From the NCBI GenBank assembly GCA_002794105.1, contig PHFL01000026.1:1-64000 (forward strand): a stretch of 64,000 nt of DNA. The letters run 5' to 3'. Positions 1-64,000 of the stretch are shown piece after piece (the first letter of the stretch is position 1; every line of letters starts with the position of its first letter). A model generated the notes under the pieces. It was given only the letters and a program-made list of their open reading frames with translations. It made no database searches and was not told where the DNA came from. Source of the DNA: Candidatus Thermochlorobacter aerophilus (lineage in GTDB: Bacteria; Bacteroidota; Chlorobiia; Chlorobiales; Thermochlorobacteraceae). The translations under genes and the position numbers were made by a program.

Positions 1-1
1 C

Positions 2-754
2 GCCTTCCGTAGCTATGAGTTTGCAATTGGACTCCACTACGGGGTCAAAGTCACACCTGAGCTTGCGCTCGGCACATCTATCCGCTACATCAATAGCTCA
101 CTCTCTCCTGCTAGCGTACAAGTCGGCAATGAACGCAGCGCAGGACAAGGCAATAGCATTTCCTTCGATTTGGCGGCACTGTGGCGACCGCAACTTGGCG
201 GCTGGCTTAGCGACCGCTTCAGCTTCGGACTCAATATCTCCAACATCGGTCCTGCCATGACCTACATTGACGCCGCACAAGCTGACCCGCTGCCAACCAA
301 CTTTCGCGCTGGCTTTGCCTTCCGCCTGCTCAACGACGACTACAACAAGATGACCATTACGACGGATGTCAGTCGTTTGCTTGTTCGCCGCACCATAGAG
401 TTTGAGCAGCGTGGCGATACTGCTTTGCCGCGTGTGCGCACGGATGGATTTCTGCAAGCTCTCTTTACTTCATGGGGCGTCGAAGCCGTTTTGCGCACCT
501 TTACCACAGGCGTTGGCATTGAATACTGGTATGGCAAGCCCTCACTTCTGGCGCTGCGTGCCGGCTACTTCTACGAAGACCAACGCTCTGGCGGACGCCA
601 ATTCTTGACCTTTGGTGCCGGTCTTCGCTACTCCTCATTTGGCTTGGACTTTAGCTACTTGCAAGCAATTGAACAAAACCATCCGCTGGCAGGCACAGTG
701 CGCGTCTCGCTTGTGCTAAATTTCCCGACATTAGGACAGCCATCAAGGCAATAA
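2..754 (+). CDS. PorV/PorQ-family outer-membrane protein, 5' end cut by window
   Basis: The frame is open from the first bases of the window to the TAA at 752-754, so the start lies upstream. The visible 250 residues alternate polar and aromatic residues in the manner of outer-membrane beta strands (RAGYFYEDQ, FGAGLRYSSFGLDFSY) and end in a short strand near LVLNFPTL. The pattern, including ISNIGPAMTYID and the final GLDFSYL strand, matches the PorV/PorQ group, which in Bacteroidota and Chlorobiota binds the sorting domain of type IX secretion cargo. The next gene encodes a protein with such a sorting domain, which fits. Whether this is PorV itself or a paralogue cannot be told from the fragment. 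A hairpin terminator follows the stop. Confidence 0.75.
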   Translation, partial: AFRSYEFAIGLHYGVKVTPELALGTSIRYINSSLSPASVQVGNERSAGQGNSISFDLAALWRPQLGGWLSDRFSFGLNISNIGPAMTYIDAAQADPLPTNFRAGFAFRLLNDDYNKMTITTDVSRLLVRRTIEFEQRGDTALPRVRTDGFLQALFTSWGVEAVLRTFTTGVGIEYWYGKPSLLALRAGYFYEDQRSGGRQFLTFGAGLRYSSFGLDFSYLQAIEQNHPLAGTVRVSLVLNFPTLGQPSRQ

Positions 755-766
755 GCGTTCAGTGAC

Positions 767-793
767 AAGGGCTTGGCACACAAGCCCTTTTTT
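767..793 (+). terminator. Rho-independent terminator after the porV-like gene
   Basis: A 9-bp perfect stem (AAGGGCTTG / CAAGCCCTT) with loop GCACA is followed by a run of T. It separates the porV-like gene from the downstream secreted protein gene. Confidence 0.85.
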
Positions 794-828
794 GTATCTG
801 CATGCCTATCGATTCAAATTTTATCTGT

Positions 829-3800
829 ATGCGTTTGGTGGCTTATTCACGCATTTTTCTTGCCCTTGCTTTTCTCTGGCTACCTGCATTGCTTTGCGCA
901 CAAACTCTGGCTCCCCTGCTGCGTGCCTCGCATCCACTTGCTGCCGAAGGTAGCGAGCCGGCTCACTTTCCGCTTCAGCGCTTGGGCGTTGGCACCTTTC
1001 GCATCCTAGCCGTCATGGTCGAGTTTCAAGCCGATACCGACCCACGCACCACAGGGAATGGACAGTTTGGCGGCTTACCTTACCTTGTTGCCGCTGGCGA
1101 CACGGTCATTGACCCTTTGCCACACGACCGTGCTTACTTTCAGCGCAAGTTGGAGTTTCTCAAAAACTATTTTGAAACCTGCAGCGATGGCAAAACACAA
1201 ATTCGCTACAGCATCCCTGAACGCATCTATCGCGTCTCGAAGGTGATGTCGGAATACTCTCCGCGCCGCGGTGAAGATAATCGACGCTTGGCAGAACTCG
1301 TTCGTGAGGTCTGGACGCTTGTTGATGCCCAAAGCCCTGAAATTGATTTCTCGCAGTTCGATTGCTTCATCATCTTCCATGCTGGCGTCGGTCGCGACAT
1401 TGACCTTGTCTCGCTGCTTGGTGCCGACCCTACGCCATTTGATTTGCCGTCGCTGACCTTTAACCTTAGTTCGTTTCGGCGTGTGTTTGGCAGTGCCTTC
1501 AATGGCTTTGCGGTGCGTGGCGGTGTGCGCATTACCAACACTTCACTTCTGCCTGCTACAGAGACACGCGAAGTTGAAGTTGTCGGCGGTCGCACCCTGA
1601 TTGAGCTTTCAACCAACGGCTTGCTTTGTGCCAGCTTTGCCAGTTTCTTGGGCGTGCCCGATTTGTTCAACACGACAAATGGACGCAGCGGCATCGGTCG
1701 CTTCGGCTTGCTCGATGGCGAAGGGTTTTTCAACTACAATGGTGCCCTGCCACCTGAACCTTCAGCGTGGGAACGACTCGTGCTGGGCTGGGCTACACCT
1801 GTAGATGTGCTTGCCACCAATCAAACCCTGCGGCTCTATGCACAAGGCTTGCATCAACAGCCCGACTCTGTCATTTATCGCGTGCCAATTTCTTCAAGGG
1901 AGTATTTCCTGCTTGAAAATCGCCAGCGCAATGCACGCGGTCAGGGCATTACGCTGACACTCTTCCAGCGTGGTCAACTGCGGCAACTTACCTTCACACG
2001 CGATGAGCCCGGCTTTTCATTTGGCAGCATCTCCAAACTGGATGGACAAATCGTTGCATGTAGCAACTACGAGTGGACACTGCCCGGCGCCACCATTGGC
2101 AATCGGCAGTTCGATGGCGGCGTGCTAATCTGGCGCATTAGCGAAGACCTTATTGCCGAACGGCGTGAGTCGAACCGTATCAATGCCTTAGAACCGCGCG
2201 CCGTGTTTCTCTTGGAAGCCGACGGCTCGCAAGACATTGGGCAAAACTACGGCATTCAAGATGCCGGCAACGGCACCCAATCTGGTGTGGTGTTTGACGC
2301 CTTCTTTCAAGGCAACATTGCCCCATTTTACCGTAACTTCATTGACGACAACACGGCACCAAGCACTCGCTCGGCGCGCAACGCTCCTACGCAAATTCGC
2401 TTCAGCCTATTTTCCGCACCAGCGCCTATCATGACTGCACAAGTTCAGCGCGGCTCGGCATTCCTGCGTCCTTTGCCTAATTTTCCTCTGCAGCTTTCTG
2501 GCAATTTTGATAGGCAAGCCTCACCAACGGTTCTCGACTCTCTCGTCATTGTGCAAAATGCATCTGGCGCAGTTTTCGTAAATGGCGTGCGTCTCGCCTC
2601 GTTTTCCAGTCGATTGAAACCTGCCGCTCGCTCCGATGTCATCTTGGGTGCTTCGGGCGATACGCTCATGGCTTTTCTTCGTGCGACTTCACAAGTGCTG
2701 CAGCGTCGCTTCAGCGCACCCATCACCGCCTTGAGCTTAGAGTCAGCCACTTCTCCTGAAGTGCGTTGCCGCATCGGCACAGCGGCGGGCACCATTTTTC
2801 GCGGCGTAATTTCATCCGACGGCATCCGCATTCTCGATTCCGTGCAACTCTCATCTCGCCCGATTGTTAGCCTCACTGAAACGCTGCAAGTGGCGGAAGA
2901 TGTGGCACAGTTTGGCACCACACGCTGGACCTTTGGTCAGAGCCCTGCCAAGGCGGCTGCCGCAACTGGTCTATCACGCGGCTGGATTGGCACCGTGATT
3001 TTGCGAAACAACACCCTGCTTTTTCTGCGCGAAGGCGGCGAAACCTTGCGCCTTGCCGTGCCCGCTCAAGCACCGATTCAGGCTTCACCAGTCTTTGCTG
3101 ATTTGGAGCACCGTGGCGAGCTCGCCGTGCTGGTTGCCGCCGATGACAAAATTTTCGCTTACACGCCTGACGGCATCCCGGTGACCAACTTCCCAATTCG
3201 CACCTTTTCTGCCAAACCTTTAGCTGGCAGCCCAATCGTTGCTGACCTTGATGGCGACACATTTGAAGACATCATTCTCCACACGACAGACGGTCGGCTT
3301 CTTGGCTACAACCGACGCGGCGAACTGCTTTTTGCAACAGCCATCGCCGAAAATACCGAGACCACACCCGCTGTTTCACTTTCGCTTGACGGCACACGTC
3401 TCTGGCTTTATAGCCTCGACCGCAATGGATTCTTACAAGGCTTTGAGCTTCCTCGCTCATCAGCCAATGTCGCTTGGTTTTCACTGTATGCCAATGCACG
3501 CAATAGCAACACGCTGCAAACGCAACGCACACCGAATTGGCAGCCCGTGACCATTAGCGAGTTTTTTCCAGCGCAGTCGGTCTATAATTACCCCAATCCT
3601 GCACGAGAGCAGACGCACTTCCGATTCTTCTTGCGAGAAAATACACGCGTTACCATTCAGGTCTTTTCACTGACGGGCAAGAAAATCTGGGAGCAAACCG
3701 TAGACGGTCGTGGCGGCACCGACAACGAAGTAACATGGAATCTTGCCGATGTGCAAAGCGGTATTTATTATGCGGTCCTTACGCCGCTCAATCGTGAGTC

Positions 3801-3837
3801 GGAGTCCGTGCGCTTGAAGGTTGCTGTTGTCAAGTAA
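829..3837 (+). CDS. Secreted M6-peptidase-like protein with type IX sorting domain, zinc motif lost
   Basis: About 1002 residues. The ATG at 829 is preferred over 802 because it begins a clean signal peptide (MRLVAYSRIF, then LALAFLWLPALLCAQ). The region coded at about 1000-1810 follows the layout of immune-inhibitor-A/M6 metallopeptidases: VMVEFQAD, then FLGVPDLF, FGLLDGEG and PSAWERLVLGW. The HExxH zinc helix expected just before FLGVPDLF reads ASFAS (codons 1630-1644), so no zinc ligand remains and the protein is probably not an active peptidase. A VADLDGD repeat of FG-GAP type is near 3240. The last 85 residues (YNYPNPA, VFSLTGKKIW, SGIYYAVL) are a type A type IX secretion sorting domain. 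Likely exported and anchored on or released from the cell surface; function unknown. Confidence 0.8.
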   Translation: MRLVAYSRIFLALAFLWLPALLCAQTLAPLLRASHPLAAEGSEPAHFPLQRLGVGTFRILAVMVEFQADTDPRTTGNGQFGGLPYLVAAGDTVIDPLPHDRAYFQRKLEFLKNYFETCSDGKTQIRYSIPERIYRVSKVMSEYSPRRGEDNRRLAELVREVWTLVDAQSPEIDFSQFDCFIIFHAGVGRDIDLVSLLGADPTPFDLPSLTFNLSSFRRVFGSAFNGFAVRGGVRITNTSLLPATETREVEVVGGRTLIELSTNGLLCASFASFLGVPDLFNTTNGRSGIGRFGLLDGEGFFNYNGALPPEPSAWERLVLGWATPVDVLATNQTLRLYAQGLHQQPDSVIYRVPISSREYFLLENRQRNARGQGITLTLFQRGQLRQLTFTRDEPGFSFGSISKLDGQIVACSNYEWTLPGATIGNRQFDGGVLIWRISEDLIAERRESNRINALEPRAVFLLEADGSQDIGQNYGIQDAGNGTQSGVVFDAFFQGNIAPFYRNFIDDNTAPSTRSARNAPTQIRFSLFSAPAPIMTAQVQRGSAFLRPLPNFPLQLSGNFDRQASPTVLDSLVIVQNASGAVFVNGVRLASFSSRLKPAARSDVILGASGDTLMAFLRATSQVLQRRFSAPITALSLESATSPEVRCRIGTAAGTIFRGVISSDGIRILDSVQLSSRPIVSLTETLQVAEDVAQFGTTRWTFGQSPAKAAAATGLSRGWIGTVILRNNTLLFLREGGETLRLAVPAQAPIQASPVFADLEHRGELAVLVAADDKIFAYTPDGIPVTNFPIRTFSAKPLAGSPIVADLDGDTFEDIILHTTDGRLLGYNRRGELLFATAIAENTETTPAVSLSLDGTRLWLYSLDRNGFLQGFELPRSSANVAWFSLYANARNSNTLQTQRTPNWQPVTISEFFPAQSVYNYPNPAREQTHFRFFLRENTRVTIQVFSLTGKKIWEQTVDGRGGTDNEVTWNLADVQSGIYYAVLTPLNRESESVRLKVAVVK

Positions 3838-3906
3838 GCCAATGCAGGTGGCTCCTCTACGGCAAGAATTTTCTTGGTTGTAAATTTGGCAAAATGTTGC
3901 TGTGCG

Positions 3907-5853
3907 ATGTCCGATAGCTTTTCCAGCTTGGAAACCGAACTTTCAGCCGAGAGCCTTAGCGATACGCTGCGTGAAAAATTGCAGCACTTGCCGACCTCGT
4001 GTGGTGTCTATCAGTTCAAAGACAAATCTGGGCAAGTGATTTATGTCGGCAAAGCCAAAAACCTGCGTGCGCGTGTGCTCTCTTACTTTCGGGCGCACTC
4101 GGAGCACAACCGCAAAACCCAGCTTTTGGTTAGCAAAATTGCCGACATTGAATTGATTCTGACTTCATCCGAAGTTGAAGCCCTCATTCTTGAAAACAAT
4201 CTCATCAAGCAACTTAAGCCGCGCTACAACATCAACCTGCGTGACGACAAAACTTATCCTTACATTGTGGTTACGAATGAGCCTTTTCCGCGCATCTTCC
4301 CCACGCGTCAGGTGGTGCGCGATGGCTCAAAGTATTTTGGACCTTACACGGATAGCAAGCAGATGCGCGCCTTACTTCACGCCATCGGCGAAATTTTCCA
4401 AGTTCGCAGCTGTTCGCTGAAACTCACAGAAGAAAACATTGCGGCAAAGAAGTTTAAGGTCTGTTTGGATTACCATATCAAAAAGTGTCAAGGTCCGTGC
4501 GAAGGCTTGCAGTCGCAGGAAGATTACGATGCCATGATTAGCGAGGTCAAGAAGTTGCTTTCTGGCAAAACCCGCGAGGCAATTCGCTCGCTGGAAGCAC
4601 GCATGAAGGCGTATGCCCAAGAACTCAAATTTGAGCAAGCCGCCGCACTCAAACGCCAACTGGAGGCGCTGAAACGCTACACGGAAAAACAGCGCGTCAT
4701 GACGGTCGATGAAATTGACCGCGATATTTTTGCTCTTGCCACGCAAGATGACGAAGCATGCGGGGTGGTCTTCAAAGTGCGTGATGGCAAACTGATTGGC
4801 TCGCTTCACTACTATTTTTCCAACATCGAAGGCGCTACCACTGCAGATTTGCTTTCACGACTTTTGGAAAAATACTATCTGGAAACCACCGATACTTTGC
4901 CTGATGAAATTTTCACCGCTGAAACGCCAACACATCTTGAGGCATTGCAAGCCTTGCTTGAAAAGCGTTTAGCCGAGCAGCAAGAGCAAAAGAAGATTGA
5001 ATTTGTTGTGCCGAAAATTGGCGACAAGGCAAAACTTCTATCGATGTGCGAAGCCAATGCGCGTCATTTGCTAAGCGAGTATTTGGCTCAAAAGGAAAAG
5101 CGTGGCGAAGCCTTATCGATTGCGCGTGGGGTTTATTCTCTGGAGCGCGATTTGCGCCTGCCGCGCTTGCCACGCCGCATCGAGTGTTTTGACAACTCTC
5201 ACTTTCAAGGCTCTGAGAGTGTCTCGGCGATGGTGTGTTTTGTCGATGGTCGCCCGAAGAAGTCAGATTATCGCCGCTTCAAGCTGAAAACTGTTGAAGG
5301 CATTGACGATTTTGCCGCCATGGCTGAAGTCATTGAGCGACGCTATTCTGGCTCGCTGGCTACGGAACTGCCACTGCCCGATTTGATTGTCGTTGATGGC
5401 GGCAAAGGTCAGCTTTCAGCCGCATACGCTACCTTAACTCGCTTAGGCTTGCAAATTCCCATCATCGGACTTGCCAAACGCTTGGAGGAAGTGTTTTTCC
5501 CCAATGAGTCATTGCCGCACAATTTGCCCAAGACTTCTTCATCGCTTAAGCTCTTGCAACAAATTCGCGACGAAGCGCATCGCTTTGCAATTACTTTTCA
5601 TCGGCAATTGCGCGACAAGCGCACGCTTTCTACTGAGCTGACCGAGATTGAGGGCATTGGCAAAATCAAAGCCGAAAAACTTCTCAAGACCTTTGGGTCA
5701 GTAGCACAGATTGAAGCCGCCAGCCTTGAAGCACTTGCTGCCGTGGTTGGCAAAAAAGCCGCAGAGACCTTACGCCGTTACTTCGACCAAAAGCGCAATC
5801 AAGCACAGCAATCCAGCCAGCCTTCTTTGAGCGATATCGAGGCTCACGATTAG
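3907..5853 (+). CDS. uvrC: Excinuclease ABC subunit C
   Basis: Makes both incisions around bulky DNA lesions in nucleotide excision repair together with UvrA and UvrB. With the ATG at 3907 the protein has 648 residues, slightly longer than the usual 600-620. An upstream TTG at 3874 in frame is less likely. Domains in order: GIY-YIG nuclease ([20 protein letters not shown]), a cysteine-rich stretch ([13 protein letters not shown]), a UVR helix pair ([12 protein letters not shown]), the RNase H-like 5'-incision nuclease ([37 protein letters not shown]) and a C-terminal helix-hairpin-helix ([13 protein letters not shown]). The catalytic acidic residues and histidine are present. The last four bases overlap the 3' end of the convergent asnS. 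Confidence 0.97.
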
Positions 5854-7208
5854 GGTGTATTGCGATAAATCATTCTTGGGAAAGGTGCAGTCTCGCGAAT
5901 GTGTTCCAGACCGCAAATCCATTTGACGGTGCGCTCTAAGCCTAAGCCAAAGCCAGAGTGCGGAACACTGCCGTATCGGCGCAAGTCCAAATACCACTCA
6001 AAAGGCTCTTGGGGCAAGTTGTGTTCGCGCAGTCGTTCCAGCAAGGCTTCGTAACTGTCCTCACGCTGCGAGCCGCCGATGATTTCGCCTGCGCCTTCCG
6101 GTGCCAGCATGTCCATTGCCAATGCCAGTTTTGGATTTTCGGGGTCGCGCTTCATGTAAAAGGCTTTGACCTCTGCTGGATAGCGATGAATGATGCATGG
6201 CTTATCAAATTGCTGCATGAGTGCTTCTTCTTGCGGTGCACCAAAATCTTCGCCCCATGGAAAATCTACTTGGATTTCTGTGCCATCTTCTGCTTTCTTG
6301 ATGAGCTTGACATCATGGTCATTTAACCACTTGACCGCTTCGGTGTAGGTCATGCGGTAGAAAGGTCGCGTGATGCGCTCCAGTTTTTGAATGTCGCGCT
6401 CTAAAATTTTGAGCTCTTCTTTACGCCGCTCCACTGTGCGCTGCACCACATATTCCACCAGCTCTTCGGCAAGGTTCATATTCATCTCCAAGTCGTAGTA
6501 TGCCATTTCAGGCTCGACCATCCAGAATTCTGTCAGATGACGGCGTGTTTTAGATTTTTCTGCACGAAAGGTTGGTCCAAAGGTATAGACTTTGCCAAAG
6601 GCCATCGCTGCTGCCTCGGCGTAGAGTTGCCCTGACTGCGTCAGATATGCCTTACCAAGGTCGAAGTAATCCATTTCAAACAGTGTGGTCGTGCCCTCGA
6701 CGGCATTGGGAGTGATGATAGGCGCATCGACCAAGATGAACTCTCTGGCGTTAAAAAAGTCACGAATTGCATTGATGACTTCATGCCGAATGCGCATAAT
6801 TGCCCACTGACGCTTAGAGCGCAACCAAAGATGACGATGGTCAGAGAGAAACTCAATGCCATGCTCTTTGGGCGTAATCGGATAGCCTCGCGACAGATGC
6901 ACAATTTCGATATCTCTGACATGTAGCTCATATGTATCGGCAAGTTTTGGATGTTTGGCAACTTCGCCGGTTACTATCACGGCACTTTCTTGCGTGAGCT
7001 TCTCGCAGGCTTCCCAGACGGCTGGACTGACTTCATTTTTAGCAACCACGCCTTGCACAATCCCAGAGCCATCTCTGAATTCTGGGAACATAAGTTTGCC
7101 CGATGAACGGATGTTGTAGAGCCATCCTTTGATGGTAACTACTTCGCCTACATGCTCTTTGAGATGCGCAATCGAGACGCTGGTTTTGGAAGGTGTATCG
7201 GTCTGCAT
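5850..7208 (-). CDS. asnS: Asparaginyl-tRNA synthetase
   Basis: Charges tRNA-Asn with asparagine in the cytoplasm. The 452 residues fit the class IIb family: an N-terminal OB fold that binds the anticodon ([19 protein letters not shown]), motif 1 near [13 protein letters not shown], motif 2 ([25 protein letters not shown]) and motif 3 ([16 protein letters not shown]). The [19 protein letters not shown] stretch favours asparaginyl over aspartyl enzymes, as does the absence of the large AspRS insertion. A direct asparagine-charging enzyme means this cell need not make Asn-tRNA only by transamidation. It overlaps the tail of uvrC by 4 bp and lies 38 bp downstream of the ppx/gppA-like stop on the opposite side. 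Confidence 0.95.
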
Positions 7209-7246
7209 AGTTATTGGCTCAAAGTAAATTGAATTGGAAGATAAGG

Positions 7247-8827
7247 TTAGTCAGCGTTTTGCTCAACGCTTAGGACGATTTTGCGACCAAAAACCGCTTC
7301 GAGCATATCGCTCATTTGCTCTGCTGCCCAAATTTCAATTTCGGGGTCAGACACAGCAGTTAGTTTCAGTTCAATTTTTTTGGGCGTGATGGCTACTTTG
7401 ATGCGTTTGATGTTCTGACGATGCCCCCTATCGAGAGCATTAGCCACTCGCAAGAGACTGGCAAGCACACGCACCACGTGCTTATTGCGTGGCGAAAGTG
7501 CTTGAAAGGCAGTATGCTCCACTTTCGGCGGCGATTTGCGATGATAGCGCGCCACATTTGCCATGATTTGAATCTCTTCAGGCGAAAAGCCTTTGAGCCC
7601 TGCATTTTGGATGATATACTGACTATGCTTGTGATGCGCCGACGGTGAGATGAAGTAGCCAATGTTGTGCAAGTAGGCGGCATATTGCAAGAGCTCGCGT
7701 TCGGTTTTGCCCAGTTCATGCAGTCCTGCCAGTTGGTCGAAGAGCTGGAGCGATAAATTGGCAATGTGCCGAGAGCGCACTTCATCCCACTGACAGCGGC
7801 GCGCCAACTCCAAGACGCTACGCAGGCGCGGGTTTTCAGCATCCACGCCAGTGGCATTCGGCTCGAAATGTCGGGCAAGGTAATCCAACACGATGCCTTC
7901 ACGCAGGGCGTATTCAGAGATGATGATTTCTTTGAGCTCAAAAAGTCGCATCATGACATCAAAGACGACCATACCGGGCACAATTAGTTCGGTGCGCTGC
8001 GGGTCTAAGCCGGGCATGCCACGCCGCTCTTCGCTACGCATAGAGAGCAGAACTTCATAGAGCTTGAGAAAACTTCGGCGCGAAAAACTGCTGCCATTGA
8101 GCATTTCAAATTCCTGACCGCGCTCATTAAGCAAAATCATGGCGGCGATGTTTTCTGCCGTTCCGCTGGAGGCAATCGCCATATCGTAGCCTATGGCTTT
8201 CACGGCTTTTGCCACGGGGCGGATTTCTTCCACTAAATGACCTTCCAAGGCACTAAGCTCGCGGTCGCTAATCGGGTCAGTGGTTACAAAGCGCTCCAAG
8301 AGCCGCGCCACACCTAACTTTTTACTTTCGACAAAGTATAGGTTTTGTCCATCGCCTACCATGAACTCTATGGAACCGCCGCCGACATCAATCATCAAGG
8401 CTTTGCGCTTGCCAATGTTTATGGCACGCCGAATGGCAAGGTAAATCAATCGCCCTTCTTCTTCACCGGAGATGATGCGCGTGTGGATGCCGACATGTTT
8501 GGCAATCATCTCCATGAACTCTACACCGTTTTTGGCTTCGCGAATAGCACTTGTGGCGAAGGCAATGATGTGTTGTGAATCCACACCGCGCTGTTCAGCC
8601 AGCTTTTTGAAACGCAGCAGCGTTTCCTTGCCTTGCTCCATTGCCGCGGGCGATAGTTGCCGTGTAGTCATGCTACCTGCACCAATTCGAATCATCTCTT
8701 TGGCACGGTCAATCATGGTAAAGCTCATATCGGGCAAAAGCTCCACAATAATCATGTGGAAGGAATTAGTGCCCAGGTCAATTGCTGCAAGGCGCAAAGG
8801 CAACGCGGCGCGTGAAGATGAACCCAT
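7247..8827 (-). CDS. Ppx/GppA phosphatase with C-terminal HD domain
   Basis: Exopolyphosphatase or guanosine pentaphosphate phosphatase of the sugar kinase/actin fold. The first phosphate-binding loop ([17 protein letters not shown]), the second loop ([14 protein letters not shown]) and [10 protein letters not shown] are visible. The C-terminal third holds a degenerate HD-type helical domain ([21 protein letters not shown]). This long form is common in Bacteroidota and Chlorobiota. I place the start at the ATG ending at 8827 ([12 protein letters not shown]), close to the first conserved strand; a longer version from 8869 is possible. It follows purH on the same strand after about 100 bp. Whether polyphosphate or pppGpp is the substrate cannot be decided here. 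Confidence 0.9.
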
Positions 8828-8926
8828 ATTTAACGGTTTGTTCTCTCTGATGTCGAACATGCCTTGCAAAAATATTCGTTTCTGCTTGGTCCATAAAGCA
8901 TGGTAAGCGTATGTGTGCTGAGCGAT

Positions 8927-10519
<1,593 letters not shown>

Positions 10520-10602
10520 AGACGGTTAGGTTAAAATTGAGCGTGAGCGTGTGCTCATCTTGCCGTAGATTTGTCGCATGTTTTTTCAAATTTACAGCAA
10601 CG

Positions 10603-11214
10603 ATGAGCATCAAAAAACTTGCCGTGTTTTGTTCAGGCAACGGCTCCAATTTCAGAGCACTTCATCGGCATATTCACGAGCGGCAGTTGCCTTGTCAAAT
10701 CGTGCTCTGCCTTTCGAACAATTCGCAATGCGGCGCCATGCAGTTTGCTCGTGAGCAAGGCATTGCGACGGTGCATCTTTCTTCCAAGACCCATCCCAAG
10801 GAAGAGGATTTTGTTCAAGCCATGCTGGCAGTGCTTGAGGCACATCAGATTGATTTGATTTTGCTGGCAGGCTACATGAAAAAAGTTCCTAAAGCGGTGG
10901 TGCAGGCTTATCCGAAGCGAATTTTGAACATTCATCCTGCGCTGTTGCCGAAGTTCGGTGGCGAGGGCATGTATGGTATGCGTGTGCATCAAGCCGTGAT
11001 TGCCGCTGGCGAGAAAGAAAGCGGTGCCACTGTGCATTTTGTCGATACCGACTACGACACGGGCGAAATTATCTTGCAACGCTCGCTTCCTGTTTTGCCC
11101 GACGATACGCCAGAGTCGCTTGCCGCACGCGTGCTTGCTCTTGAGCATGAGCTCTATGCCGATGCTTTAGAAAAAGTCCTTGCTTCTTTGCCCGACTCTG
11201 CCCAGCATCGCTGA
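10603..11214 (+). CDS. purN: Phosphoribosylglycinamide formyltransferase
   Basis: Formylates GAR with 10-formyl-THF in de novo purine synthesis. The ATG at 10603 gives 203 residues and begins directly at the first strand (KKLAVFCSGNGSNFRAL); the upstream in-frame TTG at 10537 would add a poorly conserved leader. The catalytic block ILNIHPALLPKF (Asn and His) and the downstream Asp in VDTDYDTGEIILQ are intact. It is divergent from purH, another enzyme of the same pathway, and convergent with the chlorophyll synthase gene, whose stop is only 9 bp away. Confidence 0.96.
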   Translation: MSIKKLAVFCSGNGSNFRALHRHIHERQLPCQIVLCLSNNSQCGAMQFAREQGIATVHLSSKTHPKEEDFVQAMLAVLEAHQIDLILLAGYMKKVPKAVVQAYPKRILNIHPALLPKFGGEGMYGMRVHQAVIAAGEKESGATVHFVDTDYDTGEIILQRSLPVLPDDTPESLAARVLALEHELYADALEKVLASLPDSAQHR

Positions 11215-11223
11215 ACCACACGC

Positions 11224-12252
11224 TTAGGCTTCCACTGCCAGCGCGCAAACCAGCATGCCTGCTACCAGAAAATTTTGCGCAATGCCATTATACCACACAT
11301 CACGTGTGCGCGGCGATTTCACAAAATGCACTTGTAGCCACACCTGCGGCAAGATGAACCCAATGACAAGCACGCCATTGACCCATTTGCCCAGCGCAAA
11401 CATGTAAAGTGCCGCCAAGATTTGTCCAGCATCAATCAGTAGCGCCGCAATGATGGCGGCTTTGCGTTCGCCATAGACCACAGGCAATGTGCGAATGCCG
11501 ACGCGCTTATCGCCTTCAATAGATTTGAAATCATTGACCGTCATGGTGCCTGTGCTTGCAAACGCATAGCATAACGCGATGATGATGGAATCAACGGTCA
11601 GGCTGCCACGATAAATCACTTCGCCAGATAGCCAAGGATAGACAAGGTAGGAAAACGCTACGATGATGTTTCCCCACCACAGCCTTTTTTTGAGCTTGAT
11701 GGGATTAGCGCTATACAAATGCGCATTGATAATGCCCAAAATGACATGAGCAAACACAAAAGGATGCAAGAGCGCGGCAACCACGACCGTGATGAGTGTC
11801 CAGACACTGATGAGAATGGTGGCATCGCGGAGGGAAATATCACCGGCGGGAATGGGTCGTGTCGGCTCGTTGATGGCATCAAGGTCGCGATCGAAGTAGT
11901 CGTTGAGCATTTGGCAGACGCCCGTAGCCAGCGGTCCTGTGAGCAGTATGCCCAGCCAAAATTTTGCATCCATTAGGTTTGCCCATCCAAAGGCACCGCT
12001 GGCAACTGCGCCGCATACAAAACTCCAGATAACGGGAATCCACGTGATAGGCTTGAGGAATTTGAGTAGCAGTTCAAATTTGGTCAGTTTAACGGCTTTG
12101 GTGTGGTCTTTGAGTTCTCTGATGCCTGAGGTGCGTGCCAAACGTTCATCGAGCGCAAAGTCTGAATTTTGCAGTTGCATTTGCCGCTTTTGGGTCAAGT
12201 CTTTCTTTTCAGCTTGATTTTGCGGCTCAAGATGTTCTTGCCCTTTTGGCAT
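11224..12252 (-). CDS. (Bacterio)chlorophyll synthase, UbiA prenyltransferase family
   Basis: An integral-membrane enzyme of the UbiA superfamily that attaches a phytyl, geranylgeranyl or farnesyl tail to a (bacterio)chlorophyllide. The diagnostic aspartate motif NDYFDRDLDAINEPTRPIPAG is present (Asp residues bind the Mg-diphosphate), as are SFVCGAVASG near the first membrane helix and VWYNGIAQNFLVAGMLV at the end. These are features of the BchG/ChlG/BchK subgroup and not of quinone prenyltransferases. Around eight membrane helices follow a polar N-terminal tail of some 75 residues. Green sulfur bacteria carry three paralogues (BChl a, Chl a and BChl c synthases); which one this is cannot be fixed by eye. 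It lies 12 bp downstream of a redoxin gene on the same strand, probably one transcript. Confidence 0.88.
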   Translation of the reverse strand: MPKGQEHLEPQNQAEKKDLTQKRQMQLQNSDFALDERLARTSGIRELKDHTKAVKLTKFELLLKFLKPITWIPVIWSFVCGAVASGAFGWANLMDAKFWLGILLTGPLATGVCQMLNDYFDRDLDAINEPTRPIPAGDISLRDATILISVWTLITVVVAALLHPFVFAHVILGIINAHLYSANPIKLKKRLWWGNIIVAFSYLVYPWLSGEVIYRGSLTVDSIIIALCYAFASTGTMTVNDFKSIEGDKRVGIRTLPVVYGERKAAIIAALLIDAGQILAALYMFALGKWVNGVLVIGFILPQVWLQVHFVKSPRTRDVWYNGIAQNFLVAGMLVCALAVEA

Positions 12253-12264
12253 CGTGGCGCATGG

Positions 12265-12816
12265 TCAGAGTTGAGAAATCATTGCCAGCATATCTTGATT
12301 ATCGGGATGACGGAAAAATGGGCTGGGCAATTCCATTCCGCTCACAAATTGAAATCGGATAACGCCTTGCTTATCGAGCAGAAACTGTCCGGGCATGGGT
12401 GCGCCTAATGCCGCGCCAAGTCCATACTGCTGAAAGACTTTCCACTCAGCATCGCTTAGCATGGGAAACTTGAAATCTTGCTCTTGGACGATAATTTTCG
12501 TCATTTCTACGCGCGTGGTATTGACTACTACAATTTCTGCGCCAAGTGCTTGGAACTTTTCATAGTCGTTGCGTAGCGCCAGCAAATGTGGGTAGCACAC
12601 AGGGCAAAAAATTTTATCTGTGAAAATGCGCGTGAAAACCAACAGCAGGGGTTTGCCACGAAACTCCGAGAGCCGTCGCATGCGTCCCTCACTGTCTGGC
12701 AATTCAAAGTCAGGTGCTACATCACCAATCTGGAACATTTGCACGCTGGCTCTTGGCAAAAAATTCGCAATAAACTTTTCGTGAATCGGCATGATAGAAT
12801 CAAACAGACTCGGCAT
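12265..12816 (-). CDS. Redoxin (AhpC/TSA-type peroxiredoxin-like protein)
   Basis: Thioredoxin-fold thiol protein of 183 residues. The conserved fold begins at MFQIGDVAPDFELPD, so the true start could be the internal ATG at 12738 rather than 12816. The active site reads FCPVC, a CxxC where typical peroxiredoxins have TxxC, so it may act as a thiol-disulfide or atypical peroxidase. A proline-rich PMPGQFLLDKQGVIRF strand closes the fold. It is directly upstream of the chlorophyll synthase gene; in a pigment-making cell a role in peroxide defence is plausible but inferred. Confidence 0.8.
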   Translation of the reverse strand: MPSLFDSIMPIHEKFIANFLPRASVQMFQIGDVAPDFELPDSEGRMRRLSEFRGKPLLLVFTRIFTDKIFCPVCYPHLLALRNDYEKFQALGAEIVVVNTTRVEMTKIIVQEQDFKFPMLSDAEWKVFQQYGLGAALGAPMPGQFLLDKQGVIRFQFVSGMELPSPFFRHPDNQDMLAMISQL

Positions 12817-12943
12817 ACTTCAGATAAGTTGATTTGGTTGAAGTTACATCCGCTGCTTACTGCACTTTTGCTCGTGCACAGAACCAAACAACTGATGGTG
12901 CTGTTATGTTCGCAGCGCTTGCATTAAGTTACGGCGCAATGCC

Positions 12944-13147
12944 ATGAAAACCGAACGCATTCGATATCAAAAATCAAATTTGCCTGAAAAACTTTGCGAA
13001 CACTGCCATAGACCAATGGCGTGGCGTAAGGCGTGGGCGAAAAATTGGGAAAATGTTAAATACTGCTCCGAACGCTGCCGCAAAGCCGCTAAACATGCTC
13101 GCAAATCATCCATTACTTCACCTGCACAGCCAAAAGCTAAGCACTAA
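12944..13147 (+). CDS. DUF2256 small cysteine-rich protein
   Basis: A 67-residue basic protein with the DUF2256 signature: CEHCHRPMAWRKAW, then WENVKYCSERCRK. The two CxxC-like pairs (CEHC and CSERC) probably bind one zinc ion. Members are known as short proteins often found near photolyase or cryptochrome genes in other bacteria; none is visible in this window. Its function is not known. It stands alone on the plus strand between two minus-strand redox genes. Confidence 0.88.
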   Translation: MKTERIRYQKSNLPEKLCEHCHRPMAWRKAWAKNWENVKYCSERCRKAAKHARKSSITSPAQPKAKH

Positions 13148-13265
13148 CTAGCATATCCCCTTTGAAATATTCCAAGCAATTTAGTTGCTTTCTCGGTCTG
13201 TTTTTTGCCTCTAAGCTCGCGCCTTTGCTTATCTGTGTTGGCAATTCTTTTAGAGCTCTGCTTTT

Positions 13266-13721
13266 TTAGAGTGCTGCTTTGATTGCCGCAAGCAGTTCTT
13301 CGTTGGTACGGCTGTCTTTGAGTTCGTTTTCAATATGCATCCATCTGATTTTACCTTCCTTGTCTACCAAAAAGTAGGCTCGTTTGCTACAATTGAGTGG
13401 TTCGTAGAGAATACCATATTTCTTGGTGGCATCGCGGTGGATGTCGGAAAGCAAGTGATGCGTTAGCTGATATTTTTCACGGAAAGCCGCATGGGCAAAT
13501 TTTGAATCTACACTGATAGGCAAGACTTTCACGCCAAGCTGCTCAAACTGTGCATAATCTTGAGAGTAGCCACAGTTCTGTGCTGTGCACACGGGTGTAA
13601 AATCTAACGGATAGAACGAGAGCAACACGTTCTGCTTACCTCTGAAATCCGATAGCCTTACTTTTGTGCCGTCGGTGCTATCGAGTTCAAAATCTGGGGC
13701 TTCATCTCCCACTTTGAGCAT
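13266..13721 (-). CDS. Peroxiredoxin (Bcp/AhpE-like)
   Basis: A 151-residue cytoplasmic thiol peroxidase. The fold starts at [15 protein letters not shown] and carries the peroxidatic cysteine in [10 protein letters not shown] (PxxxTxxC context). A second Cys three residues on and one near NCSKRAYF could act in resolution. Reduces hydrogen peroxide or organic hydroperoxides using thioredoxin-like donors. It lies 76 bp downstream of the 2Fe-2S ferredoxin gene on the same strand. Together with the redoxin near 12.5 kb it makes two thiol peroxidases within 1.5 kb. Confidence 0.9.
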
Positions 13722-13797
13722 GGTTAGTTCTCCTTTTGTTTAGTTTTTGAGTTTAGTTTTTGATTGCATGTTCAGAACTCTTGCTTGCATGCATTTT

Positions 13798-14130
13798 TTA
13801 GCTGCCAGTTAGATATCGACTCATCAAGCGTTTGATGAAGAGCCGTGGCACTGGCTCACCATTTTTGAAGTGTTTTTCTACTAATTCGGGAATATCGCTG
13901 GGCGTTACGCTGCCATACCATGTCGTGTCGGTATGCACCAGCATAGTGCAACCGTTTTCGCATGCGCCTAAGCACATTGCTGTTTCCACCTCGACCTCAT
14001 TACTTAGACCTTGCTTATGCAGTTCCTCTTTGAGCACTTCAAGCAGTTCTCTTGAGCCTCGTCTGGCACAGCTTGGCCTTGGGTGATTTTCTGCGCGCAA
14101 GTTCGTGCAGACATAAACCAGATATTTCAT
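13798..14130 (-). CDS. Thioredoxin-like 2Fe-2S ferredoxin
   Basis: A 110-residue protein of the thioredoxin-fold 2Fe-2S family (as in NuoE C-terminal domains and cyanobacterial small ferredoxins). The four cluster ligands are readable: YVCTN, then RPSCARRG, then AMCLGACENG. The last strand TTWYGSVTPSDIPELV and the helix ELVEKHF are also typical. A soluble electron carrier whose partner is unknown; the neighbouring peroxiredoxin gene on the same strand makes an oxidative-stress role possible. Confidence 0.88.
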   Translation of the reverse strand: MKYLVYVCTNLRAENHPRPSCARRGSRELLEVLKEELHKQGLSNEVEVETAMCLGACENGCTMLVHTDTTWYGSVTPSDIPELVEKHFKNGEPVPRLFIKRLMSRYLTGS

Positions 14131-14188
14131 GTCTCAGCGCTCGATGTCACGATTTTATCAAAGTTTGCCAGACTAACGCCCCTCTGTG

Positions 14189-14677
14189 CTAAGTGGTTTC
14201 AGGCGGCGGGAAAAGTGCTCTGGCTTTGTAGAGCAGCAGCAATATCAGCGGCGTCAGCACCACTGCCACCGCCGAGCGCAGACTGATGACGGTATTGTAC
14301 AATACCATGCTGGTAACAAAGCTATTGAGCATCATTCCTACGGTTACAAAAAAGCCAGCGCGCCAGCCCAAGTAATTGAGCCGAATGGTTCCAAATGCGC
14401 AGAGAATTTCGAAAATGCCAAAGCCCAAGGTCACGAATGCAGCGGATTGGACGCGCTCTTTGTTGTAGCCAAAAATTTGCGTCAGGGTTTCGCTATCTCC
14501 AAAGAGTGTTGCCAGGCTTTCGTATGCATGACTGAATCCGAATAACATCATGAGCAGTGCGGCAAAGAAAGCCATTGCACGCAAGCGTTGAAACTTTTGA
14601 TACAGCGCTTGCTCTTCGGGCGAAAGTGGGGTTTGCTCTCTTACTTGGGCATTTTCGTTGTCAGGCTCTTCTGGCAT
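14189..14677 (-). CDS. Hypothetical four-helix membrane protein
   Basis: A 162-residue protein of unknown function. After a charged 30-residue N-terminal tail (EPDNENAQVREQ) there are four hydrophobic segments: AMAFFAALLMMLFGFSHAY, FVTLGFGIFEILCAFGTI, GWRAGFFVTVGMMLNSFV and AVAVVLTPLILLLLYKA. It starts 26 bp after the pyrophosphatase stop on the same strand, so it is probably the last gene of the small-basic-protein/ppa transcript. Confidence 0.7.
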   Translation of the reverse strand: MPEEPDNENAQVREQTPLSPEEQALYQKFQRLRAMAFFAALLMMLFGFSHAYESLATLFGDSETLTQIFGYNKERVQSAAFVTLGFGIFEILCAFGTIRLNYLGWRAGFFVTVGMMLNSFVTSMVLYNTVISLRSAVAVVLTPLILLLLYKARALFPPPETT

Positions 14678-14703
14678 ACTTCAATGTAATGTGCAAAGCA
14701 ACT

Positions 14704-15321
14704 TCACTCTTGCTTTAGTTTGGTTACCTTTGCAGTTTTGGATTTGGCTTTGGATGCGGTATTTGCTTTACCGTTTGTTGCACTTTTTCTCTCTTCTGCT
14801 TGCTGTTCTTTCTTGCGGTCGATAGCTTGCAAAATTGCCCGCTCTGCTACAAAGAAATCATGCCAGCCGAAGCTCTCAACCTGTTTGCCCTCCAGCTCTT
14901 TATAGATGCTGAAGAAGTGCTCAATTTCATTTGGTAAGTGAGGCGGGACATCAGCCAACCGCCGAATGCTGTTGTAAATTGGGTCGTTGATGGGCACAGC
15001 AAGCACTTTGTCATCCATGCCTTTGTCGTCGCGCATCTTGAGCAATCCAACGGGGCGCACTTCGATGAGACAGCCAGTAAAGATTTCGCCATGCGTCAGG
15101 ACCAATACATCGACCGGGTCACCATCTTCAGCCAGCGTATTGGGAATGAAACCATAGGCGGCGGGATAATGCACAGACGAATAGAGCACCCGATCGAGCT
15201 TGAAGACGCCCAAATCTGGATCGAACTCATACTTGTTGCGCTGTCCTTTTGGCACTTCAATCACAGCGTTGACTTCCTTTGGCGGATGCTTACCGACGGG
15301 CAAATTTTTGTAGTCAATCAT
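14704..15321 (-). CDS. ppa: Inorganic pyrophosphatase (soluble, family I)
   Basis: Hydrolyses PPi to phosphate and so drives biosynthetic reactions. 205 residues; the family I core is clear: an YEFDPDLGVFKLDR strand, YPAAYGFIPNTLAEDGDPVDVLVL with the metal-binding Asp residues, and VPINDPIYNSI. The C-terminal 30 residues form a lysine/alanine-rich tail (TNGKANTASKAKSKTAK) that is not part of the catalytic fold. The ATG overlaps the TGA of the upstream 43-residue basic protein in an ATGA arrangement, so translation is probably coupled. Confidence 0.95.
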   Translation of the reverse strand: MIDYKNLPVGKHPPKEVNAVIEVPKGQRNKYEFDPDLGVFKLDRVLYSSVHYPAAYGFIPNTLAEDGDPVDVLVLTHGEIFTGCLIEVRPVGLLKMRDDKGMDDKVLAVPINDPIYNSIRRLADVPPHLPNEIEHFFSIYKELEGKQVESFGWHDFFVAERAILQAIDRKKEQQAEERKSATNGKANTASKAKSKTAKVTKLKQE

Positions 15322-15449
15322 TTTGTGGCTTGCTGTTTTGTTGATTGCTGAGTTTGTTTAGCTTTTTCCATAAGCGCTTTGCGCTTTGCTTTCATGCGCG
15401 CAATAGCTTTGCGATGCTTTTTGGCTACTTGTCTGCCGCGCTTGTTCAT
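15318..15449 (-). CDS. Very small basic protein, possibly ribosome-associated
   Basis: A 43-residue ORF too short for many gene callers. It begins MNKRGRQVAKKHRKAIARMK and continues AKRKALMEKA with a Gln/Lys/Thr tail; roughly a third of residues are Lys or Arg. Its TGA overlaps the ppa ATG by ATGA, a strong argument that it is real. The KKHRK core resembles small ribosomal-subunit proteins of the bS22/AURKAIP1-COX24 type by eye, but this is only a resemblance. No clear Shine-Dalgarno precedes it. Confidence 0.65.
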   Translation of the reverse strand: MNKRGRQVAKKHRKAIARMKAKRKALMEKAKQTQQSTKQQATK

Positions 15450-15676
15450 AACTTTTGAGTTATAGAGTTAGCACACAAGAAAAGGTTGGAATATAACGCT
15501 TTTCATCAGTGGCTTCAAGTCGAGCGGTTTGGATACCGTTTTAGTCGCACTTCTGTCAAGGCGTTTGGCTATGCATGAGCCAGACTTACATTTCAGAAGA
15601 AATTTCTTTTCCTTATCTTCCCTTTCGTGAAGGTTGCGCCTGAGTCATGCAACGTTCCAATTAACTGACAAACTTC

Positions 15677-15683
15677 AAAGGAG
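15677..15683 (+). promoter_or_regulatory. Strong ribosome binding site of acs
   Basis: AAAGGAG lies 7 bases before the ATG at 15691. It decides the acs start against the upstream in-frame codon at 15634. Confidence 0.8.
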
Positions 15684-15690
15684 TAAAGCT

Positions 15691-17775
15691 ATGCCAACCG
15701 CCAAGACCGTTCAAAAGAAATCTTCTTCCAAAACCGTCAAATCTTCGGGTAGCTCGTCAAATGGTGTCACGCACAGCAGTGGAGCTACTGCACTGGGTCG
15801 CTCCTCGAGCTCTGCGCCTGAAATCAATTCTGTGCTTACTGAGCGGCGAGTCTTCAAGCCTAGCAAAGCCTTTTCGCAAGCGGCACACATTAAATCAATG
15901 GCAGAGTATGAACGGCTCTACAAAGGAGCCGAAAAAAATCCTGAAAAATATTGGGCTGATTTAGCCTCGCAATTTCATTGGTTTAAGAAATGGCGAAAGG
16001 TATTGGAGTGGAAACTGCCCTATGCTAAGTGGTTTGTTGGCGGCACGACAAACATCTGCTACAATGCTCTTGACCGACATCTCAATACATGGCGCAGGAA
16101 CAAAGCCGCACTGATTTGGGAAGGCGAACCAGGCGAGCAGCGTGTGCTGACCTACGCTCAACTTCATCGTGAAGTTTGCAAACTTGCTAATGCGCTCAAG
16201 AAGCGTGGTATCAAAAAAGGTGACCGTGTTGCTATCTACATGGGCATGTGTCCTGAACTGGTCATCGCCATGCTGGCTTGTGCGCGTATTGGCGCGGTGC
16301 ATAGCGTTATCTTCGGCGGGTTTTCTGCACATGCAGTTGCCGACCGCATCAATGATGCTCATGCCAAAATGGTGATTTGCTCCGATGGAGTGTATCGGCG
16401 CGGCAATATTCTCAATCTCAAAGCCGTTATTGATGAAGCCTTAGTCAATACGCCCTCTGTTGAAAATGTGATTGTCTATCAACGCCTCAAGCACGATAGC
16501 AATGTTACTATCAACATGGTCGATGGGCGCGACCACTGGTGGCACGACCTCATGAGCCTTGCCTTAGATGACTGCCCCGCCGAACCCGTCGATGCTGAAC
16601 ATCCACTTTTCATTCTCTACACTAGCGGTTCCACTGGCAAACCCAAAGGCATTCTACACACCACAGGCGGATACATGGTGCATGTAGCAACCTCACACAA
16701 GATGGTCTTCGATATCAAAGACGAAGACATTTACTGGTGCACTGCCGATGCAGGCTGGATTACCGGACACAGCTACCTTGTCTATGGTCCCTTGTGCAAC
16801 GGCACCACATCACTTATGTATGAAGGTGCCTTGAATTTTCCCGACTGGGGACGCTTGTGGGATATGATTGACCGCCACAAAGTCAGCATTCTCTACACAG
16901 CACCTACCGCCATTCGCTCCTTTATTCGCGCTGGGGATGAATGGGTCGATAAACACAATCTTTCTTCGCTACGCTTGCTGGGTACGGTCGGCGAACCGAT
17001 TAACCCTGAAGCATGGATGTGGTATTATACCAAAGTTGGCAAAAAGCGCTGCCCGATTGTCGATACATGGTGGCAAACTGAAACAGGTGGCATTATGATT
17101 TCACCGCTTCCCGGCGCCACGCCACTGAAGCCGGGCACTGCCACGCGTCCTTTGCCTGGCATCATTGTCGATGTTGTCAGGAAAGATGGCACGCCGTGCA
17201 AAGCCAACGAAGGTGGCTTCCTTGTCATCAAGCAGCCATGGCCTTCTATGCTACGCACCATTTATGGCGATAACGCTCGCTACGAAAAAGTCTACTGGTC
17301 TGAAATCAAAGGCGTCTATTTTACCGGCGATGGTGCTCGCAAAGACAAAGACGGTTACATTTGGATTATGGGCAGAGTCGACGATGTGGTCAATGTCAGC
17401 GGACATCGGCTGGGCACCAGCGAAGTTGAAAGCGCCTTGGTTTCTCATCCCGCCGTGGCTGAAGCTGCCGTGGTGAGTCGCCCCGATGAAGTGAAGGGTA
17501 ATGCATTGGTAGCGTTTGTAACGCTGCGTGCAGGCTATGAAGGTAGCGCGGCACTGCGTGAAGAATTGCGTAATCATGTCGCCCGCGAAATCGGCTCTAT
17601 TGCCAAACCTGACGAAATTCGCTGGACAGAAGGATTACCCAAGACGCGTAGCGGCAAAATCATGCGTCGCTTGCTGCGTGAGCTTGCCGCTAACGGCAGT
17701 ATCTCTGGCGACACAACTACACTGGAAGATTTCACGATACTCGAAAAATTGCGCCAACAGGAAGAAGAAGAGTAA
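15691..17775 (+). CDS. acs: Acetyl-CoA synthetase (AMP-forming)
   Basis: Activates acetate to acetyl-CoA via acetyl-AMP. 694 residues from the ATG at 15691; the first 40 residues are a Ser/Lys-rich low-complexity tail absent from most homologues. Family motifs: P-loop-like [64 protein letters not shown], and the C-terminal [14 protein letters not shown], whose Lys is the residue acetylated to switch off this enzyme in other bacteria. With pckG it lets the cell use acetate for carbon. It is monocistronic by spacing (more than 240 bp upstream and 277 bp downstream to other genes). Confidence 0.97.
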
Positions 17776-18052
17776 AGCAGCAAGGCTATCGCCACCAGCG
17801 ATTGGCAACTGGCTTTGCAGTTTAGCATGCAGACGACGCATGTTGCTTGTCTTTCTTGAAATGCTCGGGCACTTGCGCCAACTCGCATAGCGTGAGTGCC
17901 CAATTTTTCCCCAGTGCTTTTTGCCTTCTTTTGCCTTGATACAGACTGTCTCTTCTGTTGTCAAGAAATGGTTTACGAATGTGGAAGTTTTTGCCGTAGG
18001 GGTTAATTTTGCTGAGAATTTTTAAGATTTTAACGACAAACTTTCTCAAGCT

Positions 18053-19726
18053 ATGTCGCGCTCTAAAGTGGTCAAACACATTTTTGTAACAGGTGGAGTG
18101 GTGTCTTCATTAGGCAAAGGGATTCTTTCCGCATCGCTTGGTGCATTGCTCAAGGCGCGCGGCTTGCAGGTTACAATTCAGAAGTATGACCCCTACATCA
18201 ATGTCGACCCCGGCACCATGTCGCCCTATCAGCATGGCGAAGTGTATGTGACAGACGACGGTGCCGAAACCGATTTGGACTTGGGCTACTACGAACGGTT
18301 TCTCGATGTAGTCACTTCGCAGGCAAATAATGTGACGATGGGGCGCATCTACAAAGATGTGATTGATAAAGAGCGGCGAGGCGATTACCTCGGTGCAACC
18401 GTCCAAGTGGTGCCGCATGTGATTGATGAAATCAAACACCGCATGCTGGAATTGGCTCATACGGGTAAGTATGATGTTATCATCACAGAAGTGGGTGGCA
18501 CCGTCGGCGATATCGAAGCGTCGCCGTTTTTGGAAGCCATGCGTCAATTAAAGTTGCAACTTGGCGCAAGAAACCTCATCAACATTCATCTGACACTAGT
18601 GCCGTTTATCAAATCGGCAATGGAGCTCAAAACCAAGCCGACCCAGCACAGTGTTCGCATGCTTTTGGAAACGGGTGTTCAGCCCGATATTCTCGTCTGC
18701 CGCAGCGAAAGAGGACTTTCCAAAGAAATCAAACACAAAATTGGTCTCTTCTGTAACCTCTCCGATACCGATGTTATCGGGCTACGCGATGCCGAGACGA
18801 TTTACGAAGTGCCTCTATTGCTTCACGAAGAAGGACTTGACCGCTTGGTTTTGAAAAAGTTAGGCATTCGTGGTGCAGAGCAATGCGATTTGAGCGATTG
18901 GCAAGCCTTTTCGCACAAGGTCAAGTTTCCAAAAGATGGCACGGTACGCATTGCTCTCGTTGGCAAATACACTGAATATCCCGACGCCTACAAATCTATT
19001 TTTGAAGCCTTCGTGCACGCTGGCGCCGCCAACGATGTAAAAGTGCTCGTCAAATTGGTTCGCTCCGAAGATATTGAAGATGGCAAGCTCTCTGCAGACG
19101 AAGCCTTGCGCGATGTCTCTGGCGTGTTGGTTGCGCCCGGTTTTGGCTATCGCGGCATTGAAGGTAAAATTGCTATCATCAAACATGCTCGTGAGCACAA
19201 TATCCCCTTCTTTGGTATCTGTCTTGGCATGCAGTGCGCCGTGATTGAATTTGCCCGCCATGTCTGCGGACTTGAAGGGGCAAACTCCACGGAATTTCAT
19301 CGCAAAACGAAATACCCAGTCATTCATCTGATGGAATCGCAGAAGACTGTTACTAATAAAGGCGGCACTATGCGCTTAGGCAGCTACCCGTGCGTGTTGG
19401 AAGAAGGCACCAAGTCATTTCAAGCATATGGGAAACATTTGATTACGGAGCGCCATCGACATCGCTATGAGTTTAACAATCAGTTCCGTGAGCTCATGCA
19501 GTCGAAGGGCATGGTCTTGGCTGGGCTTTCGCCCGATAGTGAGCTGGTGGAGATTATCGAGTTGCCATCTCATCGCTGGTTTGTCGGCGTGCAGTTTCAT
19601 CCTGAACTAAAATCGCGTGTCCATAAAGTTCATCCGCTCTTCAATGCATTCGTAGCAGAAGCCAAGGCTTTTCGTGATGAGCGTTTGCATCTGGAAGCCA
19701 GCTCTGCCGCTATCGTTCCCAAATGA
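18053..19726 (+). CDS. pyrG: CTP synthase
   Basis: Makes CTP from UTP, ATP and glutamine. 557 residues. The N-terminal synthase domain starts [15 protein letters not shown] and includes [20 protein letters not shown] and [10 protein letters not shown]. The C-terminal class I glutamine amidotransferase has the nucleophile in [14 protein letters not shown] and the partner His-Glu in [11 protein letters not shown]. Start at the ATG at 18053. The potassium channel gene begins 6 bp after the stop and may be co-transcribed. The 277 bp before pyrG hold no recognisable gene; AT-rich sequence near 18000-18050 probably contains its promoter. Confidence 0.97.
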
Positions 19727-19732
19727 TAACTT

Positions 19733-20593
19733 ATGCTTATCCAGCGTGTATGGCAAATCTTGGATGTTGCCCCAGAAAATGATAGGGTCAGCCAAGCCGA
19801 GAGTATCTTCATGTTTTGCCTCATTCTTCTCAATGCCGCCAGCATTATTCTCGAGACCGTTCAATCCATCAAGGAACGCTACATGCTCTGGTTTGAGACA
19901 CTTGAGACGATTTCGGTGGTGCTTTTCACTCTTGAGTATCTTGGGCGATTGTGGTCGTGCGTGGTTGTGCCAGAGTATGCTTCACCTTTGGTGGGACGCT
20001 TGCGTTTTGCCCTGACGCCGGGGTCGCTTATTGACCTCATTTCTATTTTGCCTTTCTATCTCTCGCTTGCCAATCTGGATTTGCGCATCCTATGGATGCT
20101 TCGATTCTTGCGGCTTTTCCGGTTGCTCAAATTGAAGCGCTATTCTGTGGCAATTTCACTCTTAGGTGGGACTATCCGCTCACGACGCGCTGAACTTTTA
20201 GCCACTGGACTTCTGATGTCTCTTGTGCTAATTATTGCCTCTACGCTCATGTTTTTTGCCGAACATGAGGCGCAGCCCGATAAATTTCCTGACATTCCTA
20301 CGGCAATGTGGTGGGCGGTTATTACCCTAACAACCATCGGCTATGGCGATGTCTTTCCTATTACAGCTATCGGTAAAGTAATTGCCAGTCTGATTGCCAT
20401 CTTAGGCATCGGGTTTGTGGCGCTTCCGACGGGCATCATCAGTGTAGGGTTTGTCGAAGAATTGCGCAATTTCAAGGAAAGTTTGAAGCAGAAATCCAGC
20501 TCATCTTCTCCAGAATCTTTTAAGTGTGTCTGTCCGCACTGTGGCAAAGAAATTGAAATCTCGGTGCATAGCCGGGCAGAGGAATCACATTAG
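19733..20593 (+). CDS. Voltage-gated-type potassium channel with C-terminal zinc ribbon
   Basis: A 286-residue six-helix (Kv-type) potassium channel subunit. S1-S3 lie at residues about 22-110, the S4-like helix reads LRILWMLRFLRLFRLLKLKR with regularly spaced Arg/Lys, and the pore has the selectivity filter TLTTIGYGDVFP between S5 and S6. The S6 helix is followed by a short coiled-coil-like helix (EELRNFKESLKQK) and then CPHCGKEIEI, a single CxxC half-ribbon. Ion channels of this type set membrane potential. It lies 6 bp downstream of pyrG. An inverted repeat pair follows the stop (20605-20660) but lacks a T run. Confidence 0.9.
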   Translation: MLIQRVWQILDVAPENDRVSQAESIFMFCLILLNAASIILETVQSIKERYMLWFETLETISVVLFTLEYLGRLWSCVVVPEYASPLVGRLRFALTPGSLIDLISILPFYLSLANLDLRILWMLRFLRLFRLLKLKRYSVAISLLGGTIRSRRAELLATGLLMSLVLIIASTLMFFAEHEAQPDKFPDIPTAMWWAVITLTTIGYGDVFPITAIGKVIASLIAILGIGFVALPTGIISVGFVEELRNFKESLKQKSSSSSPESFKCVCPHCGKEIEISVHSRAEESH

Positions 20594-20684
20594 GTTTCGG
20601 TGCTCCTAGTAGCCACAAGCTTTGATGAGGGCTACTCACCGTTGCAGGAGTCTCTGCAGCACGACCTATTCCAATCACTCATGC

Positions 20685-21443
20685 TTAGCTGCTTCTTTGC
20701 GAGCTTCTGAGAAATCCATTTCTTTTTACAAAGCATACATCACATTGTCCTAAAGCCCCATCTAAGGGTCTTCTCCAAAAACCTGCAAAATCATAGACGA
20801 CATAATCGCGTTCCAACATAAAATTCACTACATCAGAAAATATCGGCGTGTCTGATGACCAGAACTGGAAAAGAGACACTTCTAAAATATAGACCTCTGT
20901 GTAGCCAAATGTCTTCTGCGCACCTTTTAGCGCCTCAAGTTCGAATCCTTGAATATCAAGTTTTATTAATTCTGGATTATCTATTTTTCCCGAGTCAATT
21001 AAATCGTCAATTGTAATTATCTCTACCTCTCTCTGCTTCCCTGTTTTTTTAAGATTCTCATCTGGCTCGAGTGCAAAAGTTGAGCCATTTAAGTCATCCC
21101 AGATTGTTAGCGTAAGTCTACCTTTTTCAGCGCCTGCTCCAGCTAAGAAATAAACTGAGCCTTTAAATTCTCTACAAAATTGTTCTAAATCATCTTTCAT
21201 TTCTATTTGAGGTTCAATCAGCACAAAATTTGCTTCTGGATAGATTTTTTTCGCCATTCTGCTCCACATCGTTCTATTTGCTCCTACATCCAAAATAGTT
21301 TGGCAAGTCAAGCCACGTGCCTTCAGGTCTTCTAACAAAAACTTAAAATTACCAACTGGTCTGCTTATAGAGCATGGCGCCACATTGAGGTTTCTAATTT
21401 CATACCCCATTGAATACAGCACTTTTTTAATTAGGTCTTTCAT
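20685..21443 (-). CDS. FkbM-family methyltransferase, AT-rich
   Basis: A 252-residue SAM-dependent methyltransferase of the FkbM type. The SAM-binding strand reads TILDVGANRTMW (normally DVGANxG, the second Gly is replaced by Thr), followed by ANFVLIEPQ and the FkbM hallmark LIKLDIQGFELEALKG. Such enzymes methylate sugar or small-molecule hydroxyls, often in glycan or secondary metabolite clusters. No glycan gene is adjacent. Two 60-base samples inside the gene (21001-21060 and 21181-21240) have 32-33% GC against 50% at 21601-21660, so recent horizontal acquisition is likely. Confidence 0.88.
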   Translation of the reverse strand: MKDLIKKVLYSMGYEIRNLNVAPCSISRPVGNFKFLLEDLKARGLTCQTILDVGANRTMWSRMAKKIYPEANFVLIEPQIEMKDDLEQFCREFKGSVYFLAGAGAEKGRLTLTIWDDLNGSTFALEPDENLKKTGKQREVEIITIDDLIDSGKIDNPELIKLDIQGFELEALKGAQKTFGYTEVYILEVSLFQFWSSDTPIFSDVVNFMLERDYVVYDFAGFWRRPLDGALGQCDVCFVKRNGFLRSSQRSS

Positions 21444-21538
21444 AATTCATAATCACTTATAGTTCGGGTTAGTATTTTTCTGCATCCCTCTATGCAGCAG
21501 GTTTTGGGTGTGTTTTCGTGCCGATTTGATAGCACATT

Positions 21539-22381
21539 TTAGCGCAGCAGCTCTTCCAGACTTGTGGCTTTGTCGGTTTTTTCATCACGATACTTGATGA
21601 TGATTGGGGTGTAGATGGAAAGTCCATGTGCTTGTGCAAAGGCATTGTTGATGGGGCGTGAGCCAGCTACAACCACTGCCCCTTTCGGAATAATCAGCGG
21701 CGACTCGGCAGTTTTGCGCAAAATGCGTTCATGCACCACGTCATAGACAGGGGTTGAGCCGTTGAGAATGACGCCAGTGCCGATAACGGCGCGTTCTTCT
21801 ACAATTGTGCCTTCGTAGATGCCGCAGTTGCCGCCAATCATCACGCCATCTTCAATGATGACAGGCATAGCACCTACAGGCTCCAAGACCCCGCCCAACT
21901 GCGACCCTGCCGACAGATGCACGTTTTTTCCTACTTGCGCGCAACTGCCGACCAGAGCATGTGAATCTATCATCGTGCCAGCGTCCACGAATGCACCGAC
22001 ATTGATGTAAGCTGGCGGCATTACTACTACGCTTGGTGCAAGGTAGGCGCCATCGCGCACGGTTGTGCCGCCCGGCACAATTCGCACTTTGTCGTTCAAA
22101 CTAAACTGCCGTGTGGGATAGGTGTCTTTGTCGACAAAACTGAACGGGGGCGCGCTCATAATAGGCTTCATTTCCCCTAAGCGAAATCCTAATAGTATGC
22201 CCTGCTTGACCCAATGATTGACCTTCCAGACGCCATCGAGCTTTTCTGCGGCTCGAATGTGACCAAGGTTGAGCTTATACTTGAACTCAGCGAACACTTC
22301 CCGTGCTTTGGGATGAGCTTGCAGCGCCTCTGTGGTCAATGCCGCAAGCTGTTCAATATGGGCTTGCAGTTGACTATCCAT
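21539..22381 (-). CDS. dapD: Tetrahydrodipicolinate N-succinyltransferase
   Basis: Succinylates tetrahydrodipicolinate in the diaminopimelate/lysine pathway. 280 residues with an N-terminal helical domain and a left-handed beta helix built of hexapeptide repeats ([57 protein letters not shown]). The C-terminal segment ([16 protein letters not shown]) matches the family. Succinyl rather than acetyl donor is inferred from overall likeness to DapD. It lies 12 bp downstream of the ribonuclease G gene and is probably on the same transcript. Confidence 0.92.
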
Positions 22382-22393
22382 GTCGCTTGAACT

Positions 22394-24067
22394 TTAGAGA
22401 GAACTGTATTCTTGTGTAATATCTTGCGATGTATTGCGAATAAAAAATCGGAAGTCGTCGCTACGCAGCGTGTCGTCAGGCTTGATACGCACCAGCACCA
22501 AGTGTTGAAGAAACCATTTCCACTCTGGTCTCATGTCTTGATTGTATAGTGGCTCCAATATCGTTGGGCTGACCAGCAAGTCTAGCCTAGAAAATGGTCG
22601 CTTGGTGTGCCAAGCGTATTTGCGTAGCCAGCGTTCAATTTGGTGAACGGTCGTCTGTCGTGCTTGAATGATACCCGTGCCGCCACATGCAGGACATGTA
22701 TCGCCCATTCGTTGCATTAGACTTGGGCGGATACGCTCGCGTGTAATTTGCATAATGCCAAAGTCTGACATCGGCAGCACGTTTGACTTGGCTCGGTCGC
22801 GCTTGAGCTCGGCTTTCATGGTCTCATAGACCTTGCGTGCGTTGCGTTCATCGAGCAAGTCGATGAAGTCAATGACAATGATGCCGCCAATGTCGCGCAG
22901 ACGCAACTGACGTGCAATTTCCTTTGCCGCTTCCAAGTTGGTCCGCAACGAGTTTTCCTCTTGCTCTTTCTTTTCAGCATAGCGTCCGCTATTGACATCA
23001 ATCACCACCATAGCTTCGGTTTGCTCAATGATGAGATAGCCGCCAGACTTTAGCCACACTTTGCGCGAGAAAATTGATTCTACATCTTTGGCAATGCCAT
23101 AGCTTTCAAACAAGGGTAAGCGTCCTTTGTAGAGCGTAACTTTTTTTTCAAACTCTGGGGCTGCCCACCGCACATAATTGAGCGCCTCCCGATAAATCGC
23201 CATAGAATTGGTAGCAATTTCAGTTACATCCTCCGTCAGGAAATCGCGCAACGCACTGGCTATCAGGGTATCTTCCTTGTAAATTAGTTTTGGAGGAGTC
23301 GCTGTTTTGACCGTCTCTTCAATTTGCGCCCATTTGTTGAGCAAAATTTCCATGTCAGTTCGTAGCAGCGATTCATCTTGCTCTTCAGCGACTGTGCGAA
23401 TGATTGCTCCAAAATTTTTTGGCAGTATTGAACGCACAATATTTTTCAAACGTCGACGCTCACGCCGATTTATAATGCGCTTTGAGACTGCAATACGTCC
23501 CTCACCAAACGGCAACAGCACAATGTAACGCCCAGCGATTGTAATGTCCGATGTCAGACGCGAGCCCTTCGTACCAATTGGTTCTTTGATAACCTGTACT
23601 AAAATGCTGTCGTTAGGTTTAAGCTTGCTGGCAATCATTTGCGTGTAGGATTGCCTTCGCTCCTGCTTGCTTGCAGTCGAGACTTGCTCGCCTGTTGCTT
23701 GTTGCGTTCCATTTTGTTGCGGTGGTGCAGTCTCAAGAGCGATATTTTCATCTATCGTTTCATTTTCTTCTACCTCATCATCCTCTTCATCCTCATCTTC
23801 GTCGAAATCTTCATTGAGCATAGCGCGGTACTCTTCGCTCGTCGTCCCTACATCGGAAAAGTGCAAAAACCCGTCTTGTTCCTGACCAATGTCGACAAAT
23901 GCGGCTTGTAAGCCTTCGACAACTTTTTGCACCCTGCCAAGGTAGATATCACCTACTGACCGTGAACTATCTGGCCGCTCAACCAGTAACTCTGCCAGCC
24001 GCCCATCTTCTACAATGGCTACTTGGATTTCATCGCCTTGCTGATTCATCAAAATTTGTCGCCTCAT
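22394..24067 (-). CDS. rng: Ribonuclease E/G
   Basis: An endoribonuclease that cleaves single-stranded AU-rich RNA and matures rRNA. 557 residues. The S1 domain ([24 protein letters not shown]) is interrupted at roughly residues 80-140 by a strongly acidic, Gln-rich low-complexity insert ([16 protein letters not shown]). The catalytic DNase I-like region has both magnesium-binding Asp residues ([22 protein letters not shown]), and the zinc-link motif CPACGGTG is present. It lacks the long C-terminal degradosome scaffold of RNase E, hence RNase G-like. It precedes dapD by 12 bp. Confidence 0.93.
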
Positions 24068-24216
24068 AACCTTCTCTATGGGTTATTGGTAGTAATTTTT
24101 CAATTTAACGAGAGTTTGCGGGACTGCCAACACGCCCGCTGTTTCTTGCCTATACCCTATTTTTATGTAACTTTCAACTGCAGCTTTACTTGATAAAGCT
24201 TAACATTAAACCAATA

Positions 24217-24222
24217 AGGGAG
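24217..24222 (+). promoter_or_regulatory. Ribosome binding site of pckG
   Basis: AGGGAG lies 7 bases before the ATG at 24230 and supports that start. Confidence 0.75.
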
Positions 24223-24229
24223 AAGTCTG

Positions 24230-26143
24230 ATGGATATCTTAGTTTCCGATACTGTGTCATCCATGCGTGCTTTGAATGCACCGCCAAATCTCAAAAACCG
24301 TCGATTACTGGAGTGGGTTAAAGAAGTTGCTGAACTTTGTCAGCCAGACAGGATTTACTGGTGCAATGGGTCTCAAGAAGAGTATGACCAACTCTGCGAG
24401 CAGATGGTGCAAAGCGGCACTTTCATTCGGCTCAATCCCGAAAAGCGCCCGAACAGTTACTACGCCAAATCAGACCCCAGCGATGTGGCACGCGTGGAAG
24501 ACCGCACCTTCATTTGCAGTTACCGCAAAGAAGATGCTGGGCCGACCAACAACTGGGTTCACCCGAAAGAAATGAAAGCCACGTTGCGCGCCCTTTTCAA
24601 AGGCGCTATGCGCGGACGCACGATGTATGTCATTCCCTTCAGCATGGGACCAATTGGCTCACCGATTTCAAAAATTGGCGTGGAAATTTCCGACTCACCC
24701 TACGTGGTGGTCAATATGCGTATCATGACCCGCATGGGCAGTGCCGTGCTCGATGCCTTAGGCGATGGTGAATTTGTCGAGTGCTTGCACTCCGTTGGTA
24801 TGCCACTGGTCAATGGTCAAAAAGATGTGCCTTGGCCCTGCAACAAGGAGCATAAATACATTGTGCATTTTCCCGAAGAGCGTGCCATCTGGTCGTTTGG
24901 TTCAGGCTACGGCGGCAACGCACTCTTAGGCAAAAAGTGCTATGCTCTGCGCATTGCTTCCGTAATGGGACGCGAAGAAGGTTGGCTTGCTGAACATATG
25001 CTTATCATGGGTGTGGAATCTCCGACGGGCGAGAAAACCTATGTGGCGGCAGCATTTCCCAGCGCCTGTGGCAAAACTAACTTTGCGATGCTTGTTCCTC
25101 CGCCAGCATTCAAAGGTTGGAAAGTTACAACCGTCGGCGATGATATTGCATGGATTAAGCCGGGCAAAGACGGTCGCCTTTACGCTATCAATCCAGAAGC
25201 AGGCTTTTTTGGCGTGGCACCGGGCACTTCATACCAGTCTAACCCCAACGCCATGGAAACACTCAAAGCCAACTGCATTTTCACTAATGTGGCACTTACC
25301 CCCGATGGCGATGTGTGGTGGGAAGGTATGACGGAAACCCCACCTGAACGGCTCATTGATTGGCAAGGTCAGGAATGGACACCGCAAATTGCTAAAGAAA
25401 CTGGACGCAAAGCCGCACATCCGAATGCACGCTTTACGGCACCTGCTGCCCAGTGCCCATCCATAGATGAGAATTGGGAAAACCCAGAAGGCGTGCCCAT
25501 TTCTGCCTTCATCTTCGGCGGTCGCCGCGCTACTACGGTGCCGCTGGTCTATCAAGCCGTCAACTGGAACTATGGTGTGTATCTGGCAGCAACTATCGGC
25601 TCAGAGATGACTGCCGCTGCTGTCGGCGGAGTTGGTCAAGTGCGCCGCGACCCCTTTGCGATGCTACCCTTCTGCGGTTACCATATGGGCGACTACTTCA
25701 ATCACTGGCTGCAAATTGGTCGCCAACTGCCAGACCCACCCAGAATCTTTTGTGTCAACTGGTTCAGAAAAGATAAGGATGGCAATTTCCTCTGGCCCGG
25801 CTTCGGTGAAAATATGCGTGTGCTGAAGTGGATTATCGACCGCGTTCACGGTCGTGCCCATGCCATTGAAAGCCCGCTGGGATGGATGCCTACATATGAA
25901 GACATTGATTTCACTGGTCTTCCATTCCCCAGAGAAAAGTTTAACGAGCTAATGAAAGTCGACCGAGAAAGCTGGAAGCAAGAAGTTTTAGCTCATGAAG
26001 AATTCTTTGAGAAAATCTACGACCGCTTGCCCAAAGAATTCCATTGGATGCGCCAACTTCTGCTCTCCAGCCTTTGGCGTTCTCCTGAGCACTGGGAACT
26101 TGCACCCGAACGCCTCCATGCAGAAGATTATACCAAAGCGTAA
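24230..26143 (+). CDS. pckG: Phosphoenolpyruvate carboxykinase (GTP)
   Basis: Interconverts oxaloacetate + GTP and PEP + CO2 + GDP, the entry to gluconeogenesis or an anaplerotic step. 637 residues, as usual for the GTP-dependent class. Signature sites: the P-loop [12 protein letters not shown], the metal-binding [27 protein letters not shown] with the guanine-pocket context, and [19 protein letters not shown] near the C-terminus. A good Shine-Dalgarno precedes the ATG and a strong terminator follows. Together with acs it would support growth on acetate or other C2/C3 compounds. Confidence 0.97.
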
Positions 26144-26157
26144 GTCAATACACCATG

Positions 26158-26185
26158 GCTGCCCTTCTTGGGCAGCTATTTTTTT
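26158..26185 (+). terminator. Rho-independent terminator after pckG
   Basis: A 7-bp stem (GCTGCCC / GGGCAGC) with loop TTCTT followed by a T-rich tail. It ends pckG transcription before the doxX-like gene. Confidence 0.85.
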
Positions 26186-26215
26186 CGTCGCTCATACTGC
26201 TGAAGGAGCACGTTT

Positions 26216-26740
26216 ATGCGAGCCTCTTTGCTTTCTACACCGTCATCTTTCTCTTGGACCTGGTCTCACATCTCTAGGCATCCTTTGCAAACACTTGCCA
26301 TCGTGCTGATTCTCGCCATGCGATATTTCTTTGCTGTTTTTTTCATCTATGGCTTTTGGCATAAACTCGTGCACGAGTGGATGTGGACAGATATTCTGAA
26401 GCTGCACTTCATCGACCGCCTCAGCGAAATTCATCCCGATACGTTTCAAGCTGCCTACCTGCGATATTTTGCGATTCCGTTTTACTTGCCAATTGCGTGG
26501 GTGATTACCGTGGGCGAACTCTTCATTGGCTTAGCGCTTATCTTTGGCATCACCACACGCTTGCATGCCGCATTTGGGTTATTCATGCTGCTTAACTTTG
26601 CAGCGGGCGCCTTCTACAACATCTGGATTGATATTCTTTCCATCATGGCGATTCTCTTCATCATTTTTCCAACTGGGCACTGGTTTGGCTTCGACCGACT
26701 CTTGCACCAGCGATACCCAGATGCAATTTGGTTTCGGTAG
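26216..26740 (+). CDS. DoxX-like membrane protein
   Basis: A 174-residue integral-membrane protein with four hydrophobic helices: VLILAMRYFFAVFFIYGFW, FYLPIAWVITVGELFIGLALIFGI, AFGLFMLLNFAAGAFYN and ILSIMAILFIIFPTGHWFGFD. The GELFIGLALIFGITTRLHA and GHWFGFDRLL blocks are typical of DoxX/TQO small-subunit relatives. Family members are tied to thiosulfate:quinone oxidoreductase or other redox membrane complexes, but a specific role cannot be assigned. AAGGAG (26203-26208) is 7 bases before the ATG, supporting the start. It follows the pckG terminator. Confidence 0.8.
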   Translation: MRASLLSTPSSFSWTWSHISRHPLQTLAIVLILAMRYFFAVFFIYGFWHKLVHEWMWTDILKLHFIDRLSEIHPDTFQAAYLRYFAIPFYLPIAWVITVGELFIGLALIFGITTRLHAAFGLFMLLNFAAGAFYNIWIDILSIMAILFIIFPTGHWFGFDRLLHQRYPDAIWFR

Positions 26741-26841
26741 CCTCTGAGACGTCAGAGCAGGGCACTCAGCAGTTGCACAATTAAAATTTTCGTAATGGTC
26801 GTCAGTGGAAATACGGTGCGGCGTAGCCAAGGTTCGGCATA

Positions 26842-28404
26842 TCAGTTGTTAGTCCGCTCACTGACAAAGGCTAATGTGGCAGGTTGCGTTTGAATTCCAA
26901 ACACAATTCCAATGAGCCATCCGATTGGAATTTTGAGCATCTTGTAGCCAAGTATCAGCGCGACCATTGTGGAAAATAGGGTTGCGATAGCTCCTGCCAG
27001 CACAATCAGCACGCTGCTTGGGTCTGCAACTTGCGAGGCAAATTCATAGCCCGAACGCGTGCCCACACCTGCCAAAAACATGACCAACCCAATTTGCCGC
27101 AACGTCAGGTTGGCGCTGTAAGGCACATTCCAGATGATTGTTCCAGAGCGACCTATAGCGCCTAAGATTAACCCGGCAATCAGCGGCCCGCCAGCAATCC
27201 CCAACTTGAATGTGCCGCCGCCGGGCAACGGCACGGGCACTAAGCCTAACAGCAACCCCAACGAGATACCCACTCCAAGTGAAATCACATCCACCTCACT
27301 CAGCGCTTTGTAGGAATCTCCAAAAAACTTGCTGACCTCTTCCAGACGGTCTTTTGGCGCCACGACCCGCACCCTGTCGCCAAGCAAAAGCGTTGTATCA
27401 TTTTCGGGCACAAAGTCATGGTCGCCACGGCGCACGCGCGTCACTTGCGCTTCAAACTTGTTTCGCAAGTTCAGTTCTGCTAAGGTCTTGCCCACCACTT
27501 CCGGGTTGGAGACAAACACTCGTCTGAAATCCAGATTAGAGCGGTCGTCTTCGAGCGGTCTTCTTGCCACTTCACCCAAGAATGTCGCCACGTGGCGCAC
27601 ATCTTGCGGCGTGCCAATCATGTTGATGAAATCACCTTGCTGGACACGCGCGCCTTCAAATGCCAGCGTCAGCTTTCCTTGATGCAGCCATCTGACAAAA
27701 CGCACATTCCAATTGTGCTTGCGACTCAACTCGCCCAGTGTATCATGGCATGCCTCTGGATTGGTGATTTTTACCGTCAGCGTCATCAGGGATGCCGCTT
27801 CATGGTTCTGCGCCGATGTTAGCATTTCAGCTTTGTAGTCGACCTTCCACACCCGCTGCATTACATAAATGCCACCAATGACGCCGAGCACGCCTAATGG
27901 GTAGCACAGCGAGTAGGCAACAACCGGCTCGGAGAAAATTTTCACGGCTTGGTCTGATGTCGCACTAACATGCTCGCGCAGATACTGAATCACGTTCGCC
28001 AGCGCAGGTGTGTTGGTCATACTGCCGGCAAATATCCCAGCCGATATGCCTGCCGAAAACCCGAACATAACCTTCAACCCTGCGACCAATACGCCAACCC
28101 CAATCAGCACCGATACGGCAAAAAGATTTTCTCGCAAACTGCCATGCTTCAAGACCGAGAAAAAACTCGGTCCACTCGATAAACCAATCGTGTAGACAAA
28201 CAGCACCAACCCAAAGAGATGGCAAAATTCAGGCAGCTCGACATTGGGTCCCAAAGCCCCAAAGGCTAAACCCACAAACAACACTGCCGCAATGCCCAAA
28301 CTGAATCCTTTGATGCGAATCTTGCCAATCAAGTAGCCAATACCGGAGACGAGAAACAGTAAGAGCAGGAAATTTTCAGATAACAAATGTGCTAACTCTT
28401 GCAT
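26842..28404 (-). CDS. AspT/YidE-type transporter with two TrkA-C domains
   Basis: A 520-residue membrane transporter of the aspartate:alanine exchanger (AAE) family. It has five N-terminal helices with the family duplication (GIAAVLFVGLAFGALGP, LFVYTIGLSSGPSFF), a large cytoplasmic loop with two TrkA-C ligand-binding domains (centred at about residues 230 and 310; VSNPEVVGKTLAELNLRNKF), and five C-terminal helices (GGGTFKLGIAGGPLIAGLILG, GLVMFLAGVGTRSGYEF). The GxxSGxxFF and GTRSG motifs sit at equivalent places in the two halves. The substrate is probably a dicarboxylate or amino acid, inferred from family. Confidence 0.9.
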   Translation of the reverse strand: MQELAHLLSENFLLLLFLVSGIGYLIGKIRIKGFSLGIAAVLFVGLAFGALGPNVELPEFCHLFGLVLFVYTIGLSSGPSFFSVLKHGSLRENLFAVSVLIGVGVLVAGLKVMFGFSAGISAGIFAGSMTNTPALANVIQYLREHVSATSDQAVKIFSEPVVAYSLCYPLGVLGVIGGIYVMQRVWKVDYKAEMLTSAQNHEAASLMTLTVKITNPEACHDTLGELSRKHNWNVRFVRWLHQGKLTLAFEGARVQQGDFINMIGTPQDVRHVATFLGEVARRPLEDDRSNLDFRRVFVSNPEVVGKTLAELNLRNKFEAQVTRVRRGDHDFVPENDTTLLLGDRVRVVAPKDRLEEVSKFFGDSYKALSEVDVISLGVGISLGLLLGLVPVPLPGGGTFKLGIAGGPLIAGLILGAIGRSGTIIWNVPYSANLTLRQIGLVMFLAGVGTRSGYEFASQVADPSSVLIVLAGAIATLFSTMVALILGYKMLKIPIGWLIGIVFGIQTQPATLAFVSERTNN

Positions 28405-28647
28405 GATTTTACTGCGTTTGATGGAGAGCCAAGTCGCTCCAAATTACGAGTTTTATGATTAGGTGTAAAAAGATTGTCATTGCGCTTTCGCTTTGTGCCT
28501 TGTGCACGCTTTTTCTTCTTTGCAGAGTTTGAGCATAGGTTTTTGGAATTGACACAGGCGTTTTATCTTTGAAGTTAATCTTTCCAGACTGCGGCGCAGG
28601 TTTAAGGTGCCCTTGTTGCGGTTTTGCTCAACTGTCTTGAAATCAAC

Positions 28648-29226
28648 ATGAATCACTTGACAGCATCAGCCCTTCCGAATCCCAGTAGCATCTCTATCGG
28701 CACGGATGTTTTTGACCTTTATCTCTCTGAAGAGACGATTGCAGAGCGCGTCATGCAGCTGGGTCAAGCTATTGAGCGTGACTATGCAGGTAAGAGCCCA
28801 GTTTTCGTTGGCATTCTCAATGGCGCATTTATTTTTTTAGCTGACCTTGTGCGCGCCGTGCAAACACTTGATGTAGAGATTGATTTCTACAAGCTCTCAA
28901 GCTACGGCGACCGAAAAATTTCATCGGGTCAAATTCAGTGCCTTAAGGCTGTCGATATGTCACTTACTGGACGCGATGTGCTGGTCGTTGAAGATATTGT
29001 CGACTCGGGCTTATCCTTGACCTACATCCGCAACGAGATTCTTAAACTGAAACCGCAAAGTGTTCGCTTTTGTACGCTCTTTTTCAAAGAAGGGGTTTCG
29101 CAGTTGGAGTTCGAAGTCGACTATGTGGGGTTTTTCATACCGAAACAGTTTGTAATCGGCTACGGTTTAGATGTAGCACAGAAGAAGCGCAACCTGCGCG
29201 CAGTCTACAAGTTGCGAGAGCCGTGA
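28648..29226 (+). CDS. hpt: Hypoxanthine phosphoribosyltransferase
   Basis: Salvages hypoxanthine or guanine to IMP or GMP using PRPP. 192 residues from the ATG at 28648; the in-frame TTG at 28624 is less likely. The PRPP-binding loop reads [14 protein letters not shown], the substrate loop LSSYGD, and the conserved [15 protein letters not shown] ending [19 protein letters not shown] is present. It lies 88 bp upstream of ftsH; the hpt-ftsH order is common in bacteria. The 219 bp before it hold no supported gene. Confidence 0.93.
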
Positions 29227-29314
29227 AGATTCTTCATATTCAGGCTACTTGTATATTTTATTGTTCTTTAGCTTGAGCAATTTCTTAAACAGTAGTAAAA
29301 AAGGTAGTAAAGCT

Positions 29315-31312
29315 ATGGCGGATAATTCATTTGTCAAGAATCGTGACGGCTTGCGCTCCAAGAGCACACGAAATCGCTTCAAACCTGTACGAGAAGATAA
29401 CGACTCACCTTTCGGCAACTTCGGCGGAAACACCGACCCAGATGACCAGTTCAGACGTACATTTCGCATCTTGTTCTACACTCTTGCGATTGTTTTGCTC
29501 TTCATTTTTTTGCAAAAGCTCTTCACAAGCAGCGAACCAAATGCCCCTGAGGTTTCTTACAACGAGTATCGACGCCTGATTTCGCAATCTCTTGTCAAAG
29601 AGGTACTCGTCGAAAAACATGACGGTAGCGCTTTGCTGACTGGCCTCCTCTACAAGTATGAACCGCTTGAACTTGCTGATGGACGTGGCGAGAAGAAAAG
29701 TGACCGCTTTACGGTCAAACTGCCTGACTTTGACCGCACTATGGCAGATGAGTTGGTGGCTAAGAATATCAAAATAAAAATTGAGCATCGTGAGGAAGGC
29801 ACGCTCATGCAGTTTCTGATGGTCTTCGGACCTTGGATTGTCATTGGCATAATCTACTTTGTGGTCATTCGTCGGCTTACAGCTCAGAATGGGATGACTC
29901 GTAATGTGTTCAATTTCGGCAAAAGTCGGGCAAAGATGATTACGGAGTTTGATACCAAGGTCTCTTTTGCTGATGTTGCTGGCTGCGACGAAGCTAAGCT
30001 CGAACTTGGAGAAGTTGTAGAATTTCTGCGCGAGCCAGATAGGTTCAAGCAACTGGGGGCAAAAATTCCAAAAGGTATTTTGCTTTTGGGTCCTCCCGGC
30101 ACTGGCAAAACCCTATTAGCCAAAGCAGTGGCTGGCGAAGCTGGTGTTCCGTTCTTTTCCATGTCTGGTGCAGATTTTGTAGAAATGTTTGTTGGCGTTG
30201 GTGCTTCGCGTGTACGCGATTTATTTGAGCAAGCTAAGCGTCATGCGCCATGCATTGTCTTTATTGACGAAATTGATGCCGTTGGTCGCTCACGCGGAGC
30301 AGGCTTAGGTGGCGGACATGATGAACGTGAGCAGACCTTGAACCAACTTCTGGTTGAGATGGATGGCTTTGACACCAATGACCATGTCATTTTGATAGCG
30401 GCAACTAACCGCCCCGATGTTCTCGACTCTGCCTTGCTGCGCCCCGGTCGCTTCGACCGACAAATTGTCGTCGATAAACCAGATGTGCGCGGCAGAGAAG
30501 CCATCTTGAAAATTCATACGCGCAAAGTCCCGCTTGCTAGTGATGTTAATCTTCAGCTCATCGCACAAGGCACACCCGGCTTTGCTGGTGCTGACCTTGC
30601 CAACCTTGTTAATGAAGCTACGCTTTTTGCGGCACGCGCTCGCCGCAATCAGGTTACTATGCAAGACTTTGAAAATGCGCGTGACAAAGTGCTGATGGGT
30701 CCAGAGCGTAAGAGTATTTACATTTCGCCAAAAGAAAAGGAAATTACCAGTTACCACGAAAGTGGGCATGTGCTTGTTGCTAAGTTTACCGACGGCTCCG
30801 ACCCTGTGCACAAAGTAACCATCATTCCTAGGGGACGTGCATTAGGTATCACCTCCTACTTACCTCTCGAAGACCGACATACTTATTCACGCCAGTATAT
30901 TTTGGCAATGATTACGTATGCATTAGGTGGTCGTGCAGCTGAGGAAATTGTCTTCAACGAGGTTAGCACAGGTGCAGGTAATGATATTGAGCGTGCTACA
31001 GAATTAGCTCGTAAAATGGTCTGCGAATGGGGCATGAGTGAACGTTTAGGACCTTTGAACTACGGCTCCAAACATCAAGAGGTGTTCTTAGGTCGCGATT
31101 TTGGCAGAGTGCGAGACTACAGCGAAGAAACAGCTGTGGCCATTGATAGCGAAGTGCGTCATATTGTCTCGGAATGCATGGAAAATGCGCGTCGGATTTT
31201 AACCGACCATATTGACATTCTACATCGCTTAGCCAAAACACTTATTGAGCGAGAGACACTTACTGCCAGTGAAATTGATCGTATCATTGCTGGCGAAGCT
31301 CTAACTGTGTGA
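29315..31312 (+). CDS. ftsH: ATP-dependent zinc metalloprotease FtsH
   Basis: A membrane-anchored AAA+ protease that degrades misfolded membrane proteins and short-lived regulators. 665 residues from the ATG at 29315. Two N-terminal membrane helices ([18 protein letters not shown] and [12 protein letters not shown]) flank a periplasmic domain. The AAA+ core has Walker A (GPPGTGKT), the pore loop [12 protein letters not shown], Walker B (CIVFIDEID) and the second region of homology ([21 protein letters not shown]). The zinc site is HESGH, in place of the usual HEAGH; both His and the Glu are kept, with the third ligand in the ERATELAR region. The HU-like gene follows after 43 bp. Confidence 0.97.
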
Positions 31313-31355
31313 TGTGTTGCAAAGGTTTTTCGCTAACTAAAGCTTTGTTTTAGCA

Positions 31356-31664
31356 GTGACTAAAGCTGACATTGTAAACATCATTGCAAGTCGTACAGGC
31401 CTAACTAAGCAAGAAACTGAAACTGTTGTTGACGGCTTTATTGAAACGGTCATTGAGTCGCTTAAATCTGGGGAGCGCATAGAAATACGCGGGTTTGGGA
31501 CATTTAATGTGCGCAAAAAAAATAGGCGCATTGCTCACAACCCTCGCACTGGCGAAAAAGTCATCATCAAAGAAAAGTATGTGCCGACCTTCAAAATTTC
31601 ACGCGAGTTCAAGACTGCAGTGAGCGAAAAACTCAAGAAGTTGCCTAAAGAAAAAGATGAGTAA
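31356..31664 (+). CDS. HU/IHF-family DNA-binding protein
   Basis: A 102-residue nucleoid protein that bends DNA as a dimer. It starts at a GTG (TKADIVNIIASRTGLTKQE), has the beta-arm with IEIRGFGTFNVRKK and the Pro-containing tip (RRIAHNPRTGEKVIIKEK), then KISREFKTAV. The C-terminal KLKKLPKEKDE tail is slightly longer than in classical HU. Whether it is closer to HU or to an IHF subunit is not clear. Its last 8 bases overlap the start of the zinc-ribbon/TPR gene, so the two are probably translated in a coupled way. Confidence 0.94.
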   Translation: MTKADIVNIIASRTGLTKQETETVVDGFIETVIESLKSGERIEIRGFGTFNVRKKNRRIAHNPRTGEKVIIKEKYVPTFKISREFKTAVSEKLKKLPKEKDE

Positions 31665-32595
31665 TACCACTTCCCCAGTGCGCTCCTCTTGTCCGCACTG
31701 CGGCGTCACCGTCTTGCCTGATGCGCAAGTCTGCCCGCATTGCGGTAGCGACCTTAATTTTTCTCTTGCAGCCGACTCGGACGCAGCGTCTGAGTCTGTG
31801 CCTACAGAGACTTCACCAACGTTACGTTCTGCTGTGCGCGCTCAGCAACTTATTTTGCTCTCCTGCGCACTCTTTTTTTTAGTGCTACTCGCCACATTCG
31901 GCTACCAAGGCATGACCGCCAAAGTTGCTTTCAAGAAATCTGGTGCCGCTGGCGAAGGTGCTAAACCCATTGTAGATGCTGCCGAGACTGCACCTGCTCC
32001 GCCGTCTTCCTCTCGCCCATCTTCACCAGTGTTGGTCGATACGGCAACCCTCAACCGCCTTGAAGCCTTGCATCAACGTTTCTTAACTGAAACAGACTCG
32101 GCTCAAAAGGTGACTTTGGCACTGGCACTCTCGAAAGAATACATTGACTTGCAACAACTCGACCGAGCTGGCTTCTATGTGAAATCTGCCGCTATGCTTG
32201 CTGGCGCCAAAGTTCCCCAACTGTGGCTACGCGCCGCAAATCTCTACGACGATGCCGAAGACTATGTCACGGCAAAAACGCTCTACGAAACTTACCTTTC
32301 CATTGAGCCAAAGAATGTTGATGCACGTGTCGATTATGCAATTGTGCTCTTGAAACTTGGAGAGCGAGGTAACCCTGCACTTTCTCAACAAGCTGTAACT
32401 GAAATGCGACGCGCTGTTGAGGATGGACCTCAGCATCAAAAAGCTCATGTCAATTTGGGAATTCTCTACATGCAAATTGGCAAGGTGGCTGAAGCGCACC
32501 AGCTTTGGCAGCGTGCTATTGAACTTGACGCACAGAGCGAAGCTGGACGCAAAGCCCGAGAACTAATTGACCGATTTCCTCTGCCCAAACCTTGA
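31657..32595 (+). CDS. Zinc-ribbon, membrane-anchored TPR protein
   Basis: 312 residues. The N-terminus is a double zinc ribbon (CPHCGVTVLPDAQVCPHCGSD) with four cysteines, then a Ser/Thr-rich linker and one membrane helix (LILLSCALFFLVLLATFGY). After a Pro/Ser-rich linker come three or four TPR repeats (residues about 140-300: DYVTAKTLYETYLSIEPKN, AHVNLGILYMQIGKVAEAHQLWQRAIELD). The ribbon would be cytoplasmic and the TPR part periplasmic. The partner is unknown. It overlaps the HU-like gene by 8 bp. Confidence 0.8.
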   Translation: MSNTTSPVRSSCPHCGVTVLPDAQVCPHCGSDLNFSLAADSDAASESVPTETSPTLRSAVRAQQLILLSCALFFLVLLATFGYQGMTAKVAFKKSGAAGEGAKPIVDAAETAPAPPSSSRPSSPVLVDTATLNRLEALHQRFLTETDSAQKVTLALALSKEYIDLQQLDRAGFYVKSAAMLAGAKVPQLWLRAANLYDDAEDYVTAKTLYETYLSIEPKNVDARVDYAIVLLKLGERGNPALSQQAVTEMRRAVEDGPQHQKAHVNLGILYMQIGKVAEAHQLWQRAIELDAQSEAGRKARELIDRFPLPKP

Positions 32596-32629
32596 TTTTC
32601 CATCTCAAGAGCACATCTAAGCCCTTACC

Positions 32630-33241
32630 TTACTCTTCTTCATTGGCTTGAGATGTTTTTGACAGCATGCTCATATGCTGATTAAACGCATTGTAGATGA
32701 CATCGGCAATCATGAACTCGACACCATTTACTGCGTGCAGCATGGTTGTCCACTCTAACTTGCCAGCGCTGTTGACAATCGTGGAATTGTAGCGTGCAAA
32801 ATCATGCGACTCTGCGCGTGAGATAAAGCGCGACCCTATGTTGCCAGCTTTGAAAGATAGCGACACATCGTAGAGCGCATTCGGGTTTGCCGTCGCATTA
32901 AACGGTGTGGCAAGGTAGTCGCTTGTGGCGTTTGAGAAGGTTCGCAGACGCAAGGTCGCGACTGGCGTCCCTGCCATCGCATTACGTGACGGTGTAATAA
33001 CCACGATGAGGTAAGCATGCTGTTCATCATTGTTTGAATAACGCTGCATGTGAATGCCTGCGTCATTGAAGCGCTGCACAATGCGTTGAATAACTTGCTC
33101 ACGCTGCGTAATATTCAAACACGGCGCCACAACTTGAACGACTAATTTTGTTTCTGCCCCCGCCGAATTAATCATTTGAGCCGAGAGCACAGCTGGCACC
33201 AGCGCAATAAACATAGCAAGAAGACCACTTTTGTGCATCAT
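32630..33241 (-). CDS. Secreted hypothetical protein
   Basis: About 203 residues from MMHKSGLLAMFIALVPAVLSAQ, a good signal peptide with cleavage after Ala; the longer form from 33301 adds a polar leader without support. The mature part has mixed alpha/beta character (ETKLVVQVVAPC, IVQRFNDAGIHMQRY, YLIVVITPSRN, ISRAESHDFARYNSTIVN) and ends with an acidic tail. No family was recognised. It is convergent with the TPR gene and stands alone. Confidence 0.65.
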   Translation of the reverse strand: MMHKSGLLAMFIALVPAVLSAQMINSAGAETKLVVQVVAPCLNITQREQVIQRIVQRFNDAGIHMQRYSNNDEQHAYLIVVITPSRNAMAGTPVATLRLRTFSNATSDYLATPFNATANPNALYDVSLSFKAGNIGSRFISRAESHDFARYNSTIVNSAGKLEWTTMLHAVNGVEFMIADVIYNAFNQHMSMLSKTSQANEEE

Positions 33242-33491
33242 AGGTTCAAGTTTTGTTGAGGTTGTTGAAAATGATATTTGCCTAACTTGTATTTCCAGCA
33301 CTTAGCTCAGGCGCTTAGGCGCCAGCATGTTTGTTGGTGGTGGTTTTTTCAGAGTATAAGAAAAATAACTTTCTCAAAAAACTAAATGCGTCGTTTCTGC
33401 CTATTTAAATGCAGTCTTTTCACACTTTAGTTTTTTTAACCGAATCTCACACGATTATTGGCGCTGAAATCGTATTTTTGCCAAAGTAAAA

Positions 33492-36110
33492 ATGGACGAT
33501 TCACTACAGACATATTTCTCTCGTCACCCTTTGCTATTCCGACTTCTGCTCATCGGTCTTGCGCTGATAGTTGCAGTTGGGAAGGTTGTTGAGGTTGTAG
33601 GTATCTTCACTTCGCCTACAGATGAGAACCTTTTTCAGGATACGCCAGATGGTGTGCGTATTGTGCAAGTTGTCCCCGGCGGTGCCTCTGACCAAGCTGG
33701 AATTCGCGTTGGCGACATTCTTATCGCTATCAACGACCAAACTTTTTCCAATGCTCGCGAAGCCAATCGTATCCTTAAGCAAACAAAGCCCGGCGATGTT
33801 ATCAACTACACCATTCGGCGCGACAATACAGTGCTCTCGCTGAAAGTAACCATTGCTCGCGTCGGAATTGACTGGGCAATCTTGCTTTCCCTTTTTGTCA
33901 TGGGTGCTACGCTGACGGTGGGTTTGTTCGTTGGCTTGCTTCGACCGCAATTCAAAGGCGCTCAACTCTTTTCACTTTCACTTATTCTGCTTTCACCACT
34001 CTTTGCGATTACTGGCGTCGGCAAAGGCGGCTATGGTGGTATTCTATGGTGGGTTGCTTTGTTTTTAGGTGTGCCGCTTTCGTTGCATGCCGCACTGTAC
34101 TATCCACGCCCAAGTTCGCAACTCTCTTCCCAATGGCGCTTTGTTCAGGCGGCTTATCTCACTGGGGTTGTTGTAGGTGCAGTGCTCATCATTCTGCAGC
34201 CTGCGTTTTTGATGTTCGTTGCCGCTATTGCTGCTTATGGGGCAGGACTTAGCTTGCTTCAGCGTGCAATTCTCTTGCGCCATGACGCCGACACGCGCAG
34301 GGCACAACGCTGGATATGGCGCGCCATGCTTTTCTTAGCCTTGTCATATCCCTTAGGCTGGGTATTGTTCAGCCTCTATGGTCGCGAGTTTCTCTACCTG
34401 CTACTGCTCTCGGTGGTGGTGCCGGTCGCCAGTTTTTACAGCGTCACAAAGTATCGCTTCTTTGGCATCACGCGCATCATGAAGCGCGGACTGACCTACA
34501 ACATTGCCCTTGCCGCACTCATTTTTCTCACCTCGGTGCTCTTTCTCAACCTGATTGCTTTTTTAGCTGGGTTGGATTTCGAGCATCACATCAGCGTGAA
34601 GTTTACGCCCGTGAGCGTCAAAATTTTTATTGACCAAAACAATCCTGCTGGCAACAAGGAAGGCGAGCGATTTCTCTACATTCTCTTCGGCGCCATCATG
34701 AGTGTCGGCTTCTGGCTTGTGATGCGCGAAGGAAAGCTGGCTTTAGACCGCTGGTTCCACCGGCAGCAATACGATTACAAGCGCGCCCTGACCGAGCTGT
34801 CTGAAATTTTTGCCGAGAAAATTACTACCTCTGAACTTGCCGAGTCGCTTTGCACTGACATCATGAAATACATGCAGCTTAAAGGCGTGGCCATTTTTTT
34901 GCGACATCAAAGCAAGTATCGAGTGGTCAGTGCAAAGGGCAGTTGCGAAAAGCTGGCTTCCCGCGATGCGGCTGACCTTTATTCTGTCGGCATTGAGCTC
35001 ACCTTACCCTCACCTTTGAGTGAATTGCTTTTGCCCAGCGACCCTTCACTTCTCAAAGGATTGCAAGATGCCAACGTTCAACTGCTTGTGCCCCTTATCA
35101 TCAAAAACAAGCAAATTGGCATGATTCTGCTTGCTGAAAAGCGCTCCGAAGAAATTTACAAGGAAGATGATTTGCACTTTATCGAGTCCTTAGCCAAGCA
35201 AGCCGCCGTGGCTTTTGAAAATGCGCGTTTGAATAAAGAAGCCAGCGATAAGCGACGCCTACGACGCGAGCTGGAGTTTGCCCAAAAAGTTCAGCAAGAA
35301 CTACTGCCAAGAGAAATTCCAACCTGCACCGACTTGCAAATTGCTGCAACCTACCTCTCTGCTGGCGAAGTTGGTGGCGACTACTACGATTTGCTCTACG
35401 ACAATACAGACTCATCTAAGCCGCGCTACATCACAGCATTAGTTGGTGATGTTGCTGGCAAGGGCATCTCTGCCGCCATGTATATGTCGCGTGTGCAAGG
35501 CATTGTGCGCACCCTCTATCAAAGCGGCGTGACTGCGCCGAAAGACCTGCTTGAAAAAGTCAATGCAGTGCTTTTCTCACGCGATTTACGCCGCTCATTT
35601 GTTACCATGATATGCGCTCGTTTCGATACCCAAGAAAAAACCCTCTCTCTCGTCCGTGCTGGTCACTTGCCTATGATTTGGTATTCGTCCCGTGAGCATA
35701 CCGTTCGTGTCGTCAAACCATCTGGCATAGCCATCGGTCTAGACCACAGCGAACGCTTTGCTAACTTGCTCCATACTGAGACCATTCGCTATGACGACGG
35801 CGATATTTTTGCATTTTTCTCCGACGGCGTTACCGAAGCCAAAAACTCCGCCGATGAAGAATTCGGCATGGAACGACTCATGGAGCTGATTGAGCGCCAC
35901 AAGTCCGCTGCCGCCAGCGATGTACTCACCTCTGTTGAAGGTGCACTAATTGATTTTGTCGGCAACCGCGACCAGTTCGACGACATCACACTCCTGATTA
36001 TCAAAGCCGTTCCTATGCCTGCCTCACCTGAACCCAAAATTGACACCCGTGATAGCTTCGTGACAGAGGCAGAGAATTCTCCGTCTAACTTTACAGTTCA
36101 TGACCATTGA
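33492..36110 (+). CDS. PDZ, multi-helix membrane, GAF and PP2C (SpoIIE) phosphatase protein
   Basis: An 872-residue sensor-effector. Order: one N-terminal membrane helix (LLFRLLLIGLALIVAVG), a PDZ domain at residues about 45-125 (VVPGGASDQAGIRVGDILIAIND), about eight further membrane helices (130-400), a GAF domain (about 430-575) and a SpoIIE/RsbU-type PP2C phosphatase (about 590-850) with AGEVGGDYYDLLYD, VGDVAGKGISAAMYMS and FFSDGVTEAKN. The metal-binding Asp residues are present. RsbU-type phosphatases act on anti-sigma antagonists in partner-switching pathways; no such partner is in the window. Its last 11 bases overlap the heptosyltransferase gene. Confidence 0.9.
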   Translation: MDDSLQTYFSRHPLLFRLLLIGLALIVAVGKVVEVVGIFTSPTDENLFQDTPDGVRIVQVVPGGASDQAGIRVGDILIAINDQTFSNAREANRILKQTKPGDVINYTIRRDNTVLSLKVTIARVGIDWAILLSLFVMGATLTVGLFVGLLRPQFKGAQLFSLSLILLSPLFAITGVGKGGYGGILWWVALFLGVPLSLHAALYYPRPSSQLSSQWRFVQAAYLTGVVVGAVLIILQPAFLMFVAAIAAYGAGLSLLQRAILLRHDADTRRAQRWIWRAMLFLALSYPLGWVLFSLYGREFLYLLLLSVVVPVASFYSVTKYRFFGITRIMKRGLTYNIALAALIFLTSVLFLNLIAFLAGLDFEHHISVKFTPVSVKIFIDQNNPAGNKEGERFLYILFGAIMSVGFWLVMREGKLALDRWFHRQQYDYKRALTELSEIFAEKITTSELAESLCTDIMKYMQLKGVAIFLRHQSKYRVVSAKGSCEKLASRDAADLYSVGIELTLPSPLSELLLPSDPSLLKGLQDANVQLLVPLIIKNKQIGMILLAEKRSEEIYKEDDLHFIESLAKQAAVAFENARLNKEASDKRRLRRELEFAQKVQQELLPREIPTCTDLQIAATYLSAGEVGGDYYDLLYDNTDSSKPRYITALVGDVAGKGISAAMYMSRVQGIVRTLYQSGVTAPKDLLEKVNAVLFSRDLRRSFVTMICARFDTQEKTLSLVRAGHLPMIWYSSREHTVRVVKPSGIAIGLDHSERFANLLHTETIRYDDGDIFAFFSDGVTEAKNSADEEFGMERLMELIERHKSAAASDVLTSVEGALIDFVGNRDQFDDITLLIIKAVPMPASPEPKIDTRDSFVTEAENSPSNFTVHDH

Positions 36111-37104
36111 GCGCCTTCTCATCATTCGTCTGAGCTCAATTGGCGATATTGTGCTGACTACGCCACTCATTCGGCAGGCACGCAAGGCTTTTCCTCACGC
36201 TCAAATTGATTTCCTGACTCGCTCGGCATTTGCAGAATTGCTCGTGCATAATCCTTACCTCTCTCATGTCTACACGCTGGAAGATTTCCGCCCGACGCAC
36301 TATGATGCATGCATCGACTTGCAAAACAGCTTTCGCTCGCGCTGGCTGCGGCGTTCCTTAGCACGGCATGTTGCCGTCTATCGCAAAGAAAATTGGAAAA
36401 AACTTCTGCTTATCTGGTTTAAGTGGAACTTGTTGGCAAACAGTTTGCCTGTGCCCCTGCGTTACCTATCTGCTTGTCGAAAGTTTGGCATTGAAGATGA
36501 TGGCAAAGGGTGCGACATCTTTCTTAGCGAGTCCGCCAAGCGCTTTGCTGCCGAAGCAATTGAGCCTAAAACGACACTTGCCGTCTGCTACGGCGCCGCA
36601 CATTTCACGAAGCGATTCCCGATTGACAAACTGGCGCTTGTGCTCGACGCCCTCCTAAAGACGCAGGATGTTCAAGTTATCCTACTCGGTGGAAAAGATG
36701 ATGCAGCACTTGGGTCAATCCTTCTCACTTTGCTGAGCCATCGCCAAGCGGTCAAGGACTTTTCGGGGAAATGCTCGCTGCTTGAGACTGCTGCGCTTCT
36801 GGCACGCGCCGATGCTGTGTTAAGCAACGACACAGGTCTTATGCACATTGGTGCGGCTTTTCAGAAACCGATTGTTGCCGTGTTTGGCTCGTCAGTCAAG
36901 GAGTTTGGCTTCGTGCCATTTCGCACGTCCTACCAGATTTTGGAGCGTGAGGGTTTGCCTTGCCGTCCTTGTTCGCACATCGGGCGAAAAAGCTGTCCTG
37001 CTAAGCATTTCAAGTGTATGCGAGAGATTGAGCCACTTGCCGTGGTGCAGGCTGTGCTTTCAGCGCTGAACAGGCGCACTTCTATGCTGGCACACGAGAC
37101 CTAA
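36100..37104 (+). CDS. Heptosyltransferase-like glycosyltransferase (GT9)
   Basis: A 334-residue GT-B glycosyltransferase of the WaaF/WaaC family, which adds heptose (or a related sugar) to lipid A-core from an ADP-activated donor at the inner membrane. Visible features: the N-terminal strand RLLIIRLSSIGDIVLTTPLI, VILLGGKDD, the donor-site block SNDTGLMHIGAAFQKPIVAVFGSS, and a cysteine-rich C-terminus (CRPCSHIGRKSCPAKHFKCM) common in this family. It overlaps the phosphatase gene by 11 bp at its start and the convergent ADPRM-like gene by 23 bp at its end. Confidence 0.9.
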   Translation: MTIERLLIIRLSSIGDIVLTTPLIRQARKAFPHAQIDFLTRSAFAELLVHNPYLSHVYTLEDFRPTHYDACIDLQNSFRSRWLRRSLARHVAVYRKENWKKLLLIWFKWNLLANSLPVPLRYLSACRKFGIEDDGKGCDIFLSESAKRFAAEAIEPKTTLAVCYGAAHFTKRFPIDKLALVLDALLKTQDVQVILLGGKDDAALGSILLTLLSHRQAVKDFSGKCSLLETAALLARADAVLSNDTGLMHIGAAFQKPIVAVFGSSVKEFGFVPFRTSYQILEREGLPCRPCSHIGRKSCPAKHFKCMREIEPLAVVQAVLSALNRRTSMLAHET

Positions 37105-37936
37105 ATCGCAAATCCAAATGGCGATTTTTCATGACGCCTTCGCCTTTCAAAATCAGCTTATCAGGATACACCTCTACAATACCGAAAGCATTGCTCTCTT
37201 CTGGCGCCTCAACCAATGCTTCCAGCGAGATAAAATGCATGCCTTGCTCTACTGTATCGCCTCCTTTGTGGAAATGCCCATTGAACCATGCCACACTATT
37301 TGGCGAAGAAAATATCAGTTCTTGAACGCGGGAGTAATTCCAGACAATACCATGTGCTTCATCTGTGGTCTGCCAATGCACAGGGAAATGGCAGAAGAAA
37401 ATGATGCTTTCTTGGCGCATTTCTGCAAGGCGCAATTGTGCCTCGAGCCAACTTAGCTGCTCTTCCCCAATTGCTCCGCACCACTCGCGCATGGATGGAT
37501 GTTCTGCTAGGAATTTTTGTGCGGCAAGTTTTGCTTCTCCTTCGCTTTCCAGACTGATGTCCATTCCATAGAGCACAACAAACCTGAACCCTTTGTGCGA
37601 GAAGGCATAGTACGGCAATTCCATTTGAAAGCGCCTAAGCAAATCAGATAGCTTCACACTCAAGCAATGATTGCCGATAACATGGAACTGCGGTGCGTAT
37701 GCCTGCTCTAAAATCGTGGCTATCTGATTTAGCTCATGCCATGTATTTTCGCCATTGCCATGCACAACATCGCCTAGTTGCACCACAAAAGCCAGCGGGT
37801 GCTGATTCCACTGTGCTACAGCATGCTGCAGCTTTCGAGGGGCTTCACGAAAACGTAACAAGCCAGCCGGCTCTCGGTCTGCATACTGAATGTCGGTAAC
37901 AATGCCGAAGGAGAAAAGTGGTGCTTGTTCAGACAT
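37082..37936 (-). CDS. ADPRM-like metallophosphoesterase
   Basis: A 284-residue calcineurin-fold phosphodiesterase. The metal motifs are in order: GIVTDIQYAD, VVQLGDVVHG, VIGNH, FFCHFPVHW and WFNGHFHKGGD. The AVAQWN helix, IVWNY, and SLEALVEAPEESNAFG to LKGEG blocks match manganese-dependent ADP-ribose/CDP-alcohol diphosphatase (ADPRM), best known from eukaryotes, more closely than generic phosphoesterases. It would cleave ADP-ribose, CDP-choline or similar diphosphates in the cytoplasm; no signal peptide is seen. Its 3' end overlaps the heptosyltransferase gene by 23 bp. Confidence 0.85.
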   Translation of the reverse strand: MSEQAPLFSFGIVTDIQYADREPAGLLRFREAPRKLQHAVAQWNQHPLAFVVQLGDVVHGNGENTWHELNQIATILEQAYAPQFHVIGNHCLSVKLSDLLRRFQMELPYYAFSHKGFRFVVLYGMDISLESEGEAKLAAQKFLAEHPSMREWCGAIGEEQLSWLEAQLRLAEMRQESIIFFCHFPVHWQTTDEAHGIVWNYSRVQELIFSSPNSVAWFNGHFHKGGDTVEQGMHFISLEALVEAPEESNAFGIVEVYPDKLILKGEGVMKNRHLDLRFRSRVPA

Positions 37937-38104
37937 TGACTTGAAGTTTGCACTACTAAAACGGTGGTTATGGGCTGTAACGTTTCGCTATAGCGCCTGC
38001 AAAAAAATATGCTCGAGTTTCAGCCAGAATTGCTTATCTTTACGTCCCAACGCACCCAAAACGATTGACAATTTTACCAATGCAGCAAAAAACTTGGAGA
38101 AATC

Positions 38105-39190
38105 GTGATTTCGAAAGGCGCAATCTGGATAGATGTAGATAACTCGCCTCATGTTCCTTTGTTCGTTCCCATCATCAAGCGTTGCCAGCGAATTGGGCGC
38201 ACGGTTATCCTGACCGCACGACACCATTCACAGACGGTAGAACTGCTCGAGAATGCTGGCTTAAGCGGTGCGTTTGAGGTTATCGGCACACACAACGGGA
38301 AGAGCAAACTCAAGAAAATTCTTGGCTTAGTGCAACGGGCGCGTGAGCTTGCCACTTACATCGATAAGCAGCAAAAGCGTGGTCAGCGTGTTTCCGTCGC
38401 ACTTAGTCATGGCTCTCGTTCAATGGTCTTAGCGGCGAAGTGGCTCCGACTCCCAGTCATCACGATGTATGATTATGAGCACACCGAAACTTTCATTTTC
38501 AATACTTTTTCTGACCTTGTGATGGTGCCGCATCGCATTCCTGACGAAACGCTCGACAAAATCGGTCTCAAACCGCACAAACGCTTGAAGTATGAAGGCT
38601 TCAAGGAAGAGCTATACCTGAACTATTACGAACCTGATACAGAGTTCTGGAAAAAAGTAGAAGCTGAAAATGGTATCATCATTGACCAAAGCAAGGTCAT
38701 TGTAACGCTTCGTCCGCCTGCCTCTACAGCAAATTATCATCATCCGCAGAGTGATGAATTGCTTTTTGCACTTCTTCGCAAGTTGCTAACTCATCCAGAT
38801 GTTTTCACCGTTATTTTACCGCGCACCCCAGAGCAGCGCCTTGAAATTGAACGCGCTATCCATGCCTTAGGGCTTGAAAGCTCTCGTGTGCTTATTCCAA
38901 AGCGTGCCGTGAATGGTCTGGACTTGGCACATCACTCCGACTTGGTGATTTCAGGCGGCGGCACCATGAATCGCGAAGCGGCTCTCTTGGGCGTGCCCGT
39001 CTACAGCATCTTCGCTGGTCGCCGTGGCGCTCTGGACGCTGACATGGAAGCCCGTGGCATGATTCGCTTTATCCATACAATTTCAGACATAGACTGTATT
39101 GAACTGAAAAAACGACCTCGCTCATCACCCACATACTCTATTAGCACAACAGTAGAGGATACCATCATGCAACTGCTTAGTCAATGGTAA
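38105..39190 (+). CDS. DUF354 glycosyltransferase-like protein
   Basis: 361 residues, GTG start. Belongs to DUF354, a GT-B-like family found in surface polysaccharide loci. Motifs: IWIDVDNSPHVPLFVPII at the N-terminus, TARHHSQTVELLENAGL, LSHGSRSMVLAAKWL, VITMYDYEHTE, and a C-terminal donor-like site DLVISGGGTMNREAALLGVPVYSIF. The catalytic activity of the family is not established to my knowledge. The next gene, an initiating sugar transferase, starts 12 bp downstream, so both belong to the polysaccharide block. Confidence 0.88.
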   Translation: MISKGAIWIDVDNSPHVPLFVPIIKRCQRIGRTVILTARHHSQTVELLENAGLSGAFEVIGTHNGKSKLKKILGLVQRARELATYIDKQQKRGQRVSVALSHGSRSMVLAAKWLRLPVITMYDYEHTETFIFNTFSDLVMVPHRIPDETLDKIGLKPHKRLKYEGFKEELYLNYYEPDTEFWKKVEAENGIIIDQSKVIVTLRPPASTANYHHPQSDELLFALLRKLLTHPDVFTVILPRTPEQRLEIERAIHALGLESSRVLIPKRAVNGLDLAHHSDLVISGGGTMNREAALLGVPVYSIFAGRRGALDADMEARGMIRFIHTISDIDCIELKKRPRSSPTYSISTTVEDTIMQLLSQW

Positions 39191-39202
39191 AAAACATCTA
39201 CT

Positions 39203-40690
39203 ATGTTTAGACAGATACCTGCCTACAAGTATCTGATGGCTGCAGGCGACTATCTCATGCTGCTTTTTGCCTTCCTACTGGCTGTGCTTTTGCGCTACAG
39301 TCATCTGTCTTTGCCAGAGATTTTTGCTCTTCCAGATTTCTTTTCGCAAGTGGCTTTTGTTGCCGCCTACTGCACCATCTGGATAGCCGTTTTACATCAC
39401 TTCAATCTTTACAAAATCAATGTTTTTCTTACCCTTGTTGAGCAATTTGTTGCCATCTTCAAGTCGGTTGGATACGGGCTTATTGGTCTGATTATCGCGG
39501 CATTTCTCTTTAAGGGCAATGCGTTGGTCGATAGCCGCTTGGTTACTGGTTACTTCGGCGGCTTTGCACTGGTGAATTTGACACTTTTTCGTCTGGCAGT
39601 TTTTCGCCCACTCTACATGTTTCTTGCACAAAAGCACATTCTTCGGCGCAAAGTTCTAATCGTTGGTGCCGGTAAAAGTGGCAAAATGATGGCAGCAAAT
39701 CTTATCCACGACGACACACACGGACTTGAAGTGGTTGGCTTTGCTGACGATACGCTACCTGTTGGCTCACGCGTATTTGAACATGCTTACATACTTGGCA
39801 CCTCAAACGATATTCCCACGCTTGTTAAACAATACAGCATTGACGAGGTTCTTATCGTGATAGACAACATCTCTTACCAGCGTTTGATTGAGATTATAGA
39901 CATCGCTCGCACAACTGAGGCCGCACTGAAAGTCTCTTCCGCACTCTACGACATTATCCCTAGCAAACTTTTCATTGAGCGCTACTTTGGTATTCCAGTC
40001 ATCTCTATGATGAAAAACTACAATCATGCAGCATTCTTGCTCTACAAGCGTGTGTTTGATGTGGTCGTTTCGTTTTTGGGGCTACTTCTTCTGGCTTTGC
40101 CTTTCGCTGTAATTGCACTGCTCATTAAGCTTAGCTCAAAAGGTCCTGCATTTTTCAAGCAAGTTCGCATCGGAAAAGACGGCAAGCCATTTATCTTCTA
40201 CAAGTTCCGCACCATGTATGTCGATAGTGATGACTCCATTCATCGCGAGTTTACCAAAAAGCTTATTGCAGAGTCTAAGAATGGGAATGAAGAGCTTTCC
40301 AAGACCCACTCCGATGAAAGCGATGAACTTCAGCAGGTTAAGAAGATTGTCAATGACCCCCGCATTACACCTATTGGTCGCTTTCTTAGAAAGACCAGTT
40401 TAGATGAATTGCCTCAGCTCTTCAATGTGCTCAAAGGTGATATGAGCTTGGTGGGACCGCGCCCGTGCTTGCCTTATGAGTGGGAAGAATACGAAGCATG
40501 GCATAAGCGTCGGCTCTCGGTTACACCCGGATGCACAGGGCTTTGGCAGGTCTCTGGCAGAAGCGCCGTTGGATTCAACGACATGGTGATTTTAGATCTC
40601 TACTACATCGAAAACATGTCGCCACTGATGGATTTGAAGATTATCTTCAAGACTTTCCCTGTGATGCTTTTGGCAAAGGGTGGATACTGA
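39203..40690 (+). CDS. Polyprenyl-phosphate sugar-1-phosphate transferase (exopolysaccharide initiation)
   Basis: A 495-residue inner-membrane enzyme of the WcaJ/WbaP type that transfers a sugar-1-phosphate to undecaprenyl phosphate and so starts a glycan repeat unit. Four N-terminal helices, a CoA-binding/Rossmann-like central domain (RKVLIVGAGKSGKMMAANLI), one further helix (VFDVVVSFLGLLLLALPFAVIALLI) and the catalytic domain: GPAFFKQVRIGKDGKPFIFYKFRTM, RKTSLDELPQLFNVLKGDMSLVGPRP and VTPGCTGLWQVSGRS. A charged insert (about residues 345-385) in the catalytic domain is longer than usual. It is followed after 93 bp by the dehydrogenase gene. Confidence 0.93.
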   Translation: MFRQIPAYKYLMAAGDYLMLLFAFLLAVLLRYSHLSLPEIFALPDFFSQVAFVAAYCTIWIAVLHHFNLYKINVFLTLVEQFVAIFKSVGYGLIGLIIAAFLFKGNALVDSRLVTGYFGGFALVNLTLFRLAVFRPLYMFLAQKHILRRKVLIVGAGKSGKMMAANLIHDDTHGLEVVGFADDTLPVGSRVFEHAYILGTSNDIPTLVKQYSIDEVLIVIDNISYQRLIEIIDIARTTEAALKVSSALYDIIPSKLFIERYFGIPVISMMKNYNHAAFLLYKRVFDVVVSFLGLLLLALPFAVIALLIKLSSKGPAFFKQVRIGKDGKPFIFYKFRTMYVDSDDSIHREFTKKLIAESKNGNEELSKTHSDESDELQQVKKIVNDPRITPIGRFLRKTSLDELPQLFNVLKGDMSLVGPRPCLPYEWEEYEAWHKRRLSVTPGCTGLWQVSGRSAVGFNDMVILDLYYIENMSPLMDLKIIFKTFPVMLLAKGGY

Positions 40691-40783
40691 TTTGGACACG
40701 CTACTGCAAGTGTATTTATTGACACATTCTCAAAACCTGCTTGCAATAGCAACTAACTCATACAACTCAAAATTAGCACGAAG

Positions 40784-41794
40784 ATGAAAGTTGCTGTCAT
40801 TGGCTTGGGGTATTGGGGCCCTAATCTTGTTCGAAATTTTCTTGGCACTGATGGAATTCATGGTGTCGTTGGCTGCGATAAAGATGCTCAGCGTTTGGCA
40901 AATATCAAGCGCAAATTTCCAGAAACTGAACTTTCGGACAATTATGCCGACATCTTGCGGCGCGACGATATTGAGATTGTCGCCATTGCAACACCTGTCT
41001 CTTCACATTTTTCATTAGCCAAAGCGGCTCTTGAAGCTGGAAAGCATTGCTGGGTTGAAAAGCCCTTTACAACTACGGTTGCAGAAGCCGAAACCTTGAT
41101 TAACCTTGCCGAGAAAAAAGGTCTTAAAATCATGGTAGACCATACCTTTATCTACACCGGGGCTGTGCGCAAAATAAAAGACCTCATCGATAAAGGCGTG
41201 CTCGGCGATTTGTACTACTTCGATTCCGTGCGTATTAACTTGGGATTGTTTCAGCATGATGTCAATGTTGTGTGGGACTTGGCACCACACGACCTTTCAA
41301 TTATGGATTATCTGATTGATAAACGCCCTGTGTCGGTCTCAGCTGTAGGCAGTTGTCACATTGGCAATCGCTTGGAAAATATCGCCTATCTTACAGTAAA
41401 CTTTGACAATGATGTTATTGCTCATTTTCATGTCAATTGGCTTGCTCCAGTCAAGATTCGCACGGTGATGATTGGCGGAACCAAATCCATGATTCTCTAC
41501 GACGATATGGAAAACAGCGAAAAGGTCAAGGTCTATGACAGAGGCGTTGAGGTAAAGACCAAAGAAGGTGTCTATGAAACTTTAGTGCAGTATCGCATGG
41601 GTGACATGTATGCACCAAAGCTTGACCAAACTGAAGCTCTCACAGTGGCTACACAACACTTTGTGGATTGCATCAGAGACAATAAGGTGCCGATTACCGA
41701 CGGTATAGCGGGCCTGAATGTCGTGCGCATTTTGGAAGCTGCTGACTCTTCGATTAAGCAGCAGGGTAAAATTATTCCACTTCATCACGATTAG
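40784..41794 (+). CDS. Gfo/Idh/MocA-family sugar dehydrogenase
   Basis: A 336-residue NAD(P)-dependent oxidoreductase. Rossmann start VAVIGLGYWGPNLVRNF, the conserved EKPFTT dinucleotide-site motif (CWVEKPFTTTVAEAE) and VDHTFIYTGAVRKIKDLI. The pairing with a hexapeptide acyltransferase gene 2 bp downstream resembles WbpB/WbpD or WlbA/WlbB pairs, which oxidise and then N-acylate a UDP-sugar at C3. A UDP-GlcNAc-acid 3-dehydrogenase role is therefore a reasonable guess, not proven. Confidence 0.9.
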   Translation: MKVAVIGLGYWGPNLVRNFLGTDGIHGVVGCDKDAQRLANIKRKFPETELSDNYADILRRDDIEIVAIATPVSSHFSLAKAALEAGKHCWVEKPFTTTVAEAETLINLAEKKGLKIMVDHTFIYTGAVRKIKDLIDKGVLGDLYYFDSVRINLGLFQHDVNVVWDLAPHDLSIMDYLIDKRPVSVSAVGSCHIGNRLENIAYLTVNFDNDVIAHFHVNWLAPVKIRTVMIGGTKSMILYDDMENSEKVKVYDRGVEVKTKEGVYETLVQYRMGDMYAPKLDQTEALTVATQHFVDCIRDNKVPITDGIAGLNVVRILEAADSSIKQQGKIIPLHHD

Positions 41795-41796
41795 CT

Positions 41797-42306
41797 ATGG
41801 ATGAGGAGTATCTGAAAGCCAACTTTATTCGTCTCCATCAAGTCAAGTTAGGCAAAGATGTCAAGCTCTTTGCCTTCGTCAATGCCTATGGCTGTCAGAT
41901 TGGCGATGGCACGAAAATTGGCACCTTCGTCGAAATCCAAAAAAATGCGGTCATCGGTAAGAACTGCAAAATTTCCAGCCATACCTTCATTTGCGAAGGT
42001 GTTACAATTGAAGATGAATGTTTTATCGGTCATGGCGTGATGTTTATCAACGACAAGTATCCGCGTGCCACCAATCCTGATGGCACGATGCAAACCGAAG
42101 CAGACTGGCAAGTAATTCCGACCTATGTCAAAAAAGGCGCCAGCATTGGCAGCGGGGCTGTTATCATGGCTGGTGTTACGATTGGGGAAGGGGCTATCGT
42201 TGGAGCCGGAGCTGTGGTCACGAAGTCTGTTGCACCCTATACCGTGGTGGCTGGTGTACCTGCTCGCTTGCTTCGCCACTTGGATTCGCCGCCTAAACTT
42301 TCCTGA
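41797..42306 (+). CDS. Hexapeptide-repeat acyltransferase (WbpD/WlbB-like)
   Basis: A 169-residue left-handed beta-helix acyltransferase with repeated hexapeptides (GDGTKIGTFVEIQKNAVIGKNC, GASIGSGAVIMAGVTIGEGAIVGAGAVVTKSV) and the terminal VVAGVPARLL signature. The loop HGVMFINDKYPRATNPDG resembles N-acetyltransferases that act on 3-amino UDP-sugars. It starts 2 bp after the dehydrogenase stop and is the last gene of the polysaccharide block. Confidence 0.9.
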   Translation: MDEEYLKANFIRLHQVKLGKDVKLFAFVNAYGCQIGDGTKIGTFVEIQKNAVIGKNCKISSHTFICEGVTIEDECFIGHGVMFINDKYPRATNPDGTMQTEADWQVIPTYVKKGASIGSGAVIMAGVTIGEGAIVGAGAVVTKSVAPYTVVAGVPARLLRHLDSPPKLS

Positions 42307-42428
42307 TAGGTTTTTGCTTCTGTCATTTGGTCCTCTTTTCGGTCCTGCTGTGTCTTTTCCGATGGAGTTGAAATTTTACATTTGTTTTTTAAGTTGAACG
42401 CTGTAGCTAATCCAAATATGATGCAAAT

Positions 42429-45400
42429 ATGAAAGCCGTTCGTCTGCAGCTTTGGTTTCTGTTACTTCTGGCACTGAATGCTTTCACTTTTGACGCCGCG
42501 GCGCAATACTTTGCGTTTGGTCGCAACAAAGTGCAGTATCGCAACTTCGAGTGGTATTACATCCAGTCCGAGCACTTTGATGTTTACTTTACAGAAGGCG
42601 GCGAGTACTTGGCAAAGTTTACTGCCGATGCTGCAGAAGCTGCTTATGCGACCATTCGCAAAGACTTCCGCTACGACATCAACAACCGCATTGCATTCAT
42701 TGTCTATAAGTCGCATAACGACTTTCAGCAGAACAATGTCATCAACGAGTATCTTGAAGAAGGTGTCGGTGGCGTAACCGAACTGTATAAGAACCGCATC
42801 GTCATTCCTTACGATGGAGACTACAGACGATTTCGCCACGTGATTCATCACGAGCTGATTCATGCAGTGGTCAACGACATGATTTATGGCGGCTCAGTGC
42901 AGTCAGCCATCACAAACAACATTCGGCTTCAACTCCCGCTGTGGTTTAATGAAGGAATCGCTGAGTATCAGGCGCTGGAGTGGGATACCAATTCGGATAT
43001 GTTCATCAGTGATGCCATCATCAACAACTACCTTGCGCCGATTCCTCAGCTCTACGGCTACTTTGCTTATCGTGGCGGTCAGTCGGTCTGGAAGTTCATC
43101 TCTGAAAAGTACGGGCGAGAGAAAATTTCAGAGATTATGGCACGCCTGCGTGCCACACGCAATCTCGATGCTGCTTTTCGTGGCTCACTGGGTCTTTCTA
43201 TTGACGAGCTATCTGAAAAATGGCTGCGAGAGCAAAAAGTAACCTATTGGCCCGAAATTGCACGCCGCGAAGACATCAATACGATTATGAAAAAACTTAC
43301 TGACCATCGTAAAGATGGCAGTAACTACAACACTTCGCCTGCTATCTCTCCCCAAGGCGACAAATTTGCCTTCATTAGCGACCGTAGCGGTTACTTTGAC
43401 ATCTATGTCGGTTCCACGCTTAATCCAAAAGAGCAGCGTCGCCTTGTTGCTGGACAAACCAGTCCAGACTTTGAAGAACTTAAAATTCTCACTCCTCGGA
43501 TTACTTGGTCGCCTGATGGCAAAAAAATTGCTCTCGCTACCAAAGCCGGTGAGCAGGACGCTATCATGTTCGTTGATGTAGAAACTGGTGCAACAGAAAA
43601 ACTATCCTTTGCATTGGATGGTATTTTTTCTGTTGATTGGTCACCAGACGGGGATAGATTGGTCTTCATCGGCAATCAAGACTATAGGAGCGACGTGTAT
43701 GTCTATCACTTGAAAACTGGCGAGCTTATCAATCTTACCAACGATGTCTTCAGCGATGCTGACCCGAGCTGGTCGCCCGATGGCAAAAAAATTTACTTCT
43801 CATCCGACCGGCAGAATTACACGCTGATTTTCCCAGATACCGTCTCTAACGCTAATTCGTATCGCAGTAAGCAAAGCCCGAAAGATGTCTTCAAAATGCG
43901 CCTGCATGATTATTCGCAGTATGATCTTTACGAGTTGAATTTAGCAGACGCCTCTGTGCGACGACTGACTGCTACTGAAGGCGTAGATGAGTCGTCTCCT
44001 GTTTTGAGCCCCGATGGCAAACGCATGCTCTTCATCTCCGACCGTAACGGTGTCTATAACATTTATGAAATGATACTCGAGGGCATTGAGTCACTCGGTC
44101 CGCTGGCTGGCGCAACAGCGTCGCTGGAGACGCTTCCTGCGGCATTGCCACAGCCCAAAGTCCGTCCTATTACTGACCTTTTGTCGGGCATTCGACACAT
44201 TTCTCTTTCGCGAGATGGCACAAAACTTTTGGGCGTTGGATTAGACTACGGCGGCTTTGACATTTACATGCTGCGTATGCCTTTTGAACGACAAGTTAAA
44301 ACCACTCTCAAAAATGGTGAGCTCGAGCCCACTGCTTGGGGGAAAGTGATGGTGAAAGTCCAAACTACAAAATTTGCTGAAAACACAGGCTTGCTAAGAA
44401 ACAAAGGTCAAACTTTGGTGTTTGCTGAGCGCGCCGCTCAAGCTGCACAGCAATCCAAACAGCTCACATCTGCTGGTTCATCTGACCCTGCCGCCTCCTC
44501 ATCTACGAAGGATACCTCTTCTGAATCCCAGCTTGAACAAAAGCTTGGTTTCAACCCCAGAAAATATGTGTTCGTCGAAGGCTTTGATAACTCTGTTCTG
44601 TATTCCAAGCTAGACCGCAAGTCTGCTTCAGGTAAAACTGCTGCACGACCTTCGCAAACTACTTCAGACTCAATAGTCATCTCCGAACCGCGTATCAATG
44701 TCAAAAACTTCGTCTTCGATCGCGCTAACCTCAACAGTCTTTCTGAAAAAATTCGGCAAGCTGAGCGACAGGCTGCCGCAGACAAGCCAAAAAATAACTT
44801 AGATGAAGAGGGTGAGTATAAGGTCAAGCGCTATCGCCTTAGTTTTTCACCTGACATTCTCTATGGCGGGGCAGGCTATGATGCTATTTGGGGCGCTCGT
44901 GGCTCTGGTATTTTTGCCTTCAGCGACCTCCTCGGTAATCATCAGATAAGTATTTTTACCAACTTGCAGATTGACTTGCAAAACAGCGATTATGGCATTA
45001 CCTACGCTTATCTTGCGAACCGCATGGATTATGCCTTCAGCGCCTTTCACCAAGCTCGATTCTTAGGTTTGCAAAACCCTGTTAATCCCAGCAATATTGA
45101 GCCATTCCGATTCCGGCTGTACGGTGTTACCCTGAGCGCACAGTACCCACTTACACGATTTGAGCGCTTTGATTTCAGTTTGGGCTATCTTACACTCTCT
45201 AAAGAAAACCTCGATGGTCCGTTTGGCAACGAAAGCGTGAGCTTTCTCTACCCTGCGATTATTTTCACGCACGATGACTCTCGACCATTTCTCTATGCGC
45301 CTATTTCAGGTACACGCTATGCAGTTAGTCTCTCTGGCACGGCTGGCAGTCGCGTCAATTTCGCATCGCTACTCTTTGACTATCGTACCTACTTTAACTT

Positions 45401-45938
45401 TGCTCGCTATTATTCCTTTGTCATTCGTCTCTCAGGAGCAGCCAGTGTAGGTGGCACACCACAGAACTTTTTCATCGGTGGCACGGAAAACTGGATTAAT
45501 CGTCAGTTTGAAAACAACACCATTCCTATCAACTCCGTGCAAGATTTCATCTTCACAACCCCTGCTATCCCACTACGCGGGCACAACTTCAACGCCCAGA
45601 ATGGCACCCGCTTTGCTCTAATTAACACCGAATTTCGTTTTCCATTCCTGCAAGCTCTACCGCTCGGTCCTATTCCAGTCCCATTCTATTATCTCATGGG
45701 GACCATCTTTGCAGACGCTGGCGTCGCATGGACTCAAGACAGTCGCCTGCGCTTGCGCATCAAGGATGCACCAAATACCAATCAAGCCGCATACTACAAT
45801 GATATTTTGACCGGCATTGGCTGGGGCATTAGAACCGTGTTTTTAGGATTCGTCTTGCGCTTCGATATGGCGTGGGCATACTACACGCAAGGCTTCTCCG
45901 AACCTAAGTATTACATCTCGCTTGGCTCGGACTTCTAA
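42429..45938 (+). CDS. Secreted peptidase-MA / TolB-propeller / outer-membrane barrel protein
   Basis: 1169 residues with three recognisable parts. A signal peptide (LWFLLLLALNAFTFDAAAQ) precedes a gluzincin-like domain with HHELIHAVV (HExxH at residues 141-145) and WFNEGIAEY (Glu175, probable third zinc ligand). Next is a TolB-like WD40 beta-propeller with repeated SPDGKK blades (about 300-640). After a Ser/Ala-rich linker, the C-terminal 370 residues look like an Omp85/D15-type barrel, with IPLRGHNFNAQNGTRFALINTEFRFPF and a terminal phenylalanine in YISLGSDF. It should be an outer-membrane protein with a periplasmic peptidase and propeller. A terminator follows. Confidence 0.87.
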   Translation: MKAVRLQLWFLLLLALNAFTFDAAAQYFAFGRNKVQYRNFEWYYIQSEHFDVYFTEGGEYLAKFTADAAEAAYATIRKDFRYDINNRIAFIVYKSHNDFQQNNVINEYLEEGVGGVTELYKNRIVIPYDGDYRRFRHVIHHELIHAVVNDMIYGGSVQSAITNNIRLQLPLWFNEGIAEYQALEWDTNSDMFISDAIINNYLAPIPQLYGYFAYRGGQSVWKFISEKYGREKISEIMARLRATRNLDAAFRGSLGLSIDELSEKWLREQKVTYWPEIARREDINTIMKKLTDHRKDGSNYNTSPAISPQGDKFAFISDRSGYFDIYVGSTLNPKEQRRLVAGQTSPDFEELKILTPRITWSPDGKKIALATKAGEQDAIMFVDVETGATEKLSFALDGIFSVDWSPDGDRLVFIGNQDYRSDVYVYHLKTGELINLTNDVFSDADPSWSPDGKKIYFSSDRQNYTLIFPDTVSNANSYRSKQSPKDVFKMRLHDYSQYDLYELNLADASVRRLTATEGVDESSPVLSPDGKRMLFISDRNGVYNIYEMILEGIESLGPLAGATASLETLPAALPQPKVRPITDLLSGIRHISLSRDGTKLLGVGLDYGGFDIYMLRMPFERQVKTTLKNGELEPTAWGKVMVKVQTTKFAENTGLLRNKGQTLVFAERAAQAAQQSKQLTSAGSSDPAASSSTKDTSSESQLEQKLGFNPRKYVFVEGFDNSVLYSKLDRKSASGKTAARPSQTTSDSIVISEPRINVKNFVFDRANLNSLSEKIRQAERQAAADKPKNNLDEEGEYKVKRYRLSFSPDILYGGAGYDAIWGARGSGIFAFSDLLGNHQISIFTNLQIDLQNSDYGITYAYLANRMDYAFSAFHQARFLGLQNPVNPSNIEPFRFRLYGVTLSAQYPLTRFERFDFSLGYLTLSKENLDGPFGNESVSFLYPAIIFTHDDSRPFLYAPISGTRYAVSLSGTAGSRVNFASLLFDYRTYFNFARYYSFVIRLSGAASVGGTPQNFFIGGTENWINRQFENNTIPINSVQDFIFTTPAIPLRGHNFNAQNGTRFALINTEFRFPFLQALPLGPIPVPFYYLMGTIFADAGVAWTQDSRLRLRIKDAPNTNQAAYYNDILTGIGWGIRTVFLGFVLRFDMAWAYYTQGFSEPKYYISLGSDF

Positions 45939-45968
45939 AAACGCAAAGTCTATCAAATTTGTTTGAAA

Positions 45969-46002
45969 GTCTGCGCAAGATAAGCGCAGACCTTGTTTTT
46001 TT
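45969..46002 (+). terminator. Rho-independent terminator after the barrel protein gene
   Basis: Eight-bp perfect stem (GTCTGCGC / GCGCAGAC), loop AAGATAA, then a T run ending near 46002. Confidence 0.88.
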
Positions 46003-46036
46003 GATACATTGCAACAAAACCTAACTTTTATTTGTC

Positions 46037-47551
46037 ATGCCAACCAAGGTCATCATACCGACTGCCTTACGGCAATATGCTGACGGGAAAGATACGGTCG
46101 AGATCTCAGCTACAAATGTCAGAGAAGCCTTAGAGCAGCTTAGTGCTCAATACCCTGCGCTTAAGAAAAACCTTTATACTGAAGATGGGCAACTGCGCTC
46201 TTTTATCAACATCTACAAGGGCGATGAAGATATTCGCCATTTGCAAAACTTAGATACGGCACTCCAAGACGGCGATGAAATTATGATTGTGCCTTCTATC
46301 GCTGGAGGCGCCATGTTTGGAACAATGGAAGTTGAAAGTAGCATTGAACTTTCTCATGAAGAAATCAAACGCTATGCGCGTCATCTTATCATCCCTGAAT
46401 TTGGCATAGAGGGTCAAAAGAAATTAAAGCGCGCACGCGTCTTGATGATAGGCGCTGGCGGCTTAGGCTCACCTTTTGCCATGTATCTTGCCGCCGCAGG
46501 TATCGGTCATCTTGGCATCGTGGACTACGACACGGTCGATTTTTCGAACTTGCAACGCCAACTTCTTCACGGTACGCCTGATGTCGGTCGTCCAAAGACT
46601 CTTTCTGCAAAGGAGACTATTCACCGACTTAACCCACATGTAGAAGTTGTTACCTACGATACACCACTGACCTCAGCTAATGCTTTAGAGCTTTTTAAGG
46701 ATTATGATGTGATTGTCGATGGCACAGATAACTTTCCCACTCGCTACCTTGTCAATGACGCCTGTGTAATGCTCGGCAAGCCAAATGTCTATGGCAGTAT
46801 TTTCCGCTTTGAAGGACAATTGAGCGTATTTTGGGCAAATAGTCATGAAGCTACTAATGGGCGTTTGCCTGAAGGTGCTTGCTACCGTTGCCTCTATCCT
46901 GAACCGCCACCGCCCGGTCTTGTACCAAGTTGCGCAGAAGGTGGGGTCTTGGGGGTCTTGCCCGGCGTGATTGGCACCCTGCAAGCAATTGAGACCATTA
47001 AACTTATCACAGGCATTGGTGAACCTATGCTCAATCGCCTGCTCATTTTTGATGCTCTCAAGATGAAATTTCGTGAATTCAAACTGCGCAAAAATCCAGA
47101 CTGCGCTGTCTGCTCCGACCACCCCACCATTACCTCACTCATTGACTATGAGCAGTTCTGCGGCATGCCAGCCCACGACCGCACGGAGGCTTCTTCTGCA
47201 ACTTCGACGCCCTCATCAGCCCAGTCTAAGCGCATAGATGAAATTACTGTGCATGAACTCAAAGCACGCTTAGATAGGGGAGAGAAACTATTCATTCTGG
47301 ACGTGCGTAACCCTAACGAGTATCAAATCTGCCATCTCAGTGGCTCAGTGCTCATCCCACTATCTGAACTACCTCATCGGTTGCATGAAATTCCAAAAGA
47401 CCAAGAGATAATTGTGCACTGCAAAATGGGCGGACGCTCTGCGCAGGCAATAGAAATCATGAAACAGCATGGTTTTACCAATCTGAAAAATCTTGTTGGT
47501 GGCATCAATGCTTGGGCAACAGAAATTGATAAAACCATGCCCACTTACTAA
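46037..47551 (+). CDS. MoaD-MoeB-rhodanese fusion protein
   Basis: 504 residues with three parts. Residues 1-91 are a MoaD/ThiS-type ubiquitin-like sulfur carrier ending in VPSIAGG (Gly90-Gly91). Residues about 104-370 are a MoeB/ThiF E1-like adenylyltransferase (IGAGGLGSPFAMYLAAAGIGHLGIVD nucleotide site, DFSNLQRQ, DGTDNFPTRYLVND, CxxC zinc pairs CYRC and CAVC, and SCAEGGVLGVLPG). Residues about 395-504 are a rhodanese with catalytic Cys in VHCKMGGRS. The parts together cover carrier, activation and sulfur donation for molybdopterin or thiamine-type sulfur transfer. MoaD normally needs a free C-terminal Gly-Gly, here buried in the fusion. An internal ATG at 46313 sits after GGAGG. Confidence 0.92.
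   Translation: MPTKVIIPTALRQYADGKDTVEISATNVREALEQLSAQYPALKKNLYTEDGQLRSFINIYKGDEDIRHLQNLDTALQDGDEIMIVPSIAGGAMFGTMEVESSIELSHEEIKRYARHLIIPEFGIEGQKKLKRARVLMIGAGGLGSPFAMYLAAAGIGHLGIVDYDTVDFSNLQRQLLHGTPDVGRPKTLSAKETIHRLNPHVEVVTYDTPLTSANALELFKDYDVIVDGTDNFPTRYLVNDACVMLGKPNVYGSIFRFEGQLSVFWANSHEATNGRLPEGACYRCLYPEPPPPGLVPSCAEGGVLGVLPGVIGTLQAIETIKLITGIGEPMLNRLLIFDALKMKFREFKLRKNPDCAVCSDHPTITSLIDYEQFCGMPAHDRTEASSATSTPSSAQSKRIDEITVHELKARLDRGEKLFILDVRNPNEYQICHLSGSVLIPLSELPHRLHEIPKDQEIIVHCKMGGRSAQAIEIMKQHGFTNLKNLVGGINAWATEIDKTMPTY
46304..46308 (+). promoter_or_regulatory. Possible internal ribosome binding site in the moaD-moeB fusion gene
   Basis: GGAGG falls on the Gly90-Gly91 codons and is four bases before the in-frame ATG at 46313. 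Translation from it would give a separate MoeB-rhodanese protein starting MFGTMEVESS. The spacing is short and the idea is untested. Confidence 0.3.
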
Positions 47552-47572
47552 ACGGTGTAGTAGCAGTGTAGA

Positions 47573-48286
47573 TTACAGATAGACGCGTGCCATGCGTCGC
47601 CATGCTGGCCAGTCGTGTTCGGCGTCTTGCCACACATCACACTGGTTCCATATTCCTTTATCCCAGAGCTTTGCAGACAGTTCCAGTGTCGTGCGGTAAC
47701 AGATAGGAATATCCCATGTACTTGTTACAAGCTTGTAATCGATTTGGCGCAGACGCTCCAGCTCATTCGGGTCATGAAGGTTCGGCACAAAATCTAATGG
47801 CGAATTAAAGTATATGTCCTCATCGTAGTATCCGTCGAAGAATGGTTTCGTATCGTAACTGCCAGACATCGCCACTACCTTATTGGCATACCATGGGTGC
47901 TTGAGTGCAAACAGTACAGCTAAAAATGCCCCAAAACTTGTGCCAGCCAAAATTGTGAAGGTATTTGGGTTTTTGTGGCGCATCAGTGGATACACTTCAT
48001 GCATCACATAGCTTTCCCACTGATTGTGCCGCTGCATGCGTCCGTTGGGGTGCATCTGGGTGTTGTACCAACTTTCTGTGCTGCAACTGTCAATGCAGTA
48101 GAATTGTAAGTAGCCTGCTTCAATTTTATCGGCTAGCGTATCGATCATCTGAAAATCTTTCCACTCATAGAATCGTGCATAAGAGGTCGGGAAGACTAAT
48201 ACAGGCGCCCCTGTATGCCCGAAGATAAGCAACTCCATATCACGCTGTAAGCGTGGACTAAACCACTTGTGGTATTCAGTATGCAT
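47573..48286 (-). CDS. Alpha/beta-hydrolase esterase
   Basis: A 237-residue cytoplasmic hydrolase of the esterase D-like family. The nucleophile elbow reads LAGTSFGAFLA, and DAEHDWPAWRR near the C-terminus supplies the His (with HDWPAW typical of this group). Early strands VLVFPTSYARFYEW and LQFYCIDSC are also characteristic. The substrate is unknown. The start at 48286 is divergent from the lipoprotein gene, whose likely ATG is at 48468. Confidence 0.82.
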   Translation of the reverse strand: MHTEYHKWFSPRLQRDMELLIFGHTGAPVLVFPTSYARFYEWKDFQMIDTLADKIEAGYLQFYCIDSCSTESWYNTQMHPNGRMQRHNQWESYVMHEVYPLMRHKNPNTFTILAGTSFGAFLAVLFALKHPWYANKVVAMSGSYDTKPFFDGYYDEDIYFNSPLDFVPNLHDPNELERLRQIDYKLVTSTWDIPICYRTTLELSAKLWDKGIWNQCDVWQDAEHDWPAWRRMARVYL

Positions 48287-48467
48287 GCGTTTTTTGAGTA
48301 TGGTTTTTCTGTGGATATTTCTGCTCTGGAAGTTACACTTTCAGCTATCGTTGCGCAATTTTTGCGCACATGTTCAACGGACGCTGGAGTCCTTCCACAC
48401 TTGTTTTTCCTTTTCTTGCTTTTGTATATCTTTGATTTCTGTAAAAACAGAACGACTCCAACAAGAC

Positions 48468-49631
48468 ATGCCCAAGTACCTGTTAGCTCTCTTGATACTA
48501 TGGTACGTCTTGTTCTCTGGCTGCGGAGGCACACAGGAAGCAGCAAAGACTGATGAGACAAGATCAGATACCGTTACTGCTGCCACTTCCGATACATCCA
48601 AGCTCGATATTTCTCAGCTTCGTGATACTTCCCCAGTCGATGAGCTCGACTATGTCCCTGTTACCACAGACGAGAGAATTAACCCCGTTCGTCTCATTCG
48701 CTTGGGGTTGATTACAGATCCAGGTCTACCCATGGAAATCGTGCAAGACGATACATTAGGCTGCCGATATGCCATTCCCAAAGACTGGTTGGCTTCGCAA
48801 CGTCGCTATAAGAACTTGGTCAATTACTACGGCAACGACAAAATCTCTATCATCATCTCGGTTGCCCGCCCCACTTTCGACTCTGTCAGCATTTGGGCAC
48901 AGGTGCAGGAAGCAATCGCTTTTGGGAAAAATCAACTGCCTCGAGACGATTGGGCACTTAGTGCTGACCTTAACACCTCACGCACGAACACCACTCAAAA
49001 CTACTTCGGGCGCTATGAATTTCGCGGCAAGCAGTACAATCTTGCTTTCTTCAAGGTTGGTGAATTGCAGTATAATGTGTTGATTGATCATCCTCTTAAA
49101 TCACTTACTGAGCAAGAAGCCAAAGCCATTAACTACATTTTTGCCAGCTTTGCTGTCACTGGCAAACCCAAAGCAGAAATTCCTCTGCCAGTTAAAACTG
49201 CCTTCAGTGATGCTTCAGCAGAGCTGAAAAATGTTGGCGATACGCGCAGTGTCGACGTTCCCTTCGCCAAAGGTTCGGACAAATTGCCCAGCAATACTGG
49301 CGGGCTTGACCTTGTTGTTGAGCTGCTACAAGCCGAAAAGGGCACTACAGTGGGCATCTATGCCTATGCAGACGATGTGACGCTCGAGAAGCGTAAAAAC
49401 GAAAAAGATAGCGACTTCAAAAAACGCTTAGATGCCGCACGCCAGCGCATTGGGCTTAGCCGCTCACGAGCAATTGTAGGCTACCTAAAAAGTAAAGGCA
49501 TTGCCGCCAACCGTCTGCGTGCAGAATATGACCCAAAAGTCACAGGCTTGGTTACCATCAAAGTTCTTTCAAAGAAGGCTGATAAATCCGCTACTGCGGC
49601 AGTATCCAGCAAGCAAAAGAAAAATAAATAG
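48468..49631 (+). CDS. OmpA-domain lipoprotein
   Basis: 387 residues from the ATG at 48468, which begins a lipoprotein signal peptide (MPKYLLALLILWYVLFSGCGG) with lipobox FSGC; the longer frame back to 48267 has no such support. The mature N-terminus is Thr/Asp-rich. A middle domain (DDTLGCRYAIPKDW, WALSADLN) is of unknown type. The C-terminal 130 residues resemble an OmpA peptidoglycan-binding domain (VDVPFAKGSDKLP, VGIYAYADD, LSRSRAIVGYLKSKGIAANRLRAEY). Probably anchors the outer membrane to the cell wall. Confidence 0.8.
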   Translation: MPKYLLALLILWYVLFSGCGGTQEAAKTDETRSDTVTAATSDTSKLDISQLRDTSPVDELDYVPVTTDERINPVRLIRLGLITDPGLPMEIVQDDTLGCRYAIPKDWLASQRRYKNLVNYYGNDKISIIISVARPTFDSVSIWAQVQEAIAFGKNQLPRDDWALSADLNTSRTNTTQNYFGRYEFRGKQYNLAFFKVGELQYNVLIDHPLKSLTEQEAKAINYIFASFAVTGKPKAEIPLPVKTAFSDASAELKNVGDTRSVDVPFAKGSDKLPSNTGGLDLVVELLQAEKGTTVGIYAYADDVTLEKRKNEKDSDFKKRLDAARQRIGLSRSRAIVGYLKSKGIAANRLRAEYDPKVTGLVTIKVLSKKADKSATAAVSSKQKKNK

Positions 49632-49746
49632 TTACCTTTTTGTCTTTTTCCTTCCGTTCCTTGATAACTAAAATTTGAAAGCGTTTAGGCCACTCTGCTT
49701 ACTCCGTCAGGCTGGTCTTGCGCACAATCTCTAAACCGTATGAGCG

Positions 49747-50415
49747 ATGCAAGAAGCACTGGAACTATTGCGGCTAATTGAAACTGGTGAAGATGCCCGC
49801 ACTGAATTTAAACGGCTCATTCACTCCCCTGAGAAAATTGCCAAATCTATCTGCGCTTTTGCCAATACCTCAGGCGGTGTCATTCTCATCGGTGTTGATG
49901 ACGATAAACGTATCGTCGGCATTGAAAGCGAAAAGGAAACTCTCGAAATCCTGCACGAAGCCACCACTCGCTACATCAGTCCTTCCGTAACATTTGAAAC
50001 GGAGGTTTTGGAGTACAAAGGGCGTGACATTTTGGCAGTCATCATTGAAGCCAGTGCCCATAAGCCACACTATCATCTTTCAGAGTCGCGTGACCCCAAG
50101 TCGCTCAAAAAAATTCAAGAGCGCAAAGTCTATCTGCGACAAGGCAGTCAGAATGTTGCCGCCACACGAGAGATGATACAGCTTATGCATGCCGAGAAAC
50201 ATCCCATTCGCATTTCATACACCGACAATGAGCGTACGCTCTTGCGCTACCTTAGCGTCTATCATCGCATCACGCTACATGAGTATAGCAAACTGGTTAA
50301 TATCTCAAACCGACGCGCTGCGCGTATTCTCATTTCCCTTGTTAGAGCTGGTGTCATTTGCCTGCATACGGAAGGGCAGCACAGTTACTACACCCTTTCG
50401 CTGACCCCTCCGTAA
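49747..50415 (+). CDS. AlbA_2 (Schlafen-like) domain protein with winged helix
   Basis: 222 residues. The N-terminal 150 residues form an AlbA_2 domain (EDARTEFKRLIHSPEKIAKSICAFANTSGGVILIGVDD, KVYLRQGSQNVAATREMI), which binds ATP or nucleic acid in related transcriptional regulators. The C-terminal 65 residues look like a winged helix-turn-helix (EYSKLVNISNRRAARILISLVRAGVI, HSYYTLSLT). Probably a transcriptional regulator. It is upstream of the tmRNA gene, with about 140 bp between. Confidence 0.85.
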   Translation: MQEALELLRLIETGEDARTEFKRLIHSPEKIAKSICAFANTSGGVILIGVDDDKRIVGIESEKETLEILHEATTRYISPSVTFETEVLEYKGRDILAVIIEASAHKPHYHLSESRDPKSLKKIQERKVYLRQGSQNVAATREMIQLMHAEKHPIRISYTDNERTLLRYLSVYHRITLHEYSKLVNISNRRAARILISLVRAGVICLHTEGQHSYYTLSLTPP

Positions 50416-50556
50416 GCTATGGCATGTTGCACTGCACAAGTTTTCGCTTGCATTTGCGGCAAGTAATTGCTATTTTGCTATTTGCAACTTTTTCTACATG
50501 TTTGCATATAACTTCACCGAAATGCATGCATTGCATTAACCCTGCTCTTTGACATT

Positions 50557-50957
50557 GGGGATGACAGGTTTCGACAGGGCAGGCAGAGAAATCGGTTGCA
50601 CTCCGAGTTTCCGCACAGATAGACTCGTTAAAGAAGTCTGTGCAAAAGTAAATGCGGAAGATTATTCTTACGCAATGGCTGCCTAATTAACGCAAGGTTA
50701 ATTAGTCATGCCACGTTTGCAAGCTGAAGCGCCTACACGGAGGCTTGCAAATGTCATAAAATTTGCGCTTGAGCTCTGCTCGCGCGGTAGGCTTCACTTG
50801 CATTGTTCTCAACGGTGCAAGTGAATATGCAGTTGAGATAGCAACATGAACTGTGTCAATGCAGTCGCATGTTGCGAACCTTAAACATTGACGATGAGTG
50901 TGGGAACCTATTTCGATGCTGCTCTGGACGCGGGTTCGAGTCCCGCCATCTCCACCA
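50557..50957 (+). ncRNA. ssrA: tmRNA
   Basis: Rescues stalled ribosomes with SmpB. The 5' end GGGGATGACAGGTTTCGACA and the 3' end with a T-arm (GGGTTCGAGTCCC) and CATCTCC acceptor strand closing to A-CCA (50955-50957) define a one-piece tmRNA of 401 nt. The CCA is encoded. The resume codon is GCA at 50642 and the tag reads AKVNAEDYSYAMAA, ending TAA at 50684-50686. The last eight residues agree with the Chlorobium tag ADDYSYAMAA as I remember it. A further TAA follows closely. Confidence 0.97.
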
Positions 50958-50991
50958 TTCATGCTAACAAATCGAGTGGGCTTTACTGCGC

Positions 50992-51173
50992 TGTCATGCC
51001 GAGCGATTCTTCTCTGTCATGCTGAGCATCAGCGAGGAATCCACTCATGGATGCTTCGCTTAGCATGACAATTGCGCAAGCGTGGATGCTCTGCTGCGCT
51101 CAGCATGACAAGGCTGTCATTCCGAATGCAGTGAGAAATCCACTATGGATACTTCACTGCGTTTAGTATGATA
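50992..51173 (+). repeat. Decayed TGTCATGCTGAGC palindromic repeat tract
   Basis: The 309 bp between tmRNA and the HIT gene hold no ORF but several related short words. TGTCATGCCGAGC (50992), TGTCATGCTGAGC (51015) and TGTCATTCCGAATGC (51115) are direct copies; GCTTAGCATGACA (51058-51070) and GCTCAGCATGACA (51098-51110) are inverted copies. Spans 51015-51070 and 51115-51173 each form an imperfect palindrome with AGGAATCC/AGAAATCC and GGATGCTTC/GGATACTTC inside. This looks like remains of a REP- or MITE-type element. Confidence 0.75.
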
Positions 51174-51266
51174 AGCTGCTACACTTGCTATACATTTAGC
51201 ACTACGTGCGAATGTACACCATGCACGAACCGTTATGACCCACTAAACGGCAACCAATCACTGTAG

Positions 51267-52169
51267 ATGGAACAGCTATTTTCACCTTGGCGCTCCCAAT
51301 ACATAGAATCCTTTAAGGGAGACCGAAAGACAGACCGCAAATCTATCTTCGCTGACATCCCACCTGAAGAAGACGAGGCTCGCATGGTGATATATCGTGC
51401 CAAGACAAGTTTCATCATCATGAATCTCTACCCCTACAATGCTGGTCACGTAATGATTGTGCCTTACAAGCAAACTCCGAATTTTTCCGACCTCGATAGC
51501 GATACACGCCTCGAGATTATGAACCTAATTGATCTTTCCATGCGCGCCCTGACCAAAGTACTTTCGCCACATGGCTTCAATGTAGGCTTAAACTTGGGGT
51601 CAGTAGCAGGCGGCAGCGTAGACTCGCACATTCACTTTCATGTGGTGCCGCGCTGGCATGGCGATACCAACTTTATGCCCGTTATCGCCGATACAAAAGT
51701 CATCAGCAACGACATGCGCGCCCTCTACTACAAGCTCCGTGATGCCATACACCAGATACTTAACGCTCCAAATCAAATGACTGCCGAAGAATTGGTTTCT
51801 GCCCTTAAAGAGGTTTCAAAAGACCTCCTAATGCCCAGCGAATCCGACTATCCCTTCGAGATTTTCCGATGGGAAAACGCCATGCCCACCATAGACGAAG
51901 TCCTCACCCGCGCCGGATACGCTGCCGACACGCCTGTAGAAAGCGTCGAGCTTGACTACCTTTTTCGTAACCTATGCGAAGCCCAAGAATGGCATGATGA
52001 CGCACAAAAAGCACAAGCCGCAAAATTCCGCCAATTTGCCGACCTGATGAAGTCGCATCTGAAAGGCTTACAGGTCTATCGCATCGGCACGGTTGAAATT
52101 GATGTTTATGCTGTGGGTAAAATCGGTAAAGATGTGGTCGGCTTTAAGACCAAAATGATTGAGACCTGA
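51267..52169 (+). CDS. HIT-family nucleotide hydrolase fused to NuiA-like domain
   Basis: 300 residues. Residues 1-165 match HIT proteins of the Ap4A phosphorylase type: LFSPWRSQYIESF, NLYPYNAGHVMIVPY, GFNVGLNLGSVAGGSVDSH and the histidine triad HIHFHVVPRW (from residue 121), then GDTNFM. The CxxC zinc pair of many relatives is replaced by SIFA. Residues about 170-300 are unlike HIT and resemble the nuclease A inhibitor fold NuiA (LLMPSESDYPFEIFRW, LKGLQVYRIGTVEIDVYAVGK, VGFKTKMIET). A fusion of dinucleoside polyphosphate hydrolysis and a NuiA-like module is unusual. A small hairpin (52171-52183) follows the stop. Confidence 0.82.
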   Translation: MEQLFSPWRSQYIESFKGDRKTDRKSIFADIPPEEDEARMVIYRAKTSFIIMNLYPYNAGHVMIVPYKQTPNFSDLDSDTRLEIMNLIDLSMRALTKVLSPHGFNVGLNLGSVAGGSVDSHIHFHVVPRWHGDTNFMPVIADTKVISNDMRALYYKLRDAIHQILNAPNQMTAEELVSALKEVSKDLLMPSESDYPFEIFRWENAMPTIDEVLTRAGYAADTPVESVELDYLFRNLCEAQEWHDDAQKAQAAKFRQFADLMKSHLKGLQVYRIGTVEIDVYAVGKIGKDVVGFKTKMIET

Positions 52170-52431
52170 CGGCATAGGATGCCACCGCTATTTTCCTCCA
52201 AACGCGCGGAACTTTTTGCTCTTTTCTTTACCTCTTACTTTTTGAACACTGCTACTCCCTGTTCTTAGGTTTTCCTTAGGTCAGTTATTTATCTTTTGGT
52301 GCAGTGTGGGTGTAACATTGTTTCCTCTGTCTTAACTCATGATTTGAAACCCGCACAAGGCACGAAAGCCCCGGACATGATTTTCCCAATGTTCTTTCAA
52401 TAGTAAAGTCAACAAGTGTTCATATGTGGTC

Positions 52432-53705
52432 ATGGACAGATATTGCCCTATTCCGTCGCCTACTGATTCTGATACGCTTGCTTGTCTTAGCGTTCTTGTC
52501 AAAATTCAGCATAACTTATTGGAATGCCACGATTCAGAAACGCTTTTCGCTTCACTTCTGCCCGACATCCGGCTGGCTGCCTGTACAAGCTATGCCTACT
52601 TTTTCAGAAATGTGCCACTCTTTGATGGGCAGCCGACCTACTCACTTGTCGCTGAATCTCATCTGCCTAATTTGCCCCCACGCAAAGACCATCCCAACTT
52701 TGCGCTCTTGCCGCACGCTCACTTGCCGAACTGGACAGCGACTTTGATGAATCACGGTCTTGTTTTCGGCACGCCAAACGATTTTGCTGGCGAAGAGCGA
52801 TTTTTTATGTCGCTGCATGGCATTCACTCCATTTTGCTTGTGCCTGTCATTGCGGGCAAGCAGTTCTTGGGCTTTTTGGGTATTGACGATTGTGTAGAAG
52901 AACGAAAGTGGTCCGAGGCTGATAAGGCACTCTTGCAGAATGTTGCCTTTGCGCTGGCTCATGCGCTTTTGCGGTTGCAGACTACCCAGAACTTGCAGCG
53001 CGCCTGCCAAGAAAAGACGGAACTGATGGAGATTTTGGCTCACGACCTTAAAAATCCGCTATCAGCTATTTCGCTCAGCGTAGATACCCTTCTTCGCAAG
53101 CATGACAGAATTTCAAGCGAGCAACTTGAAAAGCGGCTTTTTCAAATTAAGGAGTTGGTGCATAGAATGACAGACATCTGCCATCAGATGCTTAGGGAGA
53201 GCATTTGTCTTCCTCTGAATCTGGTTTCACGGCCTTGCACCCCGAGCCGCTTGGCATTGCGAATTTGATTGAGACCCTTGTGGAAGCGCTGCAACTTCAG
53301 GCAGCTGCCAAAAATTTGCAGTTGATGGTTGAAGCAAGCAAAAGCGTTCCCAAAGCGTTTGCCGACAGGATTGCAGTTTTACAGATTTTGGAGAATCTGA
53401 TTTCCAATGCCATCAAGTTTTCGCCCTTTGGGAAAAGAATTTGGATACGGCTGCGTGCGCATCATCAGCATGTGCGCATTGAAGTTGCTGACGAGGGTCC
53501 GGGCATCAAGCCAGAGGAGATGAAACGACTTTTTCAAAAGCGCATGCGGCTTTCTGCACAGCCAACGGGCGGCGAGTCATCAACGGGCTACGGGCTTTGG
53601 ATTTGCAAGACTTTGGTCAATGCCATGTGCGGTCGCATTTGGTGTGAGAGCACCGAAGGTCAAGGCGCAACTTTCATTGTAGAGTTACCAGTGTTTCATG
53701 ATTGA
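52432..53705 (+). pseudogene. GAF-domain histidine kinase split by a frameshift
   Basis: Two reading frames together make one sensor kinase. The first (52432 to a stop at 53268) has a GAF domain (LFASLLPDIRLAACTSY to FLGFLGIDD) and a HisKA helix with the phospho-acceptor His in MEILAHDLKNPLSAISLSVD. The second frame, open from 53196 to 53705, carries the ATPase domain (ILENLISNAIKFSP, VADEGPGIKPEEM, STGYGLWICKTLV). A -1 shift near 53195-53205 would join MLRE to HLSSSESG. Without it the kinase lacks ATP binding. No slippery heptamer is seen, so this is either a mutation or a sequence error. Confidence 0.8.
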
Positions 53706-54788
53706 CTACGCACCAGATTGAGCTTTGAGCCGTTCGGTCTGGTATTGCAGTTTTAGTGCTTCAAGCAATTTGTCTAAATCACCGTTGATAATCTCCTGAA
53801 GGTTCCAATTTTTGAACTCGCCTTCTAAGCGGTGGTCGGTTACACGGTTTTGAGGGAAGTTGTAGGTGCGGATTTTATCGCTGCGGTCGCCGCTACCCAC
53901 CATAGAGCGACGCATGTCGGTGCGCTGCTGCAATTGTTCTTGAAGTTTGGCATCATAGAGTTTTGTTCGGAGCATTTTCATGGCGCGCTCTCGGTTTTGC
54001 AGTTGCGAGCGTTCTTCTTGGCAAGCAACCACAATACCTGTTGGGATGTGTCGGATTCGCACTGCGGTTTCAACTTTGTTGACATTTTGTCCACCTTTGC
54101 CGCCACTTCGGAAGGTTGAGATTTCCAAGTCTTCACGACGAATTTCAACATCGACTTCTTCAGCTTCGGGGAGCACTGCCACAGATGCGGCTGAGGTATG
54201 CACGCGCCCCTGAGACTCAGTCTCTGGCACACGCTGCACACGATGCACGCCGCTTTCAAATTTCATGGTGCCATAGACATCTTCGCCACTTAGGCTGAAG
54301 ATGACTTCTTTGAAGCCTCCCATGGCAGCACTATCGTTGTAGTCCAAAAGTTCCAGTTTCCAGCCTTTGCGTTCGGCATAGCGCTGATACATTCGGAAGA
54401 GGTCGGCGGCAAACAGGGCGGCTTCCTCTCCACCTGTGCCCGCACGAATCTCCACGATAGCGTTGCGTGAATCTGCTTCTTCTTTCGGCAGAAGTAGAAT
54501 TTTCAGCTTTTCTTCAAGTTTTGGGATTTGTTCAGAGAGCGTATCATATTCTTGCTGTGCCAGTGCATGCATGTCGGGGTCTTTTTCGGAATAGAGCATT
54601 TCTTTTGCAGCTGCAAGGTCTGACTTGGCACGCTTGTAGTCTGCATACACTTTTACGACCTCACTTAAGGCTCGATACTCTCGGCTTAGCTTGCGAAACT
54701 TTTCCTGATTTGCAATTGTCTCTGGCAAGGCCAGTTGTGCCTCAATCTCTTTGTAGCGTTCAACCAATTGGTCAAGCTTCTCGAACAT
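53706..54788 (-). CDS. prfA: Peptide chain release factor 1
   Basis: Terminates translation at UAA and UAG. 360 residues, the normal RF1 length. The codon-recognition site reads [22 protein letters not shown], with PET at the RF1-type PxT position (not the SPF of RF2). The catalytic loop is [18 protein letters not shown] with the GGQ. It begins [20 protein letters not shown]. The 3' end is one base from the end of the convergent histidine kinase pseudogene. Confidence 0.95.
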
Positions 54789-54850
54789 CTTTTGCGACAG
54801 GTTTGCAAGTTTTTACGATTCTTCACGCATTGTAATACATTTGTTGCGTG

Positions 54851-56614
54851 TCAGTGAGTTACATGGTTGAGTTTGCTTTTGTGGTAGCCATATAGGAAGT
54901 AGATACATAGCCCTACTGCTAGCCATATACCGAAACGGATCCAGTTTGCCATGCCCAACTCGGTCATCAAGTAGCCTACTGACAGTACTGCAAGTGCAGG
55001 GATTAAAGAGAATTCACGAGTGAAGCAGTAGTAGGCTAACACGATGGTACCAATGCCATAGGTTGTTAGCGGAATGCGCTGCCCAATCTGACTCCACAGG
55101 GATTGCTCACTGTCGAGTTTCAGCGTGAAGAACTCTCGCACACCTTCTGGGTTGAGCACTACCACACTGCTCCAAATCAACACCACAATGAGTGGCACCC
55201 AGTATTTGCCATTCACAAATGGAATTTTGAACCGACGTTCAGCAAATGGCTCCGATTTTTCTAAGACCATTACACCGCTGGAGACCAACAAGAAGGCGAA
55301 GAGTGTACCAATGCTGGTTAAATCGGTTACCACAGTAATGTTTGCAAACAGCGAAGGAATACCAACAATAAGCCCTGTAAGAATAGTTGAAAACGATGGT
55401 GTCTTGAAGCGTGGATGAATTTCAGCGAAGCGTTTTGGCAATAGTCCATCACGGCTCATTGCCATCCAGATACGCGGTTGCCCTAGTTGAAACACCAGCA
55501 TCACAGATGCCATAGCAATGACGGCACTTAGGGCAACAATGCCCGATACCCACTGTAGTTTCACCCCTTCAGGTCCAAATACAAACGCCAATGGGTCACC
55601 GACATTGAGTAGCTTGTAACTGCTCATTCCTGTTAGCACCAGAGCTACAGCAATGTAGAGCAGTGTACAAATTAGCAGTGAATAAATCATGCCTCGCGGT
55701 AAATCGCGCTGTGCGTCTTTGCATTCTTCCGCCGTAGTTGAAATGGCATCGAAGCCGATGTATGCAAAGAATACTGCCGATACGCCTTGCATCACGCCAG
55801 AGAGTCCATTTGGTGCAAAGGGACTCCAGTTACTTGGTTTGACATAAAACGCACCCAAGACTATCACAAGTATCACCACGCCGACTTTTAGCAGCACCAT
55901 GATGTTTGTCATCATGCGAGATTCTTTGATGCCCACATAAACGATTGCTGTAATGACGGCATTGATGAAAAAGGCAGGCAAGTCACATATTAGCCGAACC
56001 CCAGCAATAACAGGCGCGTGGGTCCAAGTTTTGTAGGCGTCGAGAAGGTTTGCAAAGTCTAAATTTTTTTCCAGCTCTTCCAGCGTCAGTCCGCGTGCCA
56101 GCTCGGCTTCCACTTTCGTTGCGGCTTGCAAGGCAGTGAAATAATCCATAGACAGGTAGTCTGGGAATTGGATGCCATAGCCTGCCAGCAACGATGTAAA
56201 ATAGTCGCTCCAAGAGATGGCAACCACAATATTGCCAACAGCATACTCCATAATCAAGCCCCAACCGATAATCCAAGCAAAGAGCTCGCCGAATGTGGCG
56301 TATGCGTAGGTGTAAGCCGAGCCAGCGACAGGAATTAATGAGGCAAATTCTGCATAGCACAGCACAGAGAATCCACAAGCAATTGCAGTGAACACAAATA
56401 GCAGCGACACAGCCGGTCCCCCTGAGTATGCCGCGTTACCAATGGTCGAGAAAATGCCTGCACCTACCACTGCTGCAATTCCAAACATGGTTAGGTCAAA
56501 GACACTCAGGGTTTTCACCAGCGAGTGTGTTTTTTCGCCATCCCCAAAGCCGTTTTCTACATCGTTTTGAATTTGCTGAATAGATTTCTTTCGAAAGAGA
56601 GAACGGTTTAGCAT
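54851..56614 (-). CDS. APC-family amino acid permease
   Basis: A 587-residue inner-membrane transporter of the amino acid-polyamine-organocation superfamily, cationic amino acid transporter-like. About 13 hydrophobic helices are readable. The first helix holds LTMFGIAAVVGAGIFSTIGNAA with the glycine-rich break that binds the substrate carboxylate, followed by AGSAYTYAYATFGELFAWIIGW and FFAYIGFDAISTTAEECKDAQRDLPRG. The substrate is not determinable. It lies about 60 bp upstream of prfA on the same strand. Confidence 0.92.
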   Translation of the reverse strand: MLNRSLFRKKSIQQIQNDVENGFGDGEKTHSLVKTLSVFDLTMFGIAAVVGAGIFSTIGNAAYSGGPAVSLLFVFTAIACGFSVLCYAEFASLIPVAGSAYTYAYATFGELFAWIIGWGLIMEYAVGNIVVAISWSDYFTSLLAGYGIQFPDYLSMDYFTALQAATKVEAELARGLTLEELEKNLDFANLLDAYKTWTHAPVIAGVRLICDLPAFFINAVITAIVYVGIKESRMMTNIMVLLKVGVVILVIVLGAFYVKPSNWSPFAPNGLSGVMQGVSAVFFAYIGFDAISTTAEECKDAQRDLPRGMIYSLLICTLLYIAVALVLTGMSSYKLLNVGDPLAFVFGPEGVKLQWVSGIVALSAVIAMASVMLVFQLGQPRIWMAMSRDGLLPKRFAEIHPRFKTPSFSTILTGLIVGIPSLFANITVVTDLTSIGTLFAFLLVSSGVMVLEKSEPFAERRFKIPFVNGKYWVPLIVVLIWSSVVVLNPEGVREFFTLKLDSEQSLWSQIGQRIPLTTYGIGTIVLAYYCFTREFSLIPALAVLSVGYLMTELGMANWIRFGIWLAVGLCIYFLYGYHKSKLNHVTH

Positions 56615-56761
56615 GTCAAGGTCTATTCGTGTCTTGTTGGCAACGCCTGTGTGTTTGTTGTTATCTATGTGATAGATGATTGCTTGCTGACTTACTGCTT
56701 GCTTTAGCCACCCCTATTGTCACAGCACTCCAGTTTGAACACAGGTCTTTTAGGGCGCGTT

Positions 56762-57634
56762 TCATAGCGACCAATCTATCTTTCGCACGACTAAGGTTGG
56801 GCATTCGCTACGGCTTGAAACTTCCACAGCTGTCGAGCCCAAGAAAAACTGTTTGAACCCGCTTGCCCCATGTGCAGACAGCACAATCAGGTCAATGGTA
56901 TTTTCCTTGGCATACTTCAAGATGGCATTACTTGGCGACATTCCCTTAATGTCGTCATTGACGAACAATCGTTTCAGACCGTTGAGGGTTAGCATCCGCT
57001 TGATGGTATCCATCTCAATTTTTGGGTCTTTTGTTGCCAATGACTGCACTGAACGATAATGCACAACATGGACATCCGAGTCGTATTCTTTGGCGAATTT
57101 GATAAGATACGGTATAGCTTGCTGTGAAAGCTCTGAAAAATCAGTTGGGAAAAGTAGTCGAATTGGGCGGAATTTTTGTTCTGGGCGAGAGAAAATCATC
57201 AGTGGACATGGGGCGGTGCGCACAACACGGTAAGTTGTGCTACCTACGATGAACTGATTGGTAATGCCCATGCTCCGAGTTGCCATCATGATAAGACCAA
57301 CATGCTGTTCTTTGCTGATGCGTGTAATCACCTCTGTCGGTCTGCCAAACGCAGTCATCATGCTCACATTCTGTGCATTACGCAACTTAGGTTGAATATG
57401 CAGTTTCATCCGATTTTGTGAATCCTGCTCTAAGGTGCGATGCAGCATTTGTATATCTGCATCGTTTTTGCGATAGGGGGCATATTCTGGCGCCGTATCA
57501 TCGACCACATTAAGCACAATAATTGCGGCGTCGAAGATTTCGGCTACTTTTGTGGCATGCTCAACCACCGACTGCGACTGCGGTGAAAAATCTACCGGGC
57601 AAAGAATTTTGCGAACAATTGCCTGCTGGATCAT
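56762..57634 (-). CDS. Tandem universal stress protein
   Basis: 290 residues, two Usp domains. The first starts KILCPVDFSPQSQSVVEHAT and ends with MATRSMGITNQFIVGSTTYRVVRTAPCPLMIF. The second starts IRLLFPTDFSELSQQAIPYL and ends with LSAHGASGFKQFFLGSTAVEVSSRSECPTLVV. The GxxGx(9)GS-type ATP-binding motif is clear in the second and altered (SMG) in the first. Likely a cytoplasmic nucleotide-binding stress protein. It follows holA by 4 bp, so the two are probably co-transcribed. Confidence 0.92.
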   Translation of the reverse strand: MIQQAIVRKILCPVDFSPQSQSVVEHATKVAEIFDAAIIVLNVVDDTAPEYAPYRKNDADIQMLHRTLEQDSQNRMKLHIQPKLRNAQNVSMMTAFGRPTEVITRISKEQHVGLIMMATRSMGITNQFIVGSTTYRVVRTAPCPLMIFSRPEQKFRPIRLLFPTDFSELSQQAIPYLIKFAKEYDSDVHVVHYRSVQSLATKDPKIEMDTIKRMLTLNGLKRLFVNDDIKGMSPSNAILKYAKENTIDLIVLSAHGASGFKQFFLGSTAVEVSSRSECPTLVVRKIDWSL

Positions 57635-57638
57635 TGAG

Positions 57639-58685
57639 TTATGACACGAGTTTTTGAATTAAATTGAGCACTAGTAGCGCCTCATCGGTTTTAGGGAGAA
57701 TGCCCTTCAGAGATAAATCTGCCTGATGCAGTGCTAGCAATGCCCGCTCAATATCGGTTAGGGAAAACATCTCTGCATACTGCTGGTATTCCTTCAAAAA
57801 GTAGATTTGGGCGCCAAACAATCCAAGCTCTTTTGCCACATCTTGGTCGCTCATGCGCCGCACTGCTGAAGCTTTTAGCTTCCAAAGTCTAACAAAAAAT
57901 AGCGTAAAGTAATTTACAATTGGCACAGGCGTGCCTTCTTTATCTAAAATTTTGAGGGCAATGCCCGTCGCTTGGCGTAAATTCCGCTCGGCAATGGCTT
58001 GTTGCAAGGCAAAGACATCATATTCTTTCAGGACGGCTACTGCATTCAGCACGTCCTGTCCAGTGATGGTTCTATCTGCGCGCTCACCAGCGTAATTTAT
58101 GAGCTTTTGAATTTCGCTACTTAGCTCACGAGTGGCATTGCCAACAAAGGTATCTAAGTTGCGCAACGCTTCCGGTGTTAGCCGCCAGCCTAGGCGAGCG
58201 GCATACTGCTCGGCAAACTCTGCTCCCGACTTTGGCGACACAAACTCATAGCTAACTTTTTCTAACCATGAATAAGGTTCCTTTTTGAGCTCTTGCTTAT
58301 CGAGAGCCCCAGCTGTCAGCACCAGCGTTGTTGTTGCCAAGGGATTTCGCAGATACTGCGCAAATTCTGTAAGATGCGCCGCCTGCTTTTCTTTGGTAGA
58401 CTCTTTGCGGAGCTTTTCAAACTGACGCACAATAACCAACCGCCGCGCCGCAAACATCGAATGCTCCGAAGCTGCCGATACAATTGCACCTAAGGTCGTC
58501 TCTGCACCGTAGAGCACTACAGTGCTTGTTGCTTGCTCCACCTCATCTTTGAATAGCACAGCTTTTAACGCCTCAAGCGTCTCTTCAATCAGGAAGTCTT
58601 CTTCTCCATAGAAAAAATAGACTGGTTCTATTTTCTTCTTGCGCAGTAGTGTGTCGAGGTCAGAAAGTGAGACTCGCTTTGCCAC
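57639..58685 (-). CDS. holA: DNA polymerase III subunit delta
   Basis: A clamp-loader subunit that opens the beta sliding clamp. 348 residues. N-terminal domain with PVYFFYGEEDFLIEETLEALK (the helix that contacts the clamp region), RRLVIVRQFEKL, and LVLTAGALDKQELKKE; the C-terminal helical part has YDVFALQQAIAERNLRQATGIALKIL and ALLALHQADLSLKG. Distinct from tau/gamma because no Walker A is present. It begins MAKRVSLSDLDTLLRK. The tRNA-Val gene lies 68 bp upstream on the same strand. Confidence 0.9.
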   Translation of the reverse strand: MAKRVSLSDLDTLLRKKKIEPVYFFYGEEDFLIEETLEALKAVLFKDEVEQATSTVVLYGAETTLGAIVSAASEHSMFAARRLVIVRQFEKLRKESTKEKQAAHLTEFAQYLRNPLATTTLVLTAGALDKQELKKEPYSWLEKVSYEFVSPKSGAEFAEQYAARLGWRLTPEALRNLDTFVGNATRELSSEIQKLINYAGERADRTITGQDVLNAVAVLKEYDVFALQQAIAERNLRQATGIALKILDKEGTPVPIVNYFTLFFVRLWKLKASAVRRMSDQDVAKELGLFGAQIYFLKEYQQYAEMFSLTDIERALLALHQADLSLKGILPKTDEALLVLNLIQKLVS

Positions 58686-58753
58686 AAGGCTTTGCTTTCG
58701 AGAAAGTTATTGCGTCTCAGCGGAGACAGGATTTATGTATGGAGATTGCGGTG

Positions 58754-58826
58754 TGGGCAATACTAGATTCGAACTAGTGACCTTTCGCGTGTGAAGCGAA
58801 CGCTCTAACCGCTGAGCTAATTGCCC
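58754..58826 (-). tRNA. tRNA-Val (anticodon CAC)
   Basis: Read on the minus strand, 73 nt fold into a complete cloverleaf. The acceptor arm is GGGCAAT/ATTGCCC, the D-arm GCTC/GAGC, the anticodon stem TTCGC/GCGAA with loop TTCACAC (anticodon CAC), and the T-arm ACTAG/CTAGT with TTCGAAT. The discriminator is A. No CCA is encoded, unlike the tmRNA. Confidence 0.95.
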
Positions 58827-58977
58827 ATGTAAGTCGCTAGAAAAATAGTGTTTTTTTAGTTTTCTTCCAAGTACTACGGCATGGCAAGGCAGTTTGTTGC
58901 TTACTCTGTGCAAGTTTTGCCTGTTGGCATTAAACTTCCTTTCGTCGTAAATTTTCTTCGAACTTAATGCAAAGGGT

Positions 58978-61320
58978 ATGGGCGGTCTCCAAAGCAAGTA
59001 TCGTGAGCTCAAAGCGTTTTTCAAAACACATGTACTTGGTAAAATCTGGTTTGTTGGTCTGCTTATTACGCCGCTCATCGTGTTTTTCTCGCTTCTTCTC
59101 TCAAGTTTAGATGTTTTGAACAATCTCGAGCTCAAGATCTTAGATACCAAATTCAATGCCCGTCCGTTGGATACGACCCTTAAACGCACATCTCAGGTGG
59201 TGCTGATTGGCATTACAGACCAAGCTCAGCAAGCCATACAGTCCTTTCCATGGCCACGGAGTTACCATGCTCGAATTATTCGAAATCTTCATCGCGCTGG
59301 TGCCAAAGTCATTGCCTTTGACTTGATGTTTGATGAGGTCGATAAGACAGGCGGAGATGCTGCCTTTCGTGAGGCGGCTGCACTGGCTCAAAATGTTGTT
59401 GTTGCTGGTCGCGAACCGACCAGCATGACTGAAAACCGACAAATTGAATACGTCTCACTCAAAAAAGCCGACTACGTGACCATCTTCGATGGAACTCCGG
59501 GCACAGCCGTCGGCAATGTCTATGTGCGCCAGGATAACGACGGGGTATTGCGACGCTATCATCCAGCAAGTGCTAATGTAATTGGGCAACAGTTTCTCTC
59601 CTTTGCTTACGCTATTTTGAAGGTCTATACAGGTACAGACGATTCCGTACGCAGCGAGGGTGATCATTTTGTCTTTGCTGGCAAAACTATTCCCAGCTTC
59701 GATGGCAAATCCATTCTGCTGAACCCATACGGTCCCAGTCATACCTTCCCTGAAATTTCTGCTGAAAATATCCTCGACGACCGTGAGTTTATGACCAAGT
59801 TCGAGCATGAGCAGTTTCAGCAGGTTATGAAAGAGACTGGGTTGGATTCACTTTCTCTCATTCGCAATGAAGCCCTACGAGACCTGTGGGCAACCGACCT
59901 CTTTGATGATCCGCTCAGTGGGATTCAAGACCAAGTAAGAGGCAAAATCTGTATCATTGGTCCTATGTTCCCCGAAGCAAAGGATGATTTTCCCACATCG
60001 ATGTGGACAGATGGTCGCCCTGACCAGAATAAGATGTACGGATTAGAAATCCACGCCACTGCTGTACAGAACTTTATCGACGGTCGCTTTATCCATTTGG
60101 CTAACCCGCTGATGATTATTGTTACTCTGCTTGCTATAAGTTATCTGCTATTTGTTACTACAGTCTCCATTAAGCGGGTGCGCATACCTAACCAAACTCT
60201 GATGCTAATTATTACTACGCTCATTACTTTTGTGGCTATTCTTAGCACCGCTGCATTGTTTGTCTATGTTCTTGGTGCTGACCCTATCATGTACTTTCTT
60301 TCTTACTCTCTTTCTGCACAAGTTCTATCTATAGTTAGTGCACTTGCCGTCTCTTTGCTTATTGCCTTTGGCTTTAAGCAATCAGGTTCCATGCAGGAGT
60401 TTAGTGCAGAAGTGCTCTCTATTCTGCTTACTGCTGGCGTTATGATTATTTCATATCAATACTCTTTGAAGCGTTTTATCGAAGAGAGCGAGCTGGTCTA
60501 TGTTATCCCATTTGCAAGCACTATCACACTATCCTACATTGCCAGCATTTTCTACCAGTATTTTACTGAATCTCGCCAAAAGAAACTTATCAAGAGTTTC
60601 TTCAACGCCTATGTACCACCAGCATTGGTTGACCAAATGATTGCCAACCCTGATTCTTTCAAACTCGGTGGAGAGCGACGCGAGCTTACTATGTTCTTTA
60701 GCGACATTAAGGGCTTTACTAGCATTTCTGAAAGTTACAAAGACAATCCAGAAAAGCTGGTAGAGCTGCTTAACGAATACCTTGGTGCTATGACTGACAT
60801 TATTTTCAAATATGGCGGGACGCTTGACAAATACATTGGTGATGCGGTTGTTGCTTTCTGGAATGCCCCTATTCCCGTCAAAGACCATGCCAAGCAAGCT
60901 TGTTGGGCAGCACTGGAGATGCAAGAGACTTTAGCTCGACTTCGTGAAAAGTGGAAAGCCGAAGGCAAGCCACCGATTTACTCACGCATGGGGATTAACA
61001 CCGGCACGGTAATTGTCGGCAACATGGGCTCGTCATCACGTTTTGCTTACACTGCTATGGGTGATGCTATGAACCTTGCCTCTCGCCTTGAGGCAGCAAA
61101 CAAAGCTTTCGGCACTTCAATTATGATTTCGCAGTTTACATACGAGCAGGTCAAAGACTATTGCCTCTGTCGCGAATTGGCAACTATTACTGTGCAAGGC
61201 AAGACTGAACCTATCAAGGTCTATGAACTGGTCGGACGCAAAGAGCCGGGCAAAGTCTATGAAGAGCTACCGCCTGCTGAAACTGCTTCAAAAGGCGTGC
61301 TGGCTATTACTAAAGACTAA
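58978..61320 (+). CDS. CHASE2 adenylate/guanylate cyclase
   Basis: 780 residues. An N-terminal membrane helix (FVGLLITPLIVFFSLLLSSL) leads to a periplasmic CHASE2 sensor domain (about 40-370: VVLIGITDQAQQAIQSFPWPRSYHARI, VIAFDLMFDE). Several membrane helices follow (370-530), then a class III nucleotide cyclase domain (about 560-750) with both metal Asp residues (TMFFSDIKGFTSISE, LDKYIGDAVVAFW) and the transition-state residues near AYTAMGDAMNLASRLE. Makes cAMP (or cGMP) in response to an outside signal. No cognate receptor is adjacent. aat follows after 37 bp. Confidence 0.93.
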   Translation: MGGLQSKYRELKAFFKTHVLGKIWFVGLLITPLIVFFSLLLSSLDVLNNLELKILDTKFNARPLDTTLKRTSQVVLIGITDQAQQAIQSFPWPRSYHARIIRNLHRAGAKVIAFDLMFDEVDKTGGDAAFREAAALAQNVVVAGREPTSMTENRQIEYVSLKKADYVTIFDGTPGTAVGNVYVRQDNDGVLRRYHPASANVIGQQFLSFAYAILKVYTGTDDSVRSEGDHFVFAGKTIPSFDGKSILLNPYGPSHTFPEISAENILDDREFMTKFEHEQFQQVMKETGLDSLSLIRNEALRDLWATDLFDDPLSGIQDQVRGKICIIGPMFPEAKDDFPTSMWTDGRPDQNKMYGLEIHATAVQNFIDGRFIHLANPLMIIVTLLAISYLLFVTTVSIKRVRIPNQTLMLIITTLITFVAILSTAALFVYVLGADPIMYFLSYSLSAQVLSIVSALAVSLLIAFGFKQSGSMQEFSAEVLSILLTAGVMIISYQYSLKRFIEESELVYVIPFASTITLSYIASIFYQYFTESRQKKLIKSFFNAYVPPALVDQMIANPDSFKLGGERRELTMFFSDIKGFTSISESYKDNPEKLVELLNEYLGAMTDIIFKYGGTLDKYIGDAVVAFWNAPIPVKDHAKQACWAALEMQETLARLREKWKAEGKPPIYSRMGINTGTVIVGNMGSSSRFAYTAMGDAMNLASRLEAANKAFGTSIMISQFTYEQVKDYCLCRELATITVQGKTEPIKVYELVGRKEPGKVYEELPPAETASKGVLAITKD

Positions 61321-61357
61321 TTTTCATGTTTTTTTGACTCTAAGCCTTGTTTAGATT

Positions 61358-61966
61358 ATGGAACGTCGACACCCTGACTATCATCTTACGCCCGATATTT
61401 TGCTCTACGGTTACTCCACTGGCATTTTTCCCATGGCTGACGCCATCACTGGCGAAGTGCAGTGGTATTTGCCCAAAATGCGCGCCATTATCCCGATTGA
61501 GACCTTTAAGCCGCCACGCTCTTTACGCCAGATTATCAAGAAAGGCATTTTTGAAGTCCGTATCAATACGGCTTTTGAAGAAGTCATGCGCCAGTGCGCT
61601 ACCGACCGTGGCGATGGACTTGGAACATGGATTTCCGAAGAAATGATTAGGGCTTACACAGAACTGCATCACTTGGGCTATGCGCACAGCGTTGAAACCT
61701 ACAAAGATGGCGTACTGGTTGGCGGGCTATACGGCGTGGCATTAGGTTCAGCATTTTTTGGCGAATCAATGTTCTACCGTGTCTCCAACGCCTCAAAAGT
61801 TGCGTTTGCCGCCCTCATGGAGCGCCTGCGAGAGCGACACTTTACCCTGCTTGACTCGCAATTTATGAATGATAACGTCCGCCGCTTCGGCGCGATTGAA
61901 ATTCCACATCATGTCTATATGGAGCGCCTGAAAACTGCTTTGCTGACACCTGCCTCATTTGTGTAA
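61358..61966 (+). CDS. aat: Leucyl/phenylalanyl-tRNA-protein transferase
   Basis: Adds Leu or Phe to the N-terminus of proteins with Arg or Lys ends, marking them for ClpS/ClpAP. 202 residues; signature blocks LYGYSTGIFPMADAITGEVQWYLPK, TWISEEMIRAYTELHHLGYAHSVE, VGGLYGVALGSAFFGESMFYR and LLDSQFMNDNVRRFGAIEI. Near the expected size for the shorter form. The start is the ATG at 61358. Confidence 0.95.
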   Translation: MERRHPDYHLTPDILLYGYSTGIFPMADAITGEVQWYLPKMRAIIPIETFKPPRSLRQIIKKGIFEVRINTAFEEVMRQCATDRGDGLGTWISEEMIRAYTELHHLGYAHSVETYKDGVLVGGLYGVALGSAFFGESMFYRVSNASKVAFAALMERLRERHFTLLDSQFMNDNVRRFGAIEIPHHVYMERLKTALLTPASFV

Positions 61967-61989
61967 CTCCCCGCAAACCCAGTGGGCAT

Positions 61990-62340
61990 TTAGCCTTCAA
62001 CCTTCAGCACTAAGCCCAAAATAAAAGACACTAAGCTAATCAGTGCTGCACCAAAAATTGCTGTAAAAAAGCCCTTGACTTCAAACCCGGGAAGTAGCGC
62101 CGACGCCAGCAACAACATCAACGCATTGATGACCAATAAAAACAAACCCAGCGTTGCCACAATCAGCGGGAGCGATAGTAGCATCAGAATCGGACGCACA
62201 AAAGTATTGACCAATCCCAGAACTAACGCCGCCAACAACGCTGACCAGATATTCTCTACGGTAATGTCGGGCACAAATGTCGCCGTTGCATAAACCGCCA
62301 CCGCATTGATGAGCCATGTTAGCAAGATTCGAGTCAACAT
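61990..62340 (-). CDS. Phage holin family 4-type membrane protein
   Basis: A 116-residue protein with four hydrophobic helices (ILLTWLINAVAVYATATFVP, LLAALVLGLVNTFVRPILMLLSLP, LGLFLLVINALMLLLASALLP, FFTAIFGAALISLVSFILGL). The VNTFVRPILMLLSLPLIVATLG block is typical of the family named phage holin family 4/YvlD. The name is historical; in bacteria the role is unknown and no prophage is present. It lies between aat (convergent) and a secreted protein gene on the same strand. Confidence 0.85.
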   Translation of the reverse strand: MLTRILLTWLINAVAVYATATFVPDITVENIWSALLAALVLGLVNTFVRPILMLLSLPLIVATLGLFLLVINALMLLLASALLPGFEVKGFFTAIFGAALISLVSFILGLVLKVEG

Positions 62341-62361
62341 TTGTCGTGCTCCTCTTGGGGA

Positions 62362-63237
62362 TTAGTTTTCTTCAAGGAAGGGATATTCGGTCGCCAGTTC
62401 TTCGCCAGTGATGGCGTCAATGTAGATGCGCGCAATTGGCTTTTTGTATTTGATGTCAATTTCAACTTCATATGCCAAGTGCACCTTAGCGCGCTTCAGA
62501 GAGAGTTCTGTTTCTCCATTCTCGAGCGTCTGGACGAGGATTTCCTTATCTTCATACACGCAGAGCAATGCGGGCTTAATGACATCAATGCGGTCAATTT
62601 CATACTGAACATGTTTTTCATCAACGGTGAATCTTAGTTTTTTGCCCAGTAGCATCTTGTAGATTTTGTCGATAGGGACTTTGGCTTTTTGTGGCAATCC
62701 AGCAAGCACGCGTGTAGCGGTGCATGCAAGCACGGCAATTTCACCTTTGCGGTTGATGACGAACTCCAATTGCCCACGTGTGTTGCCGCCTGCTCGCATC
62801 TTACCATATGTTGCACGCTCAAACTTTACGACGATAGCATTTTCGACTTCGCGCATGGACACCAAGACAATTTCTCGCACCGTGGTATTGAGCAGCACGC
62901 TGTTTTCATCAATAAACTCTCTCAATGCCTTGAGAATGGCGGCAGTGGTATCGGCTTCGCTCAGATGTTTTTCCAGCGGCAGTCTGATGGCTTGCGCTGC
63001 ATAGGCTAACTGTCCAATGGTGCAACCGACCGAATCAATTCTTTCTCGCAAGTAGTTGAACCGATACTTTTTTTTGAACGCCTCATAATTTTTGAGAAAT
63101 GTGCGAAAGGCGGCCTTGTCGTAGGAGAGCACCAAGGGATAGGGTTGCTGTTGTCCCAGTCCCGTTGTGGGGAGCATCGTGCACAGATACAGCAAGCATG
63201 CGCCAACACACTTTGCCATCAGTGAGATTTTGCGCAT
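62362..63237 (-). CDS. Secreted hypothetical protein
   Basis: 291 residues with a signal peptide (MRKISLMAKCVGACLLYLCTMLPTTGLG). The mature part is alpha/beta, with LVLSYDKAAFRTFLKNYEAFKKKYRFNYL, EIVLVSMREVENAIVVKFE, LEFVINRKGEIAVLA and a lysine-rich end (IDIKYKKPIARIYIDAITGEE). No family recognised. It lies 8 bp downstream of purQ on the same strand, so it may be on that transcript. Confidence 0.65.
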   Translation of the reverse strand: MRKISLMAKCVGACLLYLCTMLPTTGLGQQQPYPLVLSYDKAAFRTFLKNYEAFKKKYRFNYLRERIDSVGCTIGQLAYAAQAIRLPLEKHLSEADTTAAILKALREFIDENSVLLNTTVREIVLVSMREVENAIVVKFERATYGKMRAGGNTRGQLEFVINRKGEIAVLACTATRVLAGLPQKAKVPIDKIYKMLLGKKLRFTVDEKHVQYEIDRIDVIKPALLCVYEDKEILVQTLENGETELSLKRAKVHLAYEVEIDIKYKKPIARIYIDAITGEELATEYPFLEEN

Positions 63238-63245
63238 AGAGGCAT

Positions 63246-63956
63246 CTACATCGCTTGAAGTGTTGCTCGTTGCACCAGCGATTCAAACAGTCGGCGTCCG
63301 TCTGTGGAACCAAGCAAGGCCTCAGCGGCGCGTTCAGGATGCGGCATCATGCCCAAGACATTTTTTTCTTTGTTCGTAATGCCAGCAATGTTGCGCATGG
63401 AGCCGTTTGGGTTGGCGGCGTCAGTGATTTCACCTTTTGCATCACAATACTTGAAGATGACTTGTCCATTGTCCTCCATTTCATCGAGCAATTCGGGCGG
63501 TGCAAAGTAATTGCCCTCTCCGTGTGCAATCGGGATTCGCAAAATTTCGCCTTCGTGATATTCGCTTGTAAAAATGGTATCGGTTCGCAGCACTTTGAGT
63601 GTGACCATTTTGCACACAAAACGCCGATGCTGATTTCGCAGCAGTGCGCCGGGCAATAACCCTGCCTCACACAGAATTTGAAAACCATTGCAAATACCTA
63701 AGACGGGCTTGCCCATTTTGGCATGCCGAATGACTTCTTGCATGATAGGCGAAAAGCGTGCGATGGCGCCGGCACGCAGGTAGTCGCCGAAGGAAAAGCC
63801 ACCGGGCAAGATGATGACATCACTGTCTTCAAGGTCTGCCTGTTTGTGCCAGAGCAATTTTGCTTCTGCATTTGGAAGCGATTGGCAGACTGTCAGCGCA
63901 TCGTGGTCGCAGTTGGAGCCCGGAAACACCACGATGCCGAACCGAAGTTTTGTCAT
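63246..63956 (-). CDS. purQ: Phosphoribosylformylglycinamidine synthase glutaminase subunit
   Basis: Delivers ammonia from glutamine to FGAR amidotransferase (PurL) in purine synthesis. 236 residues; class I amidotransferase with nucleophile Cys in [21 protein letters not shown] and the partner His-Glu in [20 protein letters not shown] and [17 protein letters not shown] are also typical. A separate PurQ implies a small PurL and PurS elsewhere. The 44 bp upstream to the window edge hold no complete gene. Confidence 0.96.
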
Positions 63957-64000
63957 AAAGTAGCAGTTGTGCGTCTATGAGCGATGAACATCGGAGAGCT

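What the first reader, a model, noticed from the sequence alone, without database searches (positions are those of the whole stretch)
51267..52169. HIT hydrolase fused to a NuiA-like domain
The C-terminal 130 residues do not belong to HIT proteins and carry SESDYP, LKGLQVYRIG and VGFKT blocks that recall the cyanobacterial nuclease A inhibitor NuiA. Fusing a dinucleoside polyphosphate or adenylate hydrolase to a nuclease-inhibitor-like module suggests a link between nucleotide signalling and nuclease control, or that NuiA-like domains have a wider role.
Basis: partly seen in the sequence, partly recalled or inferred. Interest (0 to 1): 0.55.

Follow-up and report, generated by a model that had tools for sequence, protein, structure and literature searches.

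The report
Housekeeping enzyme carrying a nuclease inhibitor
A common nucleotide-cleaving enzyme has been joined end to end with a protein that blocks DNA- and RNA-cutting enzymes, and bacteria have made this kind of join at least three separate times, probably to keep the cell safe from its own exported nuclease.

Summary
The ORF at 51267-52169 is real: a 300-aa protein with a HIT domain (best solved relatives: mycobacterial Ap4A phosphorylase) and, at residues 171-300, a full-length NuiA domain (Pfam PF07924, E 1e-42; 2o3b chain B, E 6e-29; model Z 15.3). The fusion is in 3 of 3 genomes of the window's genus. In the nearest other genus the two genes overlap at ATGA, and the fused genes keep that ATGA as a fossil. 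NuiA's Glu24 and its free C-terminal Thr135, which I recall as contacts in the nuclease active site, are kept. 72 of 74 NuiA-bearing genomes tested also encode a NucA-type nuclease. The wider survey found a second, independent HIT-NuiA fusion on a different HIT branch, genus-wide in what is very probably Hymenobacter (single-clade tree rejected, p 3.6e-5). It also found a third NuiA fusion, to chorismate synthase, which argues against a HIT-specific signalling link. The common rule is NuiA at the C-terminus of a housekeeping enzyme. Best reading: each domain keeps its own job, and the enzyme is a constitutive carrier for a self-protecting nuclease inhibitor. New variant of a known kind; no activity has been tested.

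The parts
51267..52169 (+). HIT-NuiA fusion gene, 300 aa
   Evidence: in one frame in 3 of 3 genomes of the genus
51267..51761 (+). HIT moiety (residues 1-165), Ap4A-phosphorylase-like branch
   Evidence: PF01230; 6af2/3ano E 5e-38 and 1e-36; model Z 16.6 to 3ano_B
51627..51647 (+). histidine triad HIHFHVV (residues 121-127)
   Evidence: H121, H123, H125 nearly invariant in A3; a triad in 40 of 40 distinct fused proteins
51720..51776 (+). short linker and helix between the domains (residues 152-170)
   Evidence: junction alignment; helix 150-166 in the model
51777..51780 (+). relict ATGA: former NuiA start codon (Met171) kept in frame; it is the stop/start overlap in the sister genus
51777..52166 (+). 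NuiA domain (residues 171-300)
51840..51842 (+). Glu192, equivalent to Glu24 of Anabaena NuiA
   Evidence: alignment column conserved in 73 of 74 rows; its role in NucA binding is recalled
52164..52166 (+). Thr300, the free C-terminal residue, equivalent to Thr135 of Anabaena NuiA
   Evidence: last residue in 74 of 74 rows; its metal-bridging role is recalled
50557..50957 (+). tmRNA gene directly upstream (context)
   Evidence: same order in the G001, G002 and G003 loci

Best explanation
The protein is a bifunctional fusion made by joining two overlapping genes. The N-terminal HIT domain is the genome's only copy of its HIT branch and most likely still does that branch's housekeeping (di)nucleotide chemistry. 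The C-terminal NuiA domain most likely binds the active site of the genome's own NucA-type (PF01223) lipoprotein nuclease while the nuclease is still in the cytoplasm, so that stray or unexported nuclease cannot cut the cell's DNA and RNA. The HIT enzyme acts as an always-made, soluble, probably oligomeric carrier. NuiA can be carried only at a C-terminus, because its own last residue (Thr) has to enter the nuclease. Shown here: both domains, their conservation, the gene order before fusion, co-occurrence with the nuclease, and repeated independent fusions. Inferred: nuclease inhibition, HIT activity, oligomeric state, and the benefit of the carrier.
For: NuiA profile, sequence and fold. Glu24 in 73 of 74 and terminal Thr135 in 74 of 74 aligned NuiA domains, 40 of them fused. 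The HIT triad is kept in 40 of 40 distinct fused proteins. Both domains are under purifying selection in the genus, dN/dS 0.03-0.08 where it could be estimated, with synonymous change near saturation. The genome has two PF01230 hits, of which only the fused one is of this branch, and one PF01223 nuclease whose N-terminus reads as a lipoprotein signal (by eye). All 22 NuiA genomes of a 394-genome phylum sample have PF01223, against 143 of 394 overall: hypergeometric 7e-11 by genome, 7e-5 by genus. In a second set, 50 of 52 NuiA genomes against 9 of 19 NuiA-less ones, p 1e-5. NuiA lies next to a nuclease gene in 12 of 14 standalone loci of the Hymenobacter-like family and in 7 of 8 cyanobacterial plasmids read. 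A nuclease lies near the second HIT-NuiA fusion in 11 of 11 loci read. The sister genus has HIT and NuiA as separate genes overlapping at ATGA, and the fused genes keep Met171 and ATGA. NuiA is fused C-terminally to HIT twice and to chorismate synthase once.
Against: In the window genome the nuclease is on another contig (C22, against C34), so there is no local linkage. Two of 74 NuiA genomes tested, G694 and G769, have no PF01223 hit. HIT is the partner in two of the three fusions, more than random partner choice would give by a rough estimate, so a HIT-specific benefit is not excluded. Glu24 is Asp in one fused protein (L167), and one standalone NuiA ends in Ser (G714). Gln74, another contact I recall, is not conserved. 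No activity was measured.
Confidence: 0.7

Rival explanations
1. The fusion is a regulatory device: nucleotide binding or turnover at the HIT site (Ap4A, AMP or nuclease products) changes the NuiA domain's hold on the nuclease, or nuclease binding at the C-terminus changes HIT activity. Nucleotide stress signalling and nuclease control are then truly coupled.
For: HIT-NuiA fusion arose twice on two HIT branches. In HinT proteins, deleting or swapping the C-terminal loop changes activity and specificity (PMC7157772, passage), and NuiA is attached just there.
Against: A third NuiA fusion has chorismate synthase as partner. The Hymenobacter-like linkers are long and variable, 47-84 aa between the profile hits, which suggests tethering rather than a tight allosteric joint. 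NuiA works alone in most lineages.
Confidence: 0.15
2. The fusion is a neutral by-product. Two overlapping, translationally coupled genes ran together by a small frame change, and both domains work as before with no gain.
For: The ATGA overlap in G003 and the fossil ATGA in the fused genes show exactly this route.
Against: The second fusion is kept in one frame in 69 of 71 genomes of a large genus, and three separate fusions persist. This does not exclude neutrality, because splitting again may be hard.
Confidence: 0.1
3. The C-terminal domain keeps the NuiA fold but no longer inhibits nucleases; it serves as an adaptor or dimerisation module for the HIT enzyme.
For: No nuclease gene is next to it in the window genome; Gln74 is not conserved.
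Against: Glu24 and the strictly terminal Thr are kept, the nuclease is nearly always in the genome, and in the parallel fusion it lies near by in 11 of 11 loci.
Confidence: 0.04
4. Assembly or frame artefact joining two genes.
For: G000 is a draft of 80 contigs with 12% estimated contamination.
Against: The same single frame occurs in G001 and G002, which are cleaner drafts, with a different linker sequence in each.
Confidence: 0.01

Closest known systems
NuiA, nuclease A inhibitor of Anabaena (PF07924; PDB 2o3b chain B, 1j57, 1ktu)
   Same: Full-length domain match, about 40% identity, same fold, equivalent of Glu24, terminal Thr135.
   Different: Here it is fused behind a HIT enzyme and lies on a different contig from the nuclease gene.
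Mycobacterial HIT-type Ap4A phosphorylase (Rv2613c; PDB 3ano, 3wo5, 6af2)
   Same: Closest solved relatives of the HIT half; histidine triad and fold shared.
   Different: The curated NCBIfam equivalog cut-off is not reached (165.3 of 290 bits); extra C-terminal NuiA domain.
HinT-like HIT-NuiA fusion of genus g50 and g175 (very probably Hymenobacter and a sister genus)
   Same: HIT at the N-terminus, NuiA at the C-terminus with free Thr, PF01223 nuclease in the genome.
   Different: Other HIT branch, greA-linked locus, long low-complexity linker, separate origin.
Chorismate synthase-NuiA fusion (G722)
   Same: Housekeeping enzyme with a C-terminal NuiA domain ending in Thr.
   Different: Unrelated enzyme partner; seen in one genome.
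Other HIT fusions, e.g. Nit-Fhit (1ems)
   Same: A HIT enzyme joined to another domain.
   Different: In Nit-Fhit the partner is a nitrilase-type enzyme (recalled), not an inhibitor.

Membership tests
NuiA (PF07924) | Profile match above the curated cut-off over the whole domain | tested here: met
   142.8 bits against 22.1; positions 2-130 of 130
NuiA (PF07924) | NuiA fold | tested here: met
   2o3b_B Z 15.3, rmsd 2.9, 130 aligned; Foldseek E 1e-9
NuiA (PF07924) | Glu24 and free C-terminal Thr135 (roles recalled, not read) | tested here: met
   E192 and T300 in the window; 73 of 74 and 74 of 74 rows
NuiA (PF07924) | A NucA-type nuclease in the same genome | tested here: met
   one PF01223 hit in G000, E 3e-53
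NuiA (PF07924) | Gene next to the nuclease gene, as in Anabaena-type plasmids (common, not defining) | tested here: not met
   nuclease on C22, fusion on C34; common but not universal in the family
NuiA (PF07924) | Inhibits the nuclease | not testable with these tools
   needs protein biochemistry
HIT superfamily (PF01230) | HIT profile and HxHxHxx triad | tested here: met
   52.7 bits against 21.5; HIHFHVV
HIT Ap4A phosphorylase / ATP adenylyltransferase | Curated equivalog score (NF052622) | tested here: not met
   165.3 bits against a cut-off of 290; an actinobacterial model by its name, so called only Ap4A-phosphorylase-like
HIT Ap4A phosphorylase / ATP adenylyltransferase | Ap4A phosphorolysis | not testable with these tools
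   needs an enzyme assay
Independent convergent fusion | Fused NuiA domains do not form one clade | tested here: met
   AU test p 3.6e-5, two changes on the tree
Independent convergent fusion | HIT partners belong to different HIT branches | tested here: met
   split with SH-aLRT 100 around the Ap4A-like rows (quick tree)

The most novel reading that the evidence does not exclude
HIT hydrolases and NuiA inhibitors were fused twice on separate HIT branches because their activities are coupled: the HIT domain senses or clears nucleotides (Ap4A, AMP, or products of nuclease leakage) and thereby tunes how tightly the tethered NuiA domain holds the cell's own nuclease, giving a nucleotide-gated self-immunity switch.
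Probability: 0.15. Interest if true: 0.75.

Novelty: new variant of a known kind. Interest (0 to 1): 0.5.

Why it matters
NuiA is known from few studies, mostly as a stand-alone cyanobacterial inhibitor. The survey shows it as a common partner of NucA-type nucleases in Bacteroidota. It also shows it being attached repeatedly to housekeeping enzymes, always at their C-terminus. That gives a clear rule (the inhibitor's last residue must stay free), a recorded route of gene fusion (ATGA overlap, then one frame), and a directly testable question: is a housekeeping enzyme merely a carrier for a self-immunity domain, or is the nuclease block controlled by the enzyme's nucleotide chemistry?

Tried and rejected
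An extra N-terminal beta-type domain of the nuclease (called NUCN here) at first seemed to accompany only fused NuiA. A profile search of 78 genomes found it also in genomes with stand-alone NuiA (for example G003, G004, G005, G528, G530, G537, G553), so that idea was dropped.

A phage origin was tested. NuiA had no match in 50,697 phage records at E 0.01, and none of 9 candidate stretches in the viral contigs held a relative. The HIT half does match some phage records, which says nothing about the fusion.

In one search my text pattern for Glu24 was badly written and gave 14 of 40. It is not used; the printed rows show the Glu, and the alignment count (39 of 40 fused rows, one Asp) stands.

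Paper searches listed no paper on a HIT-NuiA fusion. One search found no paper holding PF07924, NuiA-like, NuiA domain, nuclease A inhibitor-like or NuiA family in the held library. Subscription papers are mostly not held, so this does not show that the fusion is unpublished, and domain databases may well list it.

Not tested either: whether chorismate synthase has a second copy in G722, and the oligomeric state of the fusions.

Full report
What is there. The window holds a 300-codon ORF at 51267-52169 on the + strand. Pfam finds HIT at residues 40-130 (E 7e-14) and NuiA at residues 175-300 (E 9.7e-42, profile positions 2-130 of 130). Against solved structures the HIT half is closest to mycobacterial Ap4A phosphorylases (6af2, E 5e-38; 3ano, E 1e-36), and the C-terminal half matches the Anabaena NuiA itself (2o3b chain B and 1j57, E about 6e-29). 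An AlphaFold2 model (mean pLDDT 75, pTM 0.58) superposes on 3ano_B over residues 7-168 (Z 16.6, rmsd 3.5) and on 2o3b_B over residues 169-300 (Z 15.3, rmsd 2.9, 130 aligned). The model says little about how the two domains sit relative to each other.

Where it comes from. Two relatives in the same family have contigs of the same length as named records: G003 is Candidatus Thermochlorobacteriaceae bacterium GBChlB and G004 is another Candidatus Thermochlorobacteriaceae MAG. Of 61 relatives searched, including the window's own genome, 9 have NuiA: 8 of 9 genomes of the family and one genome of another family; none of the 49 genomes of family f4 (Chlorobiaceae-like) has it. The fusion is in all three genomes of the window's genus (G000, G001, G002).

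How the fusion arose. In G003 the HIT and NuiA genes are neighbours and overlap by ATGA: the NuiA start codon overlaps the HIT stop codon. In G004, of a third genus, they are about 72 kb apart. In the three fused genes the alignment shows the former NuiA initiator Met (Met171 in the window) and the ATGA letters still in place, now read in the HIT frame. The route is thus separate genes, then overlapping genes, then one frame. In the window genus and G003 the HIT gene follows the tmRNA gene. Both halves are under purifying selection: dN/dS 0.03-0.08 where it could be computed, synonymous sites near saturation.

A second, independent fusion. A phylum-wide sample of 394 genomes has NuiA in 22. 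Three of these, from genus g50, also carry HIT in front of NuiA. The genus is very probably Hymenobacter: the DNA of one locus matched only Hymenobacter plasmids, 3 of 3 records; this is an inference. All 120 genomes of that genus searched have NuiA. HIT and NuiA hits lie in one open frame in 69 of 71 genomes searched for HIT; G509 and G451 show a broken frame. The fused gene was read in 31 of 31 g50 loci and in 8 of 8 of the sister genus g175. By the PF01230 search no second strong HIT (E under 1e-10) is present in 65 of 71 genomes (counted by eye from the table). Here the HIT is a HinT-like branch; in 11 of 11 loci read with flanks it follows greA. In the HIT tree the window's Ap4A-like branch and this branch are set apart (SH-aLRT 100, quick tree with some long branches). 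In the NuiA tree the fused state needs two changes, and one fused clade is rejected (p 3.6e-5; 9 of the 31 g50 rows used).

A third fusion with another partner. In a 291-genome sample of an order, one further long frame turned up (G722): chorismate synthase (PF01264, E 3e-145) followed by NuiA (E 3e-46). It is seen in one genome, in one frame. This result speaks against a link special to HIT.

What NuiA does here. Across 74 aligned NuiA domains, 40 fused and 34 not, Ser23 and the very last residue Thr135 are invariant and Glu24 is kept in 73; Gln74 is not conserved. From memory of the NucA-NuiA structure papers (not held), Glu24 and the C-terminal Thr135 contact the nuclease active site, with Thr135 bridging the metal. 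A title naming a metal ion bridge is in a reference list seen. One stand-alone NuiA outside that set ends in Ser (G714). NuiA in Anabaena binds NucA with pKd 11.49 (PMC5374557, passage), competes with DNA (PMC5758888, passage), and was used to protect cells from leaky NucA in an engineered system (PMC4890671, passages). A free last residue explains why NuiA is always the C-terminal part.

The likely target. The window genome has one PF01223 nuclease, 504 aa, on another contig; its start reads like a lipoprotein signal and it has the DRGH motif (by eye; motif meaning recalled). In the phylum sample all 22 NuiA genomes have PF01223 against 143 of 394 overall: 7e-11 by genome and 7e-5 by genus, kinship not otherwise corrected. 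In a second set 50 of 52 NuiA genomes have it (misses G694 and G769) against 9 of 19 without NuiA. NuiA lies beside a nuclease gene in 12 of 14 stand-alone loci of the Hymenobacter-like family, in G010, and in 7 of 8 cyanobacterial plasmids read out of 24 records matched. A nuclease lies about 0.6-10 kb from the second fusion in 11 of 11 loci.

Mechanism. The best-supported reading is a housekeeping HIT enzyme that carries a self-protecting nuclease inhibitor. Shown: domains, conserved residues, fusion route, co-occurrence, repeated C-terminal fusion. Inferred: inhibition, retained HIT activity, oligomer, benefit. HIT being the partner in two of three fusions is more than random choice of partner would give by a rough estimate, but HIT proteins may simply be small, constantly made and tolerant of C-terminal additions. 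A nucleotide-gated version remains possible: HinT activity is sensitive to its C-terminal loop (PMC7157772, passage), and that is where NuiA is attached.

Novelty. Both halves are known families, so this is a new variant of a known kind. No paper on it was listed. The interest lies in the repeated fusion and its rule, not in a new family.

Noticed in passing
window 50557-50957: tmRNA gene directly upstream of the fusion; same order in G001, G002 and G003 loci (L013, L011, L012), not in L074, L021, L027 or L045.
   Followed up: partly
window 50986-51174: Imperfect direct and inverted repeats around TGTCATGCTGAGC between the tmRNA and the fusion gene.
   Followed up: no
window 52426-53705: A histidine kinase-like gene lies in two overlapping frames (280 and 166 aa), while G002 has one 420-aa ORF (L011 4088-5350): a frameshift or a decaying gene in the window genome. 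Its class is read from the sequence by eye.
   Followed up: no
L250 3618-5117 (G722): Chorismate synthase fused to a C-terminal NuiA domain, a third independent NuiA fusion.
   Followed up: yes
L109, L107, L108, L132-L134, L206-L211: NucA-type nucleases with an extra conserved N-terminal domain of about 150 aa; the two copies tested had no clear Pfam match.
   Followed up: partly
L253 (G714) 1937-2536: Stand-alone NuiA ending in Ser instead of Thr, the only such case among the rows read.
   Followed up: no
G509 and G451: Two g50 genomes in which the HIT-NuiA frame is broken: sequencing error or real decay.
   Followed up: no
G006 and G007: No PF01230 hit at all in these two relatives, although G004 of the same genus has two; G007 is 84% complete, G006 95%.
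   Followed up: no
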